NCBI GenBank assembly: GCA_003164675.1
Contig: PLTX01000060.1
Coordinates: 1-64,000, forward strand
Origin: Verrucomicrobiota bacterium
Lineage (GTDB): Bacteria; Verrucomicrobiota; Verrucomicrobiia; Palsa-1439
Length of the DNA stretch: 64,000 bases
Reading direction: 5' to 3'
The position numbers were made by a program, and so were the translations under genes. The notes under the pieces are model-generated. The model made no database searches and was not told the DNA's origin. It was given only the letters and a program-made list of their open reading frames with translations. Below are positions 1 to 64,000 of the stretch, piece by piece. How positions within the stretch are numbered: the first letter of the stretch is position 1; every line of letters begins with the position of its first letter.

Positions 1-7
1 TGTCCAG

Positions 8-346
8 TCAACGGGTGCAGGTCACGCCGATTACGAGAAGCCGTAATCGCTTAAGACGTATACAACTCAAAAGGCAGAACAAATAATACACAATAAGCGC
101 AAACGTATTGTACACGAGCTTTGCCGACCAATCCCCGGGCACGCCCGCCAGGAAAATCCCTAGATAAGTTACTCCTGAAAGTATCAGCACAAACCTCATC
201 GCGAATAGCGCAACAAGTGCCCTGAGAATTACAGACAGTATTCTCACAGCCCGCGTCAGCTTGACAGAGACAGAAATGACCGGGGGCGGCGACTGTTTGG
301 TTGGCTCCATCCCACCAAAAACGTTGGTTGTTGTACCCGTAGCCAC
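8..346 (-). CDS. Small integral membrane protein of unknown function
   Basis: A 112-residue protein read from a GTG start. The start is supported by a good Shine-Dalgarno (AGGAGAGG) about 8 bases upstream. After a polar N-terminus of about 30 residues there is a long hydrophobic stretch (about residues 33-67, one or two helices) and a second one (about 78-98), then a basic tail. I recognise no family. Base composition is lower in G+C than the neighbouring metabolic genes. The gene points away from the lipid-degradation run, so its partner genes, if any, lie left of the window. Existence is fairly secure because of the ribosome binding site; the function is unknown. Confidence 0.6.
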   Translation of the reverse strand: MATGTTTNVFGGMEPTKQSPPPVISVSVKLTRAVRILSVILRALVALFAMRFVLILSGVTYLGIFLAGVPGDWSAKLVYNTFALIVYYLFCLLSCIRLKRLRLLVIGVTCTR

Positions 347-543
347 AAAGCACCTCTCCTTTCTGTTCTCCGTGATTAAACAATCCGGAAGCTAACAAAC
401 ATGAGGGGATAGGGCAAGCCGTGGCGGGCCCTTTTTGTTCAAATTAGGACACTGCCCCGCAATGACGCCCAACGACCCCTTGGCGTGCTCTCAAGGTGCT
501 GATTCATTCCTGTCTCCCGGCACGGGAAAGAAAGGAGACAGAG

Positions 544-864
544 ATGAATCACAGATTGATACGATGGGCCGAGAAAGTCCTGCGGCGGAACGATTGGACA
601 TGCCAGCCCCGAAAGCTTTCGGGGCCAGAACTGCGGCGCCAACACCTGTCTGGATGCGACCGCATGCATTCCCAATTGAGTATTCGGGTCCTTATTGATG
701 CCGATCTCATCAAATTCGACCATGGAAATTCGCCAGGCCCCCGAGAATACTGGCATACAGAGAGAGACACGCTCGACAAGATCGGACCACATAGCCTTGA
801 GATTGTCGGTCAAACCACCTTGCGGCTCATCGAACTCCTTGAGAATCAAGCGGCTGGCCATTGA
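544..864 (+). CDS. Doubtful small ORF with good ribosome binding site
   Basis: A 106-residue ORF whose ATG follows AAAGGAG at 6 bases spacing, the only reason to consider it. The predicted protein is polar, has no signal peptide, membrane helix or recognisable domain. It is interrupted near residues 21-27 by the translated 20-base palindrome at 606-625. It could be a real gene that has taken up a palindromic element, the wreck of a former gene, or chance. An ORF of similar length on the opposite strand (439-861) has no ribosome binding site that I can see. Confidence 0.25.
   Translation: MNHRLIRWAEKVLRRNDWTCQPRKLSGPELRRQHLSGCDRMHSQLSIRVLIDADLIKFDHGNSPGPREYWHTERDTLDKIGPHSLEIVGQTTLRLIELLENQAAGH
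606..625. repeat. Short palindrome, CCCGAA-N4-TTCGGG family, copy 1
   Basis: GCCCC-GAAAGCTTTC-GGGGC is a perfect 20-base inverted repeat. The same design (CCCGAA, four variable bases, TTCGGG) recurs at 36108-36123 and 49646-49665, with GGCC or GGCTGGCC following on the right side in each case. It looks like a dispersed palindromic element rather than a terminator, since no T run follows. Confidence 0.6.
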
Positions 865-955
865 TTCGGCCCACGGCTTGCTCTACCTTTAGCCATGATC
901 GCAGTGAGCATGATGGCTCGCTTCAAGTCGACGGATGGATGAGAGGGACTGCCGC

Positions 956-2938
956 ATGGAGGACAAACTCCAAGTACTTGAAAGCGTGCCAGTTCTGGCC
1001 AGTCTCGGCGAAGAGTTGATGAAATGCCTGGCGGAGCGCGCGGAGTTTATCGCGGTCAAGAAGGGTGACCTCGTGGTGCGCGAGAACGACCCAGGCGACG
1101 CCCTGTACGTGGTCGTTTCGGGCCGGTTGCAGGCCTATACGGGTTTGAAGAGCGGGCGGGATCGGGTTTTCGCCACGTACTGCGATGGTGAATGCTTTGG
1201 TGAGATGCCATTGCTCAGCGGCGAGACGCACTGGGCCAACGTCCGCGCGCTCAATGATTCGATGCTCCTGAAAATCCCGCGCGAGGATTTCGACACGCTT
1301 GTGAATCGCGATCCGCGCGTGGCGGTCAGCTTCAGCCAGCGGATGGGGCATCGGATGAAGGAGCTTCGGGAGGAGAAACATCGCGCGAAATGGAGTACGA
1401 TCATTTCGTTGTACGGCTCGCTTCCCGGGACCGGCAAGACGACGCTGGCGCACAATCTCGTCGCGAGCCTGGCCCACGAAACGGGCGAACCCGTGTTGCT
1501 CCTCGACCTCAGCGGCAAGCAACGCGGGGTGCCGCTGTTGAAGTGCGAGCGGCTTGATTTCCGCAGCGGCCTCGGATTGCAGGACATCGTGGTTCGTTCG
1601 CCGCCGGGGTATGACCGCTTGAACCTCGATCTGGTGGGGGACGAACGGGAGATCCCGTTGATCGCTCCGATCTTCGGCCATCTCGTGAAGCAATACGATT
1701 ACGTCATCTGCGATCTGCCGAACGAGGCGTCCGCGTCGGTGTTTGCCTGCCTCCTGCAGTCGGACAAGGTCTTCGTCATCTCCAAGTATGACGACGAACA
1801 TTTGTACCGGACGCGGTTGTTACTGGAGGATTTTCGCTCGCACGCGACGACGCGCGAACCGGAAGTCCGGGTCATTCTCACGGCCGTCGGCGAGGCCAGC
1901 GCGCCGTATGTCGAGGAGGCCGAACGCAAGGTCGGCCAACCGATCTTGTACCTGCTGCGGTGGATTCCGGTAAGCGAAGTGGTGGAAGCGGTGGATGGCA
2001 CGCCGTACGTGATCCGTCGGCCGATGGGCTCCTACAGTCTTGTCGTGAGGCGCATGGCCCGCGAATTGGGGAACGTGCTGGTCGGTCTGGCGCTGGGCAC
2101 GGGCGGAGCGCGCGGTCTGGCGCACATCGGCGTCATCCGCGTACTGGAACGCGAAGGAATTGCCATCGACGTGGTCGCGGGCAGCTCGATGGGCTCGCTG
2201 ATCGCGGCGGCGTGGGCGGTCGGCAAGTCCGCCGACGAGATGGAGGAGATTGCCAAGCAGATTCGCAGCAAGCGGACGTTCTTGAAGCTGCTCGATCCGA
2301 TGTTCCCCGGCGCGGGCGTCTTCCGCGGGATCAAGGTCTACAACTTTCTCCATTCGATCGTGAACGGGTTGACGTTCGCCGATACGCTCATTCCCCTGAA
2401 GATCGTCGCCAGCGACCTGAACACGCTCGAAGAAGTCGTTTACGAAGAGGGGAGACTCATCGACGCCATTCGCGCCAGCATCACGATTCCCGGCATCTTC
2501 CGGCCCGTGGTCAATGACGGGCACACATTGATTGATGGCGGCATTACCGATCCCGTGCCCGTGCAGGTGCTGGCCCGCGCCGGCGTCTCGAAGATCATTG
2601 CGGTCAACACGATTCCCAACACGGACGAGATGAAACAACGCGAGCGCAGTCGCCATGAGATGTCAACCGCATCCCGGAAGGAACGAAAAGGGGGCTTGCG
2701 CGAAACCGGGCCCTTGGTGGAAACTCCGACCAGCATCATCAATATCTACATGCGCTCGATGCACGCGATGCAGTCGCGGATGGCGGAGATGGCGTGCAAC
2801 AACGCTGACGTGGTGATCCGACCCGTGTCGGGCGGCGGCGCGTGGTACGATTTTTATCATCCCGAGCGCTACATTCGCTGCGGGGAAGAGGCGGCTCAGG
2901 TGGCACTGCCGCAGTTGAAGGAGTTGGTGCGCGCATGA
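956..2938 (+). CDS. cNMP-binding / MinD-like P-loop / patatin phospholipase fusion
   Basis: A 660-residue three-domain protein. Residues about 5-125 are a cyclic-nucleotide-binding (Crp-like) beta-roll with the typical GDALYVVVSGRL and GECFGEMPLLSGE stretches. Residues about 145-375 are a P-loop NTPase of the MinD/CpaE type (SLPGTGKTT near 153; VLLLDLSG; YDYVICDLP). Residues about 380-660 are a patatin-like lipase with oxyanion motif GGARG, nucleophile motif GSSMG (Ser about 410) and catalytic DGG (about 526). ATG 956 is preferred over ATG 935 because GAGAGGG lies 8 bases upstream. The stop overlaps the next start (ATGA). Expected role: hydrolysis of membrane or storage lipid esters, gated by a nucleotide signal. 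Many bacterial patatins carry an N-terminal cNMP domain; the additional MinD-like NTPase between them is what stands out. Confidence 0.9.
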   Translation: MEDKLQVLESVPVLASLGEELMKCLAERAEFIAVKKGDLVVRENDPGDALYVVVSGRLQAYTGLKSGRDRVFATYCDGECFGEMPLLSGETHWANVRALNDSMLLKIPREDFDTLVNRDPRVAVSFSQRMGHRMKELREEKHRAKWSTIISLYGSLPGTGKTTLAHNLVASLAHETGEPVLLLDLSGKQRGVPLLKCERLDFRSGLGLQDIVVRSPPGYDRLNLDLVGDEREIPLIAPIFGHLVKQYDYVICDLPNEASASVFACLLQSDKVFVISKYDDEHLYRTRLLLEDFRSHATTREPEVRVILTAVGEASAPYVEEAERKVGQPILYLLRWIPVSEVVEAVDGTPYVIRRPMGSYSLVVRRMARELGNVLVGLALGTGGARGLAHIGVIRVLEREGIAIDVVAGSSMGSLIAAAWAVGKSADEMEEIAKQIRSKRTFLKLLDPMFPGAGVFRGIKVYNFLHSIVNGLTFADTLIPLKIVASDLNTLEEVVYEEGRLIDAIRASITIPGIFRPVVNDGHTLIDGGITDPVPVQVLARAGVSKIIAVNTIPNTDEMKQRERSRHEMSTASRKERKGGLRETGPLVETPTSIINIYMRSMHAMQSRMAEMACNNADVVIRPVSGGGAWYDFYHPERYIRCGEEAAQVALPQLKELVRA

Positions 2939-4389
2939 ACTGGGATCGCCTGACCGTTCCCGAGCAGCGTCGCATCCAGAACGAAAAGCTTCACCGTTAC
3001 CTGACGGAAGTCATCGCCCCGTTCAGTCCGTACTACAAAAAGCTCTTCGCCGAGCATCAGATCGATCCGCGGCGCATCAAGACGGTCGAAGACCTCCGCC
3101 AACTGCCGTTCACGAGCAAGGCCGACCTGCTACCGACCTCCGAGCAGCCGGAGAAATTCCGCGAGTTCATCATCACACCGGACCTATCGGTGCTCAAACA
3201 CCGTCCGCGGGTGATTGCCGAGACGTTATTGCGCGGTCGGAGCGCGGTCGAGCGCCGTTTCGAGCGCGAGTATCGCCCGATTTTCCTGACGGCCACGACA
3301 GGGCGAAGCTCGTTGCCGGTCGCGTTTGCGTACACCGACCATGATATGCGTAATCTTCGCACATCCGGCGCGCGGCTCATTCAGACGTTCGGCGCGACGA
3401 CGGAGATGCGCGGGGTGAACATGTTTCCCTACGCGCCGCACCTGGCGTTCTGGCAGGTGGTGTTCGCGGGGCTGGAGTTCGGCATGTTGCTGGTGAGTTC
3501 GGGGGGCGGCAAAGTCATGGGCACTGACGGCAACATCAGTCTCATTGAGAAAATCAAACCTGAGGCGCTCATTGGCATCCCGACATTTGTGTATCACGTG
3601 ATTCGCGAAGCGCACGCGCAAGGGCACAAATGGCCGCAGGTAACGAAGCTCGTGCTCGGCGGCGAGAGAAGTCCCCAGGGCATCCGCCGCAAGATGGTCG
3701 GCTTACTGCAGCAAATGGGCGCGGGCGATGTGCGCGTGTGCGGGACGTATGGGTTTACGGAGGGGCGCATGGCGTGGGGCGAATGCCCGCCGCCTCCGGG
3801 CAAATGGAGCGGGTATCACCTGTTCCCCGATCTCGGTATTTTCGAGGTGATCGATCCTGAAACTGGCGACGTGAAGGGCGAAGGAGAACCGGGCGAGTTG
3901 GTGTACACGCCGCTCGATGCGCGGGGGACGGTGGTGATGCGGTATCGGACCGGTGACTACGTGGATGGCGGTGTGACGTGGGAACCTTGTCCGTATTGCG
4001 GGCGCACTGTGCCACGGATCGTTGGCAAGATCGGCCGGGCGTCCAATACGAAGGAACTTCAGTTCGGCAAACTGAAGGGCACGCTGGTGAATTTCGACAA
4101 CCTGCAGCAGATTCTCGACGACACAACCGAGATTGGCGAGTGGCAGTTGGAGATTCGCAAGGCCCACGACGATCCGCACGACGTGGACGAATTGATTTTG
4201 CACCTCGCGCCCGCCAACGGCGCCAACATGGAACAACTCAAAGAGAAAGTCCGTACGCAGTTTCAGACCGAGGTTGAGTTGACCCCCAATCGCATCGAGG
4301 TCCATTCCATCGACGACATGCTCAAACGCATCAAGCTGGAAAGTTCGTTGAAGGAAATCCGTGTTCTGGATACTCGGCCGAAGGAGTAA
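2935..4389 (+). CDS. PaaK-like acyl/aryl-CoA ligase (AMP-binding)
   Basis: A 484-residue adenylate-forming enzyme resembling phenylacetate-CoA ligase. Visible landmarks are the phosphate-binding loop TATTGRSS (about residue 120), the YGFTEGRMAWGE region (about 272) expected to hold the adenylate, and VMRYRTGDYV (about 335) preceding the C-terminal swivel domain. A CPYCG pair near 352 could bind a metal, as in several PaaK relatives. Translation is coupled to the upstream patatin gene: its ATG overlaps that stop codon by four bases, with GAAGGAG upstream. The pairing suggests that the acid released by the lipase is activated to its CoA thioester by this enzyme for the beta-oxidation genes downstream; the true substrate (fatty or aromatic acid) cannot be read from the sequence. 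Confidence 0.85.
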   Translation: MNWDRLTVPEQRRIQNEKLHRYLTEVIAPFSPYYKKLFAEHQIDPRRIKTVEDLRQLPFTSKADLLPTSEQPEKFREFIITPDLSVLKHRPRVIAETLLRGRSAVERRFEREYRPIFLTATTGRSSLPVAFAYTDHDMRNLRTSGARLIQTFGATTEMRGVNMFPYAPHLAFWQVVFAGLEFGMLLVSSGGGKVMGTDGNISLIEKIKPEALIGIPTFVYHVIREAHAQGHKWPQVTKLVLGGERSPQGIRRKMVGLLQQMGAGDVRVCGTYGFTEGRMAWGECPPPPGKWSGYHLFPDLGIFEVIDPETGDVKGEGEPGELVYTPLDARGTVVMRYRTGDYVDGGVTWEPCPYCGRTVPRIVGKIGRASNTKELQFGKLKGTLVNFDNLQQILDDTTEIGEWQLEIRKAHDDPHDVDELILHLAPANGANMEQLKEKVRTQFQTEVELTPNRIEVHSIDDMLKRIKLESSLKEIRVLDTRPKE

Positions 4390-4478
4390 GTCTCGCTAGA
4401 CTGCGCCGGAGTTCGCTCCGCGAATTGCTTTGCTGGGGAGGGCGTGATAGTTTGCGCGTGGCACAGGAGGAGACTTTG

Positions 4479-5258
4479 ATGAGAATGCGGTTTTGCACAT
4501 TGGCAGGGATGGCTTTACTTTTTGGCATGAACACAAACGCGGCACTGCACACGGAGACAGTCGACTACAAGCAGGGCGACACCACGTGTGAGGGGTATCT
4601 CGCTTACGACGACACGGTGAAGGGGGCGCGACCGGGGGTGCTTGTCGTGCACGACTGGATGGGTTGTGATGGCTACGCGAAGATGCGCGCGGACATGCTG
4701 GCGAAACTCGGTTACGTCGCGTTTGCGGCCGACATTTACGGCAAGGGCGTGCGCCCGGCGAACCGCCAGGAAGCTTCGGCGCAGGCGGGCAAGTACAAGG
4801 GCGACCGCGAATTGCTCCGAGCGCGGGTGAACGCCGCGCTGGATACGTTGGAGAAGCAGCCGCAGTGCGATGCGAAGCGGGTGGCCGCCATTGGCTATTG
4901 TTTTGGTGGCACGACGGTTCTGGAACTCGCGCGGAGCGGAGCGGACATTGCCGGTGTCGTGACGTTTCATGGCGGACTGGATACGCCGACACGCGACGCG
5001 AAGAACATCAAGTGCAAGGTGTTGATCTGTCACGGCGCGGACGATCCGTACGTGCCGGCGACCGACGTGACGGCGCTACAGGACGAGTTCCGCAAGGCGG
5101 GCGTGGATTGGCAGATGATTTATTACAGCGGCGCCGTACACGCGTTCACGCGGCCTGACGTGGGCAACGACAATTCGAAAGGCGCGGCCTACAATGAGAA
5201 GGCCGATAAACGGTCGTGGGAAGCGATGAAGGAGTTCTTTGGCGAGATATTCAAGTGA
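4479..5258 (+). CDS. Dienelactone hydrolase family protein, exported
   Basis: A 259-residue alpha/beta hydrolase. The start at 4479 is fixed by CAGGAGGAG 7 bases upstream. The first 20 or so residues form a signal peptide (MRMRF followed by a hydrophobic core ending near NTNAA), so the enzyme is probably periplasmic. The dienelactone hydrolase triad is visible: Cys in GYCFGG (about 140), Asp in ADDPYVP (about 188) and His in GAVHAF (about 220). The family acts on lactones and esters; the natural substrate here is unknown. It lies between the CoA ligase and the thiolase but is separated by about 90 and 160 bases, so it may have its own promoter. Confidence 0.88.
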   Translation: MRMRFCTLAGMALLFGMNTNAALHTETVDYKQGDTTCEGYLAYDDTVKGARPGVLVVHDWMGCDGYAKMRADMLAKLGYVAFAADIYGKGVRPANRQEASAQAGKYKGDRELLRARVNAALDTLEKQPQCDAKRVAAIGYCFGGTTVLELARSGADIAGVVTFHGGLDTPTRDAKNIKCKVLICHGADDPYVPATDVTALQDEFRKAGVDWQMIYYSGAVHAFTRPDVGNDNSKGAAYNEKADKRSWEAMKEFFGEIFK

Positions 5259-5416
5259 GATGAATGCGGCCTGATTGGCATGCTTCCGTTGGATCGCTAT
5301 CTGGTTGGCAGCACACGGGTGACAACCCGCGTTCAGGGTCTGGTTGCGGCAGGAAAGCTGCTTCGCAACGGGCGGCGCGGTGTCCAGGGCGGACGCGCGG
5401 TTAATTTGACTGGAAT

Positions 5417-6658
5417 ATGACGCGGCTGGCCATCATTGCCGGAATACGGACACCGTTCTCGAAAGCGGGGACGGACTTGAAGTCGCTTCCCGCGCAGGAC
5501 CTCGGGCGCATCGTCGTGAGCGAATTGTTGGAGCGTACCGGGGTCGATCCCCACAAGATTTCGCAGGTAATTTTTGGGTGCGTGGCGCAGCCGGCGGAAG
5601 CCGTCAACGTCGCCCGCGTTATCGCCCTGAACGCCGGACTTCCCCAAGAGATCTCCGCCTACACGGTGCACCGGAATTGCGCCAGTGGGTTCGAATCGAT
5701 CACGAGCGCCTACGAGAAAATGGTGGCGGGCCAGGGCGACGTGTTTGTGGTCGGCGGCACCGAGAGCATGTCGAACATTCCGCTGTTGTTTTCGACGGCG
5801 GCGGCAGACAAATTTGCCGCCCTCGCACGGGCGAAATCGTTCCCGAAGAGGCTCGGCGCGATGCTGGCGTTTCGCCCGGGCGATTTCAAGCCGCGCATCG
5901 CCGTGATGCTCGGGCTTACCGATCCGGTCTGCGGACTGAACATGGGACAGACCGCGGAGGTTTTGTATCGCGATTACGGCATTCCGCGCGAGCAGCAGGA
6001 CGCGTTCGCGCTCGAGTCGCACCAAAAGACGGTGAAAGCGCGGGCGAAGCTGGCCGAAGAAATTTGCACGATGTATCTGCCGAACGGCAAGTACGTGGAC
6101 AAGGACAATGGCGTGCGCGAGAACCAGACGATGGAAGCGCTCGCGAAGCTGCGACCCATGTTTGACAAGCATAATGGGACGGTGACCGCGGGCAATTCAT
6201 CGCAGGTCACGGATGGCGCCGTGGCGCTGCTGGTGATGGAGGAGGAGAAAGCGCGGCGGCAGGATTTCACGCCGCTCGGTTACTTGCGGGGTTACGCCTA
6301 TGCTGGCATGGATCCGAAACGCATGGGGCTGGGGCCGGCGTACGCGATTCCGAAAGTGCTGGAAGAATCGCGCGTGCGCTGGAACGACGTACAACTGATT
6401 GAGATCAACGAGGCGTTTGCGGTGCAGGTGCTGGCGGCGGAGCTGGTCTTGCGCAAGGAATTCGCGCTGGAGATCAACCACGATCTGCTCAACGTCAACG
6501 GCGGGGCGATCGCGCTGGGGCACCCGGTCGGGGCGAGCGGGGCGCGGCTGGTGCTCACCTTGTTGAAAGAAATGAAGCGTCGCAACCTGAAGACGGGCAT
6601 CGTGTCGGCCTGTGTGGGCGGAGGGCAGGGCGCCGCGCTGATTCTGGAGCGGGCATGA
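5417..6658 (+). CDS. Acetyl-CoA C-acyltransferase (thiolase, FadA/FadI type)
   Basis: A 413-residue thiolase that cleaves 3-ketoacyl-CoA to acetyl-CoA and a shortened acyl-CoA, the last step of beta-oxidation. The acylated Cys is in HRNCASGFES (about residue 90), the NEAFAVQVL motif is near 327, the His is in GGAIALGHPVGASG (about 360), and the second active-site Cys is in SACVGGGQG near the C-terminus. The length fits the family. Its stop overlaps the start of the downstream hydratase/dehydrogenase gene by four bases (ATGA), so the two subunits of the oxidation complex are translationally coupled. Confidence 0.93.
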   Translation: MTRLAIIAGIRTPFSKAGTDLKSLPAQDLGRIVVSELLERTGVDPHKISQVIFGCVAQPAEAVNVARVIALNAGLPQEISAYTVHRNCASGFESITSAYEKMVAGQGDVFVVGGTESMSNIPLLFSTAAADKFAALARAKSFPKRLGAMLAFRPGDFKPRIAVMLGLTDPVCGLNMGQTAEVLYRDYGIPREQQDAFALESHQKTVKARAKLAEEICTMYLPNGKYVDKDNGVRENQTMEALAKLRPMFDKHNGTVTAGNSSQVTDGAVALLVMEEEKARRQDFTPLGYLRGYAYAGMDPKRMGLGPAYAIPKVLEESRVRWNDVQLIEINEAFAVQVLAAELVLRKEFALEINHDLLNVNGGAIALGHPVGASGARLVLTLLKEMKRRNLKTGIVSACVGGGQGAALILERA

Positions 6659-8694
6659 TCCAATCACCGCGAGTGGAATATGACGCCGAGGGCATCGCCT
6701 GGGTGGTGTTCGACGACCCGGAGTCGAAGGTCAACGTTCTCGGCACCGAACAGATGCAGCAACTCGACGCGGTCCTGGACGAGTTGTACAAACGCAAACC
6801 AAAGGCCGCGGTTTTCATCAGCGCCAAGCCGGGCATCTTCATCGCCGGCGCGGACATCAAGGAGTTGCAGAGAATCCACGATGCAAGTCTTGGCGCAGAC
6901 CTTTCCCGGGCTGGTCACAGAATATTAGCCAAGATCGAGCAACTCGGTGTGCCGACGGTCGCGGCGATCGACGGTGCGTGCTTGGGAGGCGGGTGTGAGC
7001 TCGCGCTGGCGTGTCGTTACCGGGTGGCGGCGGACGGTCCCAAGACCCAGATTGGATTGCCCGAGACACAACTGGGCATCATCCCCGGATGGGGCGGATC
7101 GCAACGTCTCCCGCGCCTGATCGGATTGGGAGCGGCGCTGGACATTATTTGCGCGGGCAAGAGCGTGAGCGCGGACAAGGCGCGGCGCATCGGTCTGGTG
7201 GATGCCGCGGTGCCGAGCGTGGTATTGCGCGAGACAGCGACACGGCTAGCGCTGGGCCAGCAGCGCGCGAAACGGAAGTCCGTGTGGACGCAGAACTGGT
7301 GGCCGATGCGGCGGTTCATATGCCGGGTGGCACGCAAGCGCGTGCTGCTGCGCACCGAAGGCCGGTATCCGGCTCCATTGCGGGCGATTGACGCGATGGA
7401 GGAGGGACTGAGGGGCCCGCTCAATGAAGGTCTGGAGGGCGAGGCGAAGATTTTTGGCGAAGTGAGCGTCACGCCGCAGTGCCGCAACCTGATCCGGCTC
7501 TTTTTCCTGCGCGAGAAGTATTCGAAGCTGGTGTTCAACCCCGAGACGGTAGAACGGACCGGGCCGATCGGCGCGAAAGTGGTGACGCCGGCGGTGGAAA
7601 AAGTGGGCGTACTCGGCGCGGGAGTGATGGGGGCGGGGATTGCACAATGGTGCAGCGCGCGCGGGTTAGTCGTGCGGTTGAAGGACATCAAGCCGGACTT
7701 CGTCGCGGCGGGCATCAAACGCATTGCCGACGTGTATCGCGAGGGCGTCAAGCGGCGGAAGCTGTCCGATCTGGACGCCCAGCACGGGCTGGCGCGGGTG
7801 CATCCGACGACCGATTACACGGGGTTTGGCGATTGCGACCTGGTGATCGAAGCGGTGTTGGAGAAGATCGAGGTCAAGCGGCAGGCGTTCGGTGAGTTGG
7901 CGTCGATATTGCGGAACGATTGCATCCTTGCGTCGAACACGTCGGCGATTCCAATCGACGAACTGGCCGAGGCGAGCGGTCGCCCCAAACGGTTCGTGGG
8001 AATTCATTTTTTCAATCCGGTGCACAAGATGCCGCTGGTGGAGATCGTGCGCGGGACGAAGACGGCGCCCGAGGTTGTCGCGGCGGCGGTGGAATTTGTG
8101 AAACGACTGAAGAAGATTCCGGTGGTCGTGAAAGGCACGCCCGGTTTCCTGGTGAATCGTCTCTTGATGCCCTACTTGAACGAGGCGGGAGTATTGCTCG
8201 GTGAAGGCGAGACCATTGAGTCGATTGACGAAGCGATGCTGGATTTCGGGATGCCGATGGGGCCACTGCGGCTGATCGATGAAGTTGGAATTGACGTCGC
8301 GTATGATGTGGCAGCCGAATTGGGCGAGGCATTCAAGGAACGAATGGCGGTGGCGCGGATTCTTCGGCAGGTGCATGAGCAAGGTTTGAAAGGTCGGAAG
8401 GGCGGGGTGGGATTTTACGTCTACAAGAAGAAGAAAGCGGAGCGGGTGAATCGCCGACTGGCCAAGGTGATCCGTCGGGACACCGAGTCGAGGAATGCCC
8501 GGAAGGAGCCGCGTTCGGCGCGGGACATCCAGAGGCGTTTGCTGGGCGTAATGATCCAGGAAGCCAGACTGTGTCTCAGCGAAGGCGTCGTGGCGTCGGA
8601 GGACGATATCGACGCGGGCATGATTTTCGGCACCGGTTTTCCGCCATTTCGTGGCGGGCTGGTGAGGTACGCACGCGACGTGGGATTGTGGTAA
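6655..8694 (+). CDS. fadB: Enoyl-CoA hydratase / 3-hydroxyacyl-CoA dehydrogenase fusion
   Basis: A 679-residue bifunctional beta-oxidation protein. The N-terminal crotonase domain (about 1-190) has the oxyanion-hole stretch FIAGADIKEL and both catalytic Glu residues (GGGCELALAC and GLPETQLGIIPGWGG). A linker follows, then a Rossmann NAD site VGVLGAGVMGAGIAQW (about 318) and the dehydrogenase signature GIHFFNPVHKMPLVEIVRG (about 445), with two C-terminal dehydrogenase lobes. It performs hydration and oxidation of acyl-CoA intermediates with the upstream thiolase as partner. No acyl-CoA dehydrogenase gene is in the window, so the first step must be encoded elsewhere. Confidence 0.93.
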   Translation: MIQSPRVEYDAEGIAWVVFDDPESKVNVLGTEQMQQLDAVLDELYKRKPKAAVFISAKPGIFIAGADIKELQRIHDASLGADLSRAGHRILAKIEQLGVPTVAAIDGACLGGGCELALACRYRVAADGPKTQIGLPETQLGIIPGWGGSQRLPRLIGLGAALDIICAGKSVSADKARRIGLVDAAVPSVVLRETATRLALGQQRAKRKSVWTQNWWPMRRFICRVARKRVLLRTEGRYPAPLRAIDAMEEGLRGPLNEGLEGEAKIFGEVSVTPQCRNLIRLFFLREKYSKLVFNPETVERTGPIGAKVVTPAVEKVGVLGAGVMGAGIAQWCSARGLVVRLKDIKPDFVAAGIKRIADVYREGVKRRKLSDLDAQHGLARVHPTTDYTGFGDCDLVIEAVLEKIEVKRQAFGELASILRNDCILASNTSAIPIDELAEASGRPKRFVGIHFFNPVHKMPLVEIVRGTKTAPEVVAAAVEFVKRLKKIPVVVKGTPGFLVNRLLMPYLNEAGVLLGEGETIESIDEAMLDFGMPMGPLRLIDEVGIDVAYDVAAELGEAFKERMAVARILRQVHEQGLKGRKGGVGFYVYKKKKAERVNRRLAKVIRRDTESRNARKEPRSARDIQRRLLGVMIQEARLCLSEGVVASEDDIDAGMIFGTGFPPFRGGLVRYARDVGLW

Positions 8695-8704
8695 GATACG
8701 CGGG

Positions 8705-9259
8705 ATGCCATTCGCGTTTCAACAGGGCGAATCACTGACCGGACTGGTGTTGGCGGCCTCGAACGGTCTGCTCGACCCGAATTTTCATCGAACGCTGGTG
8801 TACATCACCGAACACGGCCCGTCGGGCGCGTTGGGGTTGGTGATGAACCGGCCGATCAACAAAACGCTGGGCGAAGTCGCGGAGTCGCCCGAGTTGCCCG
8901 ATGCCTTGCGCGGGGCGCCGGTGTTTCAGGGAGGACCGGTGAGGCCGACCGCATTGCTATTGGCACGGTTCCAGCGAGGAAAGACGGATGAGGAACTGCG
9001 TTGTCAAATCGTCGCCGATCCATTCGAACTGGTGGAACCCCGTGGGCAAGGCTGGGTGCGCGCCTTTGCGGGATATGCCGGATGGGGCGAAGGACAATTG
9101 GAGCGGGAACTGGGCGAGCGCTCGTGGGTGGTGTGCCGTCCGCATACCGCACTGTTGGAGCAACCGGTTCCGCCGGCGATCTGGGAGGCGTTCGTGGGGG
9201 AGGACCAGCGGTGGCGGAAGCTGACAGCGCTCTTGCCGAAGTTCACGGGTCTGAATTGA
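8705..9259 (+). CDS. YqgE/AlgH family protein (UPF0301)
   Basis: A 184-residue protein of the YqgE/AlgH family. Family landmarks are the N-terminal LTGLVLAASNGLLDPNF, the HGPSGALGLVMNRP segment (about residues 37-50), VFQGGPV (about 77) and RAFAGYAGWGEGQLE (about 117). The structure is known from relatives but the biochemical function is not. It starts ten bases after the FadB-type gene and may be read through from it, although conservation of that linkage cannot be judged here. The ribosome binding site is weak. Confidence 0.9.
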   Translation: MPFAFQQGESLTGLVLAASNGLLDPNFHRTLVYITEHGPSGALGLVMNRPINKTLGEVAESPELPDALRGAPVFQGGPVRPTALLLARFQRGKTDEELRCQIVADPFELVEPRGQGWVRAFAGYAGWGEGQLERELGERSWVVCRPHTALLEQPVPPAIWEAFVGEDQRWRKLTALLPKFTGLN

Positions 9260-9285
9260 CTGGTGACGCGCGATCCCTGTTTCGC

Positions 9286-11109
9286 ATGGACCAACGAAAG
9301 CTGGCCGCGTTGTTGATGGTCGTGGCCGGCCTCTGGGCATACCACAACAGCCTCCACGGGCCCTTCATTTTTGACGACGTCCCCTCGATCCTGGAGAACC
9401 GGCACATCCGCCATCTGTGGCCCATCGGGACGGCGATGACGGCCCCACCGGGGACCACGGTGACGGGGCGGCCGGTGGTTTGCCTGACGTTGGCTTTGAA
9501 CTACGCGTTGGGCGGATTGAACGTCTGGGGATATCACGTATTCAATCTGGCGGTCCATTTGATTTCCGCGCTGGTGTTGTTTGGGATCATCCGGAGGACG
9601 TGTGAGAGCGAAACACTTCGCGGTCGATTCGGGGACAATGCGACCTGGTTGGCTGCGGCGATCGCGCTCGTTTGGGAGGTTCATCCCTTGCAAACGGAAA
9701 GCGTCACGTATGTCGTCCAGCGGACCGAATTGCTGATGGGCTTGTTCCTGTTGCTGACGTTGTATTGCGTGATTCGCAGCGACCGGTCTACGAGGCCGCG
9801 TGTCTGGCAACTGGCGGCCGTTGCGTCGTGCGCGTTGGGAATGGGAAGCAAAGAGGTGATGGTCGTCGGGCCCTTGATCGTGTTGCTGTACGACGGGGTG
9901 TTTCTCGCGCCATCGTTTCGGGAATTGTGGCGGCGGCGCGGGGTCTTGTACGTTGGCCTGGCCTCGACGTGGCTGATCCTGGCGGGGTTGGTGGTGTTGA
10001 CCACGCGCGAAATGACCGGGTTGGGCATGCAGGAGATTACGCCATGGGACTACCTTAAGACCGAGGCTGGCGTGCTGGCGCATTATTTGCGTCTGTGCTT
10101 CTGGCCGCACCCGTTGCTCATCGACTACTTTGACTGGCCGGTCGCCCGGTCATGGAAAGACGGCCTGGTTCCCGGCGTCGTCGTGCTCGTGTTGCTGGGC
10201 GCAACCCTCTGGGGGTTTCGACGGCGGCCATGGGCGGGGTTTTTGGGTGCGTGGTTCTTTCTCATTTTGGCGCCGACATCGAGTGTCATACCGAGCCTGG
10301 GCGAAGTGGCGGCGGAACGGCGGATGTACCTGCCGCTGGCGGCGGTGGCGGCTCTGGTCGTTGGCGGGGGATGGCGAATCATGGAAGGTTTACCGGGGAA
10401 TCGGTTCGCCCCCCGCACGGCACGACGGTTGGGGGCTGTGACACTCGTCGCCGTCGTGTTGACACTCGGCTGGTTGACCATACGGCGCAACGAGGTTTAT
10501 CGCAGCGATGTGGCGATTTGGTCGGATGTGGTCGCTCAACGCCCGCACAGTACGCGGGCCCTGAGCAATCTGGGGACAGTGTTGGTGGCGCACGGACGAG
10601 TGGACGAGGCGCTCGCGCGCTATCATGAAGCCGTGCAACTTGACCCCGGCAATTCCGACGCCCAGTTCAATCTTGGCCTGACGCTGGCTGGACGCAATGA
10701 ATTGGATGCCGCTTTGGTCCATTTGAACGAAGCGGTGCGACTGGTGCCGCACAGTGCTCTGGCGCAGTGCGATCTCGGTATCGTGCTGACCGAGAAAGGC
10801 GACCTCGCGGGGGCGTTGAGGCATCTGACCGAATCGCTCCGATTCGATCCGCGAAGTTCCGCGGCGCACAATGCATTGGGCGTCGTTCTTGCGCGTCAGG
10901 GCAACCCAGCGGAAGCGGGGAAGGAGTTCGCCAAGGCGGTGCAGTTGCAGTCGGATAACGCGGAGGCGCAGGCGAATTTGGGTTTTGTGCTGGCGCAATT
11001 GGGACGCATGGACGAAGCCGTGCGTCACTGGGAAACGGCGGTTCGGCTCGATCCGAAGCAGGAGAATGCGCGGCGGGCGCTGGATCGGGTTCATGGCGTC
11101 GGGCAGTGA
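9286..11109 (+). CDS. TMTC-like membrane glycosyltransferase with C-terminal TPRs, paralogue 1
   Basis: A 607-residue protein. ATG 9286 is preferred because the sequence before it overlaps the YqgE gene in another frame and is not membrane-like. The N-terminal two thirds contain about ten hydrophobic segments of a GT-C type transferase. The acidic pair in FIFDDVPSI after the first helix is where the GT-C catalytic Asp is expected, and HPLQTESVTYVVQRTELLMG is shared with the two paralogues. From about residue 410 there are about six TPR units (for example ALSNLGTVLVAHGRVDEALARYHEAV). By analogy with TMTC and PMT proteins it may transfer a lipid-linked sugar to exported proteins; substrate unknown. 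Paralogues are at 15149 and 18136. Confidence 0.85.
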   Translation: MDQRKLAALLMVVAGLWAYHNSLHGPFIFDDVPSILENRHIRHLWPIGTAMTAPPGTTVTGRPVVCLTLALNYALGGLNVWGYHVFNLAVHLISALVLFGIIRRTCESETLRGRFGDNATWLAAAIALVWEVHPLQTESVTYVVQRTELLMGLFLLLTLYCVIRSDRSTRPRVWQLAAVASCALGMGSKEVMVVGPLIVLLYDGVFLAPSFRELWRRRGVLYVGLASTWLILAGLVVLTTREMTGLGMQEITPWDYLKTEAGVLAHYLRLCFWPHPLLIDYFDWPVARSWKDGLVPGVVVLVLLGATLWGFRRRPWAGFLGAWFFLILAPTSSVIPSLGEVAAERRMYLPLAAVAALVVGGGWRIMEGLPGNRFAPRTARRLGAVTLVAVVLTLGWLTIRRNEVYRSDVAIWSDVVAQRPHSTRALSNLGTVLVAHGRVDEALARYHEAVQLDPGNSDAQFNLGLTLAGRNELDAALVHLNEAVRLVPHSALAQCDLGIVLTEKGDLAGALRHLTESLRFDPRSSAAHNALGVVLARQGNPAEAGKEFAKAVQLQSDNAEAQANLGFVLAQLGRMDEAVRHWETAVRLDPKQENARRALDRVHGVGQ

Positions 11110-11472
11110 CGAAGCGGGGCGCAGGACGCACTTGTGCCCCGTCAAACTTTGATTGACCGGCAGCTCAAGTTTGCTGTTTGTTTCGCGAATCGGCCGGCGG
11201 CGAGCCCTGCCGTTTCCCGGTGTTTTTTTGGCGACGGCAAGAAAACCGGGGCGCCAATCCATCGCGGCTTGAGGGATGGCGTCCACCATCAACTGGACCG
11301 CAGCTTGGTCGCGCGGCGGACGAGAAGTTGACACATTTGATTGCATCGCATTTGTTCTTGTCACTTCCACGGTGACGTCATATCCTCATCAGGCAGGAGT
11401 TGTAAGAGAAACCGATGGATTTGCGAGCCAGACGCTCTTGACGGTCGGGCCATAAACATGATTGGAGGCAAA
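11110..11472. other. Gene-less stretch before the OB-fold gene
   Basis: About 360 bases without a supportable gene. It contains a run of T residues near 11225 without a strong preceding hairpin. The last 60 bases must carry the leader of the gene starting at 11473. I see no consensus promoter and no RNA gene. Confidence 0.4.
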
Positions 11473-12045
11473 ATGTATCACACCCGTTTGGGTTCTGTTC
11501 TCGTTGTGTCAGTAATGCTCGCGTCGCTTGCGGTTGTTTTGCATGGCGTTGACGCGGCAGGGGCGCAACCAAATGGCGCCGAAGCTGCAGGAAGTCAAAG
11601 TGGAGTTTCGGGGAGTCAAACAAACATCCCGACGCCGGCGGCTCCTGGCGAAGCCTTGAATACCATCCCGGCAGACCAAGCTAAGGAGCACATTGGGGAA
11701 ACAAACACGGTTTGCGGACTGGTTGCCAGCGCGCGATACATGGACTCGACAAGAGCCAAACCAACACTGCTAAACTTTGTCCGCCCCTATCCGGACCATG
11801 CATTTTCCGTCATGATCCCCAACTCGGCCAGGCCGAAGTTCAAAGATCCTCCAGAAGAGTTTTTTACCAATAAGACTGTGTGCGTCACGGGCGCGATCAT
11901 CGAGTACCGAGGAAAGCCGGAAATCGTGGTCAACGACCCTTCGCAAATGGTGGTCAAGGAATCGGCACAGGCCGCGCCTGACAAGACGGCCACCAACACA
12001 GTCCAGAAGACCCCGGCGACTGCCAACGCTCCCGGACAACCGTAG
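11473..12045 (+). CDS. Secreted OB-fold domain protein, paralogue A
   Basis: A 190-residue protein. ATG 11473 follows TTGGAGGCAAA, a good ribosome binding site; longer forms would spoil the signal peptide. Residues 1-32 are a signal peptide. A low-complexity Ala/Gly/Ser stretch follows, then a small beta-rich domain (about 62-160) with IGETNTVCGLVASARY, a strand-rich middle and TVCVTGAIIEYRGKPEIVV, the look of a nucleic-acid-binding-type OB fold. The tail is Ala/Thr/Pro rich. A close paralogue sits tail-to-tail at 12411-12854, and a double OB-fold protein is at 27896. The ligand is unknown; in an exported protein it need not be a nucleic acid. Confidence 0.75.
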   Translation: MYHTRLGSVLVVSVMLASLAVVLHGVDAAGAQPNGAEAAGSQSGVSGSQTNIPTPAAPGEALNTIPADQAKEHIGETNTVCGLVASARYMDSTRAKPTLLNFVRPYPDHAFSVMIPNSARPKFKDPPEEFFTNKTVCVTGAIIEYRGKPEIVVNDPSQMVVKESAQAAPDKTATNTVQKTPATANAPGQP

Positions 12046-12144
12046 GATCAGGAAATTCATCCGCGCTGATCTCCCTCGTGGGGCACGCAATTTTTGTGGT
12101 CATTGCGGGGTGGCACAACACGTCGCTACGAAATAACTCCACGA

Positions 12145-12285
12145 AACAAGGCGGAACACCGGCATAACGCGGCGGGACAAGACGATGTCTCACCAGAGAT
12201 GCTCCAAGGTGGGCTTTGTGGTTTCGTCCAGAAACCGCTCTCGCCGCGAGACCTCATTGGCTGGATTCGCGAATCCCTGAATCAC
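12145..12285 (+). pseudogene. Remnant of a response-regulator receiver domain (C-terminal part)
   Basis: The reading frame over these bases encodes a stretch that lines up with the C-terminal third of the intact receiver gene at 13190. PEMLQGGLCGFVQKPLSPRDL matches DEMLKKGLWGYLQKPFDLPEL, including the conserved Lys-Pro, and the following helix IRESLNHHE matches VRDAINA. There is no start codon context, no phospho-Asp half, and the frame runs on into unrelated sequence. This is best read as a decayed copy left by a local duplication. Confidence 0.6.
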
Positions 12286-12410
12286 CATGAGCCGCCGCGT
12301 CCCCACATTCAGCTGAGACGGCTCGAATCGATCCGAACAGTTGAACTCACAGTATCAGGCTGGTACGCTTCTTCCGCAGAGCGTTTGTCGAGATGGTGGT
12401 GGCAAGCCGT

Positions 12411-12854
12411 CTAGTTGGTGGCCGGAGGAGTCGGCTCGTCCTGGACCACGATTTGCGCGGGGTCGCTGACCGCGATCTGCGGCTTGCCGCGGAAGTCTGC
12501 CGTGATGACGCCGGTGACACAAACCCATTTCCCCTTGAATGCTGTTTCGGGAGCCTCCTTGAACCTGGCACGCGTCGCCTCGGCAATCACGGCAGAGCAA
12601 CTCTGTTCGGGGTAGGAACGGTCGAAGTTCAAATACGTGGGGCTCCCCGGCGCGCCTTTCACGTATTTCGCGCTGGTGATCATCCCACAGACGGTATTGG
12701 TCTCCCCGAGATGATCGATCGCTTCGTCTCCGATAAGCGTCTGGGTGACCTTGACGGCCGCCGTTGCGAACAACGAAGCGAGTCCGCAGCCCGCGACGAT
12801 TGCCAGCAGGTAGAACCGCATACGATGACGATCTTGGGGTTTAGGACCTTTCAT
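12411..12854 (-). CDS. Secreted OB-fold domain protein, paralogue B
   Basis: A 147-residue protein (136 if started at the internal Met at 12821, which begins a clean signal peptide MRFYLLAIVAG). The mature part matches paralogue A at 11473: LGETNTVCGMITSAKY against IGETNTVCGLVASARY, and VCVTGVITADFRGKPQIAV against VCVTGAIIEYRGKPEIVV. A single OB-fold-like domain is expected, exported to the periplasm or surface. It faces paralogue A, with the receiver-domain remnant between them. No good ribosome binding site precedes either start. Function unknown. Confidence 0.75.
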   Translation of the reverse strand: MKGPKPQDRHRMRFYLLAIVAGCGLASLFATAAVKVTQTLIGDEAIDHLGETNTVCGMITSAKYVKGAPGSPTYLNFDRSYPEQSCSAVIAEATRARFKEAPETAFKGKWVCVTGVITADFRGKPQIAVSDPAQIVVQDEPTPPATN

Positions 12855-13189
12855 CGAACATTCAGAGTACCAGATACGCGACCGGATGCAACCTGTAGTT
12901 CTATCAGTTAATCAAACGGGTTGACTCCCCGCCGCCGACAACTGCCGAGCAGGATGCCGATCACCGCGCTGCGCTCCCTGCCCAAGGATCCGATGGTGGG
13001 ACGGCACTGGGAGACAGTCAGAAGCTAACTGCTGCCACGTTGAGACCTGGCGCTGAAACTACTGCGCCTTTCCAGTAGTCTTTGCCCACTGAAGCCCCGC
13101 CGTAATCGAATCGGCTGCCTACGGAACCCGTTCTGGCATACGAGACTGCGGCGGGTAAGGCTGGCAAGCTGAATGCTTATTCTGGAAGC
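12855..13189. other. Gene-less stretch between OB-fold gene and response regulator
   Basis: A divergent intergenic region of about 335 bases that must contain promoters for both flanking genes. No consensus -35/-10 pair is convincing, and I see no RNA gene or clear repeat. Confidence 0.4.
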
Positions 13190-13636
13190 ATGACTTCCGG
13201 TAATTGCCATCAAAAGGAATGTATTCTCGCTATCGACGACGAGGAACGATTTCTGGCTATGCTCAAGACGGCGTTGGAATGCTATGGCTTCAAGGTGCAT
13301 ACGGCATCCAGTGCGATTGAGGCCATCAAATTGTATGAGGAACGCTGCCGAGACATTGGCATGGTTTTGTTGGACTACTTGCTGCCCGAAATGTCCGGCG
13401 AATTGGTCTTCGAGAACCTGCAACGTGTGAATCCGGATGTTCGGGTGGTTCTGTTGACAGGCTGCGAAGAATCGGTTGCGGATGAGATGCTCAAGAAAGG
13501 TCTGTGGGGCTACCTTCAGAAACCGTTCGATTTGCCAGAGCTCGCTCAGAGAGTTCGGGACGCAATCAATGCCCCTGTGCTTGCTGGCTCAGCGTCACCG
13601 TTGACTGAGTGCTCCAGTGGGACAGCGCGACCATGA
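13190..13636 (+). CDS. Single-domain response regulator (receiver only)
   Basis: A 148-residue CheY-like receiver. The acidic pair is in ILAIDDEERF (about residues 15-18), the phospho-accepting Asp in MVLLDYLLPEMSG (about 62), the conserved Thr in VVLLTGCEES (about 89) and the Lys-Pro in GYLQKPFDLPEL (about 110). There is no output domain. Its stop overlaps the start of the STAS-like gene by four bases, so the two proteins are made together and may act in one signalling path. No histidine kinase is adjacent. A decayed paralogue fragment lies about 1 kb upstream. Confidence 0.88.
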   Translation: MTSGNCHQKECILAIDDEERFLAMLKTALECYGFKVHTASSAIEAIKLYEERCRDIGMVLLDYLLPEMSGELVFENLQRVNPDVRVVLLTGCEESVADEMLKKGLWGYLQKPFDLPELAQRVRDAINAPVLAGSASPLTECSSGTARP

Positions 13637-14031
13637 TCGAGTACACCATCGACCGTCCTGGCCGCCTTGTCCGAGTGCGGATGAGCGGCTGCGTTACGAC
13701 CGCCGATCTGGTGAGGCACTATTCCACGGTTCACGGTGACCCTTCGTATGATGCTTCGTTCAACGTCCTCTTCCATGTCGATGCTGCTGCTGAGGGGCCG
13801 ATCATGGCGGAACTCCCGGATGTCGGGTTGCAGATGGAAGCCGTGGCGAGACTTCAACACCGAACGAAGTGGGCCGTCGTAATGGCTCCCGGATTCAAAC
13901 GCACGGCGACGGAGTTCTTGCTGCTGGGGGTCAAACTCGGTTCTGTCGGAATGCGCTTCTTCGACGACGACCGAATGGCGCTTGCCTGGCTTGATCCGGG
14001 TCATGCTGCCCGAGTCCCCGAGAACGCCTGA
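13633..14031 (+). CDS. SpoIIAA/STAS-like protein coupled to a receiver protein
   Basis: A 132-residue protein started at ATG 13633, which overlaps the stop of the response regulator (ATGA). It opens with IEYTIDRPGRLVRVRMSG and continues with a helix, the strand FNVLFHVDAAAEG, and the C-terminal FFDDDRMALAWL. This pattern is seen in small SpoIIAA-like (STAS/SEC14-type) proteins of unknown function. Such proteins often act as switches by binding partners. The assignment is by overall pattern, not by a diagnostic catalytic motif. A similar-length ORF on the other strand is a shadow. Confidence 0.65.
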   Translation: MIEYTIDRPGRLVRVRMSGCVTTADLVRHYSTVHGDPSYDASFNVLFHVDAAAEGPIMAELPDVGLQMEAVARLQHRTKWAVVMAPGFKRTATEFLLLGVKLGSVGMRFFDDDRMALAWLDPGHAARVPENA

Positions 14032-14724
14032 CAAACTACGGCGCGAATCCCTGAAGCGGCGGTGGGGCGTTACGTTTTGGTTCTGGCGTCGTCTGTCGCC
14101 ATACGGATCGGCGCACGGTTTGAGAAGACAGCCCCCCTGATGCCTCTCCCATAGTCGTTACGTTACATGGCAGTGCCATGTATCGCGTGGGTATCCGCAG
14201 AGCGGAAATCATCAGTATGCCACCCAAACCAATCGAGGCGGAGCGGCGGCGGGACGGGCGGCAACAATACATTGTTATCGCGTGGGTACAAGCAAGGTGT
14301 CGACCGGGGAACAGGCATCGCACCCTACAGTACGGACCGCGGTTTGCCGCCAAGGCACAACGAGGCGGCCTCTCGGCGAGTTCGCCCGCGGCTACAAGGG
14401 GACAGCCACGCCTGAGGCGGGCGAGCGGATTGGGCGCGCGTCGTCGGGGTTGGTTGCAAGCTGGGAAACGACGTGCTCGCGTGTCGAAGACTCCGCTTCG
14501 GCGGCTACGCCGTTTTCTTTTTTTGACGGGCCATCAGAATGGACTGGACAGTCGGCATACGATAGTGTAAAGTAAGGGCTATTGTGGTCTTTGACATGAG
14601 TATAGGGGAGATTGGTGCCAAAGTGCGTGGGTACCCAAGTGCCTTGGAGAAGAGCCCGTGCCCGCTCGGCTATCCGCTCTCGGCTGTCAGCGTTCGGGGG
14701 CAGCGGGCCGGACGAATGATCGGT

Positions 14725-14743
14725 CCGCGTACGTGGTACGCGG
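14725..14743. repeat. Hairpin CCGCGTAC-GTG-GTACGCGG
   Basis: A perfect eight-base-pair stem with a three-base loop, directly followed by CTACAAT. CGCGGCTACAA recurs near 14390 and in the opposite orientation near 61777, so this is probably the end of a dispersed element. No T run follows. Confidence 0.5.
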
Positions 14744-14791
14744 CTACAATTCGGAGGCGCGCCGTGGAGGGGGCATCCCCATAATATGTAA

Positions 14792-14925
14792 TTCGGCAAA
14801 ACAAAGCCAATTATAATTGACAAAAATGTGGCATTTGTTTTGTTGATGGACAGGGAGTTGCGGCAAGAAATGGGGCTGAATTTGTGTTGGCTTTGTTTTG
14901 TCAAAATTGGCTTTGTTTGGGGGGA
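14792..14925. repeat. A+T-rich CAAAACAAAGCCAA repeat cluster, copy 1
   Basis: At its left end GGCAAAACAAAGCCAATT appears; at its right end the inverse motif occurs twice (TTGGCTTTGTTTTGTCAA, then AATTGGCTTTGTTTGG). The block is strikingly richer in A+T than its surroundings. The same motif recurs twice at 40957-40996. ORFs across it translate as Asn-Lys-Ala-Asn-Phe-Asp-Lys-Thr-Lys-Pro-like peptides, which are a by-product of the repeat. Confidence 0.6.
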
Positions 14926-15148
14926 GTGGAGGGGCCGATGGTGCGGGATGGGGGTGTTTTGGGATGATGAATGACGGCATCCGCCTTCGCCGTCCGCCTA
15001 TGCCAAACCAGAGCTACGGCGTGACAAGCGAGGGGGAGCCGTGTTGGGAAGGTGTTACTGGCAAGGCACTTGCTGCGATGAGGGGTGGGGGAGAAGGAAT
15101 TCGTCCGGCCCGGGCGGTTTTGTCAGACGGGACGCTCGACCTACAAGA

Positions 15149-17038
15149 ATGAACCAGACGTGGAAAGAACGACGATTGGTGGCTGGCGGTGTGATCGTGT
15201 TGATCACGCTACTGGCCTACATGCCGGCGTTGCACGGCGGGTTCATTTGGGACGATGATTCGCACGTGACCGACAGCCCGGCGTTGCGGACGTTGCACGG
15301 GCTGGCGACGATCTGGACGAAGCCCGGCGCGGTGATGCAATACTATCCGCTGGTGCACACCAGTTTTTGGGTCCAATACCACCTCTGGCAGTTGAATCCG
15401 TTCGGGTACCATCTGGTGAACGTGTTGTTGCAGGCGGGCAACGCGATTCTGCTGTGGCTGGTGTTGGAACGGCTGGAAATCGTCGGCGCGTGGCTGGCGG
15501 CGGCGGTGTTCGCAATTCATCCGGTGCAGGTCGAATCCGTCGCGTGGATTTCGGAACAGAAGAATCTGCTGTCGGGCGCGTTCTACCTGGCGGCGATGCT
15601 GGCGTATCTGCGGTTTTGTCCGTTGGACGCGGAACGGCCGGCGGAGAAGAGACGGTGGGGATATTTTTTCCTGGCGTTTGCATTCTTTGTGGGCGCGATG
15701 CTGAGCAAGACGGTGGCGTGCACGTGGCCGTTGACGATCCTGCTGTTGACGTGGTGGAAACGCGGAGGGATCGGGCGGCGTGATGTATGGCTGATGGCGC
15801 CGTTTGTCGCGATGGGGGCGGTGTTGGGATTGACGACCGTGTGGGTGGAGACCTACTGCACGGGAGCGCGGGGAGCGGTCTGGTCGTTTACGATTTTTGA
15901 TCGGGCACTGATTGCGGGGCGGGCGATGTGGTTTTACGCGGCAAAACTGGCGTGGCCCGAGAATCTGGCGTTCGTGTATCCGCGGTGGAACATCGATGCG
16001 GCACAATGGTGGCAGTGGGTGTTTCCGCTGGCGGTGGCGCTCGTGGTGGTGGCGCTTTGGACGGGGCAGGCGAGGATGGGGCGGGGACCGATTGTGGCGG
16101 TGGCGTTCTTCATCATCACGCTGGGGCCGGCGTTGGGGTTCTTCAACGTGTATCCGATGCGGTACTCGTTTGTGGCGGATCATTTTCAATACATGGCCAG
16201 CATCGGGTTGATCGTGGGTGTGGTGGCGGCTGGGGCGACGGTGATTCGGGAGCGGGTGTTGAGGACGGGGGTGGGCGCGGCGGTGTTGGTTTCGTTGTCG
16301 GCGTTGACGTGGCAGCAGAGCCACGCGTATGAGAGTGCCGAGACGCTCTGGCGGGACACGTTGGCTAAAAATCTTGATTGTTGGATGGCACACAATAATC
16401 TCGGGATACTGTTGGCTCACGGCAGCGATCTGAGGGGCGCGCGGGCGGAGTACCGGGAAGCATTGCGGCTCAGTCCCGATTCGTACGAATCGTATAACAA
16501 CCTGGGGAACCTTCTGATGCAGGAATCGCAAACGGCGAAGGCCGTGACCGAGTACTGGGAGGCCTTGCGGGTCGAACCCGGGTACGTCCGCGCGCGATCC
16601 AATTTGGCGAACGCGCTGAGTCGGTTGGGTCGGGCGAATGAGGCGATCAACCAATACCGGATCGTGGTGGAGATGAAACCGGATGAAGCCGATGCCCATT
16701 ACAATCTCGGCATCACGCTGGCCAAGCAGGGGCGAATCGACGAAGCGTGCCAACAATTTGCGGAGGTTGTGAAGTACCAACCCGAATCGGCCAACGCCGA
16801 ATATAACTGGGGGTTTGCCCTCGCCAAGCAGGCCGATTTCGCGCACGCGATTCCACATTATCGCGCTGCGTTGCGGCTGAATCCCGACTACGCGGCGGCG
16901 CATTACGGGTTGGGCATGGCGCTGCTGCGAAACGGGCAACGCACCGAGGCAATTCAGGAGTTGAGGCGCACGCTGGAACTGGAGCCGGGTTCGACCGAGG
17001 CGCAACGCGCGTTGGATGCCGCAAGCACGCGCGCGTGA
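15149..17038 (+). CDS. TMTC-like membrane glycosyltransferase with C-terminal TPRs, paralogue 2
   Basis: A 629-residue protein. ATG 15149 gives a short basic N-terminus followed by the first helix; upstream in-frame sequence belongs to the repeat-rich region. GT-C landmarks are FIWDDDSHV after helix 1 and HPVQVESVAWISEQKNLLSG (about residue 128), then about ten hydrophobic segments to residue about 400. At least six TPRs follow (for example AHYNLGITLAKQGRIDEACQQF and AEYNWGFALAKQADFAHAIPHY). It is more distant from paralogues 1 and 3 than those are from each other. Likely role: sugar transfer to exported or surface proteins, with the TPRs recruiting acceptors; inferred from family only. Confidence 0.85.
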   Translation: MNQTWKERRLVAGGVIVLITLLAYMPALHGGFIWDDDSHVTDSPALRTLHGLATIWTKPGAVMQYYPLVHTSFWVQYHLWQLNPFGYHLVNVLLQAGNAILLWLVLERLEIVGAWLAAAVFAIHPVQVESVAWISEQKNLLSGAFYLAAMLAYLRFCPLDAERPAEKRRWGYFFLAFAFFVGAMLSKTVACTWPLTILLLTWWKRGGIGRRDVWLMAPFVAMGAVLGLTTVWVETYCTGARGAVWSFTIFDRALIAGRAMWFYAAKLAWPENLAFVYPRWNIDAAQWWQWVFPLAVALVVVALWTGQARMGRGPIVAVAFFIITLGPALGFFNVYPMRYSFVADHFQYMASIGLIVGVVAAGATVIRERVLRTGVGAAVLVSLSALTWQQSHAYESAETLWRDTLAKNLDCWMAHNNLGILLAHGSDLRGARAEYREALRLSPDSYESYNNLGNLLMQESQTAKAVTEYWEALRVEPGYVRARSNLANALSRLGRANEAINQYRIVVEMKPDEADAHYNLGITLAKQGRIDEACQQFAEVVKYQPESANAEYNWGFALAKQADFAHAIPHYRAALRLNPDYAAAHYGLGMALLRNGQRTEAIQELRRTLELEPGSTEAQRALDAASTRA

Positions 17039-17062
17039 ATTGGTGCGCGACTTGAGGCCGAA

Positions 17063-17566
17063 TCACGCATCGGTGCGCCGCGTACGGAAGAAGCTTTGCA
17101 ATAAAGTGCGGGCTTCCGTTTCCTTGACGCCGGACTGGACTTCGAGGACGTGGTTCAACCCGGTGGCCGAGGTGATGGGAAAGACCGAGCCGGCGCCGCC
17201 GGCGCGCTCGTCACGCACACCGAACACGAGACGTTTCAGGCGTGAGAGCATGATGGCGCCCGCGCACATCGGGCAGGGTTCTTTGGTGACAAAGAGCGTG
17301 CACCCTTCGAGTCGCCAGTCACCAAGGGCGTTGGCGGCCTGCGTGATGGCGAGAATCTCGGCGTGGGCCGTGGCATCCTTGAGGAGTTCCACCTGATTGT
17401 GGGCGCGGGCGATGATTTTCGCGTTGCGGACGATGACCGCGCCGACGGGCACTTCATCGGCATCATAGGCCATGCGCGCGAGCCGCAACGCCTCGCCCAT
17501 GAAATAGTCGTCGCTGGTCAGGTCGATGGGCTTTGACGGTCCCTCGGGTTGGTCGGGCTGAATCAC
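17063..17566 (-). CDS. tadA: tRNA-specific adenosine deaminase
   Basis: A 167-residue zinc deaminase that converts A34 to inosine in the anticodon of tRNA-Arg(ACG). The zinc ligands and proton shuttle are present: HAE at residues 68-70 and PCPMC at 97-101, with the usual EVPVGAVIV just ahead. The N-terminal 20 residues are an extra polar tail, so a start a few codons downstream is possible. It is convergent with the TMTC-like gene to its left and read alone. Confidence 0.93.
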   Translation of the reverse strand: MIQPDQPEGPSKPIDLTSDDYFMGEALRLARMAYDADEVPVGAVIVRNAKIIARAHNQVELLKDATAHAEILAITQAANALGDWRLEGCTLFVTKEPCPMCAGAIMLSRLKRLVFGVRDERAGGAGSVFPITSATGLNHVLEVQSGVKETEARTLLQSFFRTRRTDA

Positions 17567-17636
17567 AAAAGAAAGTTAGCGAGTCTGACAGGCGCCGGCA
17601 AGTGATTTGGCTGCATGGCGGCGCCCGCTGCCGGGC

Positions 17637-17879
17637 TCAGACCAGATTTGGCGGGGAGCTTGCGTGGGCCTTGAGGTTTCCCGCTCGCTTCTTCGGTTCT
17701 CGAACCATGGGCTGCATGAACGATTGCATGAGTCCCGAGAGAGCTTCACGAGTCACAATCAGTCCGCCGAACGGTTGCCACTGGTCCTGGATGAGCTTGT
17801 TCACTTCGGCAACCAGGGCGTCCGGGCTCGACGCGATGGCGATCTTATATTCGACAATTCGCGACTGCCGCATTCTCAT
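17637..17879 (-). CDS. DUF1737-type small protein
   Basis: An 80-residue protein. The first 40 residues, with EYKIAIAS, an acidic helix and DQWQPFGGLIV, match the pattern of the small DUF1737 domain (a strand, a helix of alternating leucines, then GWQPFGG). The rest is a helix followed by a basic, Pro-rich tail. The function of the family is not known. The downstream neighbour on the same strand is tadA, 70 bases away. Confidence 0.7.
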   Translation of the reverse strand: MRMRQSRIVEYKIAIASSPDALVAEVNKLIQDQWQPFGGLIVTREALSGLMQSFMQPMVREPKKRAGNLKAHASSPPNLV

Positions 17880-18135
17880 CGGCCCATCTTTCCCCGGCTC
17901 GGCTCCGCCCGAAGAGGGTTGGCGCGCATTGGCAGCCGGTTAAGAGTTTGTTGCTGAATCATTCGATCCTCTTAGCACAATCACGGATGGGTCGACAAGC
18001 GCCAACCGAAGTGAGGCAGGACGCCTTGTCTGGATCGGCATGGCTGACCCGGAATTACGCGGCGGCCCGCAATAATCCGGGGAGACTTGGAATATCCGGG
18101 CTAGACTTGTGAGAGTCGCTTGTTACGATTCGGAC

Positions 18136-20086
18136 ATGTCGGGCAGTACGTCCACACTCGGGCCAAATGCAGGTGGAGAATCTATTTCACCATGGTTCCG
18201 TTGGAGCATCGTGCTTGGCGGCGGGATGATCGTCCTGGCGGCCCTCGCCACCTACCACAATAGCTTCGCGGTGCCTTTTATTCTGGACGACAGGTTCTCG
18301 ATCACCGAGAACCCGAGGATACAGCACCTGTGGCCTGTCTGGGATGCCCTCAGGCCCCTGAGCCATTCGACGGTCGGGGGGCGCCCCATGGTCAATTTCT
18401 CATTTGCACTTAACTACGCCCTCGGAGGTTTGGCCGTTTGGGGGTATCACGCGCTGAATCTGGCCATCCATATTCTCGCGGGTTTGACGTTGTTTGGCAT
18501 CGTGCGCCGAACGTTACTGCGACCATCGTTACGCGAACGGTTTGGCACTTCGGCGCTACGGCTGGCACTGGCGGTGGCAGTTCTATGGACAATCCATCCG
18601 TTGCAAACGGAAGCGGTGACTTACATATCCGAGCGCGCTGAGTCGCTGATGGGGTTGTTCTATTTGCTGACCTTGTATTGTTTCATTCGCGGGGCGGAAT
18701 CGCAAAGGCCTTGGCCGTGGTTCAGGCTATCGGTGGTGACCTGCCTTCTGGGCATGGCGAGCAAGGAAGTGATGGTGACGGCTCCCGTGATGGTGCTGTT
18801 GTACGATCGGACATTTGTCAGCGGGAGCTTTGGGGAATCCATGGACGCGGCACCGGCGGCTGTATCTGGGTCTGGCTGGCACGTGGGTGTTGCTGGGTTA
18901 TCTGATGCTTGGTCTGCACTATCGGGCGATCGGGTATGGTCTCGGGATTCCCTGGTGGGCCTACGCGCTGACCGAGTGCCGGGCGGTGGCGCACTATCTG
19001 CGGCTGGCCCTCTGGCCGCATCCGTTGGTTTTCGATTACGGGGTGGCCAACATCATTATCTGGCACATTGCGGACGTGGCATCGTCCGCGTCGATGCTGG
19101 CTCTCCTCGTGGCGGGTGTTTTGCTTGCACTGAAGCGGCGACCATTCCTCGGCTTTGTTGGCGCATGGTTTTTTGTGATTTTGGCCCCAGCCTCCAGCGT
19201 CGTACCGGTAGCGTCGCAACCAATGGCGGAACACCGGATGTACCTTCCGTTGGCGGCGGTGGTCGCGTTAGGGGTGATGGGGATCAATGCGCTGTTGGGG
19301 CGACGTAGCGGCGCGGTGTTTCTGGCGCTGGCCGTGGGACTCGGATTCCTGACCATACGGCGGAATGAAGATTATCGCACCGAGTTGTCCATTTGGAACG
19401 ATACGCTCGCCAAATGCCCGGGCAATGTGCGCGCCCGCCTGGGCCTCGTGTTGTTACGCGCGGGCAAAGTGCAGGAAGCGATTGACCAGTACGAGCAGGT
19501 GCTGGCGGTCAATCCCCATTGGTCCAGCGCTCACAACGATCTGGCGAATGCCCTGCGACGGGCCGGCCGGGTGGACGAAGCGATTGCGCATTATAATCAA
19601 GCTCTGCAGATTGAGCCGCACCTTTTTGAAGCGCACTACGGTCTTGCCGCCACCTGGAAACAGGCAGGCAGACTTGACGAAGCAATCCAACAGTACCGGC
19701 AGGCGGTGGAGATCAGGCCCGATTTTGCGATGGCACGCAACGACCTCGGAAATACCCTGTTGCAAACGGGCAAGATTCAGGATGCGATTGGGCAGTTTGA
19801 ACAGGCGCTGCGAATTGACCCTGCCTGTTTAGAGGCGCATAACAACCTGGGCAACGCACTCGTGCAGTCCGGCGACCTCACGGAAGCCGCCCGCCAGTAT
19901 CGTCAGGCGCTGGAGATTCAGCCCAACTACATGCTGGCACACTACAATCTGGGAATGTTGCTGGCGCAACAGGGCAAGATAGACGAGGCCATCTTGCATC
20001 TGGAGCGCGCGCACGAACTGGCGCCCGACCGTGAGGATATCCGCCACAGTCTCGACGAAGTGCGCCGTGTCGGGAGAAAGGATTAA
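18136..20086 (+). pseudogene. TMTC-like glycosyltransferase with TPRs, paralogue 3, frameshifted
   Basis: The two halves of one protein lie in different frames. From ATG 18136 the first frame encodes GT-C helices (FILDDRFSI; HPLQTEAVTYISERAESLMG) closely similar to the 9286 paralogue, as far as RTFVSGSFGES near 18840. The homologous continuation (WTRHRRLYLGLAGTWVLLGY) is in the next frame and runs with more helices and about seven TPRs to 20086. Removing a single base near 18841 (the A between TCC and TGG) restores the frame and aligns with SFRELWRRRGVLYVGLAS of paralogue 1. Either a recent inactivating insertion or an assembly error; the site is not a long homopolymer. Both halves otherwise look under coding constraint. 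Confidence 0.8.
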
Positions 20087-20123
20087 TTTGCCGGATGAGG
20101 ACGGCGAGTCCAGGACCTGGCCA

Positions 20124-20939
20124 ATGAGCGACAGACCATTGATCGCCGATATTTCGGCGGCGCGAAATCGACTGCGTGTCACCAGCGCGGACCGCGTGGA
20201 ATTTCTGCACGGCCAGTGCACGAATGACATTAAGAGGTTGGGCGTGGGAGAAACTTGTTACGCTGCATTTCTGGACGCAAAAGGGAAAATGCGTGGAGAA
20301 GGGCACGTCATTTGCCAATCGGACGCGTTTCTGCTGGAAACAAGCCCCGGGCTGGCGCCGTCACTGGAGAAATTTATCATCACGGAAGACGTGATGATCG
20401 AGGACATGAGCGCGGCACTTGGGGAGTGGCTAATGATTGGCAGTGCGCGGGCGAACCTGCCGGCCGACGCAGTGACATTCTCGCACGTGCTTGGGTTGGG
20501 CGTTATCAGCGGCGAACGGATGACGGCAACGATCGATGCCGAGGTGTTGGAAGCACTACGCATCGAAGCGGGAGTGCCGCGTTGGGGCGTGGATATGGAT
20601 GAGAACACGATTCCCGACGAAGCGGGCCTGGAAAAACGGGCCATCAACTACGATAAGGGATGTTATATCGGCCAGGAAACCATTGCGCGAATCAAGACGT
20701 ACGGTCATGTGAATCGCCAGCTGGTGCAGCTGGCGTTGACGGGACGGGATCTGCCGGCGCGAGGCGACAAGATTGTTGCGGACGGGCGCGAAGTGGGGCA
20801 GGTGACGAGCGCGGTATTCTCCTCGCGACTTGGCAAACCGCTGGCGCTCGGATATGTTCGGCGCGAGTGGGCGGCGACGGGCGTCACGCTCAAATGGAAC
20901 AATCAACCTGTGGAGGTATGGAAAGTATGCGGCGAATGA
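20124..20939 (+). CDS. ygfZ: YgfZ/GcvT-like folate-binding protein
   Basis: A 271-residue protein of the YgfZ family, paralogous to glycine-cleavage T protein and involved in folate-dependent maintenance of certain iron-sulfur enzymes. The diagnostic motif KGCYIGQE, with its reactive Cys, is at about residues 178-185. The FLHGQCTNDIKRL segment near 25 and the C-terminal beta-barrel (LGYVRREW) also fit. ATG 20124 has AGGA upstream and gives the usual N-terminus. The gene overlaps the following cyclophilin gene, so the two are co-transcribed. Confidence 0.88.
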   Translation: MSDRPLIADISAARNRLRVTSADRVEFLHGQCTNDIKRLGVGETCYAAFLDAKGKMRGEGHVICQSDAFLLETSPGLAPSLEKFIITEDVMIEDMSAALGEWLMIGSARANLPADAVTFSHVLGLGVISGERMTATIDAEVLEALRIEAGVPRWGVDMDENTIPDEAGLEKRAINYDKGCYIGQETIARIKTYGHVNRQLVQLALTGRDLPARGDKIVADGREVGQVTSAVFSSRLGKPLALGYVRREWAATGVTLKWNNQPVEVWKVCGE

Positions 20940-21517
20940 TGTGGCTGGTGGGTGTGGTGGCAATCGGACTTTTTTTGAAAGGAACCAGTGTCATGGCAGC
21001 GGATACAGATCAGGTCGCGGTGGTCGAAACCAAGCTTGGGAAAATCGTCATTGAGTTTTACGACAAGGATGCGCCGAAGACCGTGGCGAACTTCATCAAG
21101 CTCGCCCAACAGGGCTTCTATGATGGCACGACATTCCATCGGGTGATTCCCGGTTTCATGATTCAGGGAGGAGATCCGAACAGCAAGAGCCCGGACCGCA
21201 GCACGCATGGCAAGGGCGGGCCTAGCTACACGGTGGAGGCAGAGATCAAGCGCGATCACGTCCGCGGCACCGTGGCCACGGCGCGGCTCGGCGACCAGGT
21301 CAACCCGGACAAGCGGTCGAGCGGCAGCCAGTTTTTCATCAACGTCAACGACAACAGCTCACTGAATGGGGGCTACACGGTGTTTGGGAACGTGATTGCG
21401 GGGATGGATGTCGCCGACAAGATCGCGAACGTCCCGCGCGACGAGCGCGACAATCCGAACGACCGGGTGGAGATGAAAGTATCCATCACGACTCGAGCGG
21501 AGGCCCTCAAGAAGTAG
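20927..21517 (+). CDS. Exported cyclophilin-type peptidyl-prolyl isomerase
   Basis: A 196-residue protein with a signal peptide (MRRMMWLVGVVAIGLF ending near VMAAD) and a complete cyclophilin domain: VETKLGKIVIEFYDKDAP, FHRVIPGFMIQGGDP (catalytic Arg and Phe), SGSQFFINV and YTVFGNVIAGMDV. It catalyses proline cis-trans isomerisation, here in the periplasm. Starts at 20918, 20927 and 20936 are all possible; 20927 has GGAGG about 10 bases upstream. It overlaps the end of ygfZ in another frame. Confidence 0.9.
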   Translation: MRRMMWLVGVVAIGLFLKGTSVMAADTDQVAVVETKLGKIVIEFYDKDAPKTVANFIKLAQQGFYDGTTFHRVIPGFMIQGGDPNSKSPDRSTHGKGGPSYTVEAEIKRDHVRGTVATARLGDQVNPDKRSSGSQFFINVNDNSSLNGGYTVFGNVIAGMDVADKIANVPRDERDNPNDRVEMKVSITTRAEALKK

Positions 21518-21530
21518 CGGGTCGAGGTAC

Positions 21531-21719
21531 ATGACGGCCCAGGAGATCGCGGTCGCATTGGAGCGGTTGGGTTGCCCATCGGAGAAATGCGTGGCGATGG
21601 CGGCGCAACTCGACCGGCGGGCGCGGATGGACGCGGCGCGGAGGGATGTGACATACGAATCGTCCCTGCAGCAACTGCTCGACCTGATGGCGAAAGGCTG
21701 GGCGAATAGCGAGCGATAA
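21531..21719 (+). CDS. Small protein of unknown function
   Basis: A 62-residue, mostly helical, charged protein that begins 14 bases after the cyclophilin stop with a good ribosome binding site (GTCGAGGTAC before ATG). It contains the stretch LERLGCPSEKCVAMAAQLDRR and two short helices. No signal peptide or membrane helix. I do not recognise the family. Its spacing suggests the end of the ygfZ-cyclophilin operon. Confidence 0.6.
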   Translation: MTAQEIAVALERLGCPSEKCVAMAAQLDRRARMDAARRDVTYESSLQQLLDLMAKGWANSER

Positions 21720-21948
21720 TCCCTCAAAATCAAGTTTTTTTGGTGAATTTGGCCACTTTCTGCATGTTGTGTTGTAGGATGAGTTTGCGGGTGTGACGTA
21801 GAAACCGCATTCGCACTGGGTTGTGACGTTTTTTTGCAGAAAAGTCTTGTATAAGAATCTCCTTCCTATATGATGTGCGACTGGAGAAGCAGACAAGGTT
21901 CACGGTGGCGAGGTGGTACAACGCTTTGCAGGAAAGGAGAGGGGACAG

Positions 21949-22647
21949 ATGAAAAGAGGTATTCTAATTGCGAGTGTGGTGTTGGCATCTGTTTTGATGG
22001 CTGTATCGAAATCTTCAGCTCAACAAATTGTCGAGTGGGATGTTTCAGGACACGGTAGCCCGGTTGACGCGACACTGGCAGCAAGCGGTGAGGCTGCAAA
22101 TTTGGCTTCGGTGCCGTCCTTGGGCCGGGTCACGACTCTCGCGACTGCGGCAGCGAATTCATTCAACAGCACCACTTGGAACATTACGGCGACGTTGAGC
22201 ACCAACACCAATTACATCTCGTTCACGGTCGCGCCGGCCGCAGGTTATCAGCTTACCCTGACAAGTCTGGACTACGCCATGAACGGTAGCAACACGGGTC
22301 CAGGGACGGATCAGTGGGGCTTTTCAACCGACGGCGGGTCAACATGGACGATGGAAAGCCCATTTCATGTGACGTACGCCTCGGTTACCTCCTTGAGCAA
22401 TTGGGATTTTGCGGACGTGGTGGCAACAGGTTCTGTTGAATTCCGCTTTTGGGCATATGGACTCACTTCGATTAACGGCGGAACATCCGCGGCTAACGGA
22501 ACCACGCGCATTCAGAACATTACCGGGAACGACTTGATTCTAAATGGAACCGTAGCTGCGGTTCCCGAGCCGTCAACGCTGAGCCTCATCGGACTTGGTG
22601 TTGTCGGTCTGTTGGCATTCTCACGCCGTCGGTTCTCACGCAGCTAG
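21949..22647 (+). CDS. PEP-CTERM sorting-domain protein 1
   Basis: A 232-residue exported protein. ATG 21949 follows GGAAAGGAGAGGGG, a very strong ribosome binding site. Residues 1-25 are a signal peptide. The mature part is rich in Thr, Ser, Asn and Gly, as expected for a beta-sandwich surface protein, with NGTxx-type Asn/Thr patches. The C-terminus is a textbook PEP-CTERM signal: VPEPSTLSLIGLGVVGLLAF, then a basic tail SRRRFSRS. Such tails are cut by an exosortase at the cell envelope; none is encoded in this window. A strong terminator follows, so the transcript is probably monocistronic. Confidence 0.88.
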   Translation: MKRGILIASVVLASVLMAVSKSSAQQIVEWDVSGHGSPVDATLAASGEAANLASVPSLGRVTTLATAAANSFNSTTWNITATLSTNTNYISFTVAPAAGYQLTLTSLDYAMNGSNTGPGTDQWGFSTDGGSTWTMESPFHVTYASVTSLSNWDFADVVATGSVEFRFWAYGLTSINGGTSAANGTTRIQNITGNDLILNGTVAAVPEPSTLSLIGLGVVGLLAFSRRRFSRS

Positions 22648-22680
22648 AACCAGGGCGTATTGTAATATCTGTCTTACTCG

Positions 22681-22720
22681 GAGAAGCGCGGCAAAGTTGC
22701 CGCGCTTCTCTTTTTGTTTT
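22681..22720 (+). terminator. Rho-independent terminator after PEP-CTERM gene 1
   Basis: A 14-base-pair perfect stem (GAGAAGCGCGGCAA paired with TTGCCGCGCTTCTC) with a two-base loop is followed by TTTTTGTTTT. It lies 34 bases after the PEP-CTERM stop and 34 bases before the next gene. This is the clearest terminator on the + strand of the window. Confidence 0.9.
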
Positions 22721-22753
22721 CTCGCTCTCGATGACTGGTGTAACCTGAACCCA

Positions 22754-24883
22754 ATGCAATTCCTGTTCAGAGCAGTTCGCTGGCTCTTTCAACAGCCATG
22801 GAAGGTGTATTTGGGCGTCTGCCTGGTTGTTGCGGTATTGGTATTCAGTCGGGCGCACGCCTGGGACCAGGCAACCCAAGCATTTGACAGGATGCTTCGT
22901 CCCCAATGGGCTCCGTCTTCCGTGCGGGTCCAGAGCGGGCGATTCTTCCTCGATAACGATCCTTACTACTGGATCACCGACGCACGGCAGATGGTGGAAA
23001 CTGGCGACTGGCGAATCCGATACACATATGCTGACAATGTTCCGTATGGTCGTGAGGTTCACTGGAGCCAATCCATCATGTGGTTGCTCGTCGCATTCGG
23101 CTATGTACGCCATCTCGTTACCGGTGAACCGATGCCAGTGGCGATCGAAGGCGCTTCGATATGGGTCAACCCGTTTCTTCTCGTTGTATTCACGGTCGGG
23201 TTCTCGTGGCTCATTTGTCGGCGGATGGGAGTTGCGGCCGGAGCCGTCTTTGCGCTGACGTTTGCCACGCTGCCTGACATAGACTGGATCTTTCACCCGC
23301 TTCGTGTGGGGCACCATGGTCTCCATGTGGCCTGTAGTATGGGGACAGTATTGTGTCTTGTGCTGGGTGGTTTGGGGTGGGTGGCGAAGCACCGAAGGGA
23401 CGCACCGGACGGAGACTCTGGTTCTGCCGCAAGGTTCTTTTGTCCGCTCCAACTCATGGATGAGGCAAGAGCGCGACGATACTTTCGGGCCGGCGGAGTT
23501 TTCACCGGGTTTGGGCTGTGGATTGGCGCGACGGTCCAGTTTTTTAGTGTTGGGGCACTTGCCGCAGGCGCCGTTTTATTGGCGTTTTTCATGCCGCCCC
23601 ACCTAACCAATCAAGACAGTGATTATGTCCCGGGGTTGTGGCGAACCTGGGGAATATGGGCCGCTATCACCGCGATTGTGTTCTATTTGGCTGAGTATTT
23701 TCCTTCCCACATGGCCATGCGGTTGGAGGTGAACAATCCCCTCTACGCGGTCAGCATCTATTGTGTCGGCGAGCTAATGGTGCAGCTTACCCGATGGCGA
23801 TCCGACGGCTGGCGCGCGAATCTCGGCAACTGGCTTCTGTTGGCGGTATCAGCCGGAGGAGTTGTGCTCGTTCCACTCTTGGTCATGCTCGGTCCACCCC
23901 AATGGCACAATATGCGGGACATTCAAATGTCGCGGTTGCATAATTTCATTCTGGAATTTTATACGTACCGGAATTTTCGTCCTGCCGATGCGTTGCAAGC
24001 GTGGTTCTTCAGGTCGTACGGAGTCCTTCCACTGTTTCTCTTGGGAGCGCTTGCGCTTTCGGGACCTCGTCGGACGCGACTCTACGAATGGGCCTCGCTA
24101 TGGATGTCGTTTTTTCTCTGCATGTTCTCGTTATTGCTGACGTTATGGCAAGTTCGTTGGGCGGGTTTGCACGCGGCGATGAGCATCTGGCTGATGGTTG
24201 TCGTTGGGCATATCGCGTGGCGAAACGCTCTCAGCGCGCCCGCCGCAAAGCGTCCCGTGGGTCTCATGGTCTTACTCAGCGGCGTGATTGTAGCTCAGGC
24301 CGTTTTCTTCACCGTCGCGGTATTCTCCGAACTACACGACATGCGCCGGGGAGACAGCGTGAAAAAAGAGTTTGTCGATGCCGCCATGAAAAAACATCTG
24401 GCCGAAGGGTTGGAGGCTGAGAGCCGGGGCAAGCCAATGCGCGTGATTTGCGAGCCCGACCTGGCGCCAGCGCTTTACTACTTTGGTCGCATCCAAACCG
24501 TTTCTTCGCTGTATTGGGAGAATCTCCAAGGACTGCATGATGCAACGGCATTCTTCACTGACCACGGTGATGCCGTGGCGAGACGAATTGCGAACGAGCG
24601 TGGGCTGACGCATGTAATCGTTTCCGGAAGCGATAACCTGCCAGCCCAGTTCAACTACATCAAGACCGGAAATATGACGGTGGCTGCCGCACAACCGACC
24701 TTACTGGCAAGGCTGTATCCGAAGCGTAGTGAAGCGCCACCTTGGATTGTTTTGGATCGGGATTTGACGCAGATCGGCCGACGGCAATTTACTCTTACTA
24801 CACCGCAAGGGCGCGCTTCTCTGCAGAGCTTGATGACCATTTACCGATTGGAGCCAACGAGGATGGATGGGCCTGCAGAATAG
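22754..24883 (+). CDS. STT3-like multi-pass membrane glycosyltransferase
   Basis: A 709-residue protein. ATG 22754 is chosen because the longer frame runs through the terminator. One helix near residue 20 is followed by an exported segment with FFLDNDPYYWITDARQM (about residues 64-80) and REVHWSQSIMWLL, resembling the acidic first loop of STT3/AglB-type oligosaccharyltransferases. About a dozen helices follow to residue about 560, then a soluble C-terminal domain of about 140 residues. It has no clear WWDYG motif, so it may be another GT-C enzyme. It is placed directly after a PEP-CTERM gene, which suggests a role in glycosylating surface proteins; this link is inference. Confidence 0.6.
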   Translation: MQFLFRAVRWLFQQPWKVYLGVCLVVAVLVFSRAHAWDQATQAFDRMLRPQWAPSSVRVQSGRFFLDNDPYYWITDARQMVETGDWRIRYTYADNVPYGREVHWSQSIMWLLVAFGYVRHLVTGEPMPVAIEGASIWVNPFLLVVFTVGFSWLICRRMGVAAGAVFALTFATLPDIDWIFHPLRVGHHGLHVACSMGTVLCLVLGGLGWVAKHRRDAPDGDSGSAARFFCPLQLMDEARARRYFRAGGVFTGFGLWIGATVQFFSVGALAAGAVLLAFFMPPHLTNQDSDYVPGLWRTWGIWAAITAIVFYLAEYFPSHMAMRLEVNNPLYAVSIYCVGELMVQLTRWRSDGWRANLGNWLLLAVSAGGVVLVPLLVMLGPPQWHNMRDIQMSRLHNFILEFYTYRNFRPADALQAWFFRSYGVLPLFLLGALALSGPRRTRLYEWASLWMSFFLCMFSLLLTLWQVRWAGLHAAMSIWLMVVVGHIAWRNALSAPAAKRPVGLMVLLSGVIVAQAVFFTVAVFSELHDMRRGDSVKKEFVDAAMKKHLAEGLEAESRGKPMRVICEPDLAPALYYFGRIQTVSSLYWENLQGLHDATAFFTDHGDAVARRIANERGLTHVIVSGSDNLPAQFNYIKTGNMTVAAAQPTLLARLYPKRSEAPPWIVLDRDLTQIGRRQFTLTTPQGRASLQSLMTIYRLEPTRMDGPAE

Positions 24884-25176
24884 ACCTGAGCGGGAGTGCG
24901 AGTCCATGGCAACTCGGGTGTGCCACGCGCTCCTTTGCACTGGCTTACTTGGTCTGTTGTCGATGCACCGTCACCGCCGCTCATAGTTAAAACGAGCGCC
25001 AACTTACTTCACGCCTGCGGGTCGTCCTGGAACACCGGGACGACCTGTTTGCTTTGCCTGACCCGGCGGCGCGGCCCTTTGTGGATTGATTTCTGGACAA
25101 TGAACTTCTGGATGCTACGATTCAGGATCGAAAGGCATACTCGTGCCCGGCACCCGGTGCACCCGAGCTTAATACT

Positions 25177-26763
25177 GTGTTGCGACAGGCGATTGTCAAA
25201 GTCACGTTGTTGATTGTCTTGTGGCACGTGACGGTGTCGGCGCGTGAAGTGCCGATTGTCATCCTGCATACCTGCGATCTGCATGGGAATATCCTGCCGA
25301 CGGAGAGCTACGAAGGCCAAACCAACGTGGGCGGCATCGCGCGTTGCGCGACGGTGATTCGCCAAATCCGCGAGCACGAGAAGAACGTCTTGCTGGTCGA
25401 TGCCGGCGACGCGATGCAGGGCACGCCGGTCAGTTTCCTCACGGGCGGTCAGGTGATGGTGAAGTGTCTCAACCAACTGCACTACGATTCGTGGACGTGG
25501 GGCAATCATGAGTTCGATTGGGGACTGGAAAAACTGGCCGCCAGCGCCGAGCGCGCCGAGATGCCGATTGTCGTTGCCAATGTGCGCCAAGCCAGGGATG
25601 GCGGGAACGCCTTTTCCCAACAAATCCTGTCACGGTTGAAACCCTATATCGTGAAGGAGGTCGATGGTGTCAAAGTGGGGATCATCGGTTTGGACACACC
25701 CGGTGTCCCGAGTTGGAGTCGTCCGCGGCTGATCCCGGGGCTGGAGTTTGTGGATTCCGTGGAGACGCTGCGGAGGGTTGTTCCCGAGGTCCGCGGCGCA
25801 GGGGCGCAGGTTCTTGTGTTGGTTTGCCATCAAGGATACCGGGAGGCGGGAGATGACCACGCCAATCAGATCAATGCGATCGCCCGCGACTTCCCCGAGT
25901 TGGACGTGATCATTGGCGCCCATACGCATCGCAACTTTCCGGAATTCAAGGTGAGCAACATCCTCTACTGCCAGGCGGACTATTATGGGATTTACCTGGG
26001 TCGCGTGGATCTGGTGTTTGACACGGAGAAGAGCCAGGTCGTCCGTCGGCGGTCCAACACATTGGTGATGGACGAGCACATCGCGTTTGATCCGGAGATA
26101 CTGAGGCTTACGGGCGGGGAAATCGACCGCGCGGAGAAGGTCTCCCGCGCTGCCATCGGCGAGGCGACCGATGATCTTTGGGTGCGAGCCTTGCCGCACA
26201 AAGAGACGCCAATTCACGACCTGATTTTCGATGCGATTGACGATGCGTTACGCGAACGCGGGGTGAAGGTGGACGCGATCGTGCATGGGATCGTCGAGAA
26301 CCGTATCGGGTTGAGGAAGGGCACGATCACCGTGGGCGATGTTTGGAAGGTTGTGCCGTATGAAAACACCATCGGGGTTGTCCAATTGACCCCGGCGGAT
26401 TTGCGCGAGGTGCTGGATGAGGATTGTGACATGTTCAACAACTCCGCCTTCCGCGGAATCTGGGGACTGAAATGGACATTCGATCCTGCCGCGAAGAAGG
26501 GCGAGCGTATCGTTGGTCTGCTTCGTGCGGACGGCTCGGCGTTGGATCAAACGCAACGGCTGGCCGTGGCGTTCAATAGTTACGATCTGGCCAGCGGCGG
26601 GCAACGGTGGAAACGGTTGCGCGAACTGGCGGACCAGCCCACATCAAGACTTGCAGAATACGATTTTCAGACGCGGGAAGCGGTCATCAACTACATTCGC
26701 AAGCAAGGGAAAATCAGCCCAACCATTGGCGGCTGGTGGACGGTCGTACCGGGACACAAGTAG
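25177..26763 (+). CDS. Exported 5'-nucleotidase/UshA-like metallophosphoesterase
   Basis: A 528-residue protein read from GTG 25177, with an N-terminal signal segment (LLIVLWHVTVSA). The dinuclear metal site is complete: HTCDLHGN (about 30), VDAGDAMQGTP (about 71), WGNHEFDWG (about 108), CHQGY and IGAHTH (about 247). The C-terminal 5'-nucleotidase domain begins near 330. The substrate-binding loop usually written NGGxIR reads HGIVENRIG here, so nucleotide specificity is uncertain; it may hydrolyse another phosphate ester. Relatives release phosphate and nucleosides in the periplasm. It stands alone, with gene-less flanks of about 290 and 280 bases. Confidence 0.85.
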   Translation: MLRQAIVKVTLLIVLWHVTVSAREVPIVILHTCDLHGNILPTESYEGQTNVGGIARCATVIRQIREHEKNVLLVDAGDAMQGTPVSFLTGGQVMVKCLNQLHYDSWTWGNHEFDWGLEKLAASAERAEMPIVVANVRQARDGGNAFSQQILSRLKPYIVKEVDGVKVGIIGLDTPGVPSWSRPRLIPGLEFVDSVETLRRVVPEVRGAGAQVLVLVCHQGYREAGDDHANQINAIARDFPELDVIIGAHTHRNFPEFKVSNILYCQADYYGIYLGRVDLVFDTEKSQVVRRRSNTLVMDEHIAFDPEILRLTGGEIDRAEKVSRAAIGEATDDLWVRALPHKETPIHDLIFDAIDDALRERGVKVDAIVHGIVENRIGLRKGTITVGDVWKVVPYENTIGVVQLTPADLREVLDEDCDMFNNSAFRGIWGLKWTFDPAAKKGERIVGLLRADGSALDQTQRLAVAFNSYDLASGGQRWKRLRELADQPTSRLAEYDFQTREAVINYIRKQGKISPTIGGWWTVVPGHK

Positions 26764-27044
26764 GTTGGCGGCGAGTTGGCTCAGTTGTTGTGCCGATGTG
26801 GTGCGGGAACTGACGGCGGGGAATGGCACTTCTTCCGGCAGGAGATCCCGTTGTCCTCTGCTCATCGCTCCCAATTGTCAATGTCGTCTCGATTACAATT
26901 CTGCACGTGCCAAGAACTTTATTGGCAAAATTCCCAGTACGTTTTTGGTGGTCCGTCCCACTTGCAGCATATTCAAACAAGGCCTATGTTAGGTAGTGGA
27001 GGGTTTCACGAGTTGGTGCGAGACCTGCTCGGAGAAGGGGAAGT

Positions 27045-27719
27045 ATGAAACCCATAGCGCTGATTGAGGTTGCCGCATCTGTTGCCGTGCTGACATGTGC
27101 CGGAATGACGCCTGCCAATGCTGTGATGACCCTCACTGCGATGACCCTCACATTGAGTGACGGAAGCGGCAATATTACAAACCTCAATGATAGCGGATCG
27201 GGAGCGATTTTTTTCAATGGGGCGCTGTCCGACAGTGTCTGGGACGTTAATGTTGATGTGGCTCTTACGTACCCAGACCTCGGCAGCCGAGCCGCCCCGG
27301 AGATTGACTTCGGCATTGAAGAGGCCGCCTCAACGGCACCCGGCACGCTAATATTCTTGCTCACATCAACCGGCTTCGGTCCTTTGGCGAACGACACGGG
27401 GACAGCTACGCTGGCAATAGCCGGTTCAGGGGGGAACGGCAGTGTTACCACGTACGGATTGGTAGACGGGTCAACGGTCGTTAACCTCGGTCCTTTTACG
27501 GGTGCCCCGTGGAGCGGGGAAGTCCAGACTAATGTTAGCGGTCTCGCATCAACATTCAGTATCGGCGAGGAAATCATCATCACTCACACTGTGGCTGGAT
27601 TGGGGCAGCAGGGCGATTTTGAGTTCTCTATTATTCCTGAACCGTCGGCATTCGTACTGGCAGCTGTCGGATTGGCGGGATTGTTGGTGGTGGGCCGCTG
27701 CCGCAAATGGCCGCAATAG
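27045..27719 (+). CDS. PEP-CTERM sorting-domain protein 2
   Basis: A 224-residue exported protein with an AAGGGGAAG ribosome binding site. Residues 1-26 form a signal peptide ending near TPANA. The body is Thr/Gly/Ser rich and probably all-beta. The C-terminus has IPEPSAFVLAAVGLAGLLVV followed by GRCRKWPQ, the PEP-CTERM arrangement of motif, helix and basic tail. It is not similar to PEP-CTERM protein 1 outside the signals. It is convergent with the OB-fold gene to its right. Confidence 0.85.
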   Translation: MKPIALIEVAASVAVLTCAGMTPANAVMTLTAMTLTLSDGSGNITNLNDSGSGAIFFNGALSDSVWDVNVDVALTYPDLGSRAAPEIDFGIEEAASTAPGTLIFLLTSTGFGPLANDTGTATLAIAGSGGNGSVTTYGLVDGSTVVNLGPFTGAPWSGEVQTNVSGLASTFSIGEEIIITHTVAGLGQQGDFEFSIIPEPSAFVLAAVGLAGLLVVGRCRKWPQ

Positions 27720-27798
27720 GCAGTCATAAGAACTGCCTGATCCCTCGAGTCGGTTATGTGCTGAAGGATGAGCGGCCTGGCAACGGGATTCAGCACCC
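27716..27798. repeat. Two inverted repeats between convergent genes
   Basis: AGGCAGT and ACTGCCT flank a seven-base loop just past the stop of PEP-CTERM gene 2. GTGCTGAA and TTCAGCAC flank about 23 bases a little further on. The first may act as a weak terminator, although no T run follows. The second has the layout of a short terminal-inverted-repeat element. Confidence 0.4.
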
Positions 27799-27895
27799 TG
27801 AGCCATGATCGCGGAGTTTCCCCGCCGGCAAATCTCCGGCTGCAAATGGTTGCGTAGAAGAAAGCACCAAGCGGCGCGTCAGATTCAGTTGCCCG

Positions 27896-28708
27896 CTAGA
27901 GAACGACCGTGACGGCGCCGGCCGCCTCGGGGACGATGGCCCGTTTCCCGTCGAGCAACTTCACCGGGCCAGTAATTGTCAGCACGCGCCCGGGCAGCAA
28001 TTGATCGACGTGCAGACCGGTCAACTCGTTTTCGCCCAACACGACCTGAATCTCGCCGGTGCCATCCTGAATGCTTAACCGACAGCTCTTGTTGTCGTTA
28101 TCGATGCCAGAGATGGTGCCGGAAATAACCACGATCCGGCCCACCCAATCCTCCTTGATTTTACCGATGAGGGTCTGCGGCAGCGCGGGAGGGGGAGTGG
28201 CGGTCGCTGAAGGGGCCGGAGACGTAGTGGCTTGGGGTGGTGAATTGGTGGAAACGGCGGCCGTGGAGGCAGCGCTCACGAGGTCGATGGCATCGGGCCC
28301 GGAGATTTGCAGTTCCAGAGTACCCCGATAGAGTTTCACCGTGACCTTGGCTCGGATGAGGTTGCCGACCTTCACCTTCGTGGCGAGTTCGGGCTGCATG
28401 TTTGACCAGTAAATCAGCGGAACCGTGGCGTTGCCTTGCGTGAGACTGACGATATAGGGAGCACCCCCACCGGACGGCTCTCGTATGGCCGAGACGACCG
28501 CCTGAACGGTAACAGTCTGGTTGGTGACTGAGAGGTTAATCCTCGGAATTGGGGTGAGGGCTTCCTCCGCCGAGAGGGGGGGGACGAGGACAGCCAAATT
28601 CGTCCAGACGATGGCGACAAAAATGGGCAACAACCAGGGTGGGCGCAAGTCACCCACAGAAGTGATTCTGCCAGGAAAGCGGCGCCAATCGAGCATCGGT
28701 TTCAGCAT
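27896..28708 (-). CDS. Exported protein with two OB-fold-like domains
   Basis: A 270-residue protein. The start at 28708 has GGAG upstream (11 bases) and places a membrane or signal helix (LLPIFVAIVWTNLAVLV) at about residues 24-40. The first beta-rich domain (about 55-135) includes VTVQAVVSAIREP and GNLIRAKVTVKLYRGTLELQI. A Pro/Ala/Thr linker of about 40 residues follows, then a second OB-like domain with VGRIVVISGTISGID, CRLSIQDGTGEIQVVLGE and LLPGRVLTITGPVKL. It resembles in kind, not in detail, the secreted OB-fold pair at 11.5-12.9 kb. It is divergent from the pilus cluster that begins at 28894. Function unknown. Confidence 0.75.
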   Translation of the reverse strand: MLKPMLDWRRFPGRITSVGDLRPPWLLPIFVAIVWTNLAVLVPPLSAEEALTPIPRINLSVTNQTVTVQAVVSAIREPSGGGAPYIVSLTQGNATVPLIYWSNMQPELATKVKVGNLIRAKVTVKLYRGTLELQISGPDAIDLVSAASTAAVSTNSPPQATTSPAPSATATPPPALPQTLIGKIKEDWVGRIVVISGTISGIDNDNKSCRLSIQDGTGEIQVVLGENELTGLHVDQLLPGRVLTITGPVKLLDGKRAIVPEAAGAVTVVL

Positions 28709-28893
28709 TTCTTGCGTTTCTCCAGCTTGTGCGGAGGGAACTCCTCGCGCCAGCCTGATTGATTGTTTCAGTGAATCAGCGACGCCGCAAGAAAAAACTT
28801 GACCCCAAATCTCATCGAGGCGCCGTGGCATGTTAGCTGCTCGATACAGGGCAGAATTCTGTTCGATGGCAACAATGAACTGACGAGAGGGGA

Positions 28894-30102
28894 ATGGCGA
28901 GTTTCATCTATCAAGCGCGCGATGCCTCCGGGCGTCCGATTAAAGGCGACATCGAGGCGGTAGACACACAAGCGGCGGCTTTGTCGCTGATGGATCGCGG
29001 CCTAATGGTCGTTTCCTTACGCGCGGGGGCCATACACAAGACGGGACGGAAGCGTCGTCAGCGCAAGGTGAAGGCCCAGGATTTGGTCGTATTCACCCGG
29101 CAGTTGGCGACGATGATGGACGCGGGATTGCCGCTCGTGCAGTCGTTGACAGCGTTGGAAGAACAGACGGACAGCCCGTCATTGAAGCCCGTGGTGCGCC
29201 AGACGACCGAGCAGGTGGAGCAAGGGCATGCGTTTTCCGAGGCGTTGGCGGAGCATCCCAAGGTGTTCAACAAGTTGTACGTGAGCATGGTGGAAGCCGG
29301 GGAAACGGGCGGGTTACTGGCGGAAATTCTGGATCGCCTCGCGTGTTATCTCGAGGCAAGTTCTCGCCTGAAGAAGAAAGTGAAATCGGCGATGACCTAT
29401 CCGGTGATCGTGTGTTTCGTTGCCTTGGGCATCGCCCTGTTTCTGATCGTCAAAGTGATTCCGATTTTTGGCGGTATTTACAAGGACTTCGGTGCCCAAT
29501 TGCCGGCCCCCACGCAGATCCTCATTGATATCAGCGATTTTGTTCGTACGTACTTCATTCTCGCGATGGGCTCGCTGGCGGGACTCGTCTTTGCCATTGT
29601 CAAATTCAAACGCACCCGAAGAGGTACCGCACTGTGGGACCGTATGAAGCTGCGGTTGCCCGTGTTTGGGAAGCTCGTCCACAAGATTTGCATCTCGCGA
29701 TTCTCACGGACGTTTGCTGCCCTGCTGCGCAGCGGCGTGCCCATTTTGGAGACACTGCGCATTGTCGGCCAATCATCGGGGAACACGGTGGTGGAAGCCG
29801 CGGTTGCCAAAACCGCCAACAGCATTGAGCACGGCGACAATCTGGCCGTGGCCCTGGGACAACATAAGATTTTTCCGCCAATGTTAGTAAGGATGATTTC
29901 CGCAGGTGAGCAGACTGGCAAGGTGGACGTCATGCTGGAGAAAATCTCGGATTTCTACGACGAAGAAATCGAAGCCACGTTGGCGGGGTTGACATCGTTG
30001 ATCGAACCCTTGCTGATCGTATTTCTCGGCGTGGTGGTTGGCAGCATCGTCATTTGCATGTTTTTACCGATCTTCAAACTGAACCAAATCGTTCAATTTT
30101 AG
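28894..30102 (+). CDS. PilC/GspF inner-membrane platform protein
   Basis: A 402-residue type II secretion F family protein and the first gene of the pilus-like cluster. After an N-terminal FIYQARDASGRPIKG domain come two homologous halves (about 70-193 and 275-395). Each has the F-domain helices, with FTRQLATMMDAGLPLVQSL and ISRFSRTFAALLRSGVPIL as the repeated signature, and three membrane helices (about 168-190, 222-242 and 370-395). It is expected to couple the cytoplasmic ATPase to pilin assembly. The ribosome binding site GAGAGGGGA is strong. No PilB/PilT ATPase gene is next to it, which is unusual for a complete system. Confidence 0.93.
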   Translation: MASFIYQARDASGRPIKGDIEAVDTQAAALSLMDRGLMVVSLRAGAIHKTGRKRRQRKVKAQDLVVFTRQLATMMDAGLPLVQSLTALEEQTDSPSLKPVVRQTTEQVEQGHAFSEALAEHPKVFNKLYVSMVEAGETGGLLAEILDRLACYLEASSRLKKKVKSAMTYPVIVCFVALGIALFLIVKVIPIFGGIYKDFGAQLPAPTQILIDISDFVRTYFILAMGSLAGLVFAIVKFKRTRRGTALWDRMKLRLPVFGKLVHKICISRFSRTFAALLRSGVPILETLRIVGQSSGNTVVEAAVAKTANSIEHGDNLAVALGQHKIFPPMLVRMISAGEQTGKVDVMLEKISDFYDEEIEATLAGLTSLIEPLLIVFLGVVVGSIVICMFLPIFKLNQIVQF

Positions 30103-30179
30103 AGTCCCGCCGCCTGGAGCAGCAGGCGGACGCGCGAAGCGGGCGAATGGCTGCGAGGGAACGTGACTGGAGGAACTAG

Positions 30180-31709
30180 ATGGCGAAGATAATCATAGTC
30201 GATGATGACCCGGCGATGGTGGCCGTGCTCTCGGAAGTCTTGCGGGAGCACCGCCATGAGGTGATCCCGGCGAGCAGCCCGGAGCGCGCGTTGCAACTGG
30301 TGAGGGATGAGTCTCCGGATCTGGTGTTGGCGGACGTCGAGATGCCGGAAGGCAAGCCGCTGGGGTTGAAGTTGTTACAACAGGTGAAGGAACATAATCG
30401 CTCCATTCCCGTGGTCATGATCACGGGACAGGGCACCAAGGAGCGCGCGGTGCAGGCGCTTCGGGCCGGTGCGCAGGATTTTATCGAGAAACCGTTCCAA
30501 ATCGACGAGTTGGTCAAGCGCGTCGATAACGCGCTCGTTCAGCAGAAAGCTGTGCATGCCCTCGAGGAAAACGTCGAACTCCGCCGTCAACTGCAGGAAA
30601 AGTTTCGTTTTGATTCGATGATCGGCACCACGGCCTGCATGGAGTCGGTGTATCGCCTCATCGAGCGCGTGGCCAACACCGATTCCACCGTGCTTATTCT
30701 TGGCGAAAGTGGCACGGGCAAGGAACTGGTTGCCCGCGCGCTTCACTATAACAGCCGCCGCGCGGCCATGCCGTTCGTCGCTGTCAATTGCAGTGCCCTT
30801 CCCGAGCACCTGCTCGAGTCGGAGCTGTTCGGTCATCGCAAGGGCGCCTTTACCGGGGCGGCCTTCGACAAGTTGGGCCTGTTCCAACATGCCGATGGCG
30901 GCACGATTCTTCTGGATGAAATCGGGTCCATGGCGCCGAGTCTGCAGAGCAAGCTGTTACGCTTTCTTCAGGATAAGGAACTACGCCGGGTAGGGGACAC
31001 CGACACGATCAAAGTCGACGTCCGCGTTCTGGCGTCGACCAACGAGCCGCTCCAGCAGAAGATGGTCGAGAAGTCGTTTCGGGAAGACCTCTATTACCGC
31101 ATCAGCGTCATCCCGGTCCAACTCCCGCCGTTGCGCGATCGCACCGAAGACATCCCGCTGTTGGTGACGCATTTCATTCAACAAATCTCTCAACGACAGG
31201 GAATCGTGCCGCCGCGTTTCTCCGACGAGGTGATGGGCGTGTTGAAGAGCTATCGCTGGCCCGGCAATGTGCGCGAATTGCAAAACGCCGTGGAACGGGC
31301 GAGCGCACTCTGTGATGGCGGCGTGGTGTTGCTCAAGGATCTGCCCGAGCGTGTGCTCGAAGCCATGGCGGGGGTCGGTGCGGTGACGCCGCGAGTGGAT
31401 CTTCAACGAAGCAGCCCTCAACCGTTTGTGGCTACGACCGGGACGAGCGAACGGATTATTGATCCGTTGCTTGCCGAGAAGGCTGCCGGCGCGGCCCAGT
31501 GGAGCCGGGGTTTGTCGCCCATGCAGCTCAAGGAGTTTCTGCATCGCCAGGAAGTTGATTACATCGAGCAGGTGATCCAGGCAGCTGGTGGCGACAAGGA
31601 GAAGGCCGCGGAGATGCTCGGAATCAGCATGGCGACGCTCTATCGGAAGCTCGCTGCCCCATGCACGGAAGACGAAGTTGAAGCTGAGAAGCTCCAGCCA
31701 TCCGCGTGA
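30180..31709 (+). CDS. NtrC-family sigma-54 response regulator (PilR-like position)
   Basis: A 509-residue activator. The receiver domain (1-115) has IIIVDDDPAM, phospho-Asp in LVLADVEMP (about 52) and FIEKPF. The AAA+ domain (about 145-385) has Walker A GESGTGKE, the sigma-54 contact loop GAFTGA, Walker B GGTILLDEIG and the arginine-finger region. The C-terminal Fis-type helix-turn-helix is DKEKAAEMLGISMATLYRKL (about 470-490). It sits between the platform gene and the twin pilin genes, as pilR-like regulators often do. It probably controls pilin expression from a sigma-54 promoter, although I found no clean -24/-12 element in front of the pilins. Confidence 0.9.
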   Translation: MAKIIIVDDDPAMVAVLSEVLREHRHEVIPASSPERALQLVRDESPDLVLADVEMPEGKPLGLKLLQQVKEHNRSIPVVMITGQGTKERAVQALRAGAQDFIEKPFQIDELVKRVDNALVQQKAVHALEENVELRRQLQEKFRFDSMIGTTACMESVYRLIERVANTDSTVLILGESGTGKELVARALHYNSRRAAMPFVAVNCSALPEHLLESELFGHRKGAFTGAAFDKLGLFQHADGGTILLDEIGSMAPSLQSKLLRFLQDKELRRVGDTDTIKVDVRVLASTNEPLQQKMVEKSFREDLYYRISVIPVQLPPLRDRTEDIPLLVTHFIQQISQRQGIVPPRFSDEVMGVLKSYRWPGNVRELQNAVERASALCDGGVVLLKDLPERVLEAMAGVGAVTPRVDLQRSSPQPFVATTGTSERIIDPLLAEKAAGAAQWSRGLSPMQLKEFLHRQEVDYIEQVIQAAGGDKEKAAEMLGISMATLYRKLAAPCTEDEVEAEKLQPSA

Positions 31710-32077
31710 GGTCGCGTTCCGCGCCCACGTGAGTGGCGTTGCCACAACGTGGCTCACGCCAACGCGGTCACGCAACGGCCTGGCGACGTCGACCAGTTTC
31801 GGAAGTGTGCACCACCTGTGACAGCACCCCGTTCGGCAGCGGACGCCGCGAACAGGCTTGTTCACGTGTCGGCACAATTGTGTACGGCATGTGTGTTATA
31901 TGCGCCCATGGCTTGCAGAACTGCAAGAATTCTCAGGTTTGGGTGCAGGAAAGCGGCAAAGCTTCAAGAATGAGCAGGTGAGAACGGGCTCCCGCGCTCA
32001 AGGTGCTTGCTGGCATCAATGCTGCTAAAAAACATGACATGGAAACACAAAACTCCAAAGAAGGTGAGGTGAATCAG
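31710..32077. other. Leader region of the twin pilin genes
   Basis: About 370 bases without a gene. It contains an imperfect inverted repeat near 31730-31760 (CGTGAG ... CTCACG) just after the regulator gene. The sequence CATGGCTTGCAGAACTGCAA near 31910 resembles a sigma-54 site, but GG and GC are 11 rather than 10 bases apart. A TTATAT near 31900 lacks a matching -35. Confidence 0.4.
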
Positions 32078-32464
32078 ATGATCAACAATATCCGCAATGA
32101 CCGTTCGGCGTTTACCCTGGTTGAAATCATGATCGTGGTTGCCATCATTGGGCTGCTCGCCGCACTTGCGGTCCCGGGCTTCGTCAAAGCCCGCAAACAG
32201 TCTCAAGGTCGCCGCATTCTCAATGACTGCCGTCAACAGGACGCCGCCATTGATCAATGGGCGCTCGAGACAGGCCAGACAGACGGTGCTACCGTCAACA
32301 CGACTGGCGCGCAAACGTACTTGAAGACAACGTGGAAGACGCAGGACCTGCTCGGTAACTCCTTCGGGCCATCCACCATGGTTGTGGGGACCGGACAGAT
32401 CCTCATTTCCACCGCGACCAAGAGTTCGTTGGCTAACGTCGGTATTGACTGGGGTCCGTACTAA
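32078..32464 (+). CDS. Major pilin/pseudopilin-like protein, twin 1
   Basis: A 128-residue prepilin. ATG 32078 has GGTGAGGTG upstream. A short basic leader ends in RSA, followed by the processed N-terminus FTLVEIMIVVAIIGLLAALAV with Glu at +5. The residue before the cut is Ala, not the usual Gly. A compact soluble domain follows, with a conserved VDGAT-like stretch and the C-terminal ending GIDWGPY. It closely resembles twin 2 at 32585 in length, leader and C-terminus. Probable role: main subunit of the fibre assembled by the cluster. A strong hairpin between the twins may set their ratio. Confidence 0.88.
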   Translation: MINNIRNDRSAFTLVEIMIVVAIIGLLAALAVPGFVKARKQSQGRRILNDCRQQDAAIDQWALETGQTDGATVNTTGAQTYLKTTWKTQDLLGNSFGPSTMVVGTGQILISTATKSSLANVGIDWGPY

Positions 32465-32510
32465 AGTGGGACCCAGGCGCGAGCGCGCGAGCGCTTGATG
32501 TTTGAACCGC

Positions 32511-32542
32511 CAGAGGCAGGAGGGCCATCCCTCCTGCTTCTG
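32511..32542 (+). promoter_or_regulatory. Strong hairpin between the twin pilin genes
   Basis: A 14-base-pair stem with one G-U pair (CAGAGGCAGGAGGG with CCCTCCTGCTTCTG) and a CCAT loop lies 47 bases after the first pilin stop. There is no T run, so it may be a 3' stabiliser or partial attenuator that gives more mRNA for twin 1, rather than a full terminator. Confidence 0.65.
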
Positions 32543-32584
32543 TTGTAAACAGGGGGAATTCAAACCGGAGTGGAGGTGGATCCG

Positions 32585-32968
32585 ATGCGACGAAAGGCGC
32601 TTGGTCAGGCCCAGGCGTTTACCCTTACAGAAATCATGCTCGTTGTGGGGCTGATTGGGTTGCTTGCCGCGATCATGGTTCCCGGTTTCATCCGGAACCG
32701 CAAGTTGTCACAAGGGCGACGCATCGTGAACGACGCTCGCGTGATCGACGCCGCGATCAACGGCTGGGCGATGGAGGTAGGAGCGGTAGACGGCTCCGCC
32801 GTGGATCTTGCGGCGGCTGGCCAGTACACCCAGCGGGGGACCATCAACACCACGGATCTGCTGGGGAACCCTTACGGCATCGGTTACGTCGGGAGTAACC
32901 AAGTGACGGTTTCCCCGACAACGAAATCCGCCCTTTCGGCAGTGAGTATCGACTGGGGCTCGTACTGA
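32585..32968 (+). CDS. Major pilin/pseudopilin-like protein, twin 2
   Basis: A 127-residue prepilin read from ATG 32585, which has GTGGAGGTGG upstream; a GTG at 32570 is less likely. The leader ends in QAQA, followed by FTLTEIMLVVGLIGLLAAIMV, with Ala before the cut and Glu at +5. The soluble domain shares KLSQGRRIVNDARVIDAAINGWAME in pattern with twin 1 and ends in VSIDWGSY against VGIDWGPY. It is a tandem duplicate, diverged mainly in the middle. The two may form a heteropolymer or be alternative subunits. Confidence 0.88.
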   Translation: MRRKALGQAQAFTLTEIMLVVGLIGLLAAIMVPGFIRNRKLSQGRRIVNDARVIDAAINGWAMEVGAVDGSAVDLAAAGQYTQRGTINTTDLLGNPYGIGYVGSNQVTVSPTTKSALSAVSIDWGSY

Positions 32969-33057
32969 AGCCAGGAAAGTTTTGCCCGTTATCCTTGGGG
33001 GAGCGATCAAAGTGATGGCACATCAGATGCTAGATAGTGGGGGGGCGCTAAAAGACC

Positions 33058-34197
33058 ATGTTTCTTCACGTTAACAAGCGGCGTAAGCCCGATTTGGCAC
33101 TCGGGATCGACATCGGGGCGAGCCAGATAAAGGCGGTGCTGATTCGTCGGCAACGAGACACGTTTGAGCTCTTGGAGTACGCGGTGCATGCCCTGCCAGA
33201 CACTCCAGCCAAGGCGTACCGGGGGCCGGAATTCGTGGCCGAACTTCAGAAGGTTGTCGACACTCTCAAGACTTCCGAGCGGCGTGCGTATGTGACCATC
33301 AGCTGTAGTTCTGCGATGGTCTGCCAGGCCGAGTTTCCGCCGGTTCCGATTGAGGAAATCAAGAGTGCGCTCAAACTCAATAGCGCAGGATATCTGCGCC
33401 GCGATTTTTCGGCGTACTATCTGGATGCATTCGAGTTGAAAAAAGGCTCGCAGGATCCCAAAGCCAGGGCGAAAGGTTCTGCCAAGCCTGTCGAAGCGGC
33501 CAAGACCAAGGACGCCACCAAGACGAAGGACAAAGACAACAAGCCGAAAGACAAGGACGGCGCCAAGACAATCATCTTGGTGGGCGGCGCGAACAAGGAA
33601 GAAGTGGATGCGTGCCGCGAGGCCCTCACCGCAGCCAAAATCAAACCCCAAGTGATCGAGTTGGCCGCTGTGTCCGTTATCAATGCCTTCCACTTCAGCC
33701 ACCCCGAGATGAAGGACGAAGTCGTGGTCCTGGTCGACATTGGCGCGCGGATGACAAGCGTCAATTTTCTGCAGGGCGGCCTGCCGTTGATCACGCGCAT
33801 CATGCATTTTGGCGGTGCGCAAGTCAGCGAATACGTTGGCCAGATCCTTATGCTCAAACCCCAGGAAGCGGAGGAAGAAAAGCGCAAGATGTCCCCACCC
33901 GTGCAAGAATTGGTGAAGACCGCGATTTCGCCGCTAGCCCGGGAGATTCGCTCCTCCATCGATTTCTTCGAGCGGCAGAATGATTTGCATGTTCAGCGAA
34001 TCTACGCGTGCGGAGGTTCGGCAAGTTCCCCCCAAATGCTGGCAATCCTTGGCGAGGCGGTCGGTACACCGGTGGAATGCTGGAACGCGGTGGAGAGTCT
34101 GGATATGAGCCAATTCAACGGAGGAACGCGGCGGGTCCTTTCCATGGGGCCGTCGCTCGCCGCAGCCGTGGGAGTGGCGGTGGGCCGTTTGTCATAA
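33058..34197 (+). CDS. pilM: PilM-type actin-like ATPase of the pilus alignment complex
   Basis: A 379-residue cytoplasmic protein with the actin-like fold: LGIDIGASQIKAVLI (about residue 15, phosphate 1), VLVDIGARMTSVNFLQGG (about 226) and IYACGGSASSP (about 315). In other systems PilM binds the N-terminus of PilN and nucleotide. A Lys/Asp/Ala-rich low-complexity stretch (about residues 128-171, many KDK units) interrupts the domain, where typical PilM proteins have a short loop. It may be a flexible surface tether. The following genes are PilN-, PilO- and PilP-like in the usual order. Confidence 0.88.
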   Translation: MFLHVNKRRKPDLALGIDIGASQIKAVLIRRQRDTFELLEYAVHALPDTPAKAYRGPEFVAELQKVVDTLKTSERRAYVTISCSSAMVCQAEFPPVPIEEIKSALKLNSAGYLRRDFSAYYLDAFELKKGSQDPKARAKGSAKPVEAAKTKDATKTKDKDNKPKDKDGAKTIILVGGANKEEVDACREALTAAKIKPQVIELAAVSVINAFHFSHPEMKDEVVVLVDIGARMTSVNFLQGGLPLITRIMHFGGAQVSEYVGQILMLKPQEAEEEKRKMSPPVQELVKTAISPLAREIRSSIDFFERQNDLHVQRIYACGGSASSPQMLAILGEAVGTPVECWNAVESLDMSQFNGGTRRVLSMGPSLAAAVGVAVGRLS

Positions 34198-34207
34198 CCA
34201 ACGAGCG

Positions 34208-34876
34208 ATGACCATGATAGCGATTACGCTGAATCTGCTGGCCGAAGAACAACTGGCGCAAGAGGCCCGCGCTCGGGACCCGGTCAAACTGTTCATTGCC
34301 GTTGGTCTGGGAGTGCTGACGATAGTGGTGGCATTGGGCGGTGTGCTATCGGCCGTCCTGATGCAAAAGCGCTCCGATTTGGCAGGACTCCAATCGAAGT
34401 GGGACAAGATGAACAACGGCGGCGCGGAAGAAAGTAGTTTTCAAAAACTCAACAACTCCGCCGGAGAGATCGTCGCGATCAATCACTCGCGGGTCTTGAT
34501 TGCCCCGCAGCTGGCTTTGATGAAAGACCTCATCCCCTCATCGGTTGAGCTAACGCAGCTTGCCTTCGCGATGAGTGTGGAAAGTCCCGGCGCGGATGGC
34601 GGTGGCGATGATGGTCAGGGCCAGCATGGTGGGCATCCCAAGAAGTCCCAGCGGCTCGTAGTGCGATTGGATGGGAGAGCCTTTGGCGGCCAGCCGGAAT
34701 TGGAGGTGGACCGGTTCCTTAAGTTGCTGCGAAGCGACGCACGCTTCAGCGCGCTGGTCGAAGACATCCAATTGCGCTCGATCGCCCGTATGGCGGAGAC
34801 CGACAAGTCAGGTGTCACGAGGGATGCGGCCAGTTTTTCCATCGAATGTTGGTACAAGGAGAAGACAACGAAGTGA
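34208..34876 (+). CDS. PilN-like alignment protein
   Basis: A 222-residue bitopic protein. A cytoplasmic N-terminus ITLNLLAEEQLAQEARARDP (the INLLP-like PilM-binding tail), one membrane helix (about 28-50), a coiled-coil segment and a periplasmic ferredoxin-like domain. A Gly/Asp/His-rich loop lies near residues 127-142. The assignment rests on topology and position after pilM, since PilN sequences vary widely. ATG 34208 or 34214 are both possible. The end overlaps the PilO-like gene. Confidence 0.75.
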   Translation: MTMIAITLNLLAEEQLAQEARARDPVKLFIAVGLGVLTIVVALGGVLSAVLMQKRSDLAGLQSKWDKMNNGGAEESSFQKLNNSAGEIVAINHSRVLIAPQLALMKDLIPSSVELTQLAFAMSVESPGADGGGDDGQGQHGGHPKKSQRLVVRLDGRAFGGQPELEVDRFLKLLRSDARFSALVEDIQLRSIARMAETDKSGVTRDAASFSIECWYKEKTTK

Positions 34877-35478
34877 AAATCGCCTTCCTAAAAAAGCTGC
34901 CGAAGGAAAAGCTGCAACAGGTGGTGTTTGTCTGCATTGTTACATCGGCGACCGTCGTGGGCGTGGTGGAGTTCTACGTGCTGAAAAACTGGACCGCGCT
35001 GACCGAAACCGAGGCCAGTATTACCAAGCTCACTGACCAAATCCGGCAGGGCGAGCGCCAAGCCCGTGGAGCCCAGGAGGACGTCGGCCATCGTGCGGAA
35101 GTGAAATCGTTTGTCGAAGCGCAACAAGCGGCCATGGTTTCCGGCGATCCGTTTGCTTGGGTGGTGCGTGAGATCAGCCTGCTGGCCGAACAACATCCCG
35201 TGCGGATCTCGGCCCTGCATCCCGGCATCAAGTTGGACACGACCGAAGAATCCAAGGGCCGTACCTACACATCCGGCATCGACGTTTCAGGTACGTACGA
35301 CCAGATTGGTGCGTTTGTTCGGGACCTGGAGAATAAATTCTCCACAGCTGAAATTCGATCGCTCTCTCTGGGTGGCAACGCGGACGACAAAGGCCAGCAT
35401 GGAGCGACTCTGACTATTACCCTGCGCGTGCTACCGCCGGAACCGTCCAAGAAAACGGAGGCCAAGAAGTCAGCATGA
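34873..35478 (+). CDS. PilO-like alignment protein
   Basis: A 201-residue bitopic protein. The GTG at 34873 overlaps the stop of the PilN-like gene (GTGA) and has AAGGAG upstream; an ATG at 34846 is the alternative. It has a short basic N-terminus, one membrane helix (about 17-38), a coiled coil (about 40-75) and a periplasmic domain ending in a Lys-rich tail. Topology and order match PilO, which pairs with PilN around the secretin. Its stop overlaps the next start by four bases. Confidence 0.75.
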   Translation: MKIAFLKKLPKEKLQQVVFVCIVTSATVVGVVEFYVLKNWTALTETEASITKLTDQIRQGERQARGAQEDVGHRAEVKSFVEAQQAAMVSGDPFAWVVREISLLAEQHPVRISALHPGIKLDTTEESKGRTYTSGIDVSGTYDQIGAFVRDLENKFSTAEIRSLSLGGNADDKGQHGATLTITLRVLPPEPSKKTEAKKSA

Positions 35479-36089
35479 AGTCTCACGCTAATTCCGTCCC
35501 ATGGATACACCGCGCCAACTCGAATGGCGGTGTGGTGATCGATGCGCACACGACCGTCCGGAAGCAGGGTCGTGCTTTGCGGGTCCACGCACGGTCAGTG
35601 GATTGTCGCCCGTCATCGAGGGATGATCTTTCCGCAGCCATGAGGATGGTCGGGGTGCTGGCGTTTTGTCAGGCGATTGTATTCCTCGTGGTGTTTCTCT
35701 TTCTCTGTGCGCGAGTCGGGGCGGCCACCGAGAGCAAGTCCGGACACAGTCTTGAGTTGATCCCCTCGACGTACGCGACTCAAAACGCACGCGATCCGTT
35801 TGGAGCGCAAGTGGCTGGTTCGACGGACACGAATGGCGCCGGGATGGTCACATCCGTTAATGCCGGCACCTTGAAATTGATGGGGATTTTGTACGATGCG
35901 GCGCATCCATCCGCTCTGGTTAATGACCAGCTCTTGGAGTTGAACCGGCCGGTGAAAATGCAAACCGCTCAAGGGGAAATGGAAGTCAAGGCGTTGAAGA
36001 TCACGCGCGAACTGGTGGTGCTGCAGGTCGGGGGACAAAAGATGGAATTGCGGCTCGGTGGCGGCGAGCACAATCAGGAAGCCAGGTAA
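35475..36089 (+). CDS. PilP-like exported linker protein
   Basis: A 204-residue protein in the pilP position, translationally coupled to the PilO-like gene (ATGA). The first 55 residues are basic and unusual, so the true start may be Met at 35640, which directly precedes a signal or anchor helix (VGVLAFCQAIVFLVVFLFLCA). The mature part has NARDPFGAQ, the DPF motif typical of PilP, then a small beta domain (LKLMGILYD, ALVNDQLLELN, LVVLQVGGQKMEL). It is expected to connect PilN/PilO to the secretin. A short palindrome (36108-36123) separates it from the secretin gene. Confidence 0.7.
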   Translation: MKSHANSVPWIHRANSNGGVVIDAHTTVRKQGRALRVHARSVDCRPSSRDDLSAAMRMVGVLAFCQAIVFLVVFLFLCARVGAATESKSGHSLELIPSTYATQNARDPFGAQVAGSTDTNGAGMVTSVNAGTLKLMGILYDAAHPSALVNDQLLELNRPVKMQTAQGEMEVKALKITRELVVLQVGGQKMELRLGGGEHNQEAR

Positions 36090-36107
36090 TCCAACAAAGG
36101 CGCCGGT

Positions 36108-36123
36108 CCCGAACGTGTTCGGG
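36108..36123. repeat. Short palindrome, CCCGAA-N4-TTCGGG family, copy 2
   Basis: CCCGAACGTGTTCGGG is a 16-base inverted repeat with a four-base centre, followed by CTGGCC. It has the same design as the copies at 606-625 and 49646-49665, and lies between the PilP-like gene and the secretin gene, 35 bases before the secretin start. Confidence 0.6.
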
Positions 36124-36158
36124 CTGGCCCAGATGCTGCTGTTTCGGAGGAGGATAAC

Positions 36159-37748
36159 ATGAAGACGCGACGATTGCTGACCATTTGCCTGTTGGGTGCC
36201 ATGTTCTGCTCGGTCGTTTATGCGGGAGGGCCTGCGCCATCGAACGCTATTCAGGTGGTAACGGCACCGATGGCCGCCGAGGGGCCGGTGGCGGCGGTGG
36301 CTGCACCTGCTGCCGTTTCGACGGCGACGACCGCGCCCCAACCGCCGGTCGATGAACCGATCGAAATCGGTTACATCGAAGCGGACATCCAGAACGTGCT
36401 GCGCACGCTCGCGGCCAAGGCCGGCGTCAACTTGATACTCGGCGACGAAGTGACCGGCAAGGTCACGGTCAATTTGAAGGGGATCTCATACGAGCAGGCG
36501 ATGCAATTGATCGCCGAATCCAAGGGCTACGCGTACGTTAAAGACAATAACGTGGTCAAGATCAAGTCGCGAGAATCGCTGGATGTGGAGCCGATCGAGT
36601 TGCGGGTATGCACGCTGGCGTATGCCAAGGCGGATGACGTGAAGAAGACTCTCGATCCTGTATTGACCAAACAGGGCAAAATTGAAGTGGATGCTCGGAG
36701 CAACACGTTGGTGCTTTCCGATACGCCGTCCAGCCTGTCGAAGCTCATGCCGCTAATCAAATCGCTCGACACGGAAACGCCGCAGGTATTGATTGAGGCG
36801 AAGTTCATCGAGACGCAAAAGAACCCGCAGAAGAATCTGGGAATCAATTGGAGTGGCACGCTGCTCAACCATGAAATGTCGGCGACGGGTTATCGCACCC
36901 AGGACACCACCCCCACGGCGCCGACCTCATACGCCACTGACCCGATTAGCGGCGGGAACCTTACCGGCTTCAGCATGATCAAGAATCTGAACGGAGGAGG
37001 ATGGTCCGCTCCGTACGTTCTGTTAAATCCGGGCAACGCTAAGATTGTTTTCAACTACCTCAATCAGGACACCGACTCTGAGTTGCTTGCCAACCCGCGC
37101 GTGGTCGCGACTGACAATGTCAAGACCCGCATCGTCATCGCCGAGCAATATCCAATTCCGAACTTTGCCTTCAGCGAGCAGACGGCATCGCTGCAAGTAT
37201 CCGGGTTCGAATACAAGGACATCGGCATCATCTTGACCGTAACGCCCCGAGTCAATCGCAATGACTACGTCACGCTGGACGTGCAGCCGGAAGCGAGCAG
37301 CTCGTCGCAAAACGCAACGCTGACGAGCGGTGGCGGCAACTCGGTGTCGATTCCTATCATCGAGACGCGCACGGCGCAGACGACCGTCCTGATCAAGAGC
37401 GGCAACACCTTGGCTATCGGCGGCCTGATGCGTCAGGACATCAGCGACAACTACACCAAGGTGCCCCTGATGGGCGATGCGCCACTGCTCGGCCCGTTGT
37501 TCCGCAACAAGAGCCTGAGCAAGACGAAGCGCGACCTGCTGATTTTCCTTACGCCAACGATCGTGCATCCAGACCAGCAGACAGGCTACGAAAAGTACGC
37601 CAACGGCTTGCCGAACGAACAAGTGTACACGAACGACAAGTGGATGCCGAAGGACAATGCGGAGACCCGGAGTGTTTTTGGAATCGGCGGCCACGCTGCA
37701 GCCAAGACCAACAACGTTGGGCAGACGCAGAATTTCGGGCCGAAATAA
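36159..37748 (+). CDS. Secretin (PilQ/GspD family)
   Basis: A 529-residue outer-membrane channel protein. Strong ribosome binding site GGAGGAGG. Signal peptide 1-24. An STN/N0-like domain (about 65-130: IEADIQNVLRTLAAKAGVNL) is followed by an N1-type domain (about 145-205: VEPIELRVCTLAYAKADDV) and the secretin barrel (about 210-495) with VLIEAKFIET, VTPRVNRNDYVTLDV, SGNTLAIGGLM and the closing LLIFLTPTIV. It forms the ring through which the fibre passes. The short N-terminal part (no AMIN domains) is closer to GspD-like than to proteobacterial PilQ. Confidence 0.93.
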   Translation: MKTRRLLTICLLGAMFCSVVYAGGPAPSNAIQVVTAPMAAEGPVAAVAAPAAVSTATTAPQPPVDEPIEIGYIEADIQNVLRTLAAKAGVNLILGDEVTGKVTVNLKGISYEQAMQLIAESKGYAYVKDNNVVKIKSRESLDVEPIELRVCTLAYAKADDVKKTLDPVLTKQGKIEVDARSNTLVLSDTPSSLSKLMPLIKSLDTETPQVLIEAKFIETQKNPQKNLGINWSGTLLNHEMSATGYRTQDTTPTAPTSYATDPISGGNLTGFSMIKNLNGGGWSAPYVLLNPGNAKIVFNYLNQDTDSELLANPRVVATDNVKTRIVIAEQYPIPNFAFSEQTASLQVSGFEYKDIGIILTVTPRVNRNDYVTLDVQPEASSSSQNATLTSGGGNSVSIPIIETRTAQTTVLIKSGNTLAIGGLMRQDISDNYTKVPLMGDAPLLGPLFRNKSLSKTKRDLLIFLTPTIVHPDQQTGYEKYANGLPNEQVYTNDKWMPKDNAETRSVFGIGGHAAAKTNNVGQTQNFGPK

Positions 37749-37802
37749 CCGGCCCGTCATCGATACGGGTTCCCGAGAGGTGAGGGCGGGAGCTTGGGTG
37801 GG

Positions 37803-37830
37803 GAGGGGCGTCCCTCGCGGGACGCCCCTC
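37803..37830. repeat. Perfect 12-bp hairpin between secretin and prepilin genes
   Basis: GAGGGGCGTCCC, loop TCGC, GGGACGCCCCTC. The stem is perfect and very stable. No T run follows, so it is more likely a dispersed palindrome or a transcript-stabilising structure than an intrinsic terminator. It separates the secretin gene from the minor prepilin genes. Confidence 0.7.
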
Positions 37831-37996
37831 GCACCGTTGCAAAGGATTCTCAGTTGTGTATGGGTGACAGGAGGAGGCGTGATTGGCGACCTCAGCAAAA
37901 CCGCACGTCTTTGTCATTGTTCCCTCAGGAGGCGTTACGGGTATGTCACTTGCTTCATGGAAAGGGCGCGGTGTGCTGTTGAGCACAGGAGAAACG

Positions 37997-38401
37997 ATGA
38001 CTCGGAAGCCATGTAAGGGGGACGCGGGGTTCACACTCGTGGAGTCCATGCTTGCCATCGGGATCTTGGGCTTTTCACTGAGCGCCTGCATCATCAGTTT
38101 CACCATGTCCATGCAGGCGGTAAAGACTGGGGCCAACCAAATGACTGCCTTGCACTCCGCCCGGTACGAGCTGGAAACGTTGCGGACTCTGAGCCTGACG
38201 AATGACAGTGCACTGACTGCGGGTACGCATTCGTTTACAAACGGCAGCGCTGCGGGCACGTATACGGTGACCAATCTCAATTCATGCACGAAGAATGTGA
38301 CGGTGAACGTTACGTACATGAATTACATCAATCACGCCGCCACGGGCAACATCGCGACGAACACCTTGGCGACCACACTGACGTCGACGCTGCATCCATG
38401 A
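37997..38401 (+). CDS. Minor prepilin (type IV pilin-like) 1
   Basis: A 134-residue prepilin with AGGAGAAACG before its ATG. A leader MTRKPCKGDAG is followed by FTLVESMLAIGILGFSLSACI, with canonical Gly at -1 and Glu at +5. The rest is Thr/Asn/Ser rich. Resembles PilV/GspI-type minor pseudopilins, which cap or initiate the fibre. Its stop overlaps the next gene by four bases. Confidence 0.85.
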   Translation: MTRKPCKGDAGFTLVESMLAIGILGFSLSACIISFTMSMQAVKTGANQMTALHSARYELETLRTLSLTNDSALTAGTHSFTNGSAAGTYTVTNLNSCTKNVTVNVTYMNYINHAATGNIATNTLATTLTSTLHP

Positions 38402-38886
38402 AGATACGGGCTATCAGGGCACTTCGGTCCACCGGCGGTTTCACGCTTGTCGAAATGTGCATTTCGATGGGCATCGTCACCCTTGTTACCGTCGGCATGT
38501 TCAATGTGTTTTGGCAGGTCCTGAAGACCTATAACGAGACGAGCCTGATGAGCATTACCGCCAAGCAGGCCAGCATGGCCTTGGATCGCATGGTAATTGG
38601 CATAGGCACCAACGCCGGGCTGCGAGAGGCGCAGGCCAGCACCGTCACCACGACATCGACAACGACCAACTGGCAGTTGTCCTACAACAGCGGGCTCACG
38701 TTCACATACTACACGAACACCCATGCCATCGTCGACCAATCCGGGAAGTGCATTGTCTCGAACCTGGTTGCCTCGACCGTAACGAACACGACGAACGGCG
38801 TTCAGATTTCCGTCTCCGTCGCGCAGAGTTGTGGCGGGCGCACATTGACCAACACGATGGCGACATTTGTGCAATTCAGAAATTAG
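38398..38886 (+). CDS. Minor prepilin (type IV pilin-like) 2
   Basis: A 162-residue prepilin, translationally coupled to the preceding gene (ATGA). Leader ends STGG, then FTLVEMCISMGIVTLVTVGMF with Gly at -1 and Glu at +5. The C-terminal part contains two Cys and long Thr/Asn stretches and ends in a predicted strand (TFVQFRN). It resembles PilW/GspJ-type minor pseudopilins. Confidence 0.83.
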   Translation: MKIRAIRALRSTGGFTLVEMCISMGIVTLVTVGMFNVFWQVLKTYNETSLMSITAKQASMALDRMVIGIGTNAGLREAQASTVTTTSTTTNWQLSYNSGLTFTYYTNTHAIVDQSGKCIVSNLVASTVTNTTNGVQISVSVAQSCGGRTLTNTMATFVQFRN

Positions 38887-38931
38887 CGATCAAAGCAATC
38901 GTCATAAGATCGTTCGTAAGGAAGTTCGGGT

Positions 38932-40230
38932 ATGAATAGAGCCAAACAAGTTCGCGAAGATCTGGATGGGTCGGTCCTCATTGTGACGTTGTGCCTGTTG
39001 TTCATTGTGGTCGGCTTGGTGATTACGATTCTGGACGTTGCCAGTGACCACCGGAAGATCGCCGTGCGACAAATGAACCTGGATCAGGCCATGTACGTGG
39101 CGGAAGCCGGCGTCGAAACGGGCGCTAGGTTCATGGAGTCCAACCTCATTGTCATGGTCAATTCGTCCACTGGCGCGACCAACGGCAGCGGGAGCATAAG
39201 CGCAGGAAGTTATTCGTACTTTATCTGTCGAAGCAACACCAGCACGAGCACGTACTGCATCATTTCTACGGGGACCGTCAATGGGGTGAAACGGGTCGTC
39301 AGTTTGTTAGACGTGTACCAGCCGACGTATGCCGAGTTCTCCCTCTGGAGCAGTAACAACAACGCCGTCTCCTTTGCCACGGGCGATACGTTCACCGGAC
39401 ACGTTCACTCCAATACAGAACTGTACTTCAGCGGCAGCCCGGCCTTTTATGGCCCGCTCACGTCCAACTACGGAACGTATTCCGGGAGCCTCTCCGGCGT
39501 CTATCTGGCAGACGGTCTGACATTAAACTCATACCAGGGGACGATGGCGGACGTGAACTTCAATTCGGGTTCCTCGTCGCTGAAAAGCCTCGCCAACCTC
39601 GTAGTCAGCGGCACCGCCACGCTGACGTTTAATGGCGGCACGACCACCGTCAAGACCTCCGGCTCGACCACCATCTTCACCAACGTTACCTCCTCTTGGG
39701 CCAATGGCGGCGCGATCTATGTCGCCAACAACGGAACCACCACGGGCTCGAAGTCGGGCACGATCTACCTGCAAGGAGGAACCATTACCGGGCCGTTGAC
39801 GGTTGTCAGCGAGGCCAGCATGTACGTCGAGAACAACATCACGTATACGCATAATCCGGTGACCACCCCGACCACCACCGATGCGCTGGGATTGATTTCG
39901 CAGGACAATATTTGGGTGGACACGGGCGCGCCCACTTCGCTGACGATTGATGCGTCGATGATTGCCGCAGGCACCTCCGGTGATGGCAGCGCCGGCAGCT
40001 TTGGCGTGGCTAACTACTCCACGAAAACCCCCACCGGCACCCTCACGGTGTACGGCGGGATTGTGCAGGATACACGCGGTGCCGTGGGCACGGTCAACGG
40101 AAACGGGAACATCCAGACCGGCTACGTCAAGAATTACAGCTACGATTCGCGGTTCCTGACGAAGCCGCCGCCGGACTACCCGGTGATTTCCAACAAGGTG
40201 AATTTCAGTCAGTGGCAGGAGAGCCATTAA
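38932..40230 (+). CDS. PilX-like protein with large Thr/Ser/Gly-rich exported domain
   Basis: A 432-residue protein. N-terminal helix DGSVLIVTLCLLFIVVGLVI followed by an amphipathic part with AMYVAEAGVETG, as in PilX N-terminal domains. The long C-terminal region is low in charge and rich in Thr, Ser, Gly and Asn, with repeating short strands and FTGHVHSNTELYFSG, the look of a beta-helix-type adhesive or capping domain (similar regions are called DUF4900-like). It probably lies at the tip or surface of the fibre. Confidence 0.75.
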   Translation: MNRAKQVREDLDGSVLIVTLCLLFIVVGLVITILDVASDHRKIAVRQMNLDQAMYVAEAGVETGARFMESNLIVMVNSSTGATNGSGSISAGSYSYFICRSNTSTSTYCIISTGTVNGVKRVVSLLDVYQPTYAEFSLWSSNNNAVSFATGDTFTGHVHSNTELYFSGSPAFYGPLTSNYGTYSGSLSGVYLADGLTLNSYQGTMADVNFNSGSSSLKSLANLVVSGTATLTFNGGTTTVKTSGSTTIFTNVTSSWANGGAIYVANNGTTTGSKSGTIYLQGGTITGPLTVVSEASMYVENNITYTHNPVTTPTTTDALGLISQDNIWVDTGAPTSLTIDASMIAAGTSGDGSAGSFGVANYSTKTPTGTLTVYGGIVQDTRGAVGTVNGNGNIQTGYVKNYSYDSRFLTKPPPDYPVISNKVNFSQWQESH

Positions 40231-40236
40231 TCCGAT

Positions 40237-40671
40237 ATGAACGCAATTCCCAAGTCGACGGATGACGGTTCGAAGCGTTGGCTAAAGGTGTTGGTGGTGA
40301 CAGTTGCCGCTTCAGTCATTTTTCTGTTGTACTCGTTCGTCAAGACGCTGTCGCCACCGGAACCGAGCGTGGTGGCCCCACAGAAGCCAACCCCGGCGTC
40401 CACTGCGGAAGCGGTCACGAGGAGCGATCCCAATTGGAATGCCGCCCCGGTGGTACAGGGTTCTCAAGCCGCCGCCACCCGGGTAGATCCGTTCGCTGCC
40501 CAGTACGCCGCCGCTGCGGCCAATGATCCGGTTGTGCGTCAGAAAGACGTTCACCGCCAAGCGGAATACCTCCGCAACCTCATTTCTCAGGGCAAACTTC
40601 CCGAATGCTACGGCAAGTTGACAAAAGAACAAGTTGATCAAATGGAAAAAAACGGCGTCATGATCAACTAG
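40237..40671 (+). CDS. Membrane-anchored accessory protein of the pilus cluster
   Basis: A 144-residue protein that begins six bases after the PilX-like gene. One helix (about 17-37), a Pro/Ala/Thr linker, a VDPFAAQYAAAAA segment and a charged C-terminal helical domain (KDVHRQAEYLRNLIS; KLTKEQVDQMEKNGVM). The DPF echo of the PilP-like protein is suggestive but may be chance. Family unknown; the operon position links it to the pilus cluster. Confidence 0.65.
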   Translation: MNAIPKSTDDGSKRWLKVLVVTVAASVIFLLYSFVKTLSPPEPSVVAPQKPTPASTAEAVTRSDPNWNAAPVVQGSQAAATRVDPFAAQYAAAAANDPVVRQKDVHRQAEYLRNLISQGKLPECYGKLTKEQVDQMEKNGVMIN

Positions 40672-40689
40672 GGTGTGCTGTTAGGAACT

Positions 40690-40821
40690 TCAGGATACTT
40701 CCAGCCGCTTGGCGATGTGGAATTTTTCGATGCGCTTGCGCAACGAATCGCTGGCGAGGTTACGGTCGAACGCGCCGCCGAATATCCGCCTCATCATCGA
40801 CAACCAGAATCTTGTCCATAA
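40690..40821 (-). pseudogene. Remnant of an NtrC-type response regulator, ends only
   Basis: Read on the minus strand, an ATG at 40819 begins MDKILVVDDEADIR, the exact opening of a response-regulator receiver domain. After 19 codons it stops. In the neighbouring frame the sequence continues with NLASDSLRKRIEKFHIAKRL, which resembles the second helix and end of a Fis-type DNA-binding domain, and then stops at 40690. The first 15 and last 25 or so codons of a regulator appear to be joined by a large internal deletion with a frame change. It lies just downstream of the pilus cluster. Confidence 0.6.
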
Positions 40822-40956
40822 AACGCGCATCGTAGTCGCACCGTCCTTACAGACCAAGCCCGCCTGCGGGCAGGGCAACTCCGTGTCCAGGCGAACCAAA
40901 AAACCCCATCTAAATGACCCCAATCCCCATCAATATCCCGCCAAGACAACCCCCCA

Positions 40957-40996
40957 AAGCCAAAACAAAGCCATTTTTAGCAAAACAAAGCCAATG
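40957..40996. repeat. CAAAACAAAGCCAA repeat cluster, copy 2
   Basis: CAAAGCCAAAACAAAGCCA and GCAAAACAAAGCCAA occur back to back in an A+T-rich island. They match the motif at 14792-14925 and are in one orientation here. They have no coding context. Confidence 0.6.
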
Positions 40997-41193
40997 CGTT
41001 TTTACGAATCGCGTGTATCTTAACTCATTGTTGCTGTGGGCGATCCAAATACGACCTCCTCCAACAAAATTGGGTTTGTTTAACAGATTTAACATTTCGG
41101 AGCTTACCCCTCCTTCACACTGAGCTCGTCAAAGCGAGCGCAGTCGAATGGTAGCCACCGCACGTGCCGACCTTTGGCCCGGCGATTATCCCG

Positions 41194-41218
41194 GTTTACA
41201 CCGACTCCGAGGTCGGGG
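41194..41218. repeat. GTTTAC/CCGACT palindrome element, intergenic copy
   Basis: GTTTACACCGACT then CCGAGGTCGGGG. It matches 23 of 25 positions with 43728-43752, which lies inside the CCA-adding enzyme gene. The core folds as CCGAC / GTCGG with a loop of about six bases. Flanking bases are also similar (GGGTGCCGTCCGCC here, GGCCGCGAGCGCC there). Confidence 0.7.
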
Positions 41219-41626
41219 GTGCCGTCCGCCCCCCGAAATGCAGGGCCGGCGTTCTTTGTCAAAGAACTGACACCAACAACGTCCCATCCTATATCGCACC
41301 CCGATACACAAGTCAACCCCAAAACCCCAGAAAAGCGCTGGACCCCTTTCGGAGCCCACCCGCGGCCGCCCCCTCTGAGATTTTCAATCTCAAATTCGCC
41401 CTTGCGCTGTCCACCGTGTTCGCTGTAGCCGCGCGCGGCGAGCGCAGCTGTCTTCCCAATGGCCACGTTCCGACCGCCGCTCTCCTCGCCCCTTGGGGGA
41501 GAGGATTAAGGTGAGGGGTCACTGTCTTGTCTTCAGTCTTCCGCCTTCGTGAAATTCGTGTCTGCTTCGTGTCCTTCGTGTTAACGCTGCTTGCGGCCCT
41601 CGCCCTTCAGTGTTAGGGATAAAGCA

Positions 41627-42841
41627 ATGAAATGGTCGCTTCCAATCGGACGGGTATCCGGCATCAGCCTGCGCCTGCATGTGACGTTCCTGATGTTTCT
41701 TGCCTTTATCGCCTACGCGGGCTTCATGGATGTAGGGCTCAGCGGCGCCGGCTGGGCGGTAGCGATGTTCTGCTCGGTGTTTGCCTGCATCGCGCTCCAC
41801 GAGCTTGGGCATAGTGTTGTGGCCCAACAACTTGGCGTGCAGGTCAGAAGCATTACACTCCTGCCGATCGGTGGCGTGGCGGCACTGCGTAACTTCCCGG
41901 AAAACCCCTGGCACGAGATTGCCATCACCGTGGCGGGGCCAATGGTCAATGCCGCCATCGCGTGCGTGTTGATCCCATTCACGGGCACGCCGTCACATTG
42001 GCTGATCGTGGCCATGCCCCAGGATGTTCATGGGTTGTTGTTGAGTCTCACCCAGGCAAATATCACGCTCTTCGTATTTAACTTTATTCCCGCGTTTCCG
42101 ATGGACGGCGGGCGGCTGCTGCGCGCGGTGTTGGCGCTCGCGCTCCCGTACCGACAAGCCACGACGATTGCTGCCATGGTGGGGCAGGGATTGGCCATCC
42201 TGTTCGTTGTCGCCGGATTGAAATTCTCCTTCTGGCTCGTCCTGATCGGGGTGTTCATTTTCCTGGGCGCCGAAGGGGAGGAACGCTTCGTGCGGATGCG
42301 AAGTGTGTTGCGTAACCTGAATGTGGAAGATGTGATGAGTCGGGAGGTCGCAATGCTTTCGCCCTCGGACCCGGTGTCGCGCGGCATCGAGTTGATCTAT
42401 CAAACAGGACAGGACGATTTTCCCGTGCTCGAACAGGGAAGGCTCGTGGGCATTGTGGCGCGGTCCGGACTCATCGAGGCAATGAATGCGCACGGAGCCA
42501 ATACACCGGTGATGGCGATCATGAATGCCAATGTAACACTGGCGTCGCCGTGGGAAAAGTTGATGTCCGCGTGTGAAGAGATCATCAGTGGCACAACCAC
42601 GAACGCGGTGGTGGTCGTGGACGACGGGCGGCTTGTCGGCATGGTCTCACCCGAGAACATCAATCGGTACCTGTCCGTGCAATCGAATATCAAGTCGCCG
42701 CGGCGTCGCCGGGCGACCGGGGTGCCGCCGTCACTCGTGACTTCGCAAACTCCAGCGCCTCCGCCCGTGATTTCAGGCGTTCCTCCAATTGTAGCTCCTC
42801 AATCTCCCGCAGAATCTGTCCCACCATCGGGCCTGGCGTAA
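41627..42841 (+). CDS. Site-2 protease-like M50 metalloprotease with CBS pair
   Basis: A 404-residue integral membrane protease. The zinc site is HELGH (about residue 60) and FPMDGGR (about 160), between hydrophobic helices, as in SpoIVFB/S2P relatives. A pair of CBS domains follows (about 230-350: VEDVMSREVAMLSPSDPV and VMAIMNANVTLASPW), which may sense adenine nucleotides. The last 50 residues are Pro/Ser/Ala rich and lie exactly in the 152-base overlap with the oppositely oriented CCA-adding enzyme gene. That tail is probably a recent read-through extension, not a domain. Start 41627 has AGGGAT upstream. Confidence 0.88.
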   Translation: MKWSLPIGRVSGISLRLHVTFLMFLAFIAYAGFMDVGLSGAGWAVAMFCSVFACIALHELGHSVVAQQLGVQVRSITLLPIGGVAALRNFPENPWHEIAITVAGPMVNAAIACVLIPFTGTPSHWLIVAMPQDVHGLLLSLTQANITLFVFNFIPAFPMDGGRLLRAVLALALPYRQATTIAAMVGQGLAILFVVAGLKFSFWLVLIGVFIFLGAEGEERFVRMRSVLRNLNVEDVMSREVAMLSPSDPVSRGIELIYQTGQDDFPVLEQGRLVGIVARSGLIEAMNAHGANTPVMAIMNANVTLASPWEKLMSACEEIISGTTTNAVVVVDDGRLVGMVSPENINRYLSVQSNIKSPRRRRATGVPPSLVTSQTPAPPPVISGVPPIVAPQSPAESVPPSGLA

Positions 42842-44138
42842 GCCCCAAGGCCAGCAAATCGTGGCCGTTCAAGAGTGGCTCGGGCTTTACCACTTCCGGT
42901 GGCAACTCTGCGGCCTTGGCCTTGAGGAATTCGTAATTCTCCATGTTCCGGTGACTGGAGGCACAATCGATCCGGTGAAGTTCGAGTTCTTCGGGAAATG
43001 TGTCGCGGGCAAGGATGCGCTTGAGTTTGGCGGGCCGCATTTCCTTGACGAATTGAAATCGCATGTGCTCGCGGACGCAGAGCACAATCTTGTCGATCTC
43101 CTCATTGGGGAAGCGGAGGCGACGGAGAACTGCTTCCGCCATTTCCGCGCCGATGCGATCATGGTCGTTGAACCGGATCCGGTCCGGCGCGCGCACGAAT
43201 GTGGGCGGCTTGCCAACGTCGTGCAACAGCACCGCAAACGCCAACACCGTCCTGTCCTTTGGAGGGCCGAGCTCCTGCGAGGCCGCATCCGACATCATCT
43301 CCAGCATCAATCTCGTATGTTGGAACACATCACCCTCGGGATGAAATTCGGGTGGTTGCTCGACGCCCTTCATCGCGGCAATTTCGGGTAAAATCTCCGC
43401 CAACAACCCGCTCGCATCGAGCAGTTCCAGGCCGCGACCCGCATGTGGTCGCGTGAGAATCTTGATCAGTTCGTCACGGATACGTTCGGCGCTGACAACG
43501 CTAATCTGGGATGCCATCTCTGTGACGGCAGCAAGCGTCGCGGGGTCAATGGCAAATTCCAGATTTGCCGCAAATCGAACGGCGCGCAGCATTCGCAGCT
43601 TGTCTTCGGTGAACCGTTGCCGCGGCTCGCCAATCGTCCGCACCACCTTCCGCTCAATGTCCGCCCGCCCGCCAACATAATCAATGATCCCCGGTAGGTC
43701 GCCAGTTGTCTGTGGTAGGGCGCGGGAGTTTACCCCGACTTCGAGGTCGGGGCCGCGAGCGCCGTTCTGTCTCTCCCCCGCCAATGGATCGTAAAATAAT
43801 CCATTGATCGTAAAATCCCGCCGTTGCGCATCCTCTTCCGCGGAACCATACCTCACCCCGGTCGGACGCCTTCCATCAACATACGCGTCATCACTGCGAA
43901 ACGTGGCGACCTCAAATTGGTGTTCGCCTTCGAGGACCAACACGACACCGAACGCCGCGCCGACAGGGACAGTCTTGGCGAATAGCGCTTGGACTTCCTC
44001 AGGCCGGGCGCTCGTGGCGATATCGAAGTCCTGCGGCTCGACGCCTCGCACCATGTCGCGCACGCATCCGCCGACAAAATACGCCACATGCCCCGCCTCG
44101 CGCAGGCGACGGACAATGTTCGTTGCGGTTTCCTTCAC
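42690..44138 (-). CDS. cca: CCA-adding enzyme / tRNA nucleotidyltransferase with HD domain and in-frame insertion
   Basis: A 482-residue class II nucleotidyltransferase. The head has YFVGGCVRDMVRG (about 20-32), the catalytic DFDIATSA (about 37-44), and RRDFTINGLFYDPL (about 106-120). The neck and body include EDKLRMLRAVRFAANL (about 177), and an HD-type domain follows (VFQHTRLML; LLHDVGKPP near 310). Between DPLAGE and IIDYVGGRAD about 28 extra residues (about 123-150, rich in Gly, Arg, Asp, Val, Asn) come from a palindromic repeat; in relatives these two motifs are nearly adjacent. The insertion sits in a surface loop after the catalytic strand. The 3' end overlaps the M50 gene by 152 bases. 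Confidence 0.88.
   Translation of the reverse strand: MKETATNIVRRLREAGHVAYFVGGCVRDMVRGVEPQDFDIATSARPEEVQALFAKTVPVGAAFGVVLVLEGEHQFEVATFRSDDAYVDGRRPTGVRYGSAEEDAQRRDFTINGLFYDPLAGERQNGARGPDLEVGVNSRALPQTTGDLPGIIDYVGGRADIERKVVRTIGEPRQRFTEDKLRMLRAVRFAANLEFAIDPATLAAVTEMASQISVVSAERIRDELIKILTRPHAGRGLELLDASGLLAEILPEIAAMKGVEQPPEFHPEGDVFQHTRLMLEMMSDAASQELGPPKDRTVLAFAVLLHDVGKPPTFVRAPDRIRFNDHDRIGAEMAEAVLRRLRFPNEEIDKIVLCVREHMRFQFVKEMRPAKLKRILARDTFPEELELHRIDCASSHRNMENYEFLKAKAAELPPEVVKPEPLLNGHDLLALGLTPGPMVGQILREIEELQLEERLKSRAEALEFAKSRVTAAPRSPGDAAAT
43689..43772. repeat. In-frame 84-base palindromic insertion in cca
   Basis: The bases coding for the additional 28 codons include GTTTACCCCGACT and CGAGGTCGGGG (43728-43752), which match the intergenic copy at 41194-41218 in 23 of 25 positions. 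The core forms a CCCCGAC / GTCGGGG hairpin. The length is an exact multiple of three and no stop codon is introduced in the gene frame. Confidence 0.75.
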
Positions 44139-44582
44139 GGCGTCCTAAGAGTAGCATAGCCGTCTCGCCGGTGTCTCTAGTGCTGCGACGCACTTGATTT
44201 GATGGGTGCGTCACGGCTGGAAAATGAACCCTCACCCTGACCCTCTCCCTTAAGAAGGGCGAGGGGACCGCGCTCCGTCTCCTCTCCCCTCCGGGGGCGA
44301 AGATCAAGATGAGAGGTGGTGGTCTGCTGGTCCCCTCTCCCCCTCCGGGCGGAGCCGAGTCCGACGAGACGCCGCCAGTCGTGCCGAGGCGGCAAAGGGT
44401 CAGGGTGAGGGGGGGGCAGCCCGTCAAATGAACTGTGGCCGTGCACTAGCGCGAGAAGCACAAACGAGCGGGAAACATATCTTGCCCCGTCACTCTCCAA
44501 CGTCGGTTATCACAATCGGGGAATTGCCTCCCCGCTTTGGACGCTTTGCGAACCTCGCGGTTTGTGCTTCCGAGGGTTCTCT
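44139..44582. other. Gene-less stretch with a terminal-inverted-repeat element
   Basis: About 440 bases. The main content is the G+C-rich element at 44228-44415. Further right, GAAGCACAAAC (near 44455) and GTTTGTGCTTC (near 44560) form an 11-base inverted repeat about 100 bases apart. No gene is supportable. Confidence 0.5.
44228..44415. repeat. About 190-base element with CCCTCACCCTGACCCT ends
   Basis: It begins CCCTCACCCTGACCCTCTCCC and ends in AGGGTCAGGGTGAGGG, the inverse. Between them are further purine/pyrimidine blocks (GGCGAGGGGA, CTCTCCCCTCCGGGGGCG, GATGAGAGG, CCCCTCTCCCCCTCCGGGCGG). A related short piece (CCCCTTGGGGGAGAGG ... GGTGAGGGG) is near 41490-41518. The layout is that of a short non-autonomous inverted-repeat element. 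Confidence 0.65.
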
Positions 44583-44951
44583 CTAATAGAAGCTGAAAAT
44601 GAATACTTGCCAGACTTCGCGATAGACGAACGCATAAGCAACGCCAGTCAGACATGCGAACGCCGCTAACGCATAAAACGGCCGAACACGTCCCCCTGCC
44701 TTTCGTGAAATCGCGCTGGCAACGATAGCAAGGAAGAAGAAAACCAGCGTCCAAAAAACCAAGTCCAAAGGCAATAAATAGTACCACAAATCCCAAAACC
44801 CATAAGTAGTACCGCCTTCAAAATGATTTATGAAAAACACTGGCAGAGGACATCCCCAATCCCACTCAACCCTCCGTAAATTGGCAAACCATCCTCCGGG
44901 CAATGCTGTGAATACCAGCGCGAGGAAAACAGACGTTAACGCTGAACCCAC
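44583..44951 (-). CDS. Putative small membrane protein
   Basis: A 122-residue Trp- and Phe-rich protein with three likely helices (about 5-22, 52-78 and 90-118) and a short soluble segment between the first two. The base composition is lower in G+C than the neighbours. The GTG start at 44951 has no obvious ribosome binding site, and the frame stays open upstream for about 28 codons without an ATG, so the N-terminus is uncertain. I recognise no family. A hydrophobic ORF of this length with sensible topology is more likely real than not. Confidence 0.45.
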   Translation of the reverse strand: MGSALTSVFLALVFTALPGGWFANLRRVEWDWGCPLPVFFINHFEGGTTYGFWDLWYYLLPLDLVFWTLVFFFLAIVASAISRKAGGRVRPFYALAAFACLTGVAYAFVYREVWQVFIFSFY

Positions 44952-45186
44952 CGACAGATCGTTAACTACGAGTTTTCTGAGCCGCCTTTTCGTGGTGTGA
45001 TTCTCCCTCCATACCGGGCAAGTGTGCTGTCCTCATTAAACCCCTCATGGAACCACGAGGAAAGCACAAAAAGAACCCCACCCCCACCTAGCGTTGCGGG
45101 CATCGACGCCCCGCCTCCGAGAAGGAAAATGCAGCAGCTAAGATGGCTTTGCAGACGTGCTTCTGCTACGTTCGCGGCGCGTGAGA

Positions 45187-47613
45187 ATGAAACCCGAATT
45201 GATCGCTCCAGCGGGCAATATGGAGTGTGTGCGCGCGGCTGTGGCCAACGGCGCGGATGCCGTATACTTCGGTCTGCCACGGTTCAATGCCCGGATGCGG
45301 GCGGACAATTTTGCCGAGGAGCAGTTGCCGGAGCTGGTTCAGTTTCTCCACGAGCATCGCGTCCGGGCATTTTGCGCCGTCAATACGCTCATTTTTACCG
45401 ATGAACTGGCCGATGCCGAACGCGAGCTAATCCTCCTCGAGGCAGCGGGCGTGGACGCCGCGCTTGTCCAGGACCTCGGCTTGGCGGTGCTGGCGCGCGC
45501 GCTGGGTACGAAGATGGAGGTTCATGCTTCGACGCAGATGACAATCACGTCGCCGGAGGGCGCAAAGTTTGCGGCGCGGCTCGGCATCAAGCGCGTCGTG
45601 TTGGCGCGCGAAGCGTCGATGCGGGAGATGGCAAAGTTTGGCGGCGCCGGCGAGAGCTTGCCGTCGCTGGAAGTGTTTGTGCACGGCGCGTTGTGCGTCG
45701 CGTACTCGGGTCAATGTCTGACGAGTGAGGCGTTGGGGCAACGAAGCGCCAATCGGGGGGAGTGCGCCCAAGCCTGCCGCTTGTCGTACGAACTGATCGT
45801 CGATGGAGCAGTGAAAGAATTGGGCGACCGTCGTTACCTGCTCTCGCCCCAGGACCTCATGGCACTCGAAGAGATTCCGGAACTGATTCGTCTCGGTGTG
45901 AGCGGTTTCAAGATCGAGGGTCGGCTGAAATCTCCCGAGTACGTGGCGGCGACCTGTCAGGTGTACCGCAAGGCGATTGACACGGCGCTCGCCGAGCAGT
46001 CCGCTGTCGTTGATGACGCGGACAAATACAAGCTGGAGATGACCTTCTCCCGCGGCTTGTATTCCGGGTGGTTGCACGGTGTAAATTATCAAGAATTGGT
46101 TCAGGCACGGTTCGGCAAGAAACGCGGGCCGTTTGTCGGAGCCATCCGCCAGGTTGGCGCCGACCACGTTGAGGTGGAACCGCAGACACCGCTGTCCGCC
46201 GGCGATGGCGTGGTGTTTGACACGGGTGGCGACACGGACAACGAACAGGGCGGGCGCATCTGGCAGGTCCGCGAGAATTGCCTGTTTTTCGAGCGTGGCC
46301 ATGTGGACTTTGGCCGGTTGAAACCGGGTGACAAAGTGTGGAAGACGAGCGACCCGCAACTCGAACGCGAACTGAGGCGGACATACAAAGGCGACATTCC
46401 GCTGCCAAAGACGAAAATTGACCTCACGGTGACCGGAGCGGTTGGCACGCCCCTGACGGTGGAGGCCAATGGGGTGCGCGTCAGTTCGTCGATGCCACTG
46501 CAGACGGCGTTCAAGCGGCCACTGACGGAAAAGGCGTTGCGCGACCAACTCAGCCGTCTGGGGGAGACGGATTTCGTGTTGGGTGAGATACACAACAAGC
46601 TTGTCGGACAAACCATTCTCCCCGTGAGCGAGTTGAACCGGTTGCGTCGAGAGCTTGTGCGGAAGATTCGTTCTAGCCGGCAGGATGAGGCGCAACGGCC
46701 ACGGGTCGTGACGCCGGTCCTTTCGGAGTTGCTGGCGAATATTCCCCGAGAAACGGTTGACCGTCCTCTGCAGCTGATTGCGCTATGTCGAACGATGGAT
46801 CAGGTCTCCGCGGCGCTGGAGTCCGGTTGCGCCACGATTTACGTGGATTTCGAGGACATCCGGCGGTATCACGAGGCCGTTGCACAGGTGCGAGCTCGCG
46901 ACAAGGCGCTGATCTATCTCGCGACGCCACGAATTCAAAAGGCCGGCGAGCAGGGATTCTTCAAGTTGATCGAAGCGGCCAGGCCGGACGGAGTTCTCAT
47001 TCGCAACCTTGGCGGTCTGGATTATTTTCGGAGCAGTTCCCTGCGAAAGGTCGGCGATTTTTCTCTGAACACAGCCAATCCGTTGGCCGCCAATCTTCTG
47101 ATGCGCGAGGGATTGGAACGCCTGACGGTTTCCTACGACCTGAACGCGCAGCAAGTGATCGATTTATTGCGCGCCGCGCCGCCGCATTGGTTCGAGTTGA
47201 CGATCCACCAGCACATGCCGATGTTTCACATGGAGCACTGTGTGTTTGCGGCGTTTCTATCCAACGGGACGGATGCAACGAATTGCGGGCGACCCTGCGA
47301 CCACCATAACGTGAAATTGCGCGATCGCGTCGGCGCGGAACATCCCCTCAAAGCGGATGCGGGCTGCCGCAACACCGTGTACCACGCGAAGGCCCAGAGC
47401 GGCGCCGACTTCGTGCGCGCATTCGTTGGGGCCGGTGCCCGTGTCTTTCGGGCGGAACTGCTCGACGAAGATTCGACGAAAACGCGCGCGATCCTGCAGG
47501 CTTATGGGGACTTGATCAACGGGACTACTGCCGACTCATCCGCTCTGTTCCGACATCTGAACGTGGTGAAACAGTTGGGTGTTACCAGCGGGACATTGAC
47601 GGTCTTGTCGTGA
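45187..47613 (+). CDS. U32 family protein (RlhA/TrhP-like, with C-terminal Cys motif)
   Basis: An 808-residue protein. The N-terminal U32 barrel starts KPELIAPAGN and has the family signature with FVHGALCVAYSGQCLTS and GECAQACRLSYEL (about 170-205), whose Cys residues bind an iron-sulfur cluster in relatives. A beta-rich middle (about 290-480) resembles the DUF3656 insert of the RNA hydroxylase RlhA. The C-terminal third has a second barrel-like part with HMEHCVFAAFLS and CGRPCDHHNVKLRDR (about 680-720). The family was named as collagenase-like peptidases, but characterised members hydroxylate tRNA or 23S rRNA; an RNA-modification role is the better guess. Confidence 0.88.
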   Translation: MKPELIAPAGNMECVRAAVANGADAVYFGLPRFNARMRADNFAEEQLPELVQFLHEHRVRAFCAVNTLIFTDELADAERELILLEAAGVDAALVQDLGLAVLARALGTKMEVHASTQMTITSPEGAKFAARLGIKRVVLAREASMREMAKFGGAGESLPSLEVFVHGALCVAYSGQCLTSEALGQRSANRGECAQACRLSYELIVDGAVKELGDRRYLLSPQDLMALEEIPELIRLGVSGFKIEGRLKSPEYVAATCQVYRKAIDTALAEQSAVVDDADKYKLEMTFSRGLYSGWLHGVNYQELVQARFGKKRGPFVGAIRQVGADHVEVEPQTPLSAGDGVVFDTGGDTDNEQGGRIWQVRENCLFFERGHVDFGRLKPGDKVWKTSDPQLERELRRTYKGDIPLPKTKIDLTVTGAVGTPLTVEANGVRVSSSMPLQTAFKRPLTEKALRDQLSRLGETDFVLGEIHNKLVGQTILPVSELNRLRRELVRKIRSSRQDEAQRPRVVTPVLSELLANIPRETVDRPLQLIALCRTMDQVSAALESGCATIYVDFEDIRRYHEAVAQVRARDKALIYLATPRIQKAGEQGFFKLIEAARPDGVLIRNLGGLDYFRSSSLRKVGDFSLNTANPLAANLLMREGLERLTVSYDLNAQQVIDLLRAAPPHWFELTIHQHMPMFHMEHCVFAAFLSNGTDATNCGRPCDHHNVKLRDRVGAEHPLKADAGCRNTVYHAKAQSGADFVRAFVGAGARVFRAELLDEDSTKTRAILQAYGDLINGTTADSSALFRHLNVVKQLGVTSGTLTVLS

Positions 47614-47622
47614 CGGCGTTAT

Positions 47623-48711
47623 TTACCCGGTTTCTCCCGAGGCCATTTGGCCAGCAGAAGGAAGTTCCTTGCGATGGGTGAGGAAGAACCCGCCACCGAC
47701 AATGCTCCAGAACAACGCGGCGAGATAGCCCACCAACGACATGACCAGTGCCACCGACCCGGCCACGCCGACTTCATGGAACATCTTGACGTACATTCCT
47801 TCGCGGACACCGAAGCCCGAGATGGTGATGGGCACGGAAGTCACCGAGTTGATAATCGGCAGGTACAGGAAATAATCCAGGAACGTCGCGGAACGGACAG
47901 CCAATCCCATCCCCACGCACCAGATGCTGACCATGGCGAAGAAATGAACTGCGAACGAGATTAGCATCGTCCGGGCCAGGACCACAGGATGAGACGCGTA
48001 CAGCCGATACGCTTCCACCATCCGTCGCAACGCGTCGTACTTCGGCATCCGCTGGAGCCAGGGGCGCAGACCGGGCAATTTGTCGACAAAACCCCGCCAC
48101 AAGCCAACAAACGTCCCCACGACGGTGAATACGATCACCCCGAGCGTGGCCATCGAAAACCAGAACAGTTTGGGATCGTGGAAGACACGGGTGTGGTAAA
48201 TCGCCATCATTACCAGGGCGATGATGAACAAGGCCAGCAGGCCGATCAGGCGATCCACGACAACCGTGGCGATGGCCTCGGCCTTCTTATGGTGCGTCTC
48301 GTGCGCCACATACCACGCCTTGACAACATCTCCGCCAGTCGAACCGAGCATGAACGCGTTGAAAAACAAGCCGATGAACGAAATCGAAAACAGGCGCGAG
48401 TACTTCACGTCCAGCCCCTGCACGTGCAGTATCCACCGCCAGCGGGTGATGCCGAGGATGGCCGGTATGCCGGCGGAAACGATGGCGGCGGCCAGCCATA
48501 TCGGATGAATTCTCTGAAATTCGTGCCACAGCGCGTCCGGCCCCACGCTCCAGACGATGCGCGCGCGCGCCATCCAGTCCAGATCGTCGGGGTCGATGCC
48601 ATGCGCCTGAAAGTAATCCAACGCCTCTTTGTGAAAAATGCCGTTGAACAAATAGGCCAGGATGCCCACGCTGACAAGTACACGCAACAAAGCGCCCAGG
48701 TGTTTTTTCAT
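47623..48711 (-). CDS. Flippase-like membrane protein (lysylphosphatidylglycerol synthase TM family)
   Basis: A 362-residue protein with about eight helices. Family landmarks: ITRWRWILHVQGL near 87, GLFFNAFMLGSTGGDVVKAW near 112, VVVDRLIGLLAL near 148 and ISGFGVREGMYVKM near 315. Members of this UPF0104/LPG-synthase TM family are thought to move lipids or lipid-linked molecules; no enzymatic domain is fused. Translation is coupled to the upstream epimerase gene (ATGA overlap). Confidence 0.85.
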   Translation of the reverse strand: MKKHLGALLRVLVSVGILAYLFNGIFHKEALDYFQAHGIDPDDLDWMARARIVWSVGPDALWHEFQRIHPIWLAAAIVSAGIPAILGITRWRWILHVQGLDVKYSRLFSISFIGLFFNAFMLGSTGGDVVKAWYVAHETHHKKAEAIATVVVDRLIGLLALFIIALVMMAIYHTRVFHDPKLFWFSMATLGVIVFTVVGTFVGLWRGFVDKLPGLRPWLQRMPKYDALRRMVEAYRLYASHPVVLARTMLISFAVHFFAMVSIWCVGMGLAVRSATFLDYFLYLPIINSVTSVPITISGFGVREGMYVKMFHEVGVAGSVALVMSLVGYLAALFWSIVGGGFFLTHRKELPSAGQMASGETG

Positions 48712-49631
48712 GCCGTGACCGACTTCCGTAGCAACTTGTGCACCTGTTTTACGCCTTCAGTGATTTCGTCGGCCCTCCAGTGGGGATGAATTTCCCAGGC
48801 GAGCACCATGTCATCCGTGATAAACGGCGTCAGGCGCCGAAAATCAAACGTGCCAAAACTCGGCGGCAGGTGGTCTTCGACAGGTGGGTGGAAGTCCTGC
48901 AAGTGCATCCCGGCAGTGCGGCCACGAAATCGACCCAGGATGGCGTCCGCACTCATCAGGCCGAGGATTTCTTTCACCGCGGCATGGCCGACGTCATGCC
49001 AATACATGATGGTGTCCGTGCCGAAGCGCGTGAGAATCTGCTCGGCCTCTTCCTCGTTGGGGATTTCCTCGATGCCGAGCCGTGTTTCCATCCCGATCTT
49101 TACGCCCATCTCTTTCGCCCGGGGCAACACCTCGTCCAGCGTGCGGTACACCTGATCGAGAGGTCCCTGGCGTTTCTTGTCGCGGACAGCGATGGCCTTC
49201 TCGGTTAAGCGGTGGTATTTGCGGCTGTCGGCGCGTCCTTGCACGTGGAGGTCCAGCAGACGCGCCGTATAGTGGCGCATCGGTACCAGCCCCAAATGCA
49301 TCACCACGGCCTTCGCGCCGAACGCGGCCGCGCAATCGATCGTGCGCAGCGTGTGGCGCACAGCATATTTGCGTTCTTCCTCATCCCGCGAACTGGGTAG
49401 ATAGTAATTGGGAGCGGGCCCCATTACCCCGATCGGGGTAGGGCAGAAATTATGGAGCGAACTGACCTTGATCTCGCCGGCGGCCACGGCTTCCTGCACT
49501 CCCGTCAGAAGCGACAACCGCGTACCATGACCCAGCTCGACATGGTCGAAGCCGAGCGCGCGCACCTCGTTGACCATCGCGCGCCCGTCGATGTGCCGCT
49601 CCGAATTCCAGCAGGTCGAGAATGCAAACAT
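48708..49631 (-). CDS. Sugar phosphate isomerase/epimerase-like TIM-barrel protein
   Basis: A 307-residue AP-endonuclease-2-like TIM barrel. ATG 49631 starts directly at the first strand (FAFSTCW); longer forms run through the palindrome upstream. Metal-ligand candidates are Glu in HVELGHG, His in VVMHLGLVPM, Glu in IGMETRLG, His/Asp in YWHDVGHAA and His in GMHLQDFHPP, in the usual order along the strands. The gene overlaps the following flippase-like gene by four bases, so the two may share a pathway in sugar-lipid metabolism; the substrate is unknown. Confidence 0.82.
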   Translation of the reverse strand: MFAFSTCWNSERHIDGRAMVNEVRALGFDHVELGHGTRLSLLTGVQEAVAAGEIKVSSLHNFCPTPIGVMGPAPNYYLPSSRDEEERKYAVRHTLRTIDCAAAFGAKAVVMHLGLVPMRHYTARLLDLHVQGRADSRKYHRLTEKAIAVRDKKRQGPLDQVYRTLDEVLPRAKEMGVKIGMETRLGIEEIPNEEEAEQILTRFGTDTIMYWHDVGHAAVKEILGLMSADAILGRFRGRTAGMHLQDFHPPVEDHLPPSFGTFDFRRLTPFITDDMVLAWEIHPHWRADEITEGVKQVHKLLRKSVTA

Positions 49632-49645
49632 GAAAACGGGGATCA

Positions 49646-49665
49646 GCCCCGAATGCGTTCGGGGC
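49646..49665. repeat. Short palindrome, CCCGAA-N4-TTCGGG family, copy 3
   Basis: GCCCCGAATGCGTTCGGGGC is near-perfect over 20 bases, followed by CAGCG. It lies between rpsU and the epimerase gene, 15 bases before the latter's start, so it is in the 5' leader of that gene on the minus strand. Confidence 0.65.
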
Positions 49666-49711
49666 CAGCGCCGCAACGCGACCACTGGCCCCGTGATTGG
49701 TTCGTGCGTAT

Positions 49712-49888
49712 TTAGAAACTCATGAAGGGACGAGGCCCTCGCGCCTTCCGCCGTCGCTTTTCGCTCGGCTTTTCGTAGTGGCGATGCGCCCGCGCTTCGC
49801 GCAATGTGCCCTCGCGATCCAGCTTCTTCTTCAGCCGGCGCAATGCCTTTTCGACGGGCTCACCCTTTTTTAGTCTGACTTCTGACAA
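49712..49888 (-). CDS. rpsU: 30S ribosomal protein bS21
   Basis: A 58-residue basic protein. The sequence VRLKKGEPVEKALRRLKKKL, followed by EGTLREARAHRHYEKPSEKRRRKA, is characteristic of bS21. The only suitable start in frame is TTG at 49888 (giving MSEVRLKKG), with GAGAGGGG about 12 bases upstream. The rare start and loose spacing suggest low or regulated translation initiation. It binds the 30S platform near the anti-Shine-Dalgarno region. The C-terminus extends by about 10 residues (ARGPRPFMSF). Confidence 0.92.
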   Translation of the reverse strand: MSEVRLKKGEPVEKALRRLKKKLDREGTLREARAHRHYEKPSEKRRRKARGPRPFMSF

Positions 49889-50001
49889 TCTCGATTCACA
49901 CCCCTCTCATACGCTTCTCACCCCGATCTCAGAAGACGGGAAATGAAAACTCTCAGCGTCCCTGCAATACACGCGCATCATACCTGCCGAGGCGGCCCCT
50001 G

Positions 50002-50760
50002 TCAATGCGCTGACCGGGGCGGTGGGTTCGTGTCGGCAAGTCGGGCGGAGGCGTTGGAGCGGACGAGTGCGGCAAATGGGGCCAATCGTTGCCGGTCGGC
50101 CACCGGCAGTCGTTCGATCTGATCGAGCAGTTTCTGCGGGTCCGTCTGCGCCTGCTGGCTGAGCATGACCGGATTTCGGATCACATGCGTAAAATGGCCA
50201 TCCACCGTGCCGCGCAGAAAGACCGAGAACAATTGCGCCAACGCCGCCAGCACGACGTTGTCCACTTTCACAAACATCGCGCGCGTGTATTCGATCTCAC
50301 CGCGCGTCTTGGTGTGGTAATCCACAATCGCGACACCGCGACCGCGCACGTCGAATACGCCATGTTCCATGCCTTCCACATAGAGGACGCGCTTTCCGAC
50401 GCCCGTGTAGACGTTGAGAATGTAGCCAGTGGCACCCGCATGGTCATCGGCGCGGAGCCGGCCATCGGCGTCGAGGGTGGCAGTGTATTTGGTCAGGCCG
50501 GCCATTTTGGCCAGCACCGAGCATTCATCCATGTGGTCGAAAAGATACTCGAACACGGCAACGGACGCGTTGAATTCCTCGGGCGGATATTCCCGCCGCA
50601 GCGTGTAGTGATCCGTCACGCCGCGCACCAAGGCCAGGTTTGTCCCCGTCAGTGCAGGGAACGGAACCAGTTTCGAGGCGGCAGTGTCGTCGCTCGCGTG
50701 CACGAGCGACACGCCAAGAAGCCCGAGGATCAAGAATGCACGGATGGCCACCCGCCGCAT
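50002..50760 (-). CDS. Exported protein of unknown function
   Basis: A 252-residue protein started at ATG 50760. Signal peptide about 1-22 (IRAFLILGLLGVSLVHASD). The mature protein is mixed alpha/beta, with LRREYPPEEFNASVAVFEYLFDH, a strand-rich middle (TKYTATLDADG; YILNVYTGVGKRVLYVEG) and a C-terminal helical part with a PxQKLLDQIERLP stretch. I recognise no family. It lies 22 bases downstream of uvrC on the same strand and may be co-transcribed with it. Confidence 0.7.
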   Translation of the reverse strand: MRRVAIRAFLILGLLGVSLVHASDDTAASKLVPFPALTGTNLALVRGVTDHYTLRREYPPEEFNASVAVFEYLFDHMDECSVLAKMAGLTKYTATLDADGRLRADDHAGATGYILNVYTGVGKRVLYVEGMEHGVFDVRGRGVAIVDYHTKTRGEIEYTRAMFVKVDNVVLAALAQLFSVFLRGTVDGHFTHVIRNPVMLSQQAQTDPQKLLDQIERLPVADRQRLAPFAALVRSNASARLADTNPPPRSAH

Positions 50761-50782
50761 GGCACACGGTATACGGCGTCCC

Positions 50783-52237
50783 TCAGCGGTTGGCGAGGAA
50801 TTCTTGTAACGCCGCGGCCATCTTCGGCCCGATGCCGGGGACGTTTGCGATGGCCTCGGCGCTGGCATCGCGGAGGCGCTGGATGGAACCGAAATGTTGC
50901 AGCAAGGCCAGCTTGCGTTTGTCGCCGAGGCCGGGGAATTCGTCGAGGACGGATTCCTGGACGCGACGTTTCCGCAGCTTTTGGTGATAGGCGTTGGCAA
51001 AACGATGGGCTTCGTCCCGCAGCCGTTGAATCAGATGAAGAGCCGGAGAATTGCGCGGCAGGCGGATTGGCAACGTCTGGTCAGGGACGTGAATTTCTTC
51101 CATCTGCTTGGCAAGTCCGATCACGGGTAGATCGCGGATCTCCAGCTTCCACAACGCCCGCAACGCCGCCATGAGCTGGCCCTTGCCGCCGTCCACCATC
51201 ACCAAATCGGGCAGCGCGCCGCCTTCGGCGCGAACGCGTGCGTACCGGCGACCGACCACCTCCGCCATCGACGCAAAGTCATCGCTGCCCTCGACGGTCC
51301 TGATCCGATAGTGACGGTAATGCTCTTTGTGGGGCCTGCCGTCTCGAAAGCAAACGGCGGAGGCGACTGAGAGCGTCCCGCTGATATTCGAGATGTCAAA
51401 GCCTTCGACATGCTGGGGCAGCCGTGATAACCCGAGCACGCACTGAAGTTCCTCCATCTCTTGTTGGGGCACGAGGTTGGGGGCGAAATCGCGGGCAAAC
51501 TTTCTCTCATGCGCCGCCCGCCCGATTTCGCGGAGGCTGTTGATGACATCGCGGAACCCGGCGGCCATCTCGAATTTCATCGCTTCCGCGGCGTTGCGCA
51601 TGGCCTCCTCGAGTTGTTCGATGGCCTCCTTGTTTCGGCCTTCGAGAAACTCGCAGGCCAGATCGACCCGGCGCAGATACTCTTCGTGCGGCATCTCGGC
51701 GAGCGGGACGGGCACGAGATAGGTCGAGTACTTGAGGTCTTTCTCCTTGGGCGCGCCGGTGCCCTGCACGAGCACGCCGTATTTCTTGCGGATCCACTGC
51801 ATGACCTGCCGCACCGAACCGGCGTGCGCAAACGGGCCAAAATAGCGGGCACCGTCATCCTTCTTCAGTCGCGCGAATTTGAACCGCGGGTAGGTTTCAT
51901 TCAAGTTGATCTTCACCATGAGAAACCGCTTGTCGTCCTTGAACATCGCGTTGTAGCGCGGCTTGTACTCCTTGATCAGCTTGCCTTCGAGAAGCAGCGC
52001 CTCGGGTTCGCTCCTGACGACGAACGTCTCAAAATCGGCGATGGAGTCGATCAGCGCGCGGGTCTTTGGGTCCCAACGCATCGCGCGTGACGGATGAAAA
52101 TACTGGCTCACGCGCTTGCGCAACGAGCGGGCTTTGCCGACGTAAATCACCCGCCCGAGCTGGTCGCGCATCAAGTACACGCCCGGCTTGTTCGGCAGGT
52201 CGCGGACTTTGGCTTTCAGTTGTGACGCTCCGCTCAT
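50783..52237 (-). CDS. uvrC: Excinuclease ABC subunit C, compact form
   Basis: A 484-residue nucleotide-excision-repair nuclease. ATG 52237 gives the normal start LKAKVRDLPNKPGVYLM. The GIY-YIG domain is at about 10-95 (GVYLM; VIYVGKARSL; E in LLLEGKLIK). The UVR helices are at about 200-235 (KEAIEQLEEAMRNAAEAM). The RNase H-like nuclease begins with EGFDISNISGT at about 275, VMVDGGKGQL is near 355, and two helix-hairpin-helix motifs end the protein (FPGLGDKRKLALLQHFGS; VPGIGPKMAAAL). Typical UvrC is about 600 residues; the roughly 100-residue segment between UVR and the RNase H-like domain is largely absent. A repeat element starts 35 bases upstream. Confidence 0.93.
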   Translation of the reverse strand: MSGASQLKAKVRDLPNKPGVYLMRDQLGRVIYVGKARSLRKRVSQYFHPSRAMRWDPKTRALIDSIADFETFVVRSEPEALLLEGKLIKEYKPRYNAMFKDDKRFLMVKINLNETYPRFKFARLKKDDGARYFGPFAHAGSVRQVMQWIRKKYGVLVQGTGAPKEKDLKYSTYLVPVPLAEMPHEEYLRRVDLACEFLEGRNKEAIEQLEEAMRNAAEAMKFEMAAGFRDVINSLREIGRAAHERKFARDFAPNLVPQQEMEELQCVLGLSRLPQHVEGFDISNISGTLSVASAVCFRDGRPHKEHYRHYRIRTVEGSDDFASMAEVVGRRYARVRAEGGALPDLVMVDGGKGQLMAALRALWKLEIRDLPVIGLAKQMEEIHVPDQTLPIRLPRNSPALHLIQRLRDEAHRFANAYHQKLRKRRVQESVLDEFPGLGDKRKLALLQHFGSIQRLRDASAEAIANVPGIGPKMAAALQEFLANR

Positions 52238-52271
52238 GAGTACAACAAATAGTACTCGAATTCGTGGTAGA

Positions 52272-52358
52272 TTTGGAGTGCGCCGATTTATCGGCGCTTT
52301 GCTGTTCGCCGCGCAGAGCCACTGTCTCGAAAGCGGTGACAAGTCACCGCACTCCAAA
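52272..52358. repeat. 87-base terminal-inverted-repeat element upstream of uvrC
   Basis: Ends are TTTGGAGTGCG and CGCACTCCAAA, perfectly inverted over 11 bases. Inside are two more hairpins: GCGCCGATTTATCGGCGC next to the left end and GCGGTGACAAGTCACCGC next to the right end. Read on the minus strand it extends the uvrC frame with Met-Glu-Cys-Gly-Asp-Leu-Ser-Pro-Leu, which would be an annotation artefact if used as the start. The element is too small to code for anything. Confidence 0.8.
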
Positions 52359-52429
52359 CGGTTGCGGTAATCCTCGCTCGAAATCCGCCAACCTGCTTAC
52401 ATAAGCTAGGATTCAGAAAGGAGTTGCCG

Positions 52430-52687
52430 GTGGATAAAGTCACAATCCGGCTTGATGCCAAGTGGGTGAGAATTGCGCACTCTCCCCTCTATCTGATAGT
52501 CGCGGCACTTCAAGGCGTAGCGGTCTCGTTTGCTCCGCTGTTCTTGTATTGGTGCGGGAAAGGAACGTACTTCCAAGCCAAGGAGTGGCTGGTCGTGCCG
52601 CTTTGCTTTGCTGTAATTCTTTTGGTTTCGCTTTTCTATTTCTGGCTGGGGGGAGCCGTCATCGAGGAACTGCGAAAACAGGGATAA
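52430..52687 (+). CDS. Small two-helix membrane protein
   Basis: An 85-residue protein. GTG 52430 is chosen over TTG 52424 because AAAGGAG lies 7 bases before it. Two hydrophobic helices (about 18-42 and 51-76) with a short loop and a charged C-terminus (EELRKQG). No recognised family. It converges on the padR gene, with a padR-type palindrome between them. Confidence 0.65.
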   Translation: MDKVTIRLDAKWVRIAHSPLYLIVAALQGVAVSFAPLFLYWCGKGTYFQAKEWLVVPLCFAVILLVSLFYFWLGGAVIEELRKQG

Positions 52688-52716
52688 CACACTTTCCCCC
52701 CATGGACATGCTCGGG

Positions 52717-53076
52717 TCACGATATATCTCCTGGCGATACATCGTCGCTCGCCAATAAAATGCGGTCCATGGCGGCACAGAATTGATGCCAGCGGCGTTT
52801 GCGCTCGCGCAATTCCGCAAGTCCCCGGGCGGTGATCGCGTACCGTTTTTGCTCGCGCGACTTGCCGACCTTCACGCGTCTCGCTGTCACCAGTCGCCGG
52901 CATTCCATTGAGCGGAGCAGGGGATAGAGCCGTCCAAACCCCATCTGAAAGTAGTTGTGTGACCGTGCGGCCAGTTCCTGCCTCAAGCGGTAGCCGTGGC
53001 AGCCTTGCTCCGCCAACATCGCCAAAACCAGCGTCTCCGCGTTGCCATGCAACATCTCTCGATTCAGGTATTTCAT
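52717..53076 (-). CDS. PadR family transcriptional regulator
   Basis: A 119-residue winged-helix repressor. ATG 53076 has GCGAGG just upstream. The PadR core is clear: TLVLAMLAEQGCHGYRLRQEL, then FQMGFGRLYPLLRSMECRRLV (recognition helix and Tyr-Pro-Leu motif), KRYAITARGLAELRERKRRW (wing and dimer helix). Members usually repress neighbouring membrane or efflux genes. Two similar ATATATC-N7-GATATAT sites flank the gene, one in its leader (53093-53116) and one over its 3' end (52721-52744), so autoregulation is likely. Confidence 0.88.
   Translation of the reverse strand: MKYLNREMLHGNAETLVLAMLAEQGCHGYRLRQELAARSHNYFQMGFGRLYPLLRSMECRRLVTARRVKVGKSREQKRYAITARGLAELRERKRRWHQFCAAMDRILLASDDVSPGDIS
52721..52744. 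promoter_or_regulatory. PadR-type operator-like palindrome, site A
   Basis: GATATATC, seven bases, GATACATC, then G. It matches site B in 20 of 24 positions. It overlaps the last codons of padR and lies between the convergent padR and small membrane-protein genes. Confidence 0.55.
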
Positions 53077-53092
53077 CGGCCTCGCACACCAC

Positions 53093-53116
53093 CATATATC
53101 TCCTGAGGATATATCG
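53093..53116 (-). promoter_or_regulatory. PadR-type operator-like palindrome, site B
   Basis: On the + strand CATATATC, seven bases, GATATATC, then G. It lies 17-40 bases upstream of the padR start, where binding would block its own transcription or initiation. The dyad symmetry ATATATC/GATATAT is exact. Confidence 0.65.
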
Positions 53117-53192
53117 TGACAAGACAAGATCTACTTCCAAAGCCAGCGTAGTGGAAGTGCCCTTGGAAAGACCCGTGGGTGCAGACGGATCG

Positions 53193-54788
53193 CTATGGAC
53201 GACGTTCGGTACGCGAGCCAAACTTCAACACCGCGAGCAGTTCGGCCAGTTCATCCACGCGCAGCACATGACAGGCGGCGCTGAATACGACCACGGCGAC
53301 GGTTATGGAGGCGATCGTGTCGAGGTAGCGATTGAACTCGCAGAACCGGTGGGTGCCGTACGCGGCGGCGGTCATGATTCCCGACGCGAGGGCAACTTTC
53401 AGGAAAGACCGCAAGAGCGTGCTGGCTTCGACACGTCCGATCTTGCGTCGCATGAGGCCGAGGAGCAGGAAGAAGTTGAAGAGGGCAACGGTGGAGGTCG
53501 AGAGCGCCAGCCCGGCGGTCTTCATGTGGCACACGATGGCGAAGAGGTAGTCTGTGCCGGCGTTGACGGCGACGGCGGCGATTGCGACGTACATGGGTGT
53601 ACGCGAGTCACCCAACGCATAAAACGTCGGCGCGATAATTTTAATCGCGGCGTAGGCGACCAGACCGACGGAGAACGCGCGGACGCACACGACGGTCTGC
53701 TCCGTGGCGAAGGCGTCGAATCTTCCGTGCTGGTAAATCGTCGAGATGATGGGCAACGCCAATACCGACAGCCCGCACGCGGCGGGCACGCACAGGAAGA
53801 ACGCCAGCCGAATCGACCGGGCAAGGACCTTGCGGAACTCGACCATGTCTCCGCGCGCCGCGTGGGCGCTCACGCTGGGCAGTGTCGCCACGCCAATGGC
53901 CACGCCAAATAATCCGATGGGGAATTGCATCAGCCGGAAGGAGCAATTGAGCCAGGTAACGGCGCCGTTCCCAAAATACGAGGCGAACCACTGATCGACG
54001 AAGATGTTTACCTGCACGGCGGCAGTGCCGATGACCGATGGCCCGAGTAACCGAAGGACCTGGCGAAAACCCGGATCGTGCCAGTCCAGGACGGCTTCGT
54101 AATGATAGCCGACGCTTCGCAGGCTCGGGATCTGGATCATCCATTGTAGCGCGCCGCCGATGAGCGTGCCGATGCTCATGCCGATCATGGCGCGTCCGGC
54201 GAGAGATGGATCGTGAAGGAACCCCGGCGCGAGCAGGAACGCAAAGGCCAGTCCGCCGACGATCGAACCGATATTGAACATCATCGAGGCGCTGGCCGGA
54301 ACGCCGAAGCGATGTTTGGCATTCAACATCCCCATCGCGAGCGCCGCCAGCGCGACCATGAGCAGGAAGGGGAACATGATCCGCGTCAATGTGGTGGTGA
54401 GTTCGGTTTTACCAGGGATCTGGCCAAACCCGGGCGCGATGATCCGCACCAGCCACGGCGAGAGGAAGACACCGGCAATGGTGATCAGTCCGAGCACGAC
54501 GATCAAGGCGTTCAGGACGAGATTCGCCAGACGCCAGGCTGCCTTGTCACCTTGCGTGGAAAGCTTCTGGGATAATGTGGTGACGAACGCCGCCGACAAG
54601 GCGCCTTCGGCGAAGAGATCGCGCAACAGATTGGGGATGCGGAACGCCGTGACAAACGCGTCGAATTCGCGGTTGGCTCCGAAGAGAGCCGCGAGCACCT
54701 GTTCGCGGACGAGACCGAGCACACGGCTCCCCAACACCGCGAGACTGACCGTGCGCGCCGAGCGGGTGACGCTGTAACGCTCGCTCAT
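53193..54788 (-). CDS. murJ: Lipid II flippase MurJ
   Basis: A 531-residue MOP-type membrane transporter with about 14 helices that moves lipid II across the inner membrane for peptidoglycan synthesis. Typical stretches: LGLVREQVLAALFGANREFDAF near the N-terminus, FRIPNLLRDLFAEGALSAAFVTT (about 50-72), and a large central cavity lined by Arg and Asp. Its start overlaps the stop of the upstream heptosyltransferase gene by four bases (ATGA), making it the third gene of the lpxK-waaF-murJ envelope operon. Confidence 0.93.
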   Translation of the reverse strand: MSERYSVTRSARTVSLAVLGSRVLGLVREQVLAALFGANREFDAFVTAFRIPNLLRDLFAEGALSAAFVTTLSQKLSTQGDKAAWRLANLVLNALIVVLGLITIAGVFLSPWLVRIIAPGFGQIPGKTELTTTLTRIMFPFLLMVALAALAMGMLNAKHRFGVPASASMMFNIGSIVGGLAFAFLLAPGFLHDPSLAGRAMIGMSIGTLIGGALQWMIQIPSLRSVGYHYEAVLDWHDPGFRQVLRLLGPSVIGTAAVQVNIFVDQWFASYFGNGAVTWLNCSFRLMQFPIGLFGVAIGVATLPSVSAHAARGDMVEFRKVLARSIRLAFFLCVPAACGLSVLALPIISTIYQHGRFDAFATEQTVVCVRAFSVGLVAYAAIKIIAPTFYALGDSRTPMYVAIAAVAVNAGTDYLFAIVCHMKTAGLALSTSTVALFNFFLLLGLMRRKIGRVEASTLLRSFLKVALASGIMTAAAYGTHRFCEFNRYLDTIASITVAVVVFSAACHVLRVDELAELLAVLKFGSRTERRP

Positions 54789-55900
54789 TGTTTCGGGGCG
54801 GCCTTGTCCTCCGCGCCCAATTGTTTGAGGACGGCCCTGGCGACGGCTCCCACTTGAATTCGATCCATGCAGCGGAAGTCAATCGGACACTTGCGGAGGA
54901 AGCACGGACTGCATTCCACCGGCTCGCGGACGATGACACTGCGCGGAGACAACGGCCCCGTGAGTTCGGGCGAGGTCGAACCCCAAATACTAACGGTGGG
55001 CGTACCGAGGGCGGCGGCAATGTGCATTGGACCCGTATCGTTGGTCAGGAGCACTTTGCAAAACCGCAGGAGCGCGCACAGGTCGAGTAACGTGGTCTTG
55101 CCGGCGACATTGACCACGGAACTCTCGGCCAATGGGGCCTCACGCAGGCGGGTTTCGATCTCACGGGAGATTTCGACGTCGTCACGGCCGCCGACAATGA
55201 GCCAGCGCACGTCGACAATTTCGGTGACCTTGATGGCGGTCTGAGCGAAGCGTTCCGCGGGCCAGCGTTTGGCGGGGCCGTATTCGGCGCCGGCATTGAT
55301 GGCGACAACGGGCCGACCGTCATCGCGCATGAATTTATTGAGCGCGGGCATCTCTTCGATCGCCAGACGGACCCGGGGCGGGGCCGGGTCGCGGTTGCCG
55401 CCGAGATAGGCGACGATGTCGAGGTACCGCTCCGACTGATGTCGGGTCGAGCAAAACACTTTCACCCGAAAGGTCTTGCCGTCAACGGACCGGTTCTCGT
55501 ACGTGGCACGCTCGTCGCGCGGTTCGTGGACGATATCCGTGAGCAGGAACCGTCGCCAGTGTCCGCCAAAGCCGATCCGGCGGGGGATACCCGCGCGCTT
55601 GCATTCCCAGGCGGAACGGAACGAATTCGGGAAAATGATGGCGATGTCGAACTGGTGTCGGCGAAGCTCCTCGAGGTCGAGTTTGCTGCCGAAGGGGATG
55701 AGTTCGTTGAGGTAGGGGTTGTGACGCCATAGATCGGTGAGTTTGCCGGGGCAGAGCATGGCGATGTGAGCGGCCGGCACGAGTTCGCGAATGCGCTGAA
55801 CGGCCGGCATGGTCATGACCGAATCGCCAATCCAGTTGGTCGCGCGAATGAGGATGCGCGTGGTCTGGCTATCCGTGGCAAATATTGGCAACTGCGTCAT
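54785..55900 (-). CDS. waaF: ADP-heptose:LPS heptosyltransferase (GT9), WaaF-like
   Basis: A 371-residue GT-B transferase that adds heptose to the LPS inner core. ATG 55900 has AAGGA just upstream and gives the expected N-terminus ILIRATNWIGDSVMTMPAVQ (acceptor-side Gly/Asp loop). The C-terminal donor site has TNDTGPMHIAAALGTPTV and SIWGSTSPELTGP. Near the end ECSPCFLRKCPIDFRCM holds four Cys often seen in WaaF. The gene start overlaps the end of lpxK by 32 bases. Confidence 0.88.
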   Translation of the reverse strand: MTQLPIFATDSQTTRILIRATNWIGDSVMTMPAVQRIRELVPAAHIAMLCPGKLTDLWRHNPYLNELIPFGSKLDLEELRRHQFDIAIIFPNSFRSAWECKRAGIPRRIGFGGHWRRFLLTDIVHEPRDERATYENRSVDGKTFRVKVFCSTRHQSERYLDIVAYLGGNRDPAPPRVRLAIEEMPALNKFMRDDGRPVVAINAGAEYGPAKRWPAERFAQTAIKVTEIVDVRWLIVGGRDDVEISREIETRLREAPLAESSVVNVAGKTTLLDLCALLRFCKVLLTNDTGPMHIAAALGTPTVSIWGSTSPELTGPLSPRSVIVREPVECSPCFLRKCPIDFRCMDRIQVGAVARAVLKQLGAEDKAAPKQ

Positions 55901-57029
55901 CAAAGTCCTTGGCGCCGGAGATGATCCGAATTTCGACCCGCAAGTAGTAGACGGGAATGTCGCGGCGGTCAATCTTGGGAAAGCGAACCGCGTCTTTTTC
56001 CGTGGTGAGGAGGGCCGCGGCCCCGCGTTTGAGGCTGCGGTTGATCATATTAATGATCTCCTGCTGGCTGTAGCGATGGTGGTCGGCGTAGCGCTTGGCG
56101 TAGACGAGATTGGCGCCAAGACCCTGGAGTCCCTCCTCAAAACTATCGGGAACCGCGATGCCGGAAATGGCGGCGATGGGGAGGTCCCGCAGTTCTTCCA
56201 ATGGATGGCGTTCTCCCGTGAATACGTCCTGCAAGTAGAGCGGCTGGTGGGCGCACTCGATAATCTCGGCCTGCTGGTTGAACTGGCGGATGGCCTTTCG
56301 AAGCTTCCTGGCTCCGAGTTCGCTCGATTTGGTGATGAAAATGTAGTGGGCGCGCTTGAGGTTGCGGATGGGCTCGCGAAGCGTGCCCCGTGGAAGAAGA
56401 TAATGATTGCCAAACGGGTTGTTGCGGTCGATCAGGCAAATATCGAGGCGGCTCTTTAAAGCGAGGTACTGAAACCCGTCGTCGAGGAGAAGCGTGTCGC
56501 AGCCGAATTTCGAGATGGCGTAGCGACCGCTCTTGACGCGGTCCTTGTCCACCAGGACGACGACATCCCGGAGATTGGAGGCCAGCATGTACGGTTCGTC
56601 GCCGGCTTGCTCGCTGTCGAGCAGCAAAGACCGTCCGTCCGAAACGATTTTGGGCGGGACCTTGTCTTCCTGGAAGGCGAGTTTGGAGAGTATCCGTTGC
56701 CAGAGCGGTCGCGGGACGCTCTTGTAGCCCCGCGAGAGGATGGCCACGCGACGACCCCGCTGTTGGAGGGCGCGGGCGAAGACTTCCACCACGGGCGTCT
56801 TGCCGGTTCCGCCAACGCTGAGGTTGCCGATGCTGACGACCTGGCAGCCGAGGGTGTGGTCGCGGAAAATGCGGTGCTGCCAGAGGCGCAACCGGACCTG
56901 GACACACAGCTGGTAAATCTTCGAGAGGCCGAGCAATATCGCACTGGTGATTCGCGCGGATGGGTCCCGGCGTCGCTCGAAAATGACATCGAGAACGTAT
57001 TGCTCGACGCTTTCAGTCCATTGCCACAT
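55869..57029 (-). CDS. lpxK: Tetraacyldisaccharide 4'-kinase
   Basis: A 386-residue membrane-associated kinase that phosphorylates the 4' position of the lipid A precursor. The Walker A motif is [10 protein letters not shown] (about residue 71), Walker B-type [12 protein letters not shown] (about 190) and DxxxPFGN as [15 protein letters not shown] (about 207). An amphipathic N-terminal helix (about 25-50) is consistent with membrane docking. Its presence shows an LPS-containing outer membrane. It is the first gene of the operon with waaF and murJ; a terminator of the opposite-flank PEP-CTERM gene lies just upstream. Confidence 0.93.
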
Positions 57030-57107
57030 GCCCTCATATACTGACGCAGGCGGCGGTGAGGGTCAAGCCAACCGCAAGCGCGGCTCTCGTAGATAAAGAG
57101 TAATAGC

Positions 57108-57145
57108 CAGAAGCAAAACGCCCGGCCAAGGTGATTGGCCGGGCG
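57108..57145 (-). terminator. Rho-independent terminator of PEP-CTERM gene 3
   Basis: On the minus strand an 11-base-pair stem (CGCCCGGCCAA with TTGGCCGGGCG, five-base loop) is followed by TTTTGCTTCT. It lies 22 bases after the PEP-CTERM stop and separates that gene from lpxK downstream. Confidence 0.85.
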
Positions 57146-57166
57146 TCGATGAGAAGTCTTGCCGGT

Positions 57167-57898
57167 CTACCTGCGGCGTCTCACGATCAGGAGGCCCGCC
57201 ATTCCCACTCCCAAGAGTGCCATGGCGCCGGGCTCGGGAACTTGGGCGAAGGCTTGGTTGATTATGCTGATCGTCCCGACGTCTTGGATCGGGTTGGTTT
57301 CGGAGTAACCATCAGGATCGCCAGAAACAATCACATCCTTCGTGATCCAAACCATGGACTGGGGTGTGCTCAACGTCACGTAGTCCTCAGGAGTGGCGCT
57401 GTTGGCATCAACGAATAGATGCGCTATGCCCCCGGCTCCAAACCCCACGGTTTCCGCGACGTTTGCTTCTCCCAGCCCACTTGCGCCGCCAACGACTTGC
57501 AGTTGCACACCCGATATCATATCAGGGGAATTCACCACTTGCACCGAGAACTGCAGAGTCAGGTCTTTGATCACGGGGCCTTGGGCAATGAGAGGCGCCT
57601 GGATGGAAACACCGAATCCGACCTCATTGGAGAGCGCAGACAGCGTGAGATCGGATGAAGTAAGATAATTGTCGGTATTTCCAGTTGTATCAACGTACCC
57701 GAACCCAAAGTTACCGAACAGCTTGTCGCCGACCTGCACGTAGAGAGCACTTGTAACAAGATTGGAGAGGCTGATTGAGCCGCCGTTCGTGAGGTTGGTG
57801 ACTTGGACGGTAGCGGAAGAAGGGCGTGCACCAAGCAATGCCATGAGCAATACCGCCCGCAATAGTTTACTCGCCGCACCGCCCTTGATTAAGCTCAT
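57167..57898 (-). CDS. PEP-CTERM sorting-domain protein 3
   Basis: A 243-residue exported protein. Signal peptide about 1-29 (LLRAVLLMALLGARPSSA). The mature part is a low-charge beta-type domain with many Thr, Ser, Asn and Val residues and no Cys. C-terminus: VPEPGAMALLGVGMAGLLIV, then RRRR, a classical PEP-CTERM signal. It has its own promoter (57996-58024) and terminator (57108-57145), so it is a single-gene unit. Confidence 0.88.
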   Translation of the reverse strand: MSLIKGGAASKLLRAVLLMALLGARPSSATVQVTNLTNGGSISLSNLVTSALYVQVGDKLFGNFGFGYVDTTGNTDNYLTSSDLTLSALSNEVGFGVSIQAPLIAQGPVIKDLTLQFSVQVVNSPDMISGVQLQVVGGASGLGEANVAETVGFGAGGIAHLFVDANSATPEDYVTLSTPQSMVWITKDVIVSGDPDGYSETNPIQDVGTISIINQAFAQVPEPGAMALLGVGMAGLLIVRRRR

Positions 57899-57995
57899 CT
57901 GAAGCCCTGTCCCTTAAAATTCCTGGTCACCACGTGCGCTTAAAACCCACTCGCTACCACAATCACAAGACCATCGACACACCTAGTACATTGTC

Positions 57996-58024
57996 ATTCT
58001 AGTAAGATGGACAATTGAAGTCAA
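57996..58024 (-). promoter_or_regulatory. Sigma-70-type promoter of PEP-CTERM gene 3
   Basis: On the minus strand TTGACT, a 17-base spacer, then TAGAAT, close to the consensus. It lies about 100 bases upstream of the start at 57898, in an A+T-rich stretch. It is the best vegetative promoter visible in the window. Confidence 0.75.
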
Positions 58025-58260
58025 GCCCGCAATTGGAATAATAGCGCTTGTTAATCAGCCACTTCCGGAGTGCCATGGGTACCTGGAAGCCTTGGACAGG
58101 GCCAAAAAACCTTCACGTTCGAGTATGCGCCCCATGCCGCGTCGTCGCGGGCTTAAAATGGCGGGACGTCGCTCATTTGGTCTTATGGGCTTGGCCGCAA
58201 ACTCCACCACGGGCTTATGGCTGAATACTGCCGAATCGGATTCGACTTCTCGCAAGCCGG

Positions 58261-60399
58261 CTAGCGGTCCCGTTCGACGCGAAAGTCGATCTGTCGTTTG
58301 ACGATGTCCACTCGATCCACTTTCACGCGGAGCTTGTCGCCGATCTTGATCACACGTTTGTTCCGACGACCAACAAGGCATTCCCGACGCTCATCGTACG
58401 TGTAGAAATCGTCTGCGAGCGTGGAGATGTGAACGAGGCCCTGTATCAGGCTCTCGGGGAGTTCAACGAAGAAACCGAAGTTCCTCACGGTGCAGACCAC
58501 CGCCTCCATGTCTTCCGCTTCACCGCGCATGAGTTTCAACTGGAAATACTCCAGCTTCTTGAGTTCGACCGATTCTTTTTCCGCGTCGGCGGCGACTCGT
58601 TCGGTCTTCGAAATGTGTTCGGCGACGCGGGTCAGCTCCTGGAGGCTGTATCGACGAGGGTTTGCGCCAGCCGATCGGAGCAAGGAATACAACGTTCGGT
58701 GCACGATCAAGTCGGCGTAGCGGCGGATGGGCGATGTGAAATGCGTGTAGAATTTCTTGGCCAGGCCGTAGTGTCCCACGGGATTGACGGAATAACGCGC
58801 CTGCTTCAGGGATCGCAGGAGGTTGAGGTTGATGGCGTACTCTTCCGGTTTATCCTCGACCTGCTTCAGGATCTTCTGGAGTTCCTGGCGATGCGTCACG
58901 TCCCCGACCTTGTAGCCGAAACTTTGGGCGTACACACGGAAGTCGCGCAGTTTCTCCAGATCCGGGTCCTCATGGATCCGATACACGCAGGGAACCTGCA
59001 ACTGGCAAATGTGCCGGGCGACGGCCTCGTTGGCGGCCAACATGAACTCCTCGATGAGTTGGTGCGAAATATCGTAGTGAATCTTTTCGATGTGCGTCGG
59101 TCGGCCGTGCTTGTCGAGGCGGACCTTGACTTCCGGAAATTCCAGATTTAGCGAGCCGTGCGCGAATCGTTGCTGCCGCAGCTGCGATGCGAGCCGCCAC
59201 ATCTTCTTCAACTCGCGCGTCAGCTCGTCCTTGTCGTCGCGCGATTGGAGGTGCGCGAATGCCTGTTTGTACGTCAGCCGATGTCGCGAGCGAATGACGC
59301 TGAGTGCGAACTCGGTTTTGCGCGTGACCAGTTTTGGGGTGAATTCGATGAAGACCGACTGGGTGAGACGATCCTCGTCGGGCCGCAAGCTGCACAGATT
59401 GTTCGACAACTTCTCCGGCAACATCGGCAGCACCCGGTCGACGAGGTAGACGCTGTTGCCGCGGGCGCGCGCCTCGCGGTCGAGGGCGCCGTCGGGCTGG
59501 ACGTAATGCGAAGCGTCCGCGATATGGACCCCGAGCCGCCAACCACCACCGGGCAATTCCTCCACGCTCACTGCGTCATCGAAATCCTTCGCGTCGTCGG
59601 GATCGATGGTGACGACAAACAATCGGCGCAAATCGAGCCGGTGCTGATACTCGGTTGATGGAATCTTCAGAGGGATGCGGGCCACTTCCGCGACCGTTGG
59701 GTCGGAAAACTTCGTCGACAGGTGATAGTTGCGGATGATGGCGAGGATGTCCACCCCGGGCGCGTCGGCTCTGCCGAGGACTTCGACAATTTCGCCTTCC
59801 GGGTTGACGTGGCGCGAGGTCCATTCGGCCAATTTGACGACCACCTTGTCACCGACCTGGGCGTTGCGCACCGGCTTGGTATAGACATCGTGCGGCATGC
59901 GCGGGTCGTCAGGAATGACGTAGTGAACGTGGTGGCCCTTTTGCAATGTGCCGACAATCGTGTCGCTGGCCCGCTTCAGAATGCGGATCACCTGACCCGA
60001 CGGTTTGTCGGCCGACTTGAACTTCCTTCGGTCGCGGTGGAGGCGAACGACGACTTTATCGTTGTTCAGCGCCACCGAGGTATCTTCCCCCGCGACGTAC
60101 ACGTCGGGGCGCGGCTCGGTTTCCGGCCCTGTTTCCGTGTCGGGATCGGGCCGCACAAACGCAAAACCATTCGGATGAAACTCGATCGTTCCCACGACCA
60201 GATCGGCATCTTGTGGGAGGACAAAACGGTCGGTGCGGACGCGGACAACCTCGCCCTTGGCCAGCATTTCGGCGAGCACGCGGCGGTAATCGCGCCGTTC
60301 GTTTGCGTTCAAGCGGAGTTTGGAGGCCAGTTCATCGCGGCGGAGCGGATGGTAATTGGGCGTGGCGAGAAGCGTCTGGATTTTTTGGCGGATGTCCAT
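58261..60399 (-). CDS. rnr: Ribonuclease R
   Basis: A 712-residue 3'-5' exoribonuclease of the RNB family. N-terminal helix-turn-helix-like and cold-shock domains (VVGTIEFHPNGFAFVRPD near 67; VGDKVVVKLAEW near 180). The RNB core has the catalytic Asp cluster in [18 protein letters not shown] (about 265-282) and HYVQPDGALDREARARGNSVYL. The C-terminal S1 domain begins near 620 (GFFVELPESLIQGLVHIS). It degrades structured RNA and helps in trans-translation and rRNA quality control. The divergent gene at 60440 starts 40 bases away. Confidence 0.93.
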   Translation of the reverse strand: MDIRQKIQTLLATPNYHPLRRDELASKLRLNANERRDYRRVLAEMLAKGEVVRVRTDRFVLPQDADLVVGTIEFHPNGFAFVRPDPDTETGPETEPRPDVYVAGEDTSVALNNDKVVVRLHRDRRKFKSADKPSGQVIRILKRASDTIVGTLQKGHHVHYVIPDDPRMPHDVYTKPVRNAQVGDKVVVKLAEWTSRHVNPEGEIVEVLGRADAPGVDILAIIRNYHLSTKFSDPTVAEVARIPLKIPSTEYQHRLDLRRLFVVTIDPDDAKDFDDAVSVEELPGGGWRLGVHIADASHYVQPDGALDREARARGNSVYLVDRVLPMLPEKLSNNLCSLRPDEDRLTQSVFIEFTPKLVTRKTEFALSVIRSRHRLTYKQAFAHLQSRDDKDELTRELKKMWRLASQLRQQRFAHGSLNLEFPEVKVRLDKHGRPTHIEKIHYDISHQLIEEFMLAANEAVARHICQLQVPCVYRIHEDPDLEKLRDFRVYAQSFGYKVGDVTHRQELQKILKQVEDKPEEYAINLNLLRSLKQARYSVNPVGHYGLAKKFYTHFTSPIRRYADLIVHRTLYSLLRSAGANPRRYSLQELTRVAEHISKTERVAADAEKESVELKKLEYFQLKLMRGEAEDMEAVVCTVRNFGFFVELPESLIQGLVHISTLADDFYTYDERRECLVGRRNKRVIKIGDKLRVKVDRVDIVKRQIDFRVERDR

Positions 60400-60439
60400 T
60401 ACAGTTCGCGCACGTTACCACGGGCCGGTTGGCCGACCA

Positions 60440-61756
60440 ATGAAAAAGTCTCTTCCCACGCTGATATTTCTGGCCTTGCTCGTCGCGCTCGGTTTGGCTG
60501 GTTGGGACAACTTCCGCTTGCGCCAGAACGTTGGGGAGTTGCGCGGTGAGATTGCGCAACTCGAGCAACAGCGCCGCGAACTGCAGCGTCAGGTGACGTC
60601 CACGGAACGGGCCCCGAAACCCGAAGAAAAGACGGTGGACCGGCAGCAAATTGAACAGCAAACCAGCGAATTGCGCGGTCTGTCGTTCAAGAGCCCCGTC
60701 AACTACAAGATCATCGAGCGCACGGAACTGCGGCAGGTGCTCGCCGGCAAGGTCAGGGAGCAATACACCGAGCAGCAACTGCGCGATTACAGCCGGTCGC
60801 TGGCGGCGTTCGGATTGATACCCGAGGGCACGGACCTGCTGAAGGTGCTGGTGAGTTTGTACGGCGAACAGGTGGCGGCGTTCTACGTTCCCGAGGAGCG
60901 GGCGCTGTACACGTTCAAGGACCTGGTATTTTCCAGCAATCTCGACAAGATGTTGCTCTCGCACGAATTGACCCACGCGCTTCAGGACCAGAACTTTGAT
61001 CTCCAGAAGTTTCCGCTGAAGGTGAAGGACAACGACGATCTCGCGCTGGCCACGTCGGCGCTCGTCGAGGGAGACGCCACCGTGCTGATGACGCGCTGGT
61101 ACGTCGAAAACATCGACCCCAGCAAGATGCTGGGCGATCTGGGAACGATGTTCGGCCAGGACACCACCAAGCTCCGCGCTGCGCCCGCGTATTTGCAGGA
61201 ATTGCTGATGTTCCCGTACCAACAAGGGCAACAGTTTGCCATGTCGCTGTTTGTTTCCGGCGGGACAGCTGCCATTGACGCGGCGTTTCGCAACCCGCCG
61301 ACGTGCACGAAGGACATTCTTCATCCCGAGACGTTCCTGCAACATCGCGCCACACCCGAGCACATGGAGCCGCCGGCATTCGAGTCCAAAGACTGGCGGT
61401 TGATCGGGAGCAACACCCTCGGCGAATTCGGCACGGGCTTCCTGTTGAAGCAAGGGATGGGCGCGTACGATGCCCAGGTGCTGGCGCAAGGTTGGAACGG
61501 CGACCGCTACCATGTTTACGAGCACGGCACGAATGGACCCACCGCGCTGGTGTGGGCGACCGCGTGGGAGGATGAGCAACAGGCCGGTGAGTTCGCGGAT
61601 GCGTACAAGAAGGCGGAGGAAGCGCGGGGCGGAGCGTTCGCGGCCAATTTGCACATTCATCGCGATGGCAAGCATGTCACGGTTGTGCAATCTTCCGAAC
61701 CGTCGTTTCTCGACCTCTGGGAGTCGAGCCATGACGCGCACAAGACGAACCCCTAA
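60440..61756 (+). CDS. Membrane-anchored HExxH putative metalloprotease
   Basis: A 438-residue protein. ATG 60440 starts a signal anchor (LPTLIFLALLVALGLAG), followed by a coiled coil (about 27-75, many Gln/Glu/Arg). The zinc motif HELTHALQDQ is at about 174-183, and AFYVPEERALYTFKDL precedes it, as in some gluzincin-like proteins. Glu in SALVEGDAT (about 207) could be the third ligand. The remainder is helical, ending in a ferredoxin-like strand pattern. A protease role in the periplasm is likely but unproven; the family is commonly annotated as hypothetical. Confidence 0.7.
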   Translation: MKKSLPTLIFLALLVALGLAGWDNFRLRQNVGELRGEIAQLEQQRRELQRQVTSTERAPKPEEKTVDRQQIEQQTSELRGLSFKSPVNYKIIERTELRQVLAGKVREQYTEQQLRDYSRSLAAFGLIPEGTDLLKVLVSLYGEQVAAFYVPEERALYTFKDLVFSSNLDKMLLSHELTHALQDQNFDLQKFPLKVKDNDDLALATSALVEGDATVLMTRWYVENIDPSKMLGDLGTMFGQDTTKLRAAPAYLQELLMFPYQQGQQFAMSLFVSGGTAAIDAAFRNPPTCTKDILHPETFLQHRATPEHMEPPAFESKDWRLIGSNTLGEFGTGFLLKQGMGAYDAQVLAQGWNGDRYHVYEHGTNGPTALVWATAWEDEQQAGEFADAYKKAEEARGGAFAANLHIHRDGKHVTVVQSSEPSFLDLWESSHDAHKTNP

Positions 61757-62033
61757 CAAAGCAATCCGTCACAGTTGTAGCCGCGGCGCTCTGTCGCCGC
61801 GCCTGCCCAATCTGCCAGCCCTGCAGTCCCACGAGCGCCACGCGTGAGGTCAGCCTGTCGCCGTATGGGAAGCGGCTGGTCTGCCTCGTTCCCGAGATCG
61901 ATTACACCGCCCGCACCGTGTGGCAAGTGTAACAAAGGTCTTTGCAGCAGACCAATGCCGAGTGGCAGTTGATGTATGAATTGAGGGCGCAGTAGGCACC
62001 GCGACGCCATCAACGGATATGGCGGCTCGTTTG
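61757..62033. other. Intergenic region with a CGCGGCTACAA-type palindrome
   Basis: About 280 bases between convergent genes. GTTGTAGCCGCGG (inverse of CGCGGCTACAA) is near 61776, followed by GCGGCGCTCTGTCGCCGC, a six-base-pair hairpin. The same end occurs twice near 14.4-14.7 kb. No gene is supportable. Confidence 0.5.
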
Positions 62034-63128
62034 CTAATTGGCGGGGCCGCACGCGGGACGCGCGGGCCGAGTGGTTTCACCCACCTCGCGGAAGTAGCGG
62101 CGTTGGAAGTACAGGGCGACGTTCACCAGGACGATGAGGGCGGGAACCTCGATGAGCGGGCCAATCACCGCGGCGAACGCCACGCCGGAGTTGATGCCAA
62201 ACACGGCGACGGCCACGGCGATGGCGAGTTCGAAGTTGTTGCTGGCGGCGGTGAAGGACAGGGTGGCGGTCTGGGAGTAATCAGCGCCGATTTTCCTGCC
62301 GAGCCAGAAGCTGACGAGAAACATCACGACGAAGTAGATCAGGAGCGGCACGGCGATGCGCAGCACGTCCAGCGGGATGCGGACAATCCGGTCGCCTTTG
62401 AGGCTGAACATTACGAGGATGGTGAACAGCAGCGCGATGAGCGTGATGGGGCTGATGCGGGGGATGAACGATTTCTCATACCATTCGCGGCCCTTGGTGT
62501 TCAGGCCGACGAACCGGCTGATCATGCCCGCCAGAAATGGGATGCCGAGATAGACGAACACGCTCCGGGCGATCTGGCTCATGCTCACGTCGACCACGCT
62601 GCCGTGCAGGCCGAACAGCGGCGGCAGTTTGGTGATGAACACCCACGCGAACAGGCTGTAGAACAGCACCTGAAACACGCTGTTGAACGCGACCAGCCCG
62701 GCGCAGTATTCGGTGTCGCCTTTTGCGAGTTCGTTCCAGACGATGACCATTGCGATGCAGCGGGCAAGCCCGATCAGGATCAGGCCGACCATGTACTCCG
62801 GGTAATTGTGGAGAAAGAGGAGTGCCAAGGCGAACATTAGCACGGGGCCGATCACCCAGTTTTGGACGAGCGACAGGCCGAGGATTTTCCAGTTGCGGAA
62901 CACGTCGCCGAGTTCCTCGTATTTCACTTTCGCCAGCGGCGGGTACATCATCAGGATCAGGCCGGCGGCGATAGGGATGTTGGTGGTGCCGACTTGGAAC
63001 CGGTTGATAAACGACTGGGTGCCCGGGACGAAATAGCCGAGCGCCACGCCCGTGCCCATCGCCAGAAAAATCCAGAGTGTCAGGTAGCGGTCCAGAAATG
63101 AAAGTTTGCCAGTGATTCCCTTGCTCAT
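62034..63128 (-). CDS. acr3: Arsenite efflux permease Acr3
   Basis: A 364-residue, ten-helix member of the ACR3 family. The essential Cys is in [18 protein letters not shown] (about residue 123), and the conserved [17 protein letters not shown] is near 290. It extrudes arsenite (and possibly antimonite) using the proton gradient. It is the last gene of the arsM-arsR-acr3 operon, separated from arsR by about 180 bases that include an inverted-repeat element. Confidence 0.93.
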
Positions 63129-63206
63129 ATCAGGTGTGCTTTCTTTGGGTCAGGCGATGTTGCCACCACCCGCGAGTATTCCATTACGGTTCATTCGGTT
63201 AGTTGC

Positions 63207-63282
63207 TGGAGGGCGAGCCTCCCGGCGAGCCGAAGTGAGATGCGTGGCATGGGGGACGGCTCGGCAGGAGCCTCGCCCTCCA
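63207..63282. repeat. 76-base inverted-repeat element between arsR and acr3
   Basis: Starts TGGAGGGCGAG and ends CTCGCCCTCCA, perfectly inverted over 11 bases. An inner pair GGCGAGCC ... GGCTCGGC extends the stem. It has the size and layout of a non-autonomous palindromic element. Its position inside the operon could cause partial termination or mRNA stabilisation. Confidence 0.75.
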
Positions 63283-63310
63283 AATGAAGGCTGTCGCTGC
63301 ACCTGTATCA

Positions 63311-63646
63311 TCATTGGCACTTCACGCGGGGTAATTTTCGCCCACGCGCGCTGTCGCGCTGGAGGAAGTCGATGTTGGAAAAACAACCGTTTACGCAGCG
63401 GAGCAGGGAGGCGTGGACGCTGTTCCGGGGTTTGGCGAGGCCGTACATGGCCCATTTGCCGCACTTGCTCACGTTGACGAGTCCCGATCGGCGCAGGTAG
63501 GCGAGGTGCCGGGAAATCCGTGGCTGCGGCACGCGGAGAATCGCCTGGAACTCGCAGACGCAGTGGTCGCGCTGCGCCAACAGGTTCAAGATGCGCAGGC
63601 GGGTCTCGTCGGAGAAGGCTTTGAACAATTGGTTGGGCTTATCCAT
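63311..63646 (-). CDS. arsR: ArsR family arsenic-responsive repressor
   Basis: A 111-residue winged-helix metal sensor. ALRILNLL-like start (SDETRLRILNLLAQ), the metal-binding pair Cys-x-Cys in DHCVCEFQ (about 28-32), and the recognition helix QPRISRHLAYLRRSGLV. A further Cys pair (LLRCVNGCF, near 83-88) might add a third ligand. It represses the operon and releases DNA on binding arsenite. Its start overlaps the end of arsM by eight bases. Confidence 0.92.
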   Translation of the reverse strand: MDKPNQLFKAFSDETRLRILNLLAQRDHCVCEFQAILRVPQPRISRHLAYLRRSGLVNVSKCGKWAMYGLAKPRNSVHASLLRCVNGCFSNIDFLQRDSARGRKLPRVKCQ

Positions 63647-64000
63647 GGCTGGCGGGTTTGCGTGCGGAGACTTCGAGACTCGTGATGTAATCGGCCGGCG
63701 AACTGCCGGCGGGCAGCTTTTCGATGATTTGCCGGTACAGCGGGTCTTTCCAATCGGACATCGCGGTCACATAGTCCGTCTTTGACTTGAGTCGAACGTC
63801 CACCAGCCCGGCGGCCAGCGCCAGGCGCTCGGTTTCCTCGGCGAGCACGGCCCCGGCCACGCAACCGACCAGGGACGCGACGATTTCGAGCACCGCCGCC
63901 GGCAATGGCTTGAGCAACGCGATGTCCGAGACGGCCACGCGTCCGCCCGGCTTGAGCACGCGCGCCATCTCACGCCAGACCTGCGGTTTGTCCGGCGACA
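63639..64000 (-). CDS. arsM: Arsenite methyltransferase ArsM, C-terminal part (cut by window end)
   Basis: The frame enters from the right edge as SPDKPQVWREMARVLKPGGR, typical of ArsM-type SAM methyltransferases, and continues with VAVSDIALLKPLP, VGCVAGAVLAEET (a conserved Cys) and the C-terminal RLKSKTDYVTAMSDW region. It adds methyl groups to As(III). The SAM-binding half lies beyond the window. It is upstream of arsR in the same operon. Confidence 0.85.
   Translation of the reverse strand, partial: SPDKPQVWREMARVLKPGGRVAVSDIALLKPLPAAVLEIVASLVGCVAGAVLAEETERLALAAGLVDVRLKSKTDYVTAMSDWKDPLYRQIIEKLPAGSSPADYITSLEVSARKPASHG

Follow-up and report, generated by a model that had tools for sequence, protein, structure and literature searches.

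How did a CCA-adding enzyme gene of a Verrucomicrobiota bacterium come to carry 28 codons that its relatives lack, and what do they do to the enzyme? A first-pass annotation of the window (the whole 64,000-nucleotide stretch of DNA analysed) had read the insert as a single palindromic element that resembles the Rickettsia palindromic elements, in an unrelated lineage. Here, we find that the 84-bp insert is a composite, a GTAG-tagged REP (repetitive extragenic palindrome) with a second palindrome in mid-element (Table 1). The in-frame palindrome of the earlier reading is thus real, but it is the nested part of a larger insertion.

Table 1. Coordinates of the insert, its component repeats and the host gene in the window
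Feature	Position	Strand	Description
CCA-adding enzyme gene (tRNA nucleotidyltransferase / PolyA_pol family)	42690..44138	-	482 aa, GTG start, open ORF
In-frame insertion, 28 codons / 84 bp	43689..43772	-	Residues ~123-150, RQNGARGPDLEVGVNSRALPQTTGDLPG, in a head-domain hairpin turn
GTAG-tagged REP, interrupted	43714..43766	+	Left part GGTAGGGCGC (43714-43723), right part CCGCGAGCGCCGTT (43753-43766)
Inner palindromic repeat AGTTTACCCCGACTTCGAGGTCGGGG	43727..43752	+	TTTA tag and 8-bp stem; from copies, fold and information content
Intergenic copy of inner palindrome	41193..41218	+	3 mismatches in 26

The product of the gene contains the PolyA_pol head, PolyA_pol_RNAbd, HD and tRNA_NucTran2_2 domains of Pfam. 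By protein alignment the head motifs of CCA-adding enzymes, including the invariant RRDFTxN, are intact and the remainder is well conserved. The gene evolves under purifying selection (dN/dS ~0.06): comparison with the same-genus genes gave dN/dS values of 0.055 (G002) and 0.072 (G001), at a dS near saturation. Since its motifs are intact, the rest of the protein is conserved and dN/dS is low, the gene looks functional with its insert. Its nearest named relatives come mostly from verrucomicrobial metagenome-assembled genomes, and the source therefore probably belongs to the Verrucomicrobiota. We found no second CCA enzyme in the source genome, in which the sole other match, a weak one (C4) considered as a back-up enzyme, was rejected as what we take, from inspecting the sequence by eye, to be a GlnD-like uridylyltransferase. 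Upstream of the CCA gene, the intergenic stretch 44230-44420 is GC-rich and contains repeated CCCTCACCCTGACCCTCTCCC-like motifs.

The extra residues are placed by alignment between DPLAGE and IIDYVGG, and they indeed have no counterpart in 27 of 28 aligned relatives, including G001 and G002 of the same genus. In the 28th, G007, this position is occupied by a different insert; all others join DPxxxx directly to xxDxVGG. Among 57 relatives searched with HMMER, 56 matched the CCA enzyme, nearly all with an interruption at about residues 121/151, and G007 gave the one clearly continuous match. Spacing at the site is nearly constant across 80 further loci from named genomes, and a few distant enzymes (L205, L188, L145, L164 and L210) have unrelated longer loops there, which show only that the site tolerates a change in length; by eye, no REP was seen in the long loop of L205 (Phycisphaerales). 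A wider order-level search gained no genomes beyond the family. In the literature searched, no CCA-adding enzyme was described as carrying a palindromic element.

The CCCCGAC/GTCGGGG hairpin described in the first-pass annotation is present within the 28 codons, and the core shared with an intergenic site 2.5 kb away was confirmed, with 23 of 25 bases agreeing at 41194-41218. That site is the sole further copy of the core in the window, where shuffled sequence is expected to give 0. We counted repeat copies by pattern searches, taking as the source genome (G000) an assembly of 3.6 Mb in 125 contigs that is ~90% complete. At up to 3 mismatches the core pattern matched 27 times and its reversed control 0 times, as anticipated for a dispersed, multi-copy palindrome; L002 and L018 are the same palindrome on both strands, leaving 26 genomic places. 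When 24 of these were aligned, the conserved stretch started at the TTTA tag and ended with the final GGGG, and positions just outside were near background, so the dispersed unit is ~26 bp (25-26) long. The inner palindrome also occurs in many genomic contexts that lack a REP, and its dispersed copies suggest that it may be mobile. Two outcomes named in advance as counting against an insertion, the same residues in most relatives and no further copies, were both looked for, and neither was found. Three further reading frames that cross the inner palindrome (L019, L025, L026) were set aside as spurious. Elsewhere in the window, two copies (79% alike) of the palindrome AGCCCCGAAxGCxTTCGGGGC lie at 604-645 and 49644-49685, similar in type to one inside a REP of G005.

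On the plus strand the insert reads GGTAGGGCGC-GGG-[AGTTTACCCCGACTTCGAGGTCGGGG]-CCGCGAGCGCCGTT, with the inner palindrome bracketed between two halves of a repeat that is found intact elsewhere in the genome, at C34, as GGTAGGGCGCTCGCGCCGCGAGCGCC. Copies one change away from this intact form lie at C102, C112, C33 and C69. The left half of the CCA-gene REP is identical at C34, C102 and C112, and the right half is the same at C102 and C112 and differs by one end base at C34. The intact repeat folds as GGTAG-GGCGCTCGC-GCC-GCGAGCGCC, a short palindrome with an unpaired terminal GTAG at its start, a 3-nt loop and a 9-bp stem, within the 5-13 bp of GTAG-type elements. It is dispersed: a strict pattern matched 8 times in its own genome and up to 29 times in relatives, with 0-2 matches for reversed controls, and 9 of the 11 family genomes have the REP. 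A looser pattern gave 13 matches in the source genome, a count made uninformative by 8 control matches.

The inner palindrome makes the REP interval 24 bp longer (51 bp, against 27 bp in the intact REP), and the reading frame is therefore kept. What remains of the REP in the CCA gene is its GTAG, 5 bp at the outside of the left arm, and a complete right arm. At the position of the inner palindrome, part of the left arm has been replaced, so we infer, rather than observe, that one whole repeat entered another. Nesting occurred more than once, since in G005 a GTAG REP encloses another palindrome, which differs from the inner one but shares its TTTACCCCGA type. At both edges of the insert, ~30 of the 84 bp match neither repeat; they are possibly flanking DNA that was captured, or a second REP that has decayed.

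One of three Y1_Tnp proteins in the source genome, that at C34, is classed as a REP-associated tyrosine transposase (RAYT) by NCBIfam NF047646 (score 93.3 bits; cut-off 80) and has a His-Leu-His motif. The intact REP precedes its gene by ~45 bp, and an inverted GTAG palindrome follows the gene closely. REPs therefore flank the RAYT gene on both sides, the arrangement given for REPtrons in a published survey (PMC3733652). Judged from this arrangement, the RAYT most likely placed the REP of the CCA gene.

REPs also lie in frame in other genes of the source genome and its relatives. In a group 1 glycosyltransferase of the source genome (L213 391-1599) two in-frame REPs encode the peptide ARPAVAPYQ twice. 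Among its orthologues, that of G001 has REP peptides at both sites, that of G004 has related sequence at both, and those of G003 and G009 have none, a pattern suggesting that REP peptides are passed on by descent in addition to being acquired. This gene and its relatives (L219-L223) offer a ready series for following how REP peptides are gained and remodelled. In the mannose-6-phosphate isomerase of the source genome, a REP lies in a stretch ~23 residues longer than in structure 1qwr, and a Vsr-like endonuclease frame (L216 955-2442, at C33) contains an in-frame REP and a second long repeat. The long in-frame repeat peptide of L216 (SLTLTLSPRTAERGAKG...) splits two conserved Vsr-like halves, and this gene may be inactive. 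Three further frames, whose names we assign by recognition of the sequence, are presumably Dxr-like in G001, with an in-frame REP and a net gain of only 4-5 residues; TrpC-like in G003, with a REP that reads through in frame; and PabB/TrpE-like in G002, also with an in-frame REP. Just downstream of the REP-bearing TrpC-like gene, a RAYT-like frame with RQVTRPT repeat peptides on its flanks (L102 1190-3027, at C33 of G003) runs in frame into TrpF-like sequence.

To gain insight into the effect of the insert on the protein, we modelled the enzyme with AlphaFold2 from an alignment of 30 relatives (mean pLDDT 91.8). Insert residues 131-145 scored below 50, and the blocks on either side ~97. No helix or strand was predicted for residues 126-150, and the flanking strands (114-116 and 151-153) are confident. 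The model fits a disordered surface loop tolerated by an otherwise confidently predicted enzyme, in agreement with the earlier expectation that the insert loops out and leaves the enzyme undisturbed. Because the turn lies only about ten residues after the RRDFTIN motif, the argument for tolerance draws on the model together with selection on the gene, and by these two tolerance of the insert is supported. Within its mRNA context the insert folded no more stably than shuffles (z -0.10), and a role at the RNA level is therefore without support.

Taken together, the insert is very probably a GTAG REP that landed in frame, carrying a second palindrome, and is tolerated as a disordered loop. In the mechanism that we propose, the RAYT, an HUH single-strand transposase, would recognise the GTAG hairpin and place a REP in the CCA gene, in frame within the hairpin turn of the head domain. 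The smaller, TTTA-tagged palindrome of 26 bp would then have entered the middle of the REP, and translation of both repeats would yield the disordered 28-residue loop, probably a neutral addition. The repeats would persist because 5 of 6 reading frames of the REP are free of stops, because the net length is a multiple of three and because a change in length at the turn is tolerated and leaves the conserved motifs as they are.

These features place the insert closest to the GTAG-REP/RAYT system, a likeness by description to a class with 24 published families (PMC3733652). Shared with what that source describes are the GTAG end, the GC-rich stem and the short loop, and, as in REPtrons, single elements, tail-tail dimers, a RAYT flanked by REPs and in-frame copies in housekeeping genes. 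Unlike the GTAG REPs described there, the element here has its middle filled by a separate multi-copy palindrome. A parallel in the same text is GTAG-14 of Bradyrhizobium, in which the loop holds an extra inverted repeat of up to 27 bp; the inner palindrome here differs as a separate dispersed repeat with its many REP-free locations. The lineage, in turn, is no surprise, since intragenic GTAG REPs are already published and are most numerous in Opitutus terrae, a member of the Verrucomicrobia (Di Nocera et al. 2013, PMC3733652).

Did the insertion happen once or twice? G007, which belongs to another genus, carries the same REP in its insert, as a tail-tail dimer, and a single old insertion common to G000 and G007 and lost elsewhere would account for REP-derived sequence at one position in both. 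The edges next to IIDYVGG are also alike on direct comparison (GCGACCTACCGGGG and GCCAGCCACCGGGG, ~11/14). However, this history would need several exact losses, as G001 and G002 in the genus of G000 and G010 in that of G007 are all empty, and it would have to reconcile a single nested REP with a tail-tail dimer. On the branches that matter here, the gene tree gives no resolution. Two separate insertions appear simpler than one followed by several losses, because G001, G002 and G010 have no insert at all; a shared origin is doubtful but credible, and it concerns the history alone, being compatible with the landing of a GTAG REP proposed above. A precedent for repeated use of one site is given for recB, in another gene and lineage, where different REPs lie at about the same site in the related species Xanthomonas campestris and X. 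oryzae (PMC3733652). A bolder proposal would be that RAYT-driven REP landing recurs in the CCA hairpin, independently in at least two genera, and is enlarged by a second palindrome, so that REPs are a steady source of disordered loops in essential enzymes, possibly with a selected effect on the enzyme; we think this improbable.

We consider it very unlikely that the insert belongs to a family of the Rickettsia palindromic element type (RPE/CGTC), independent of a RAYT and arisen separately in this lineage. The outcome is alike, in that palindromic peptides occur in frame in housekeeping genes of R. conorii (PMC3733652), and this part of the original comparison holds: here too a palindrome lies in frame in a probably working coding gene, a property that intragenic REPs share. 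The likeness seen is one of outcome. The outer element is GTAG-tagged, and it adjoins a RAYT gene that has REPs on either side. The same source groups RPE-4 and RPE-6 with the CGTC repeats, which it describes as having no association with transposase genes (PMC3733652). The inner palindrome, taken alone, could be of another kind than RAYT/REP. Natural variation in hairpin length with a coincidental likeness to repeats, for which the longer loops of the distant enzymes might speak, can be dismissed and is refuted for the CCA gene by the repeat copies, since the gene holds the 26-bp repeat exactly, together with both REP halves; all of these are multi-copy, and chance would give essentially none.

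The CCA-gene insertion is clearly an event of a known type, with two uncommon features, the nesting of repeats and the repeated use of one landing site. In it, the conversion of selfish palindromic DNA into protein sequence can be traced cleanly, through empty sites in other genomes of the genus, a transposase as the probable mover of the repeat, a nested repeat and parallels in several other genes of one small bacterial family. Because the case is traceable and the enzyme assay simple, the question of whether REP peptides are neutral or put to use becomes directly testable.
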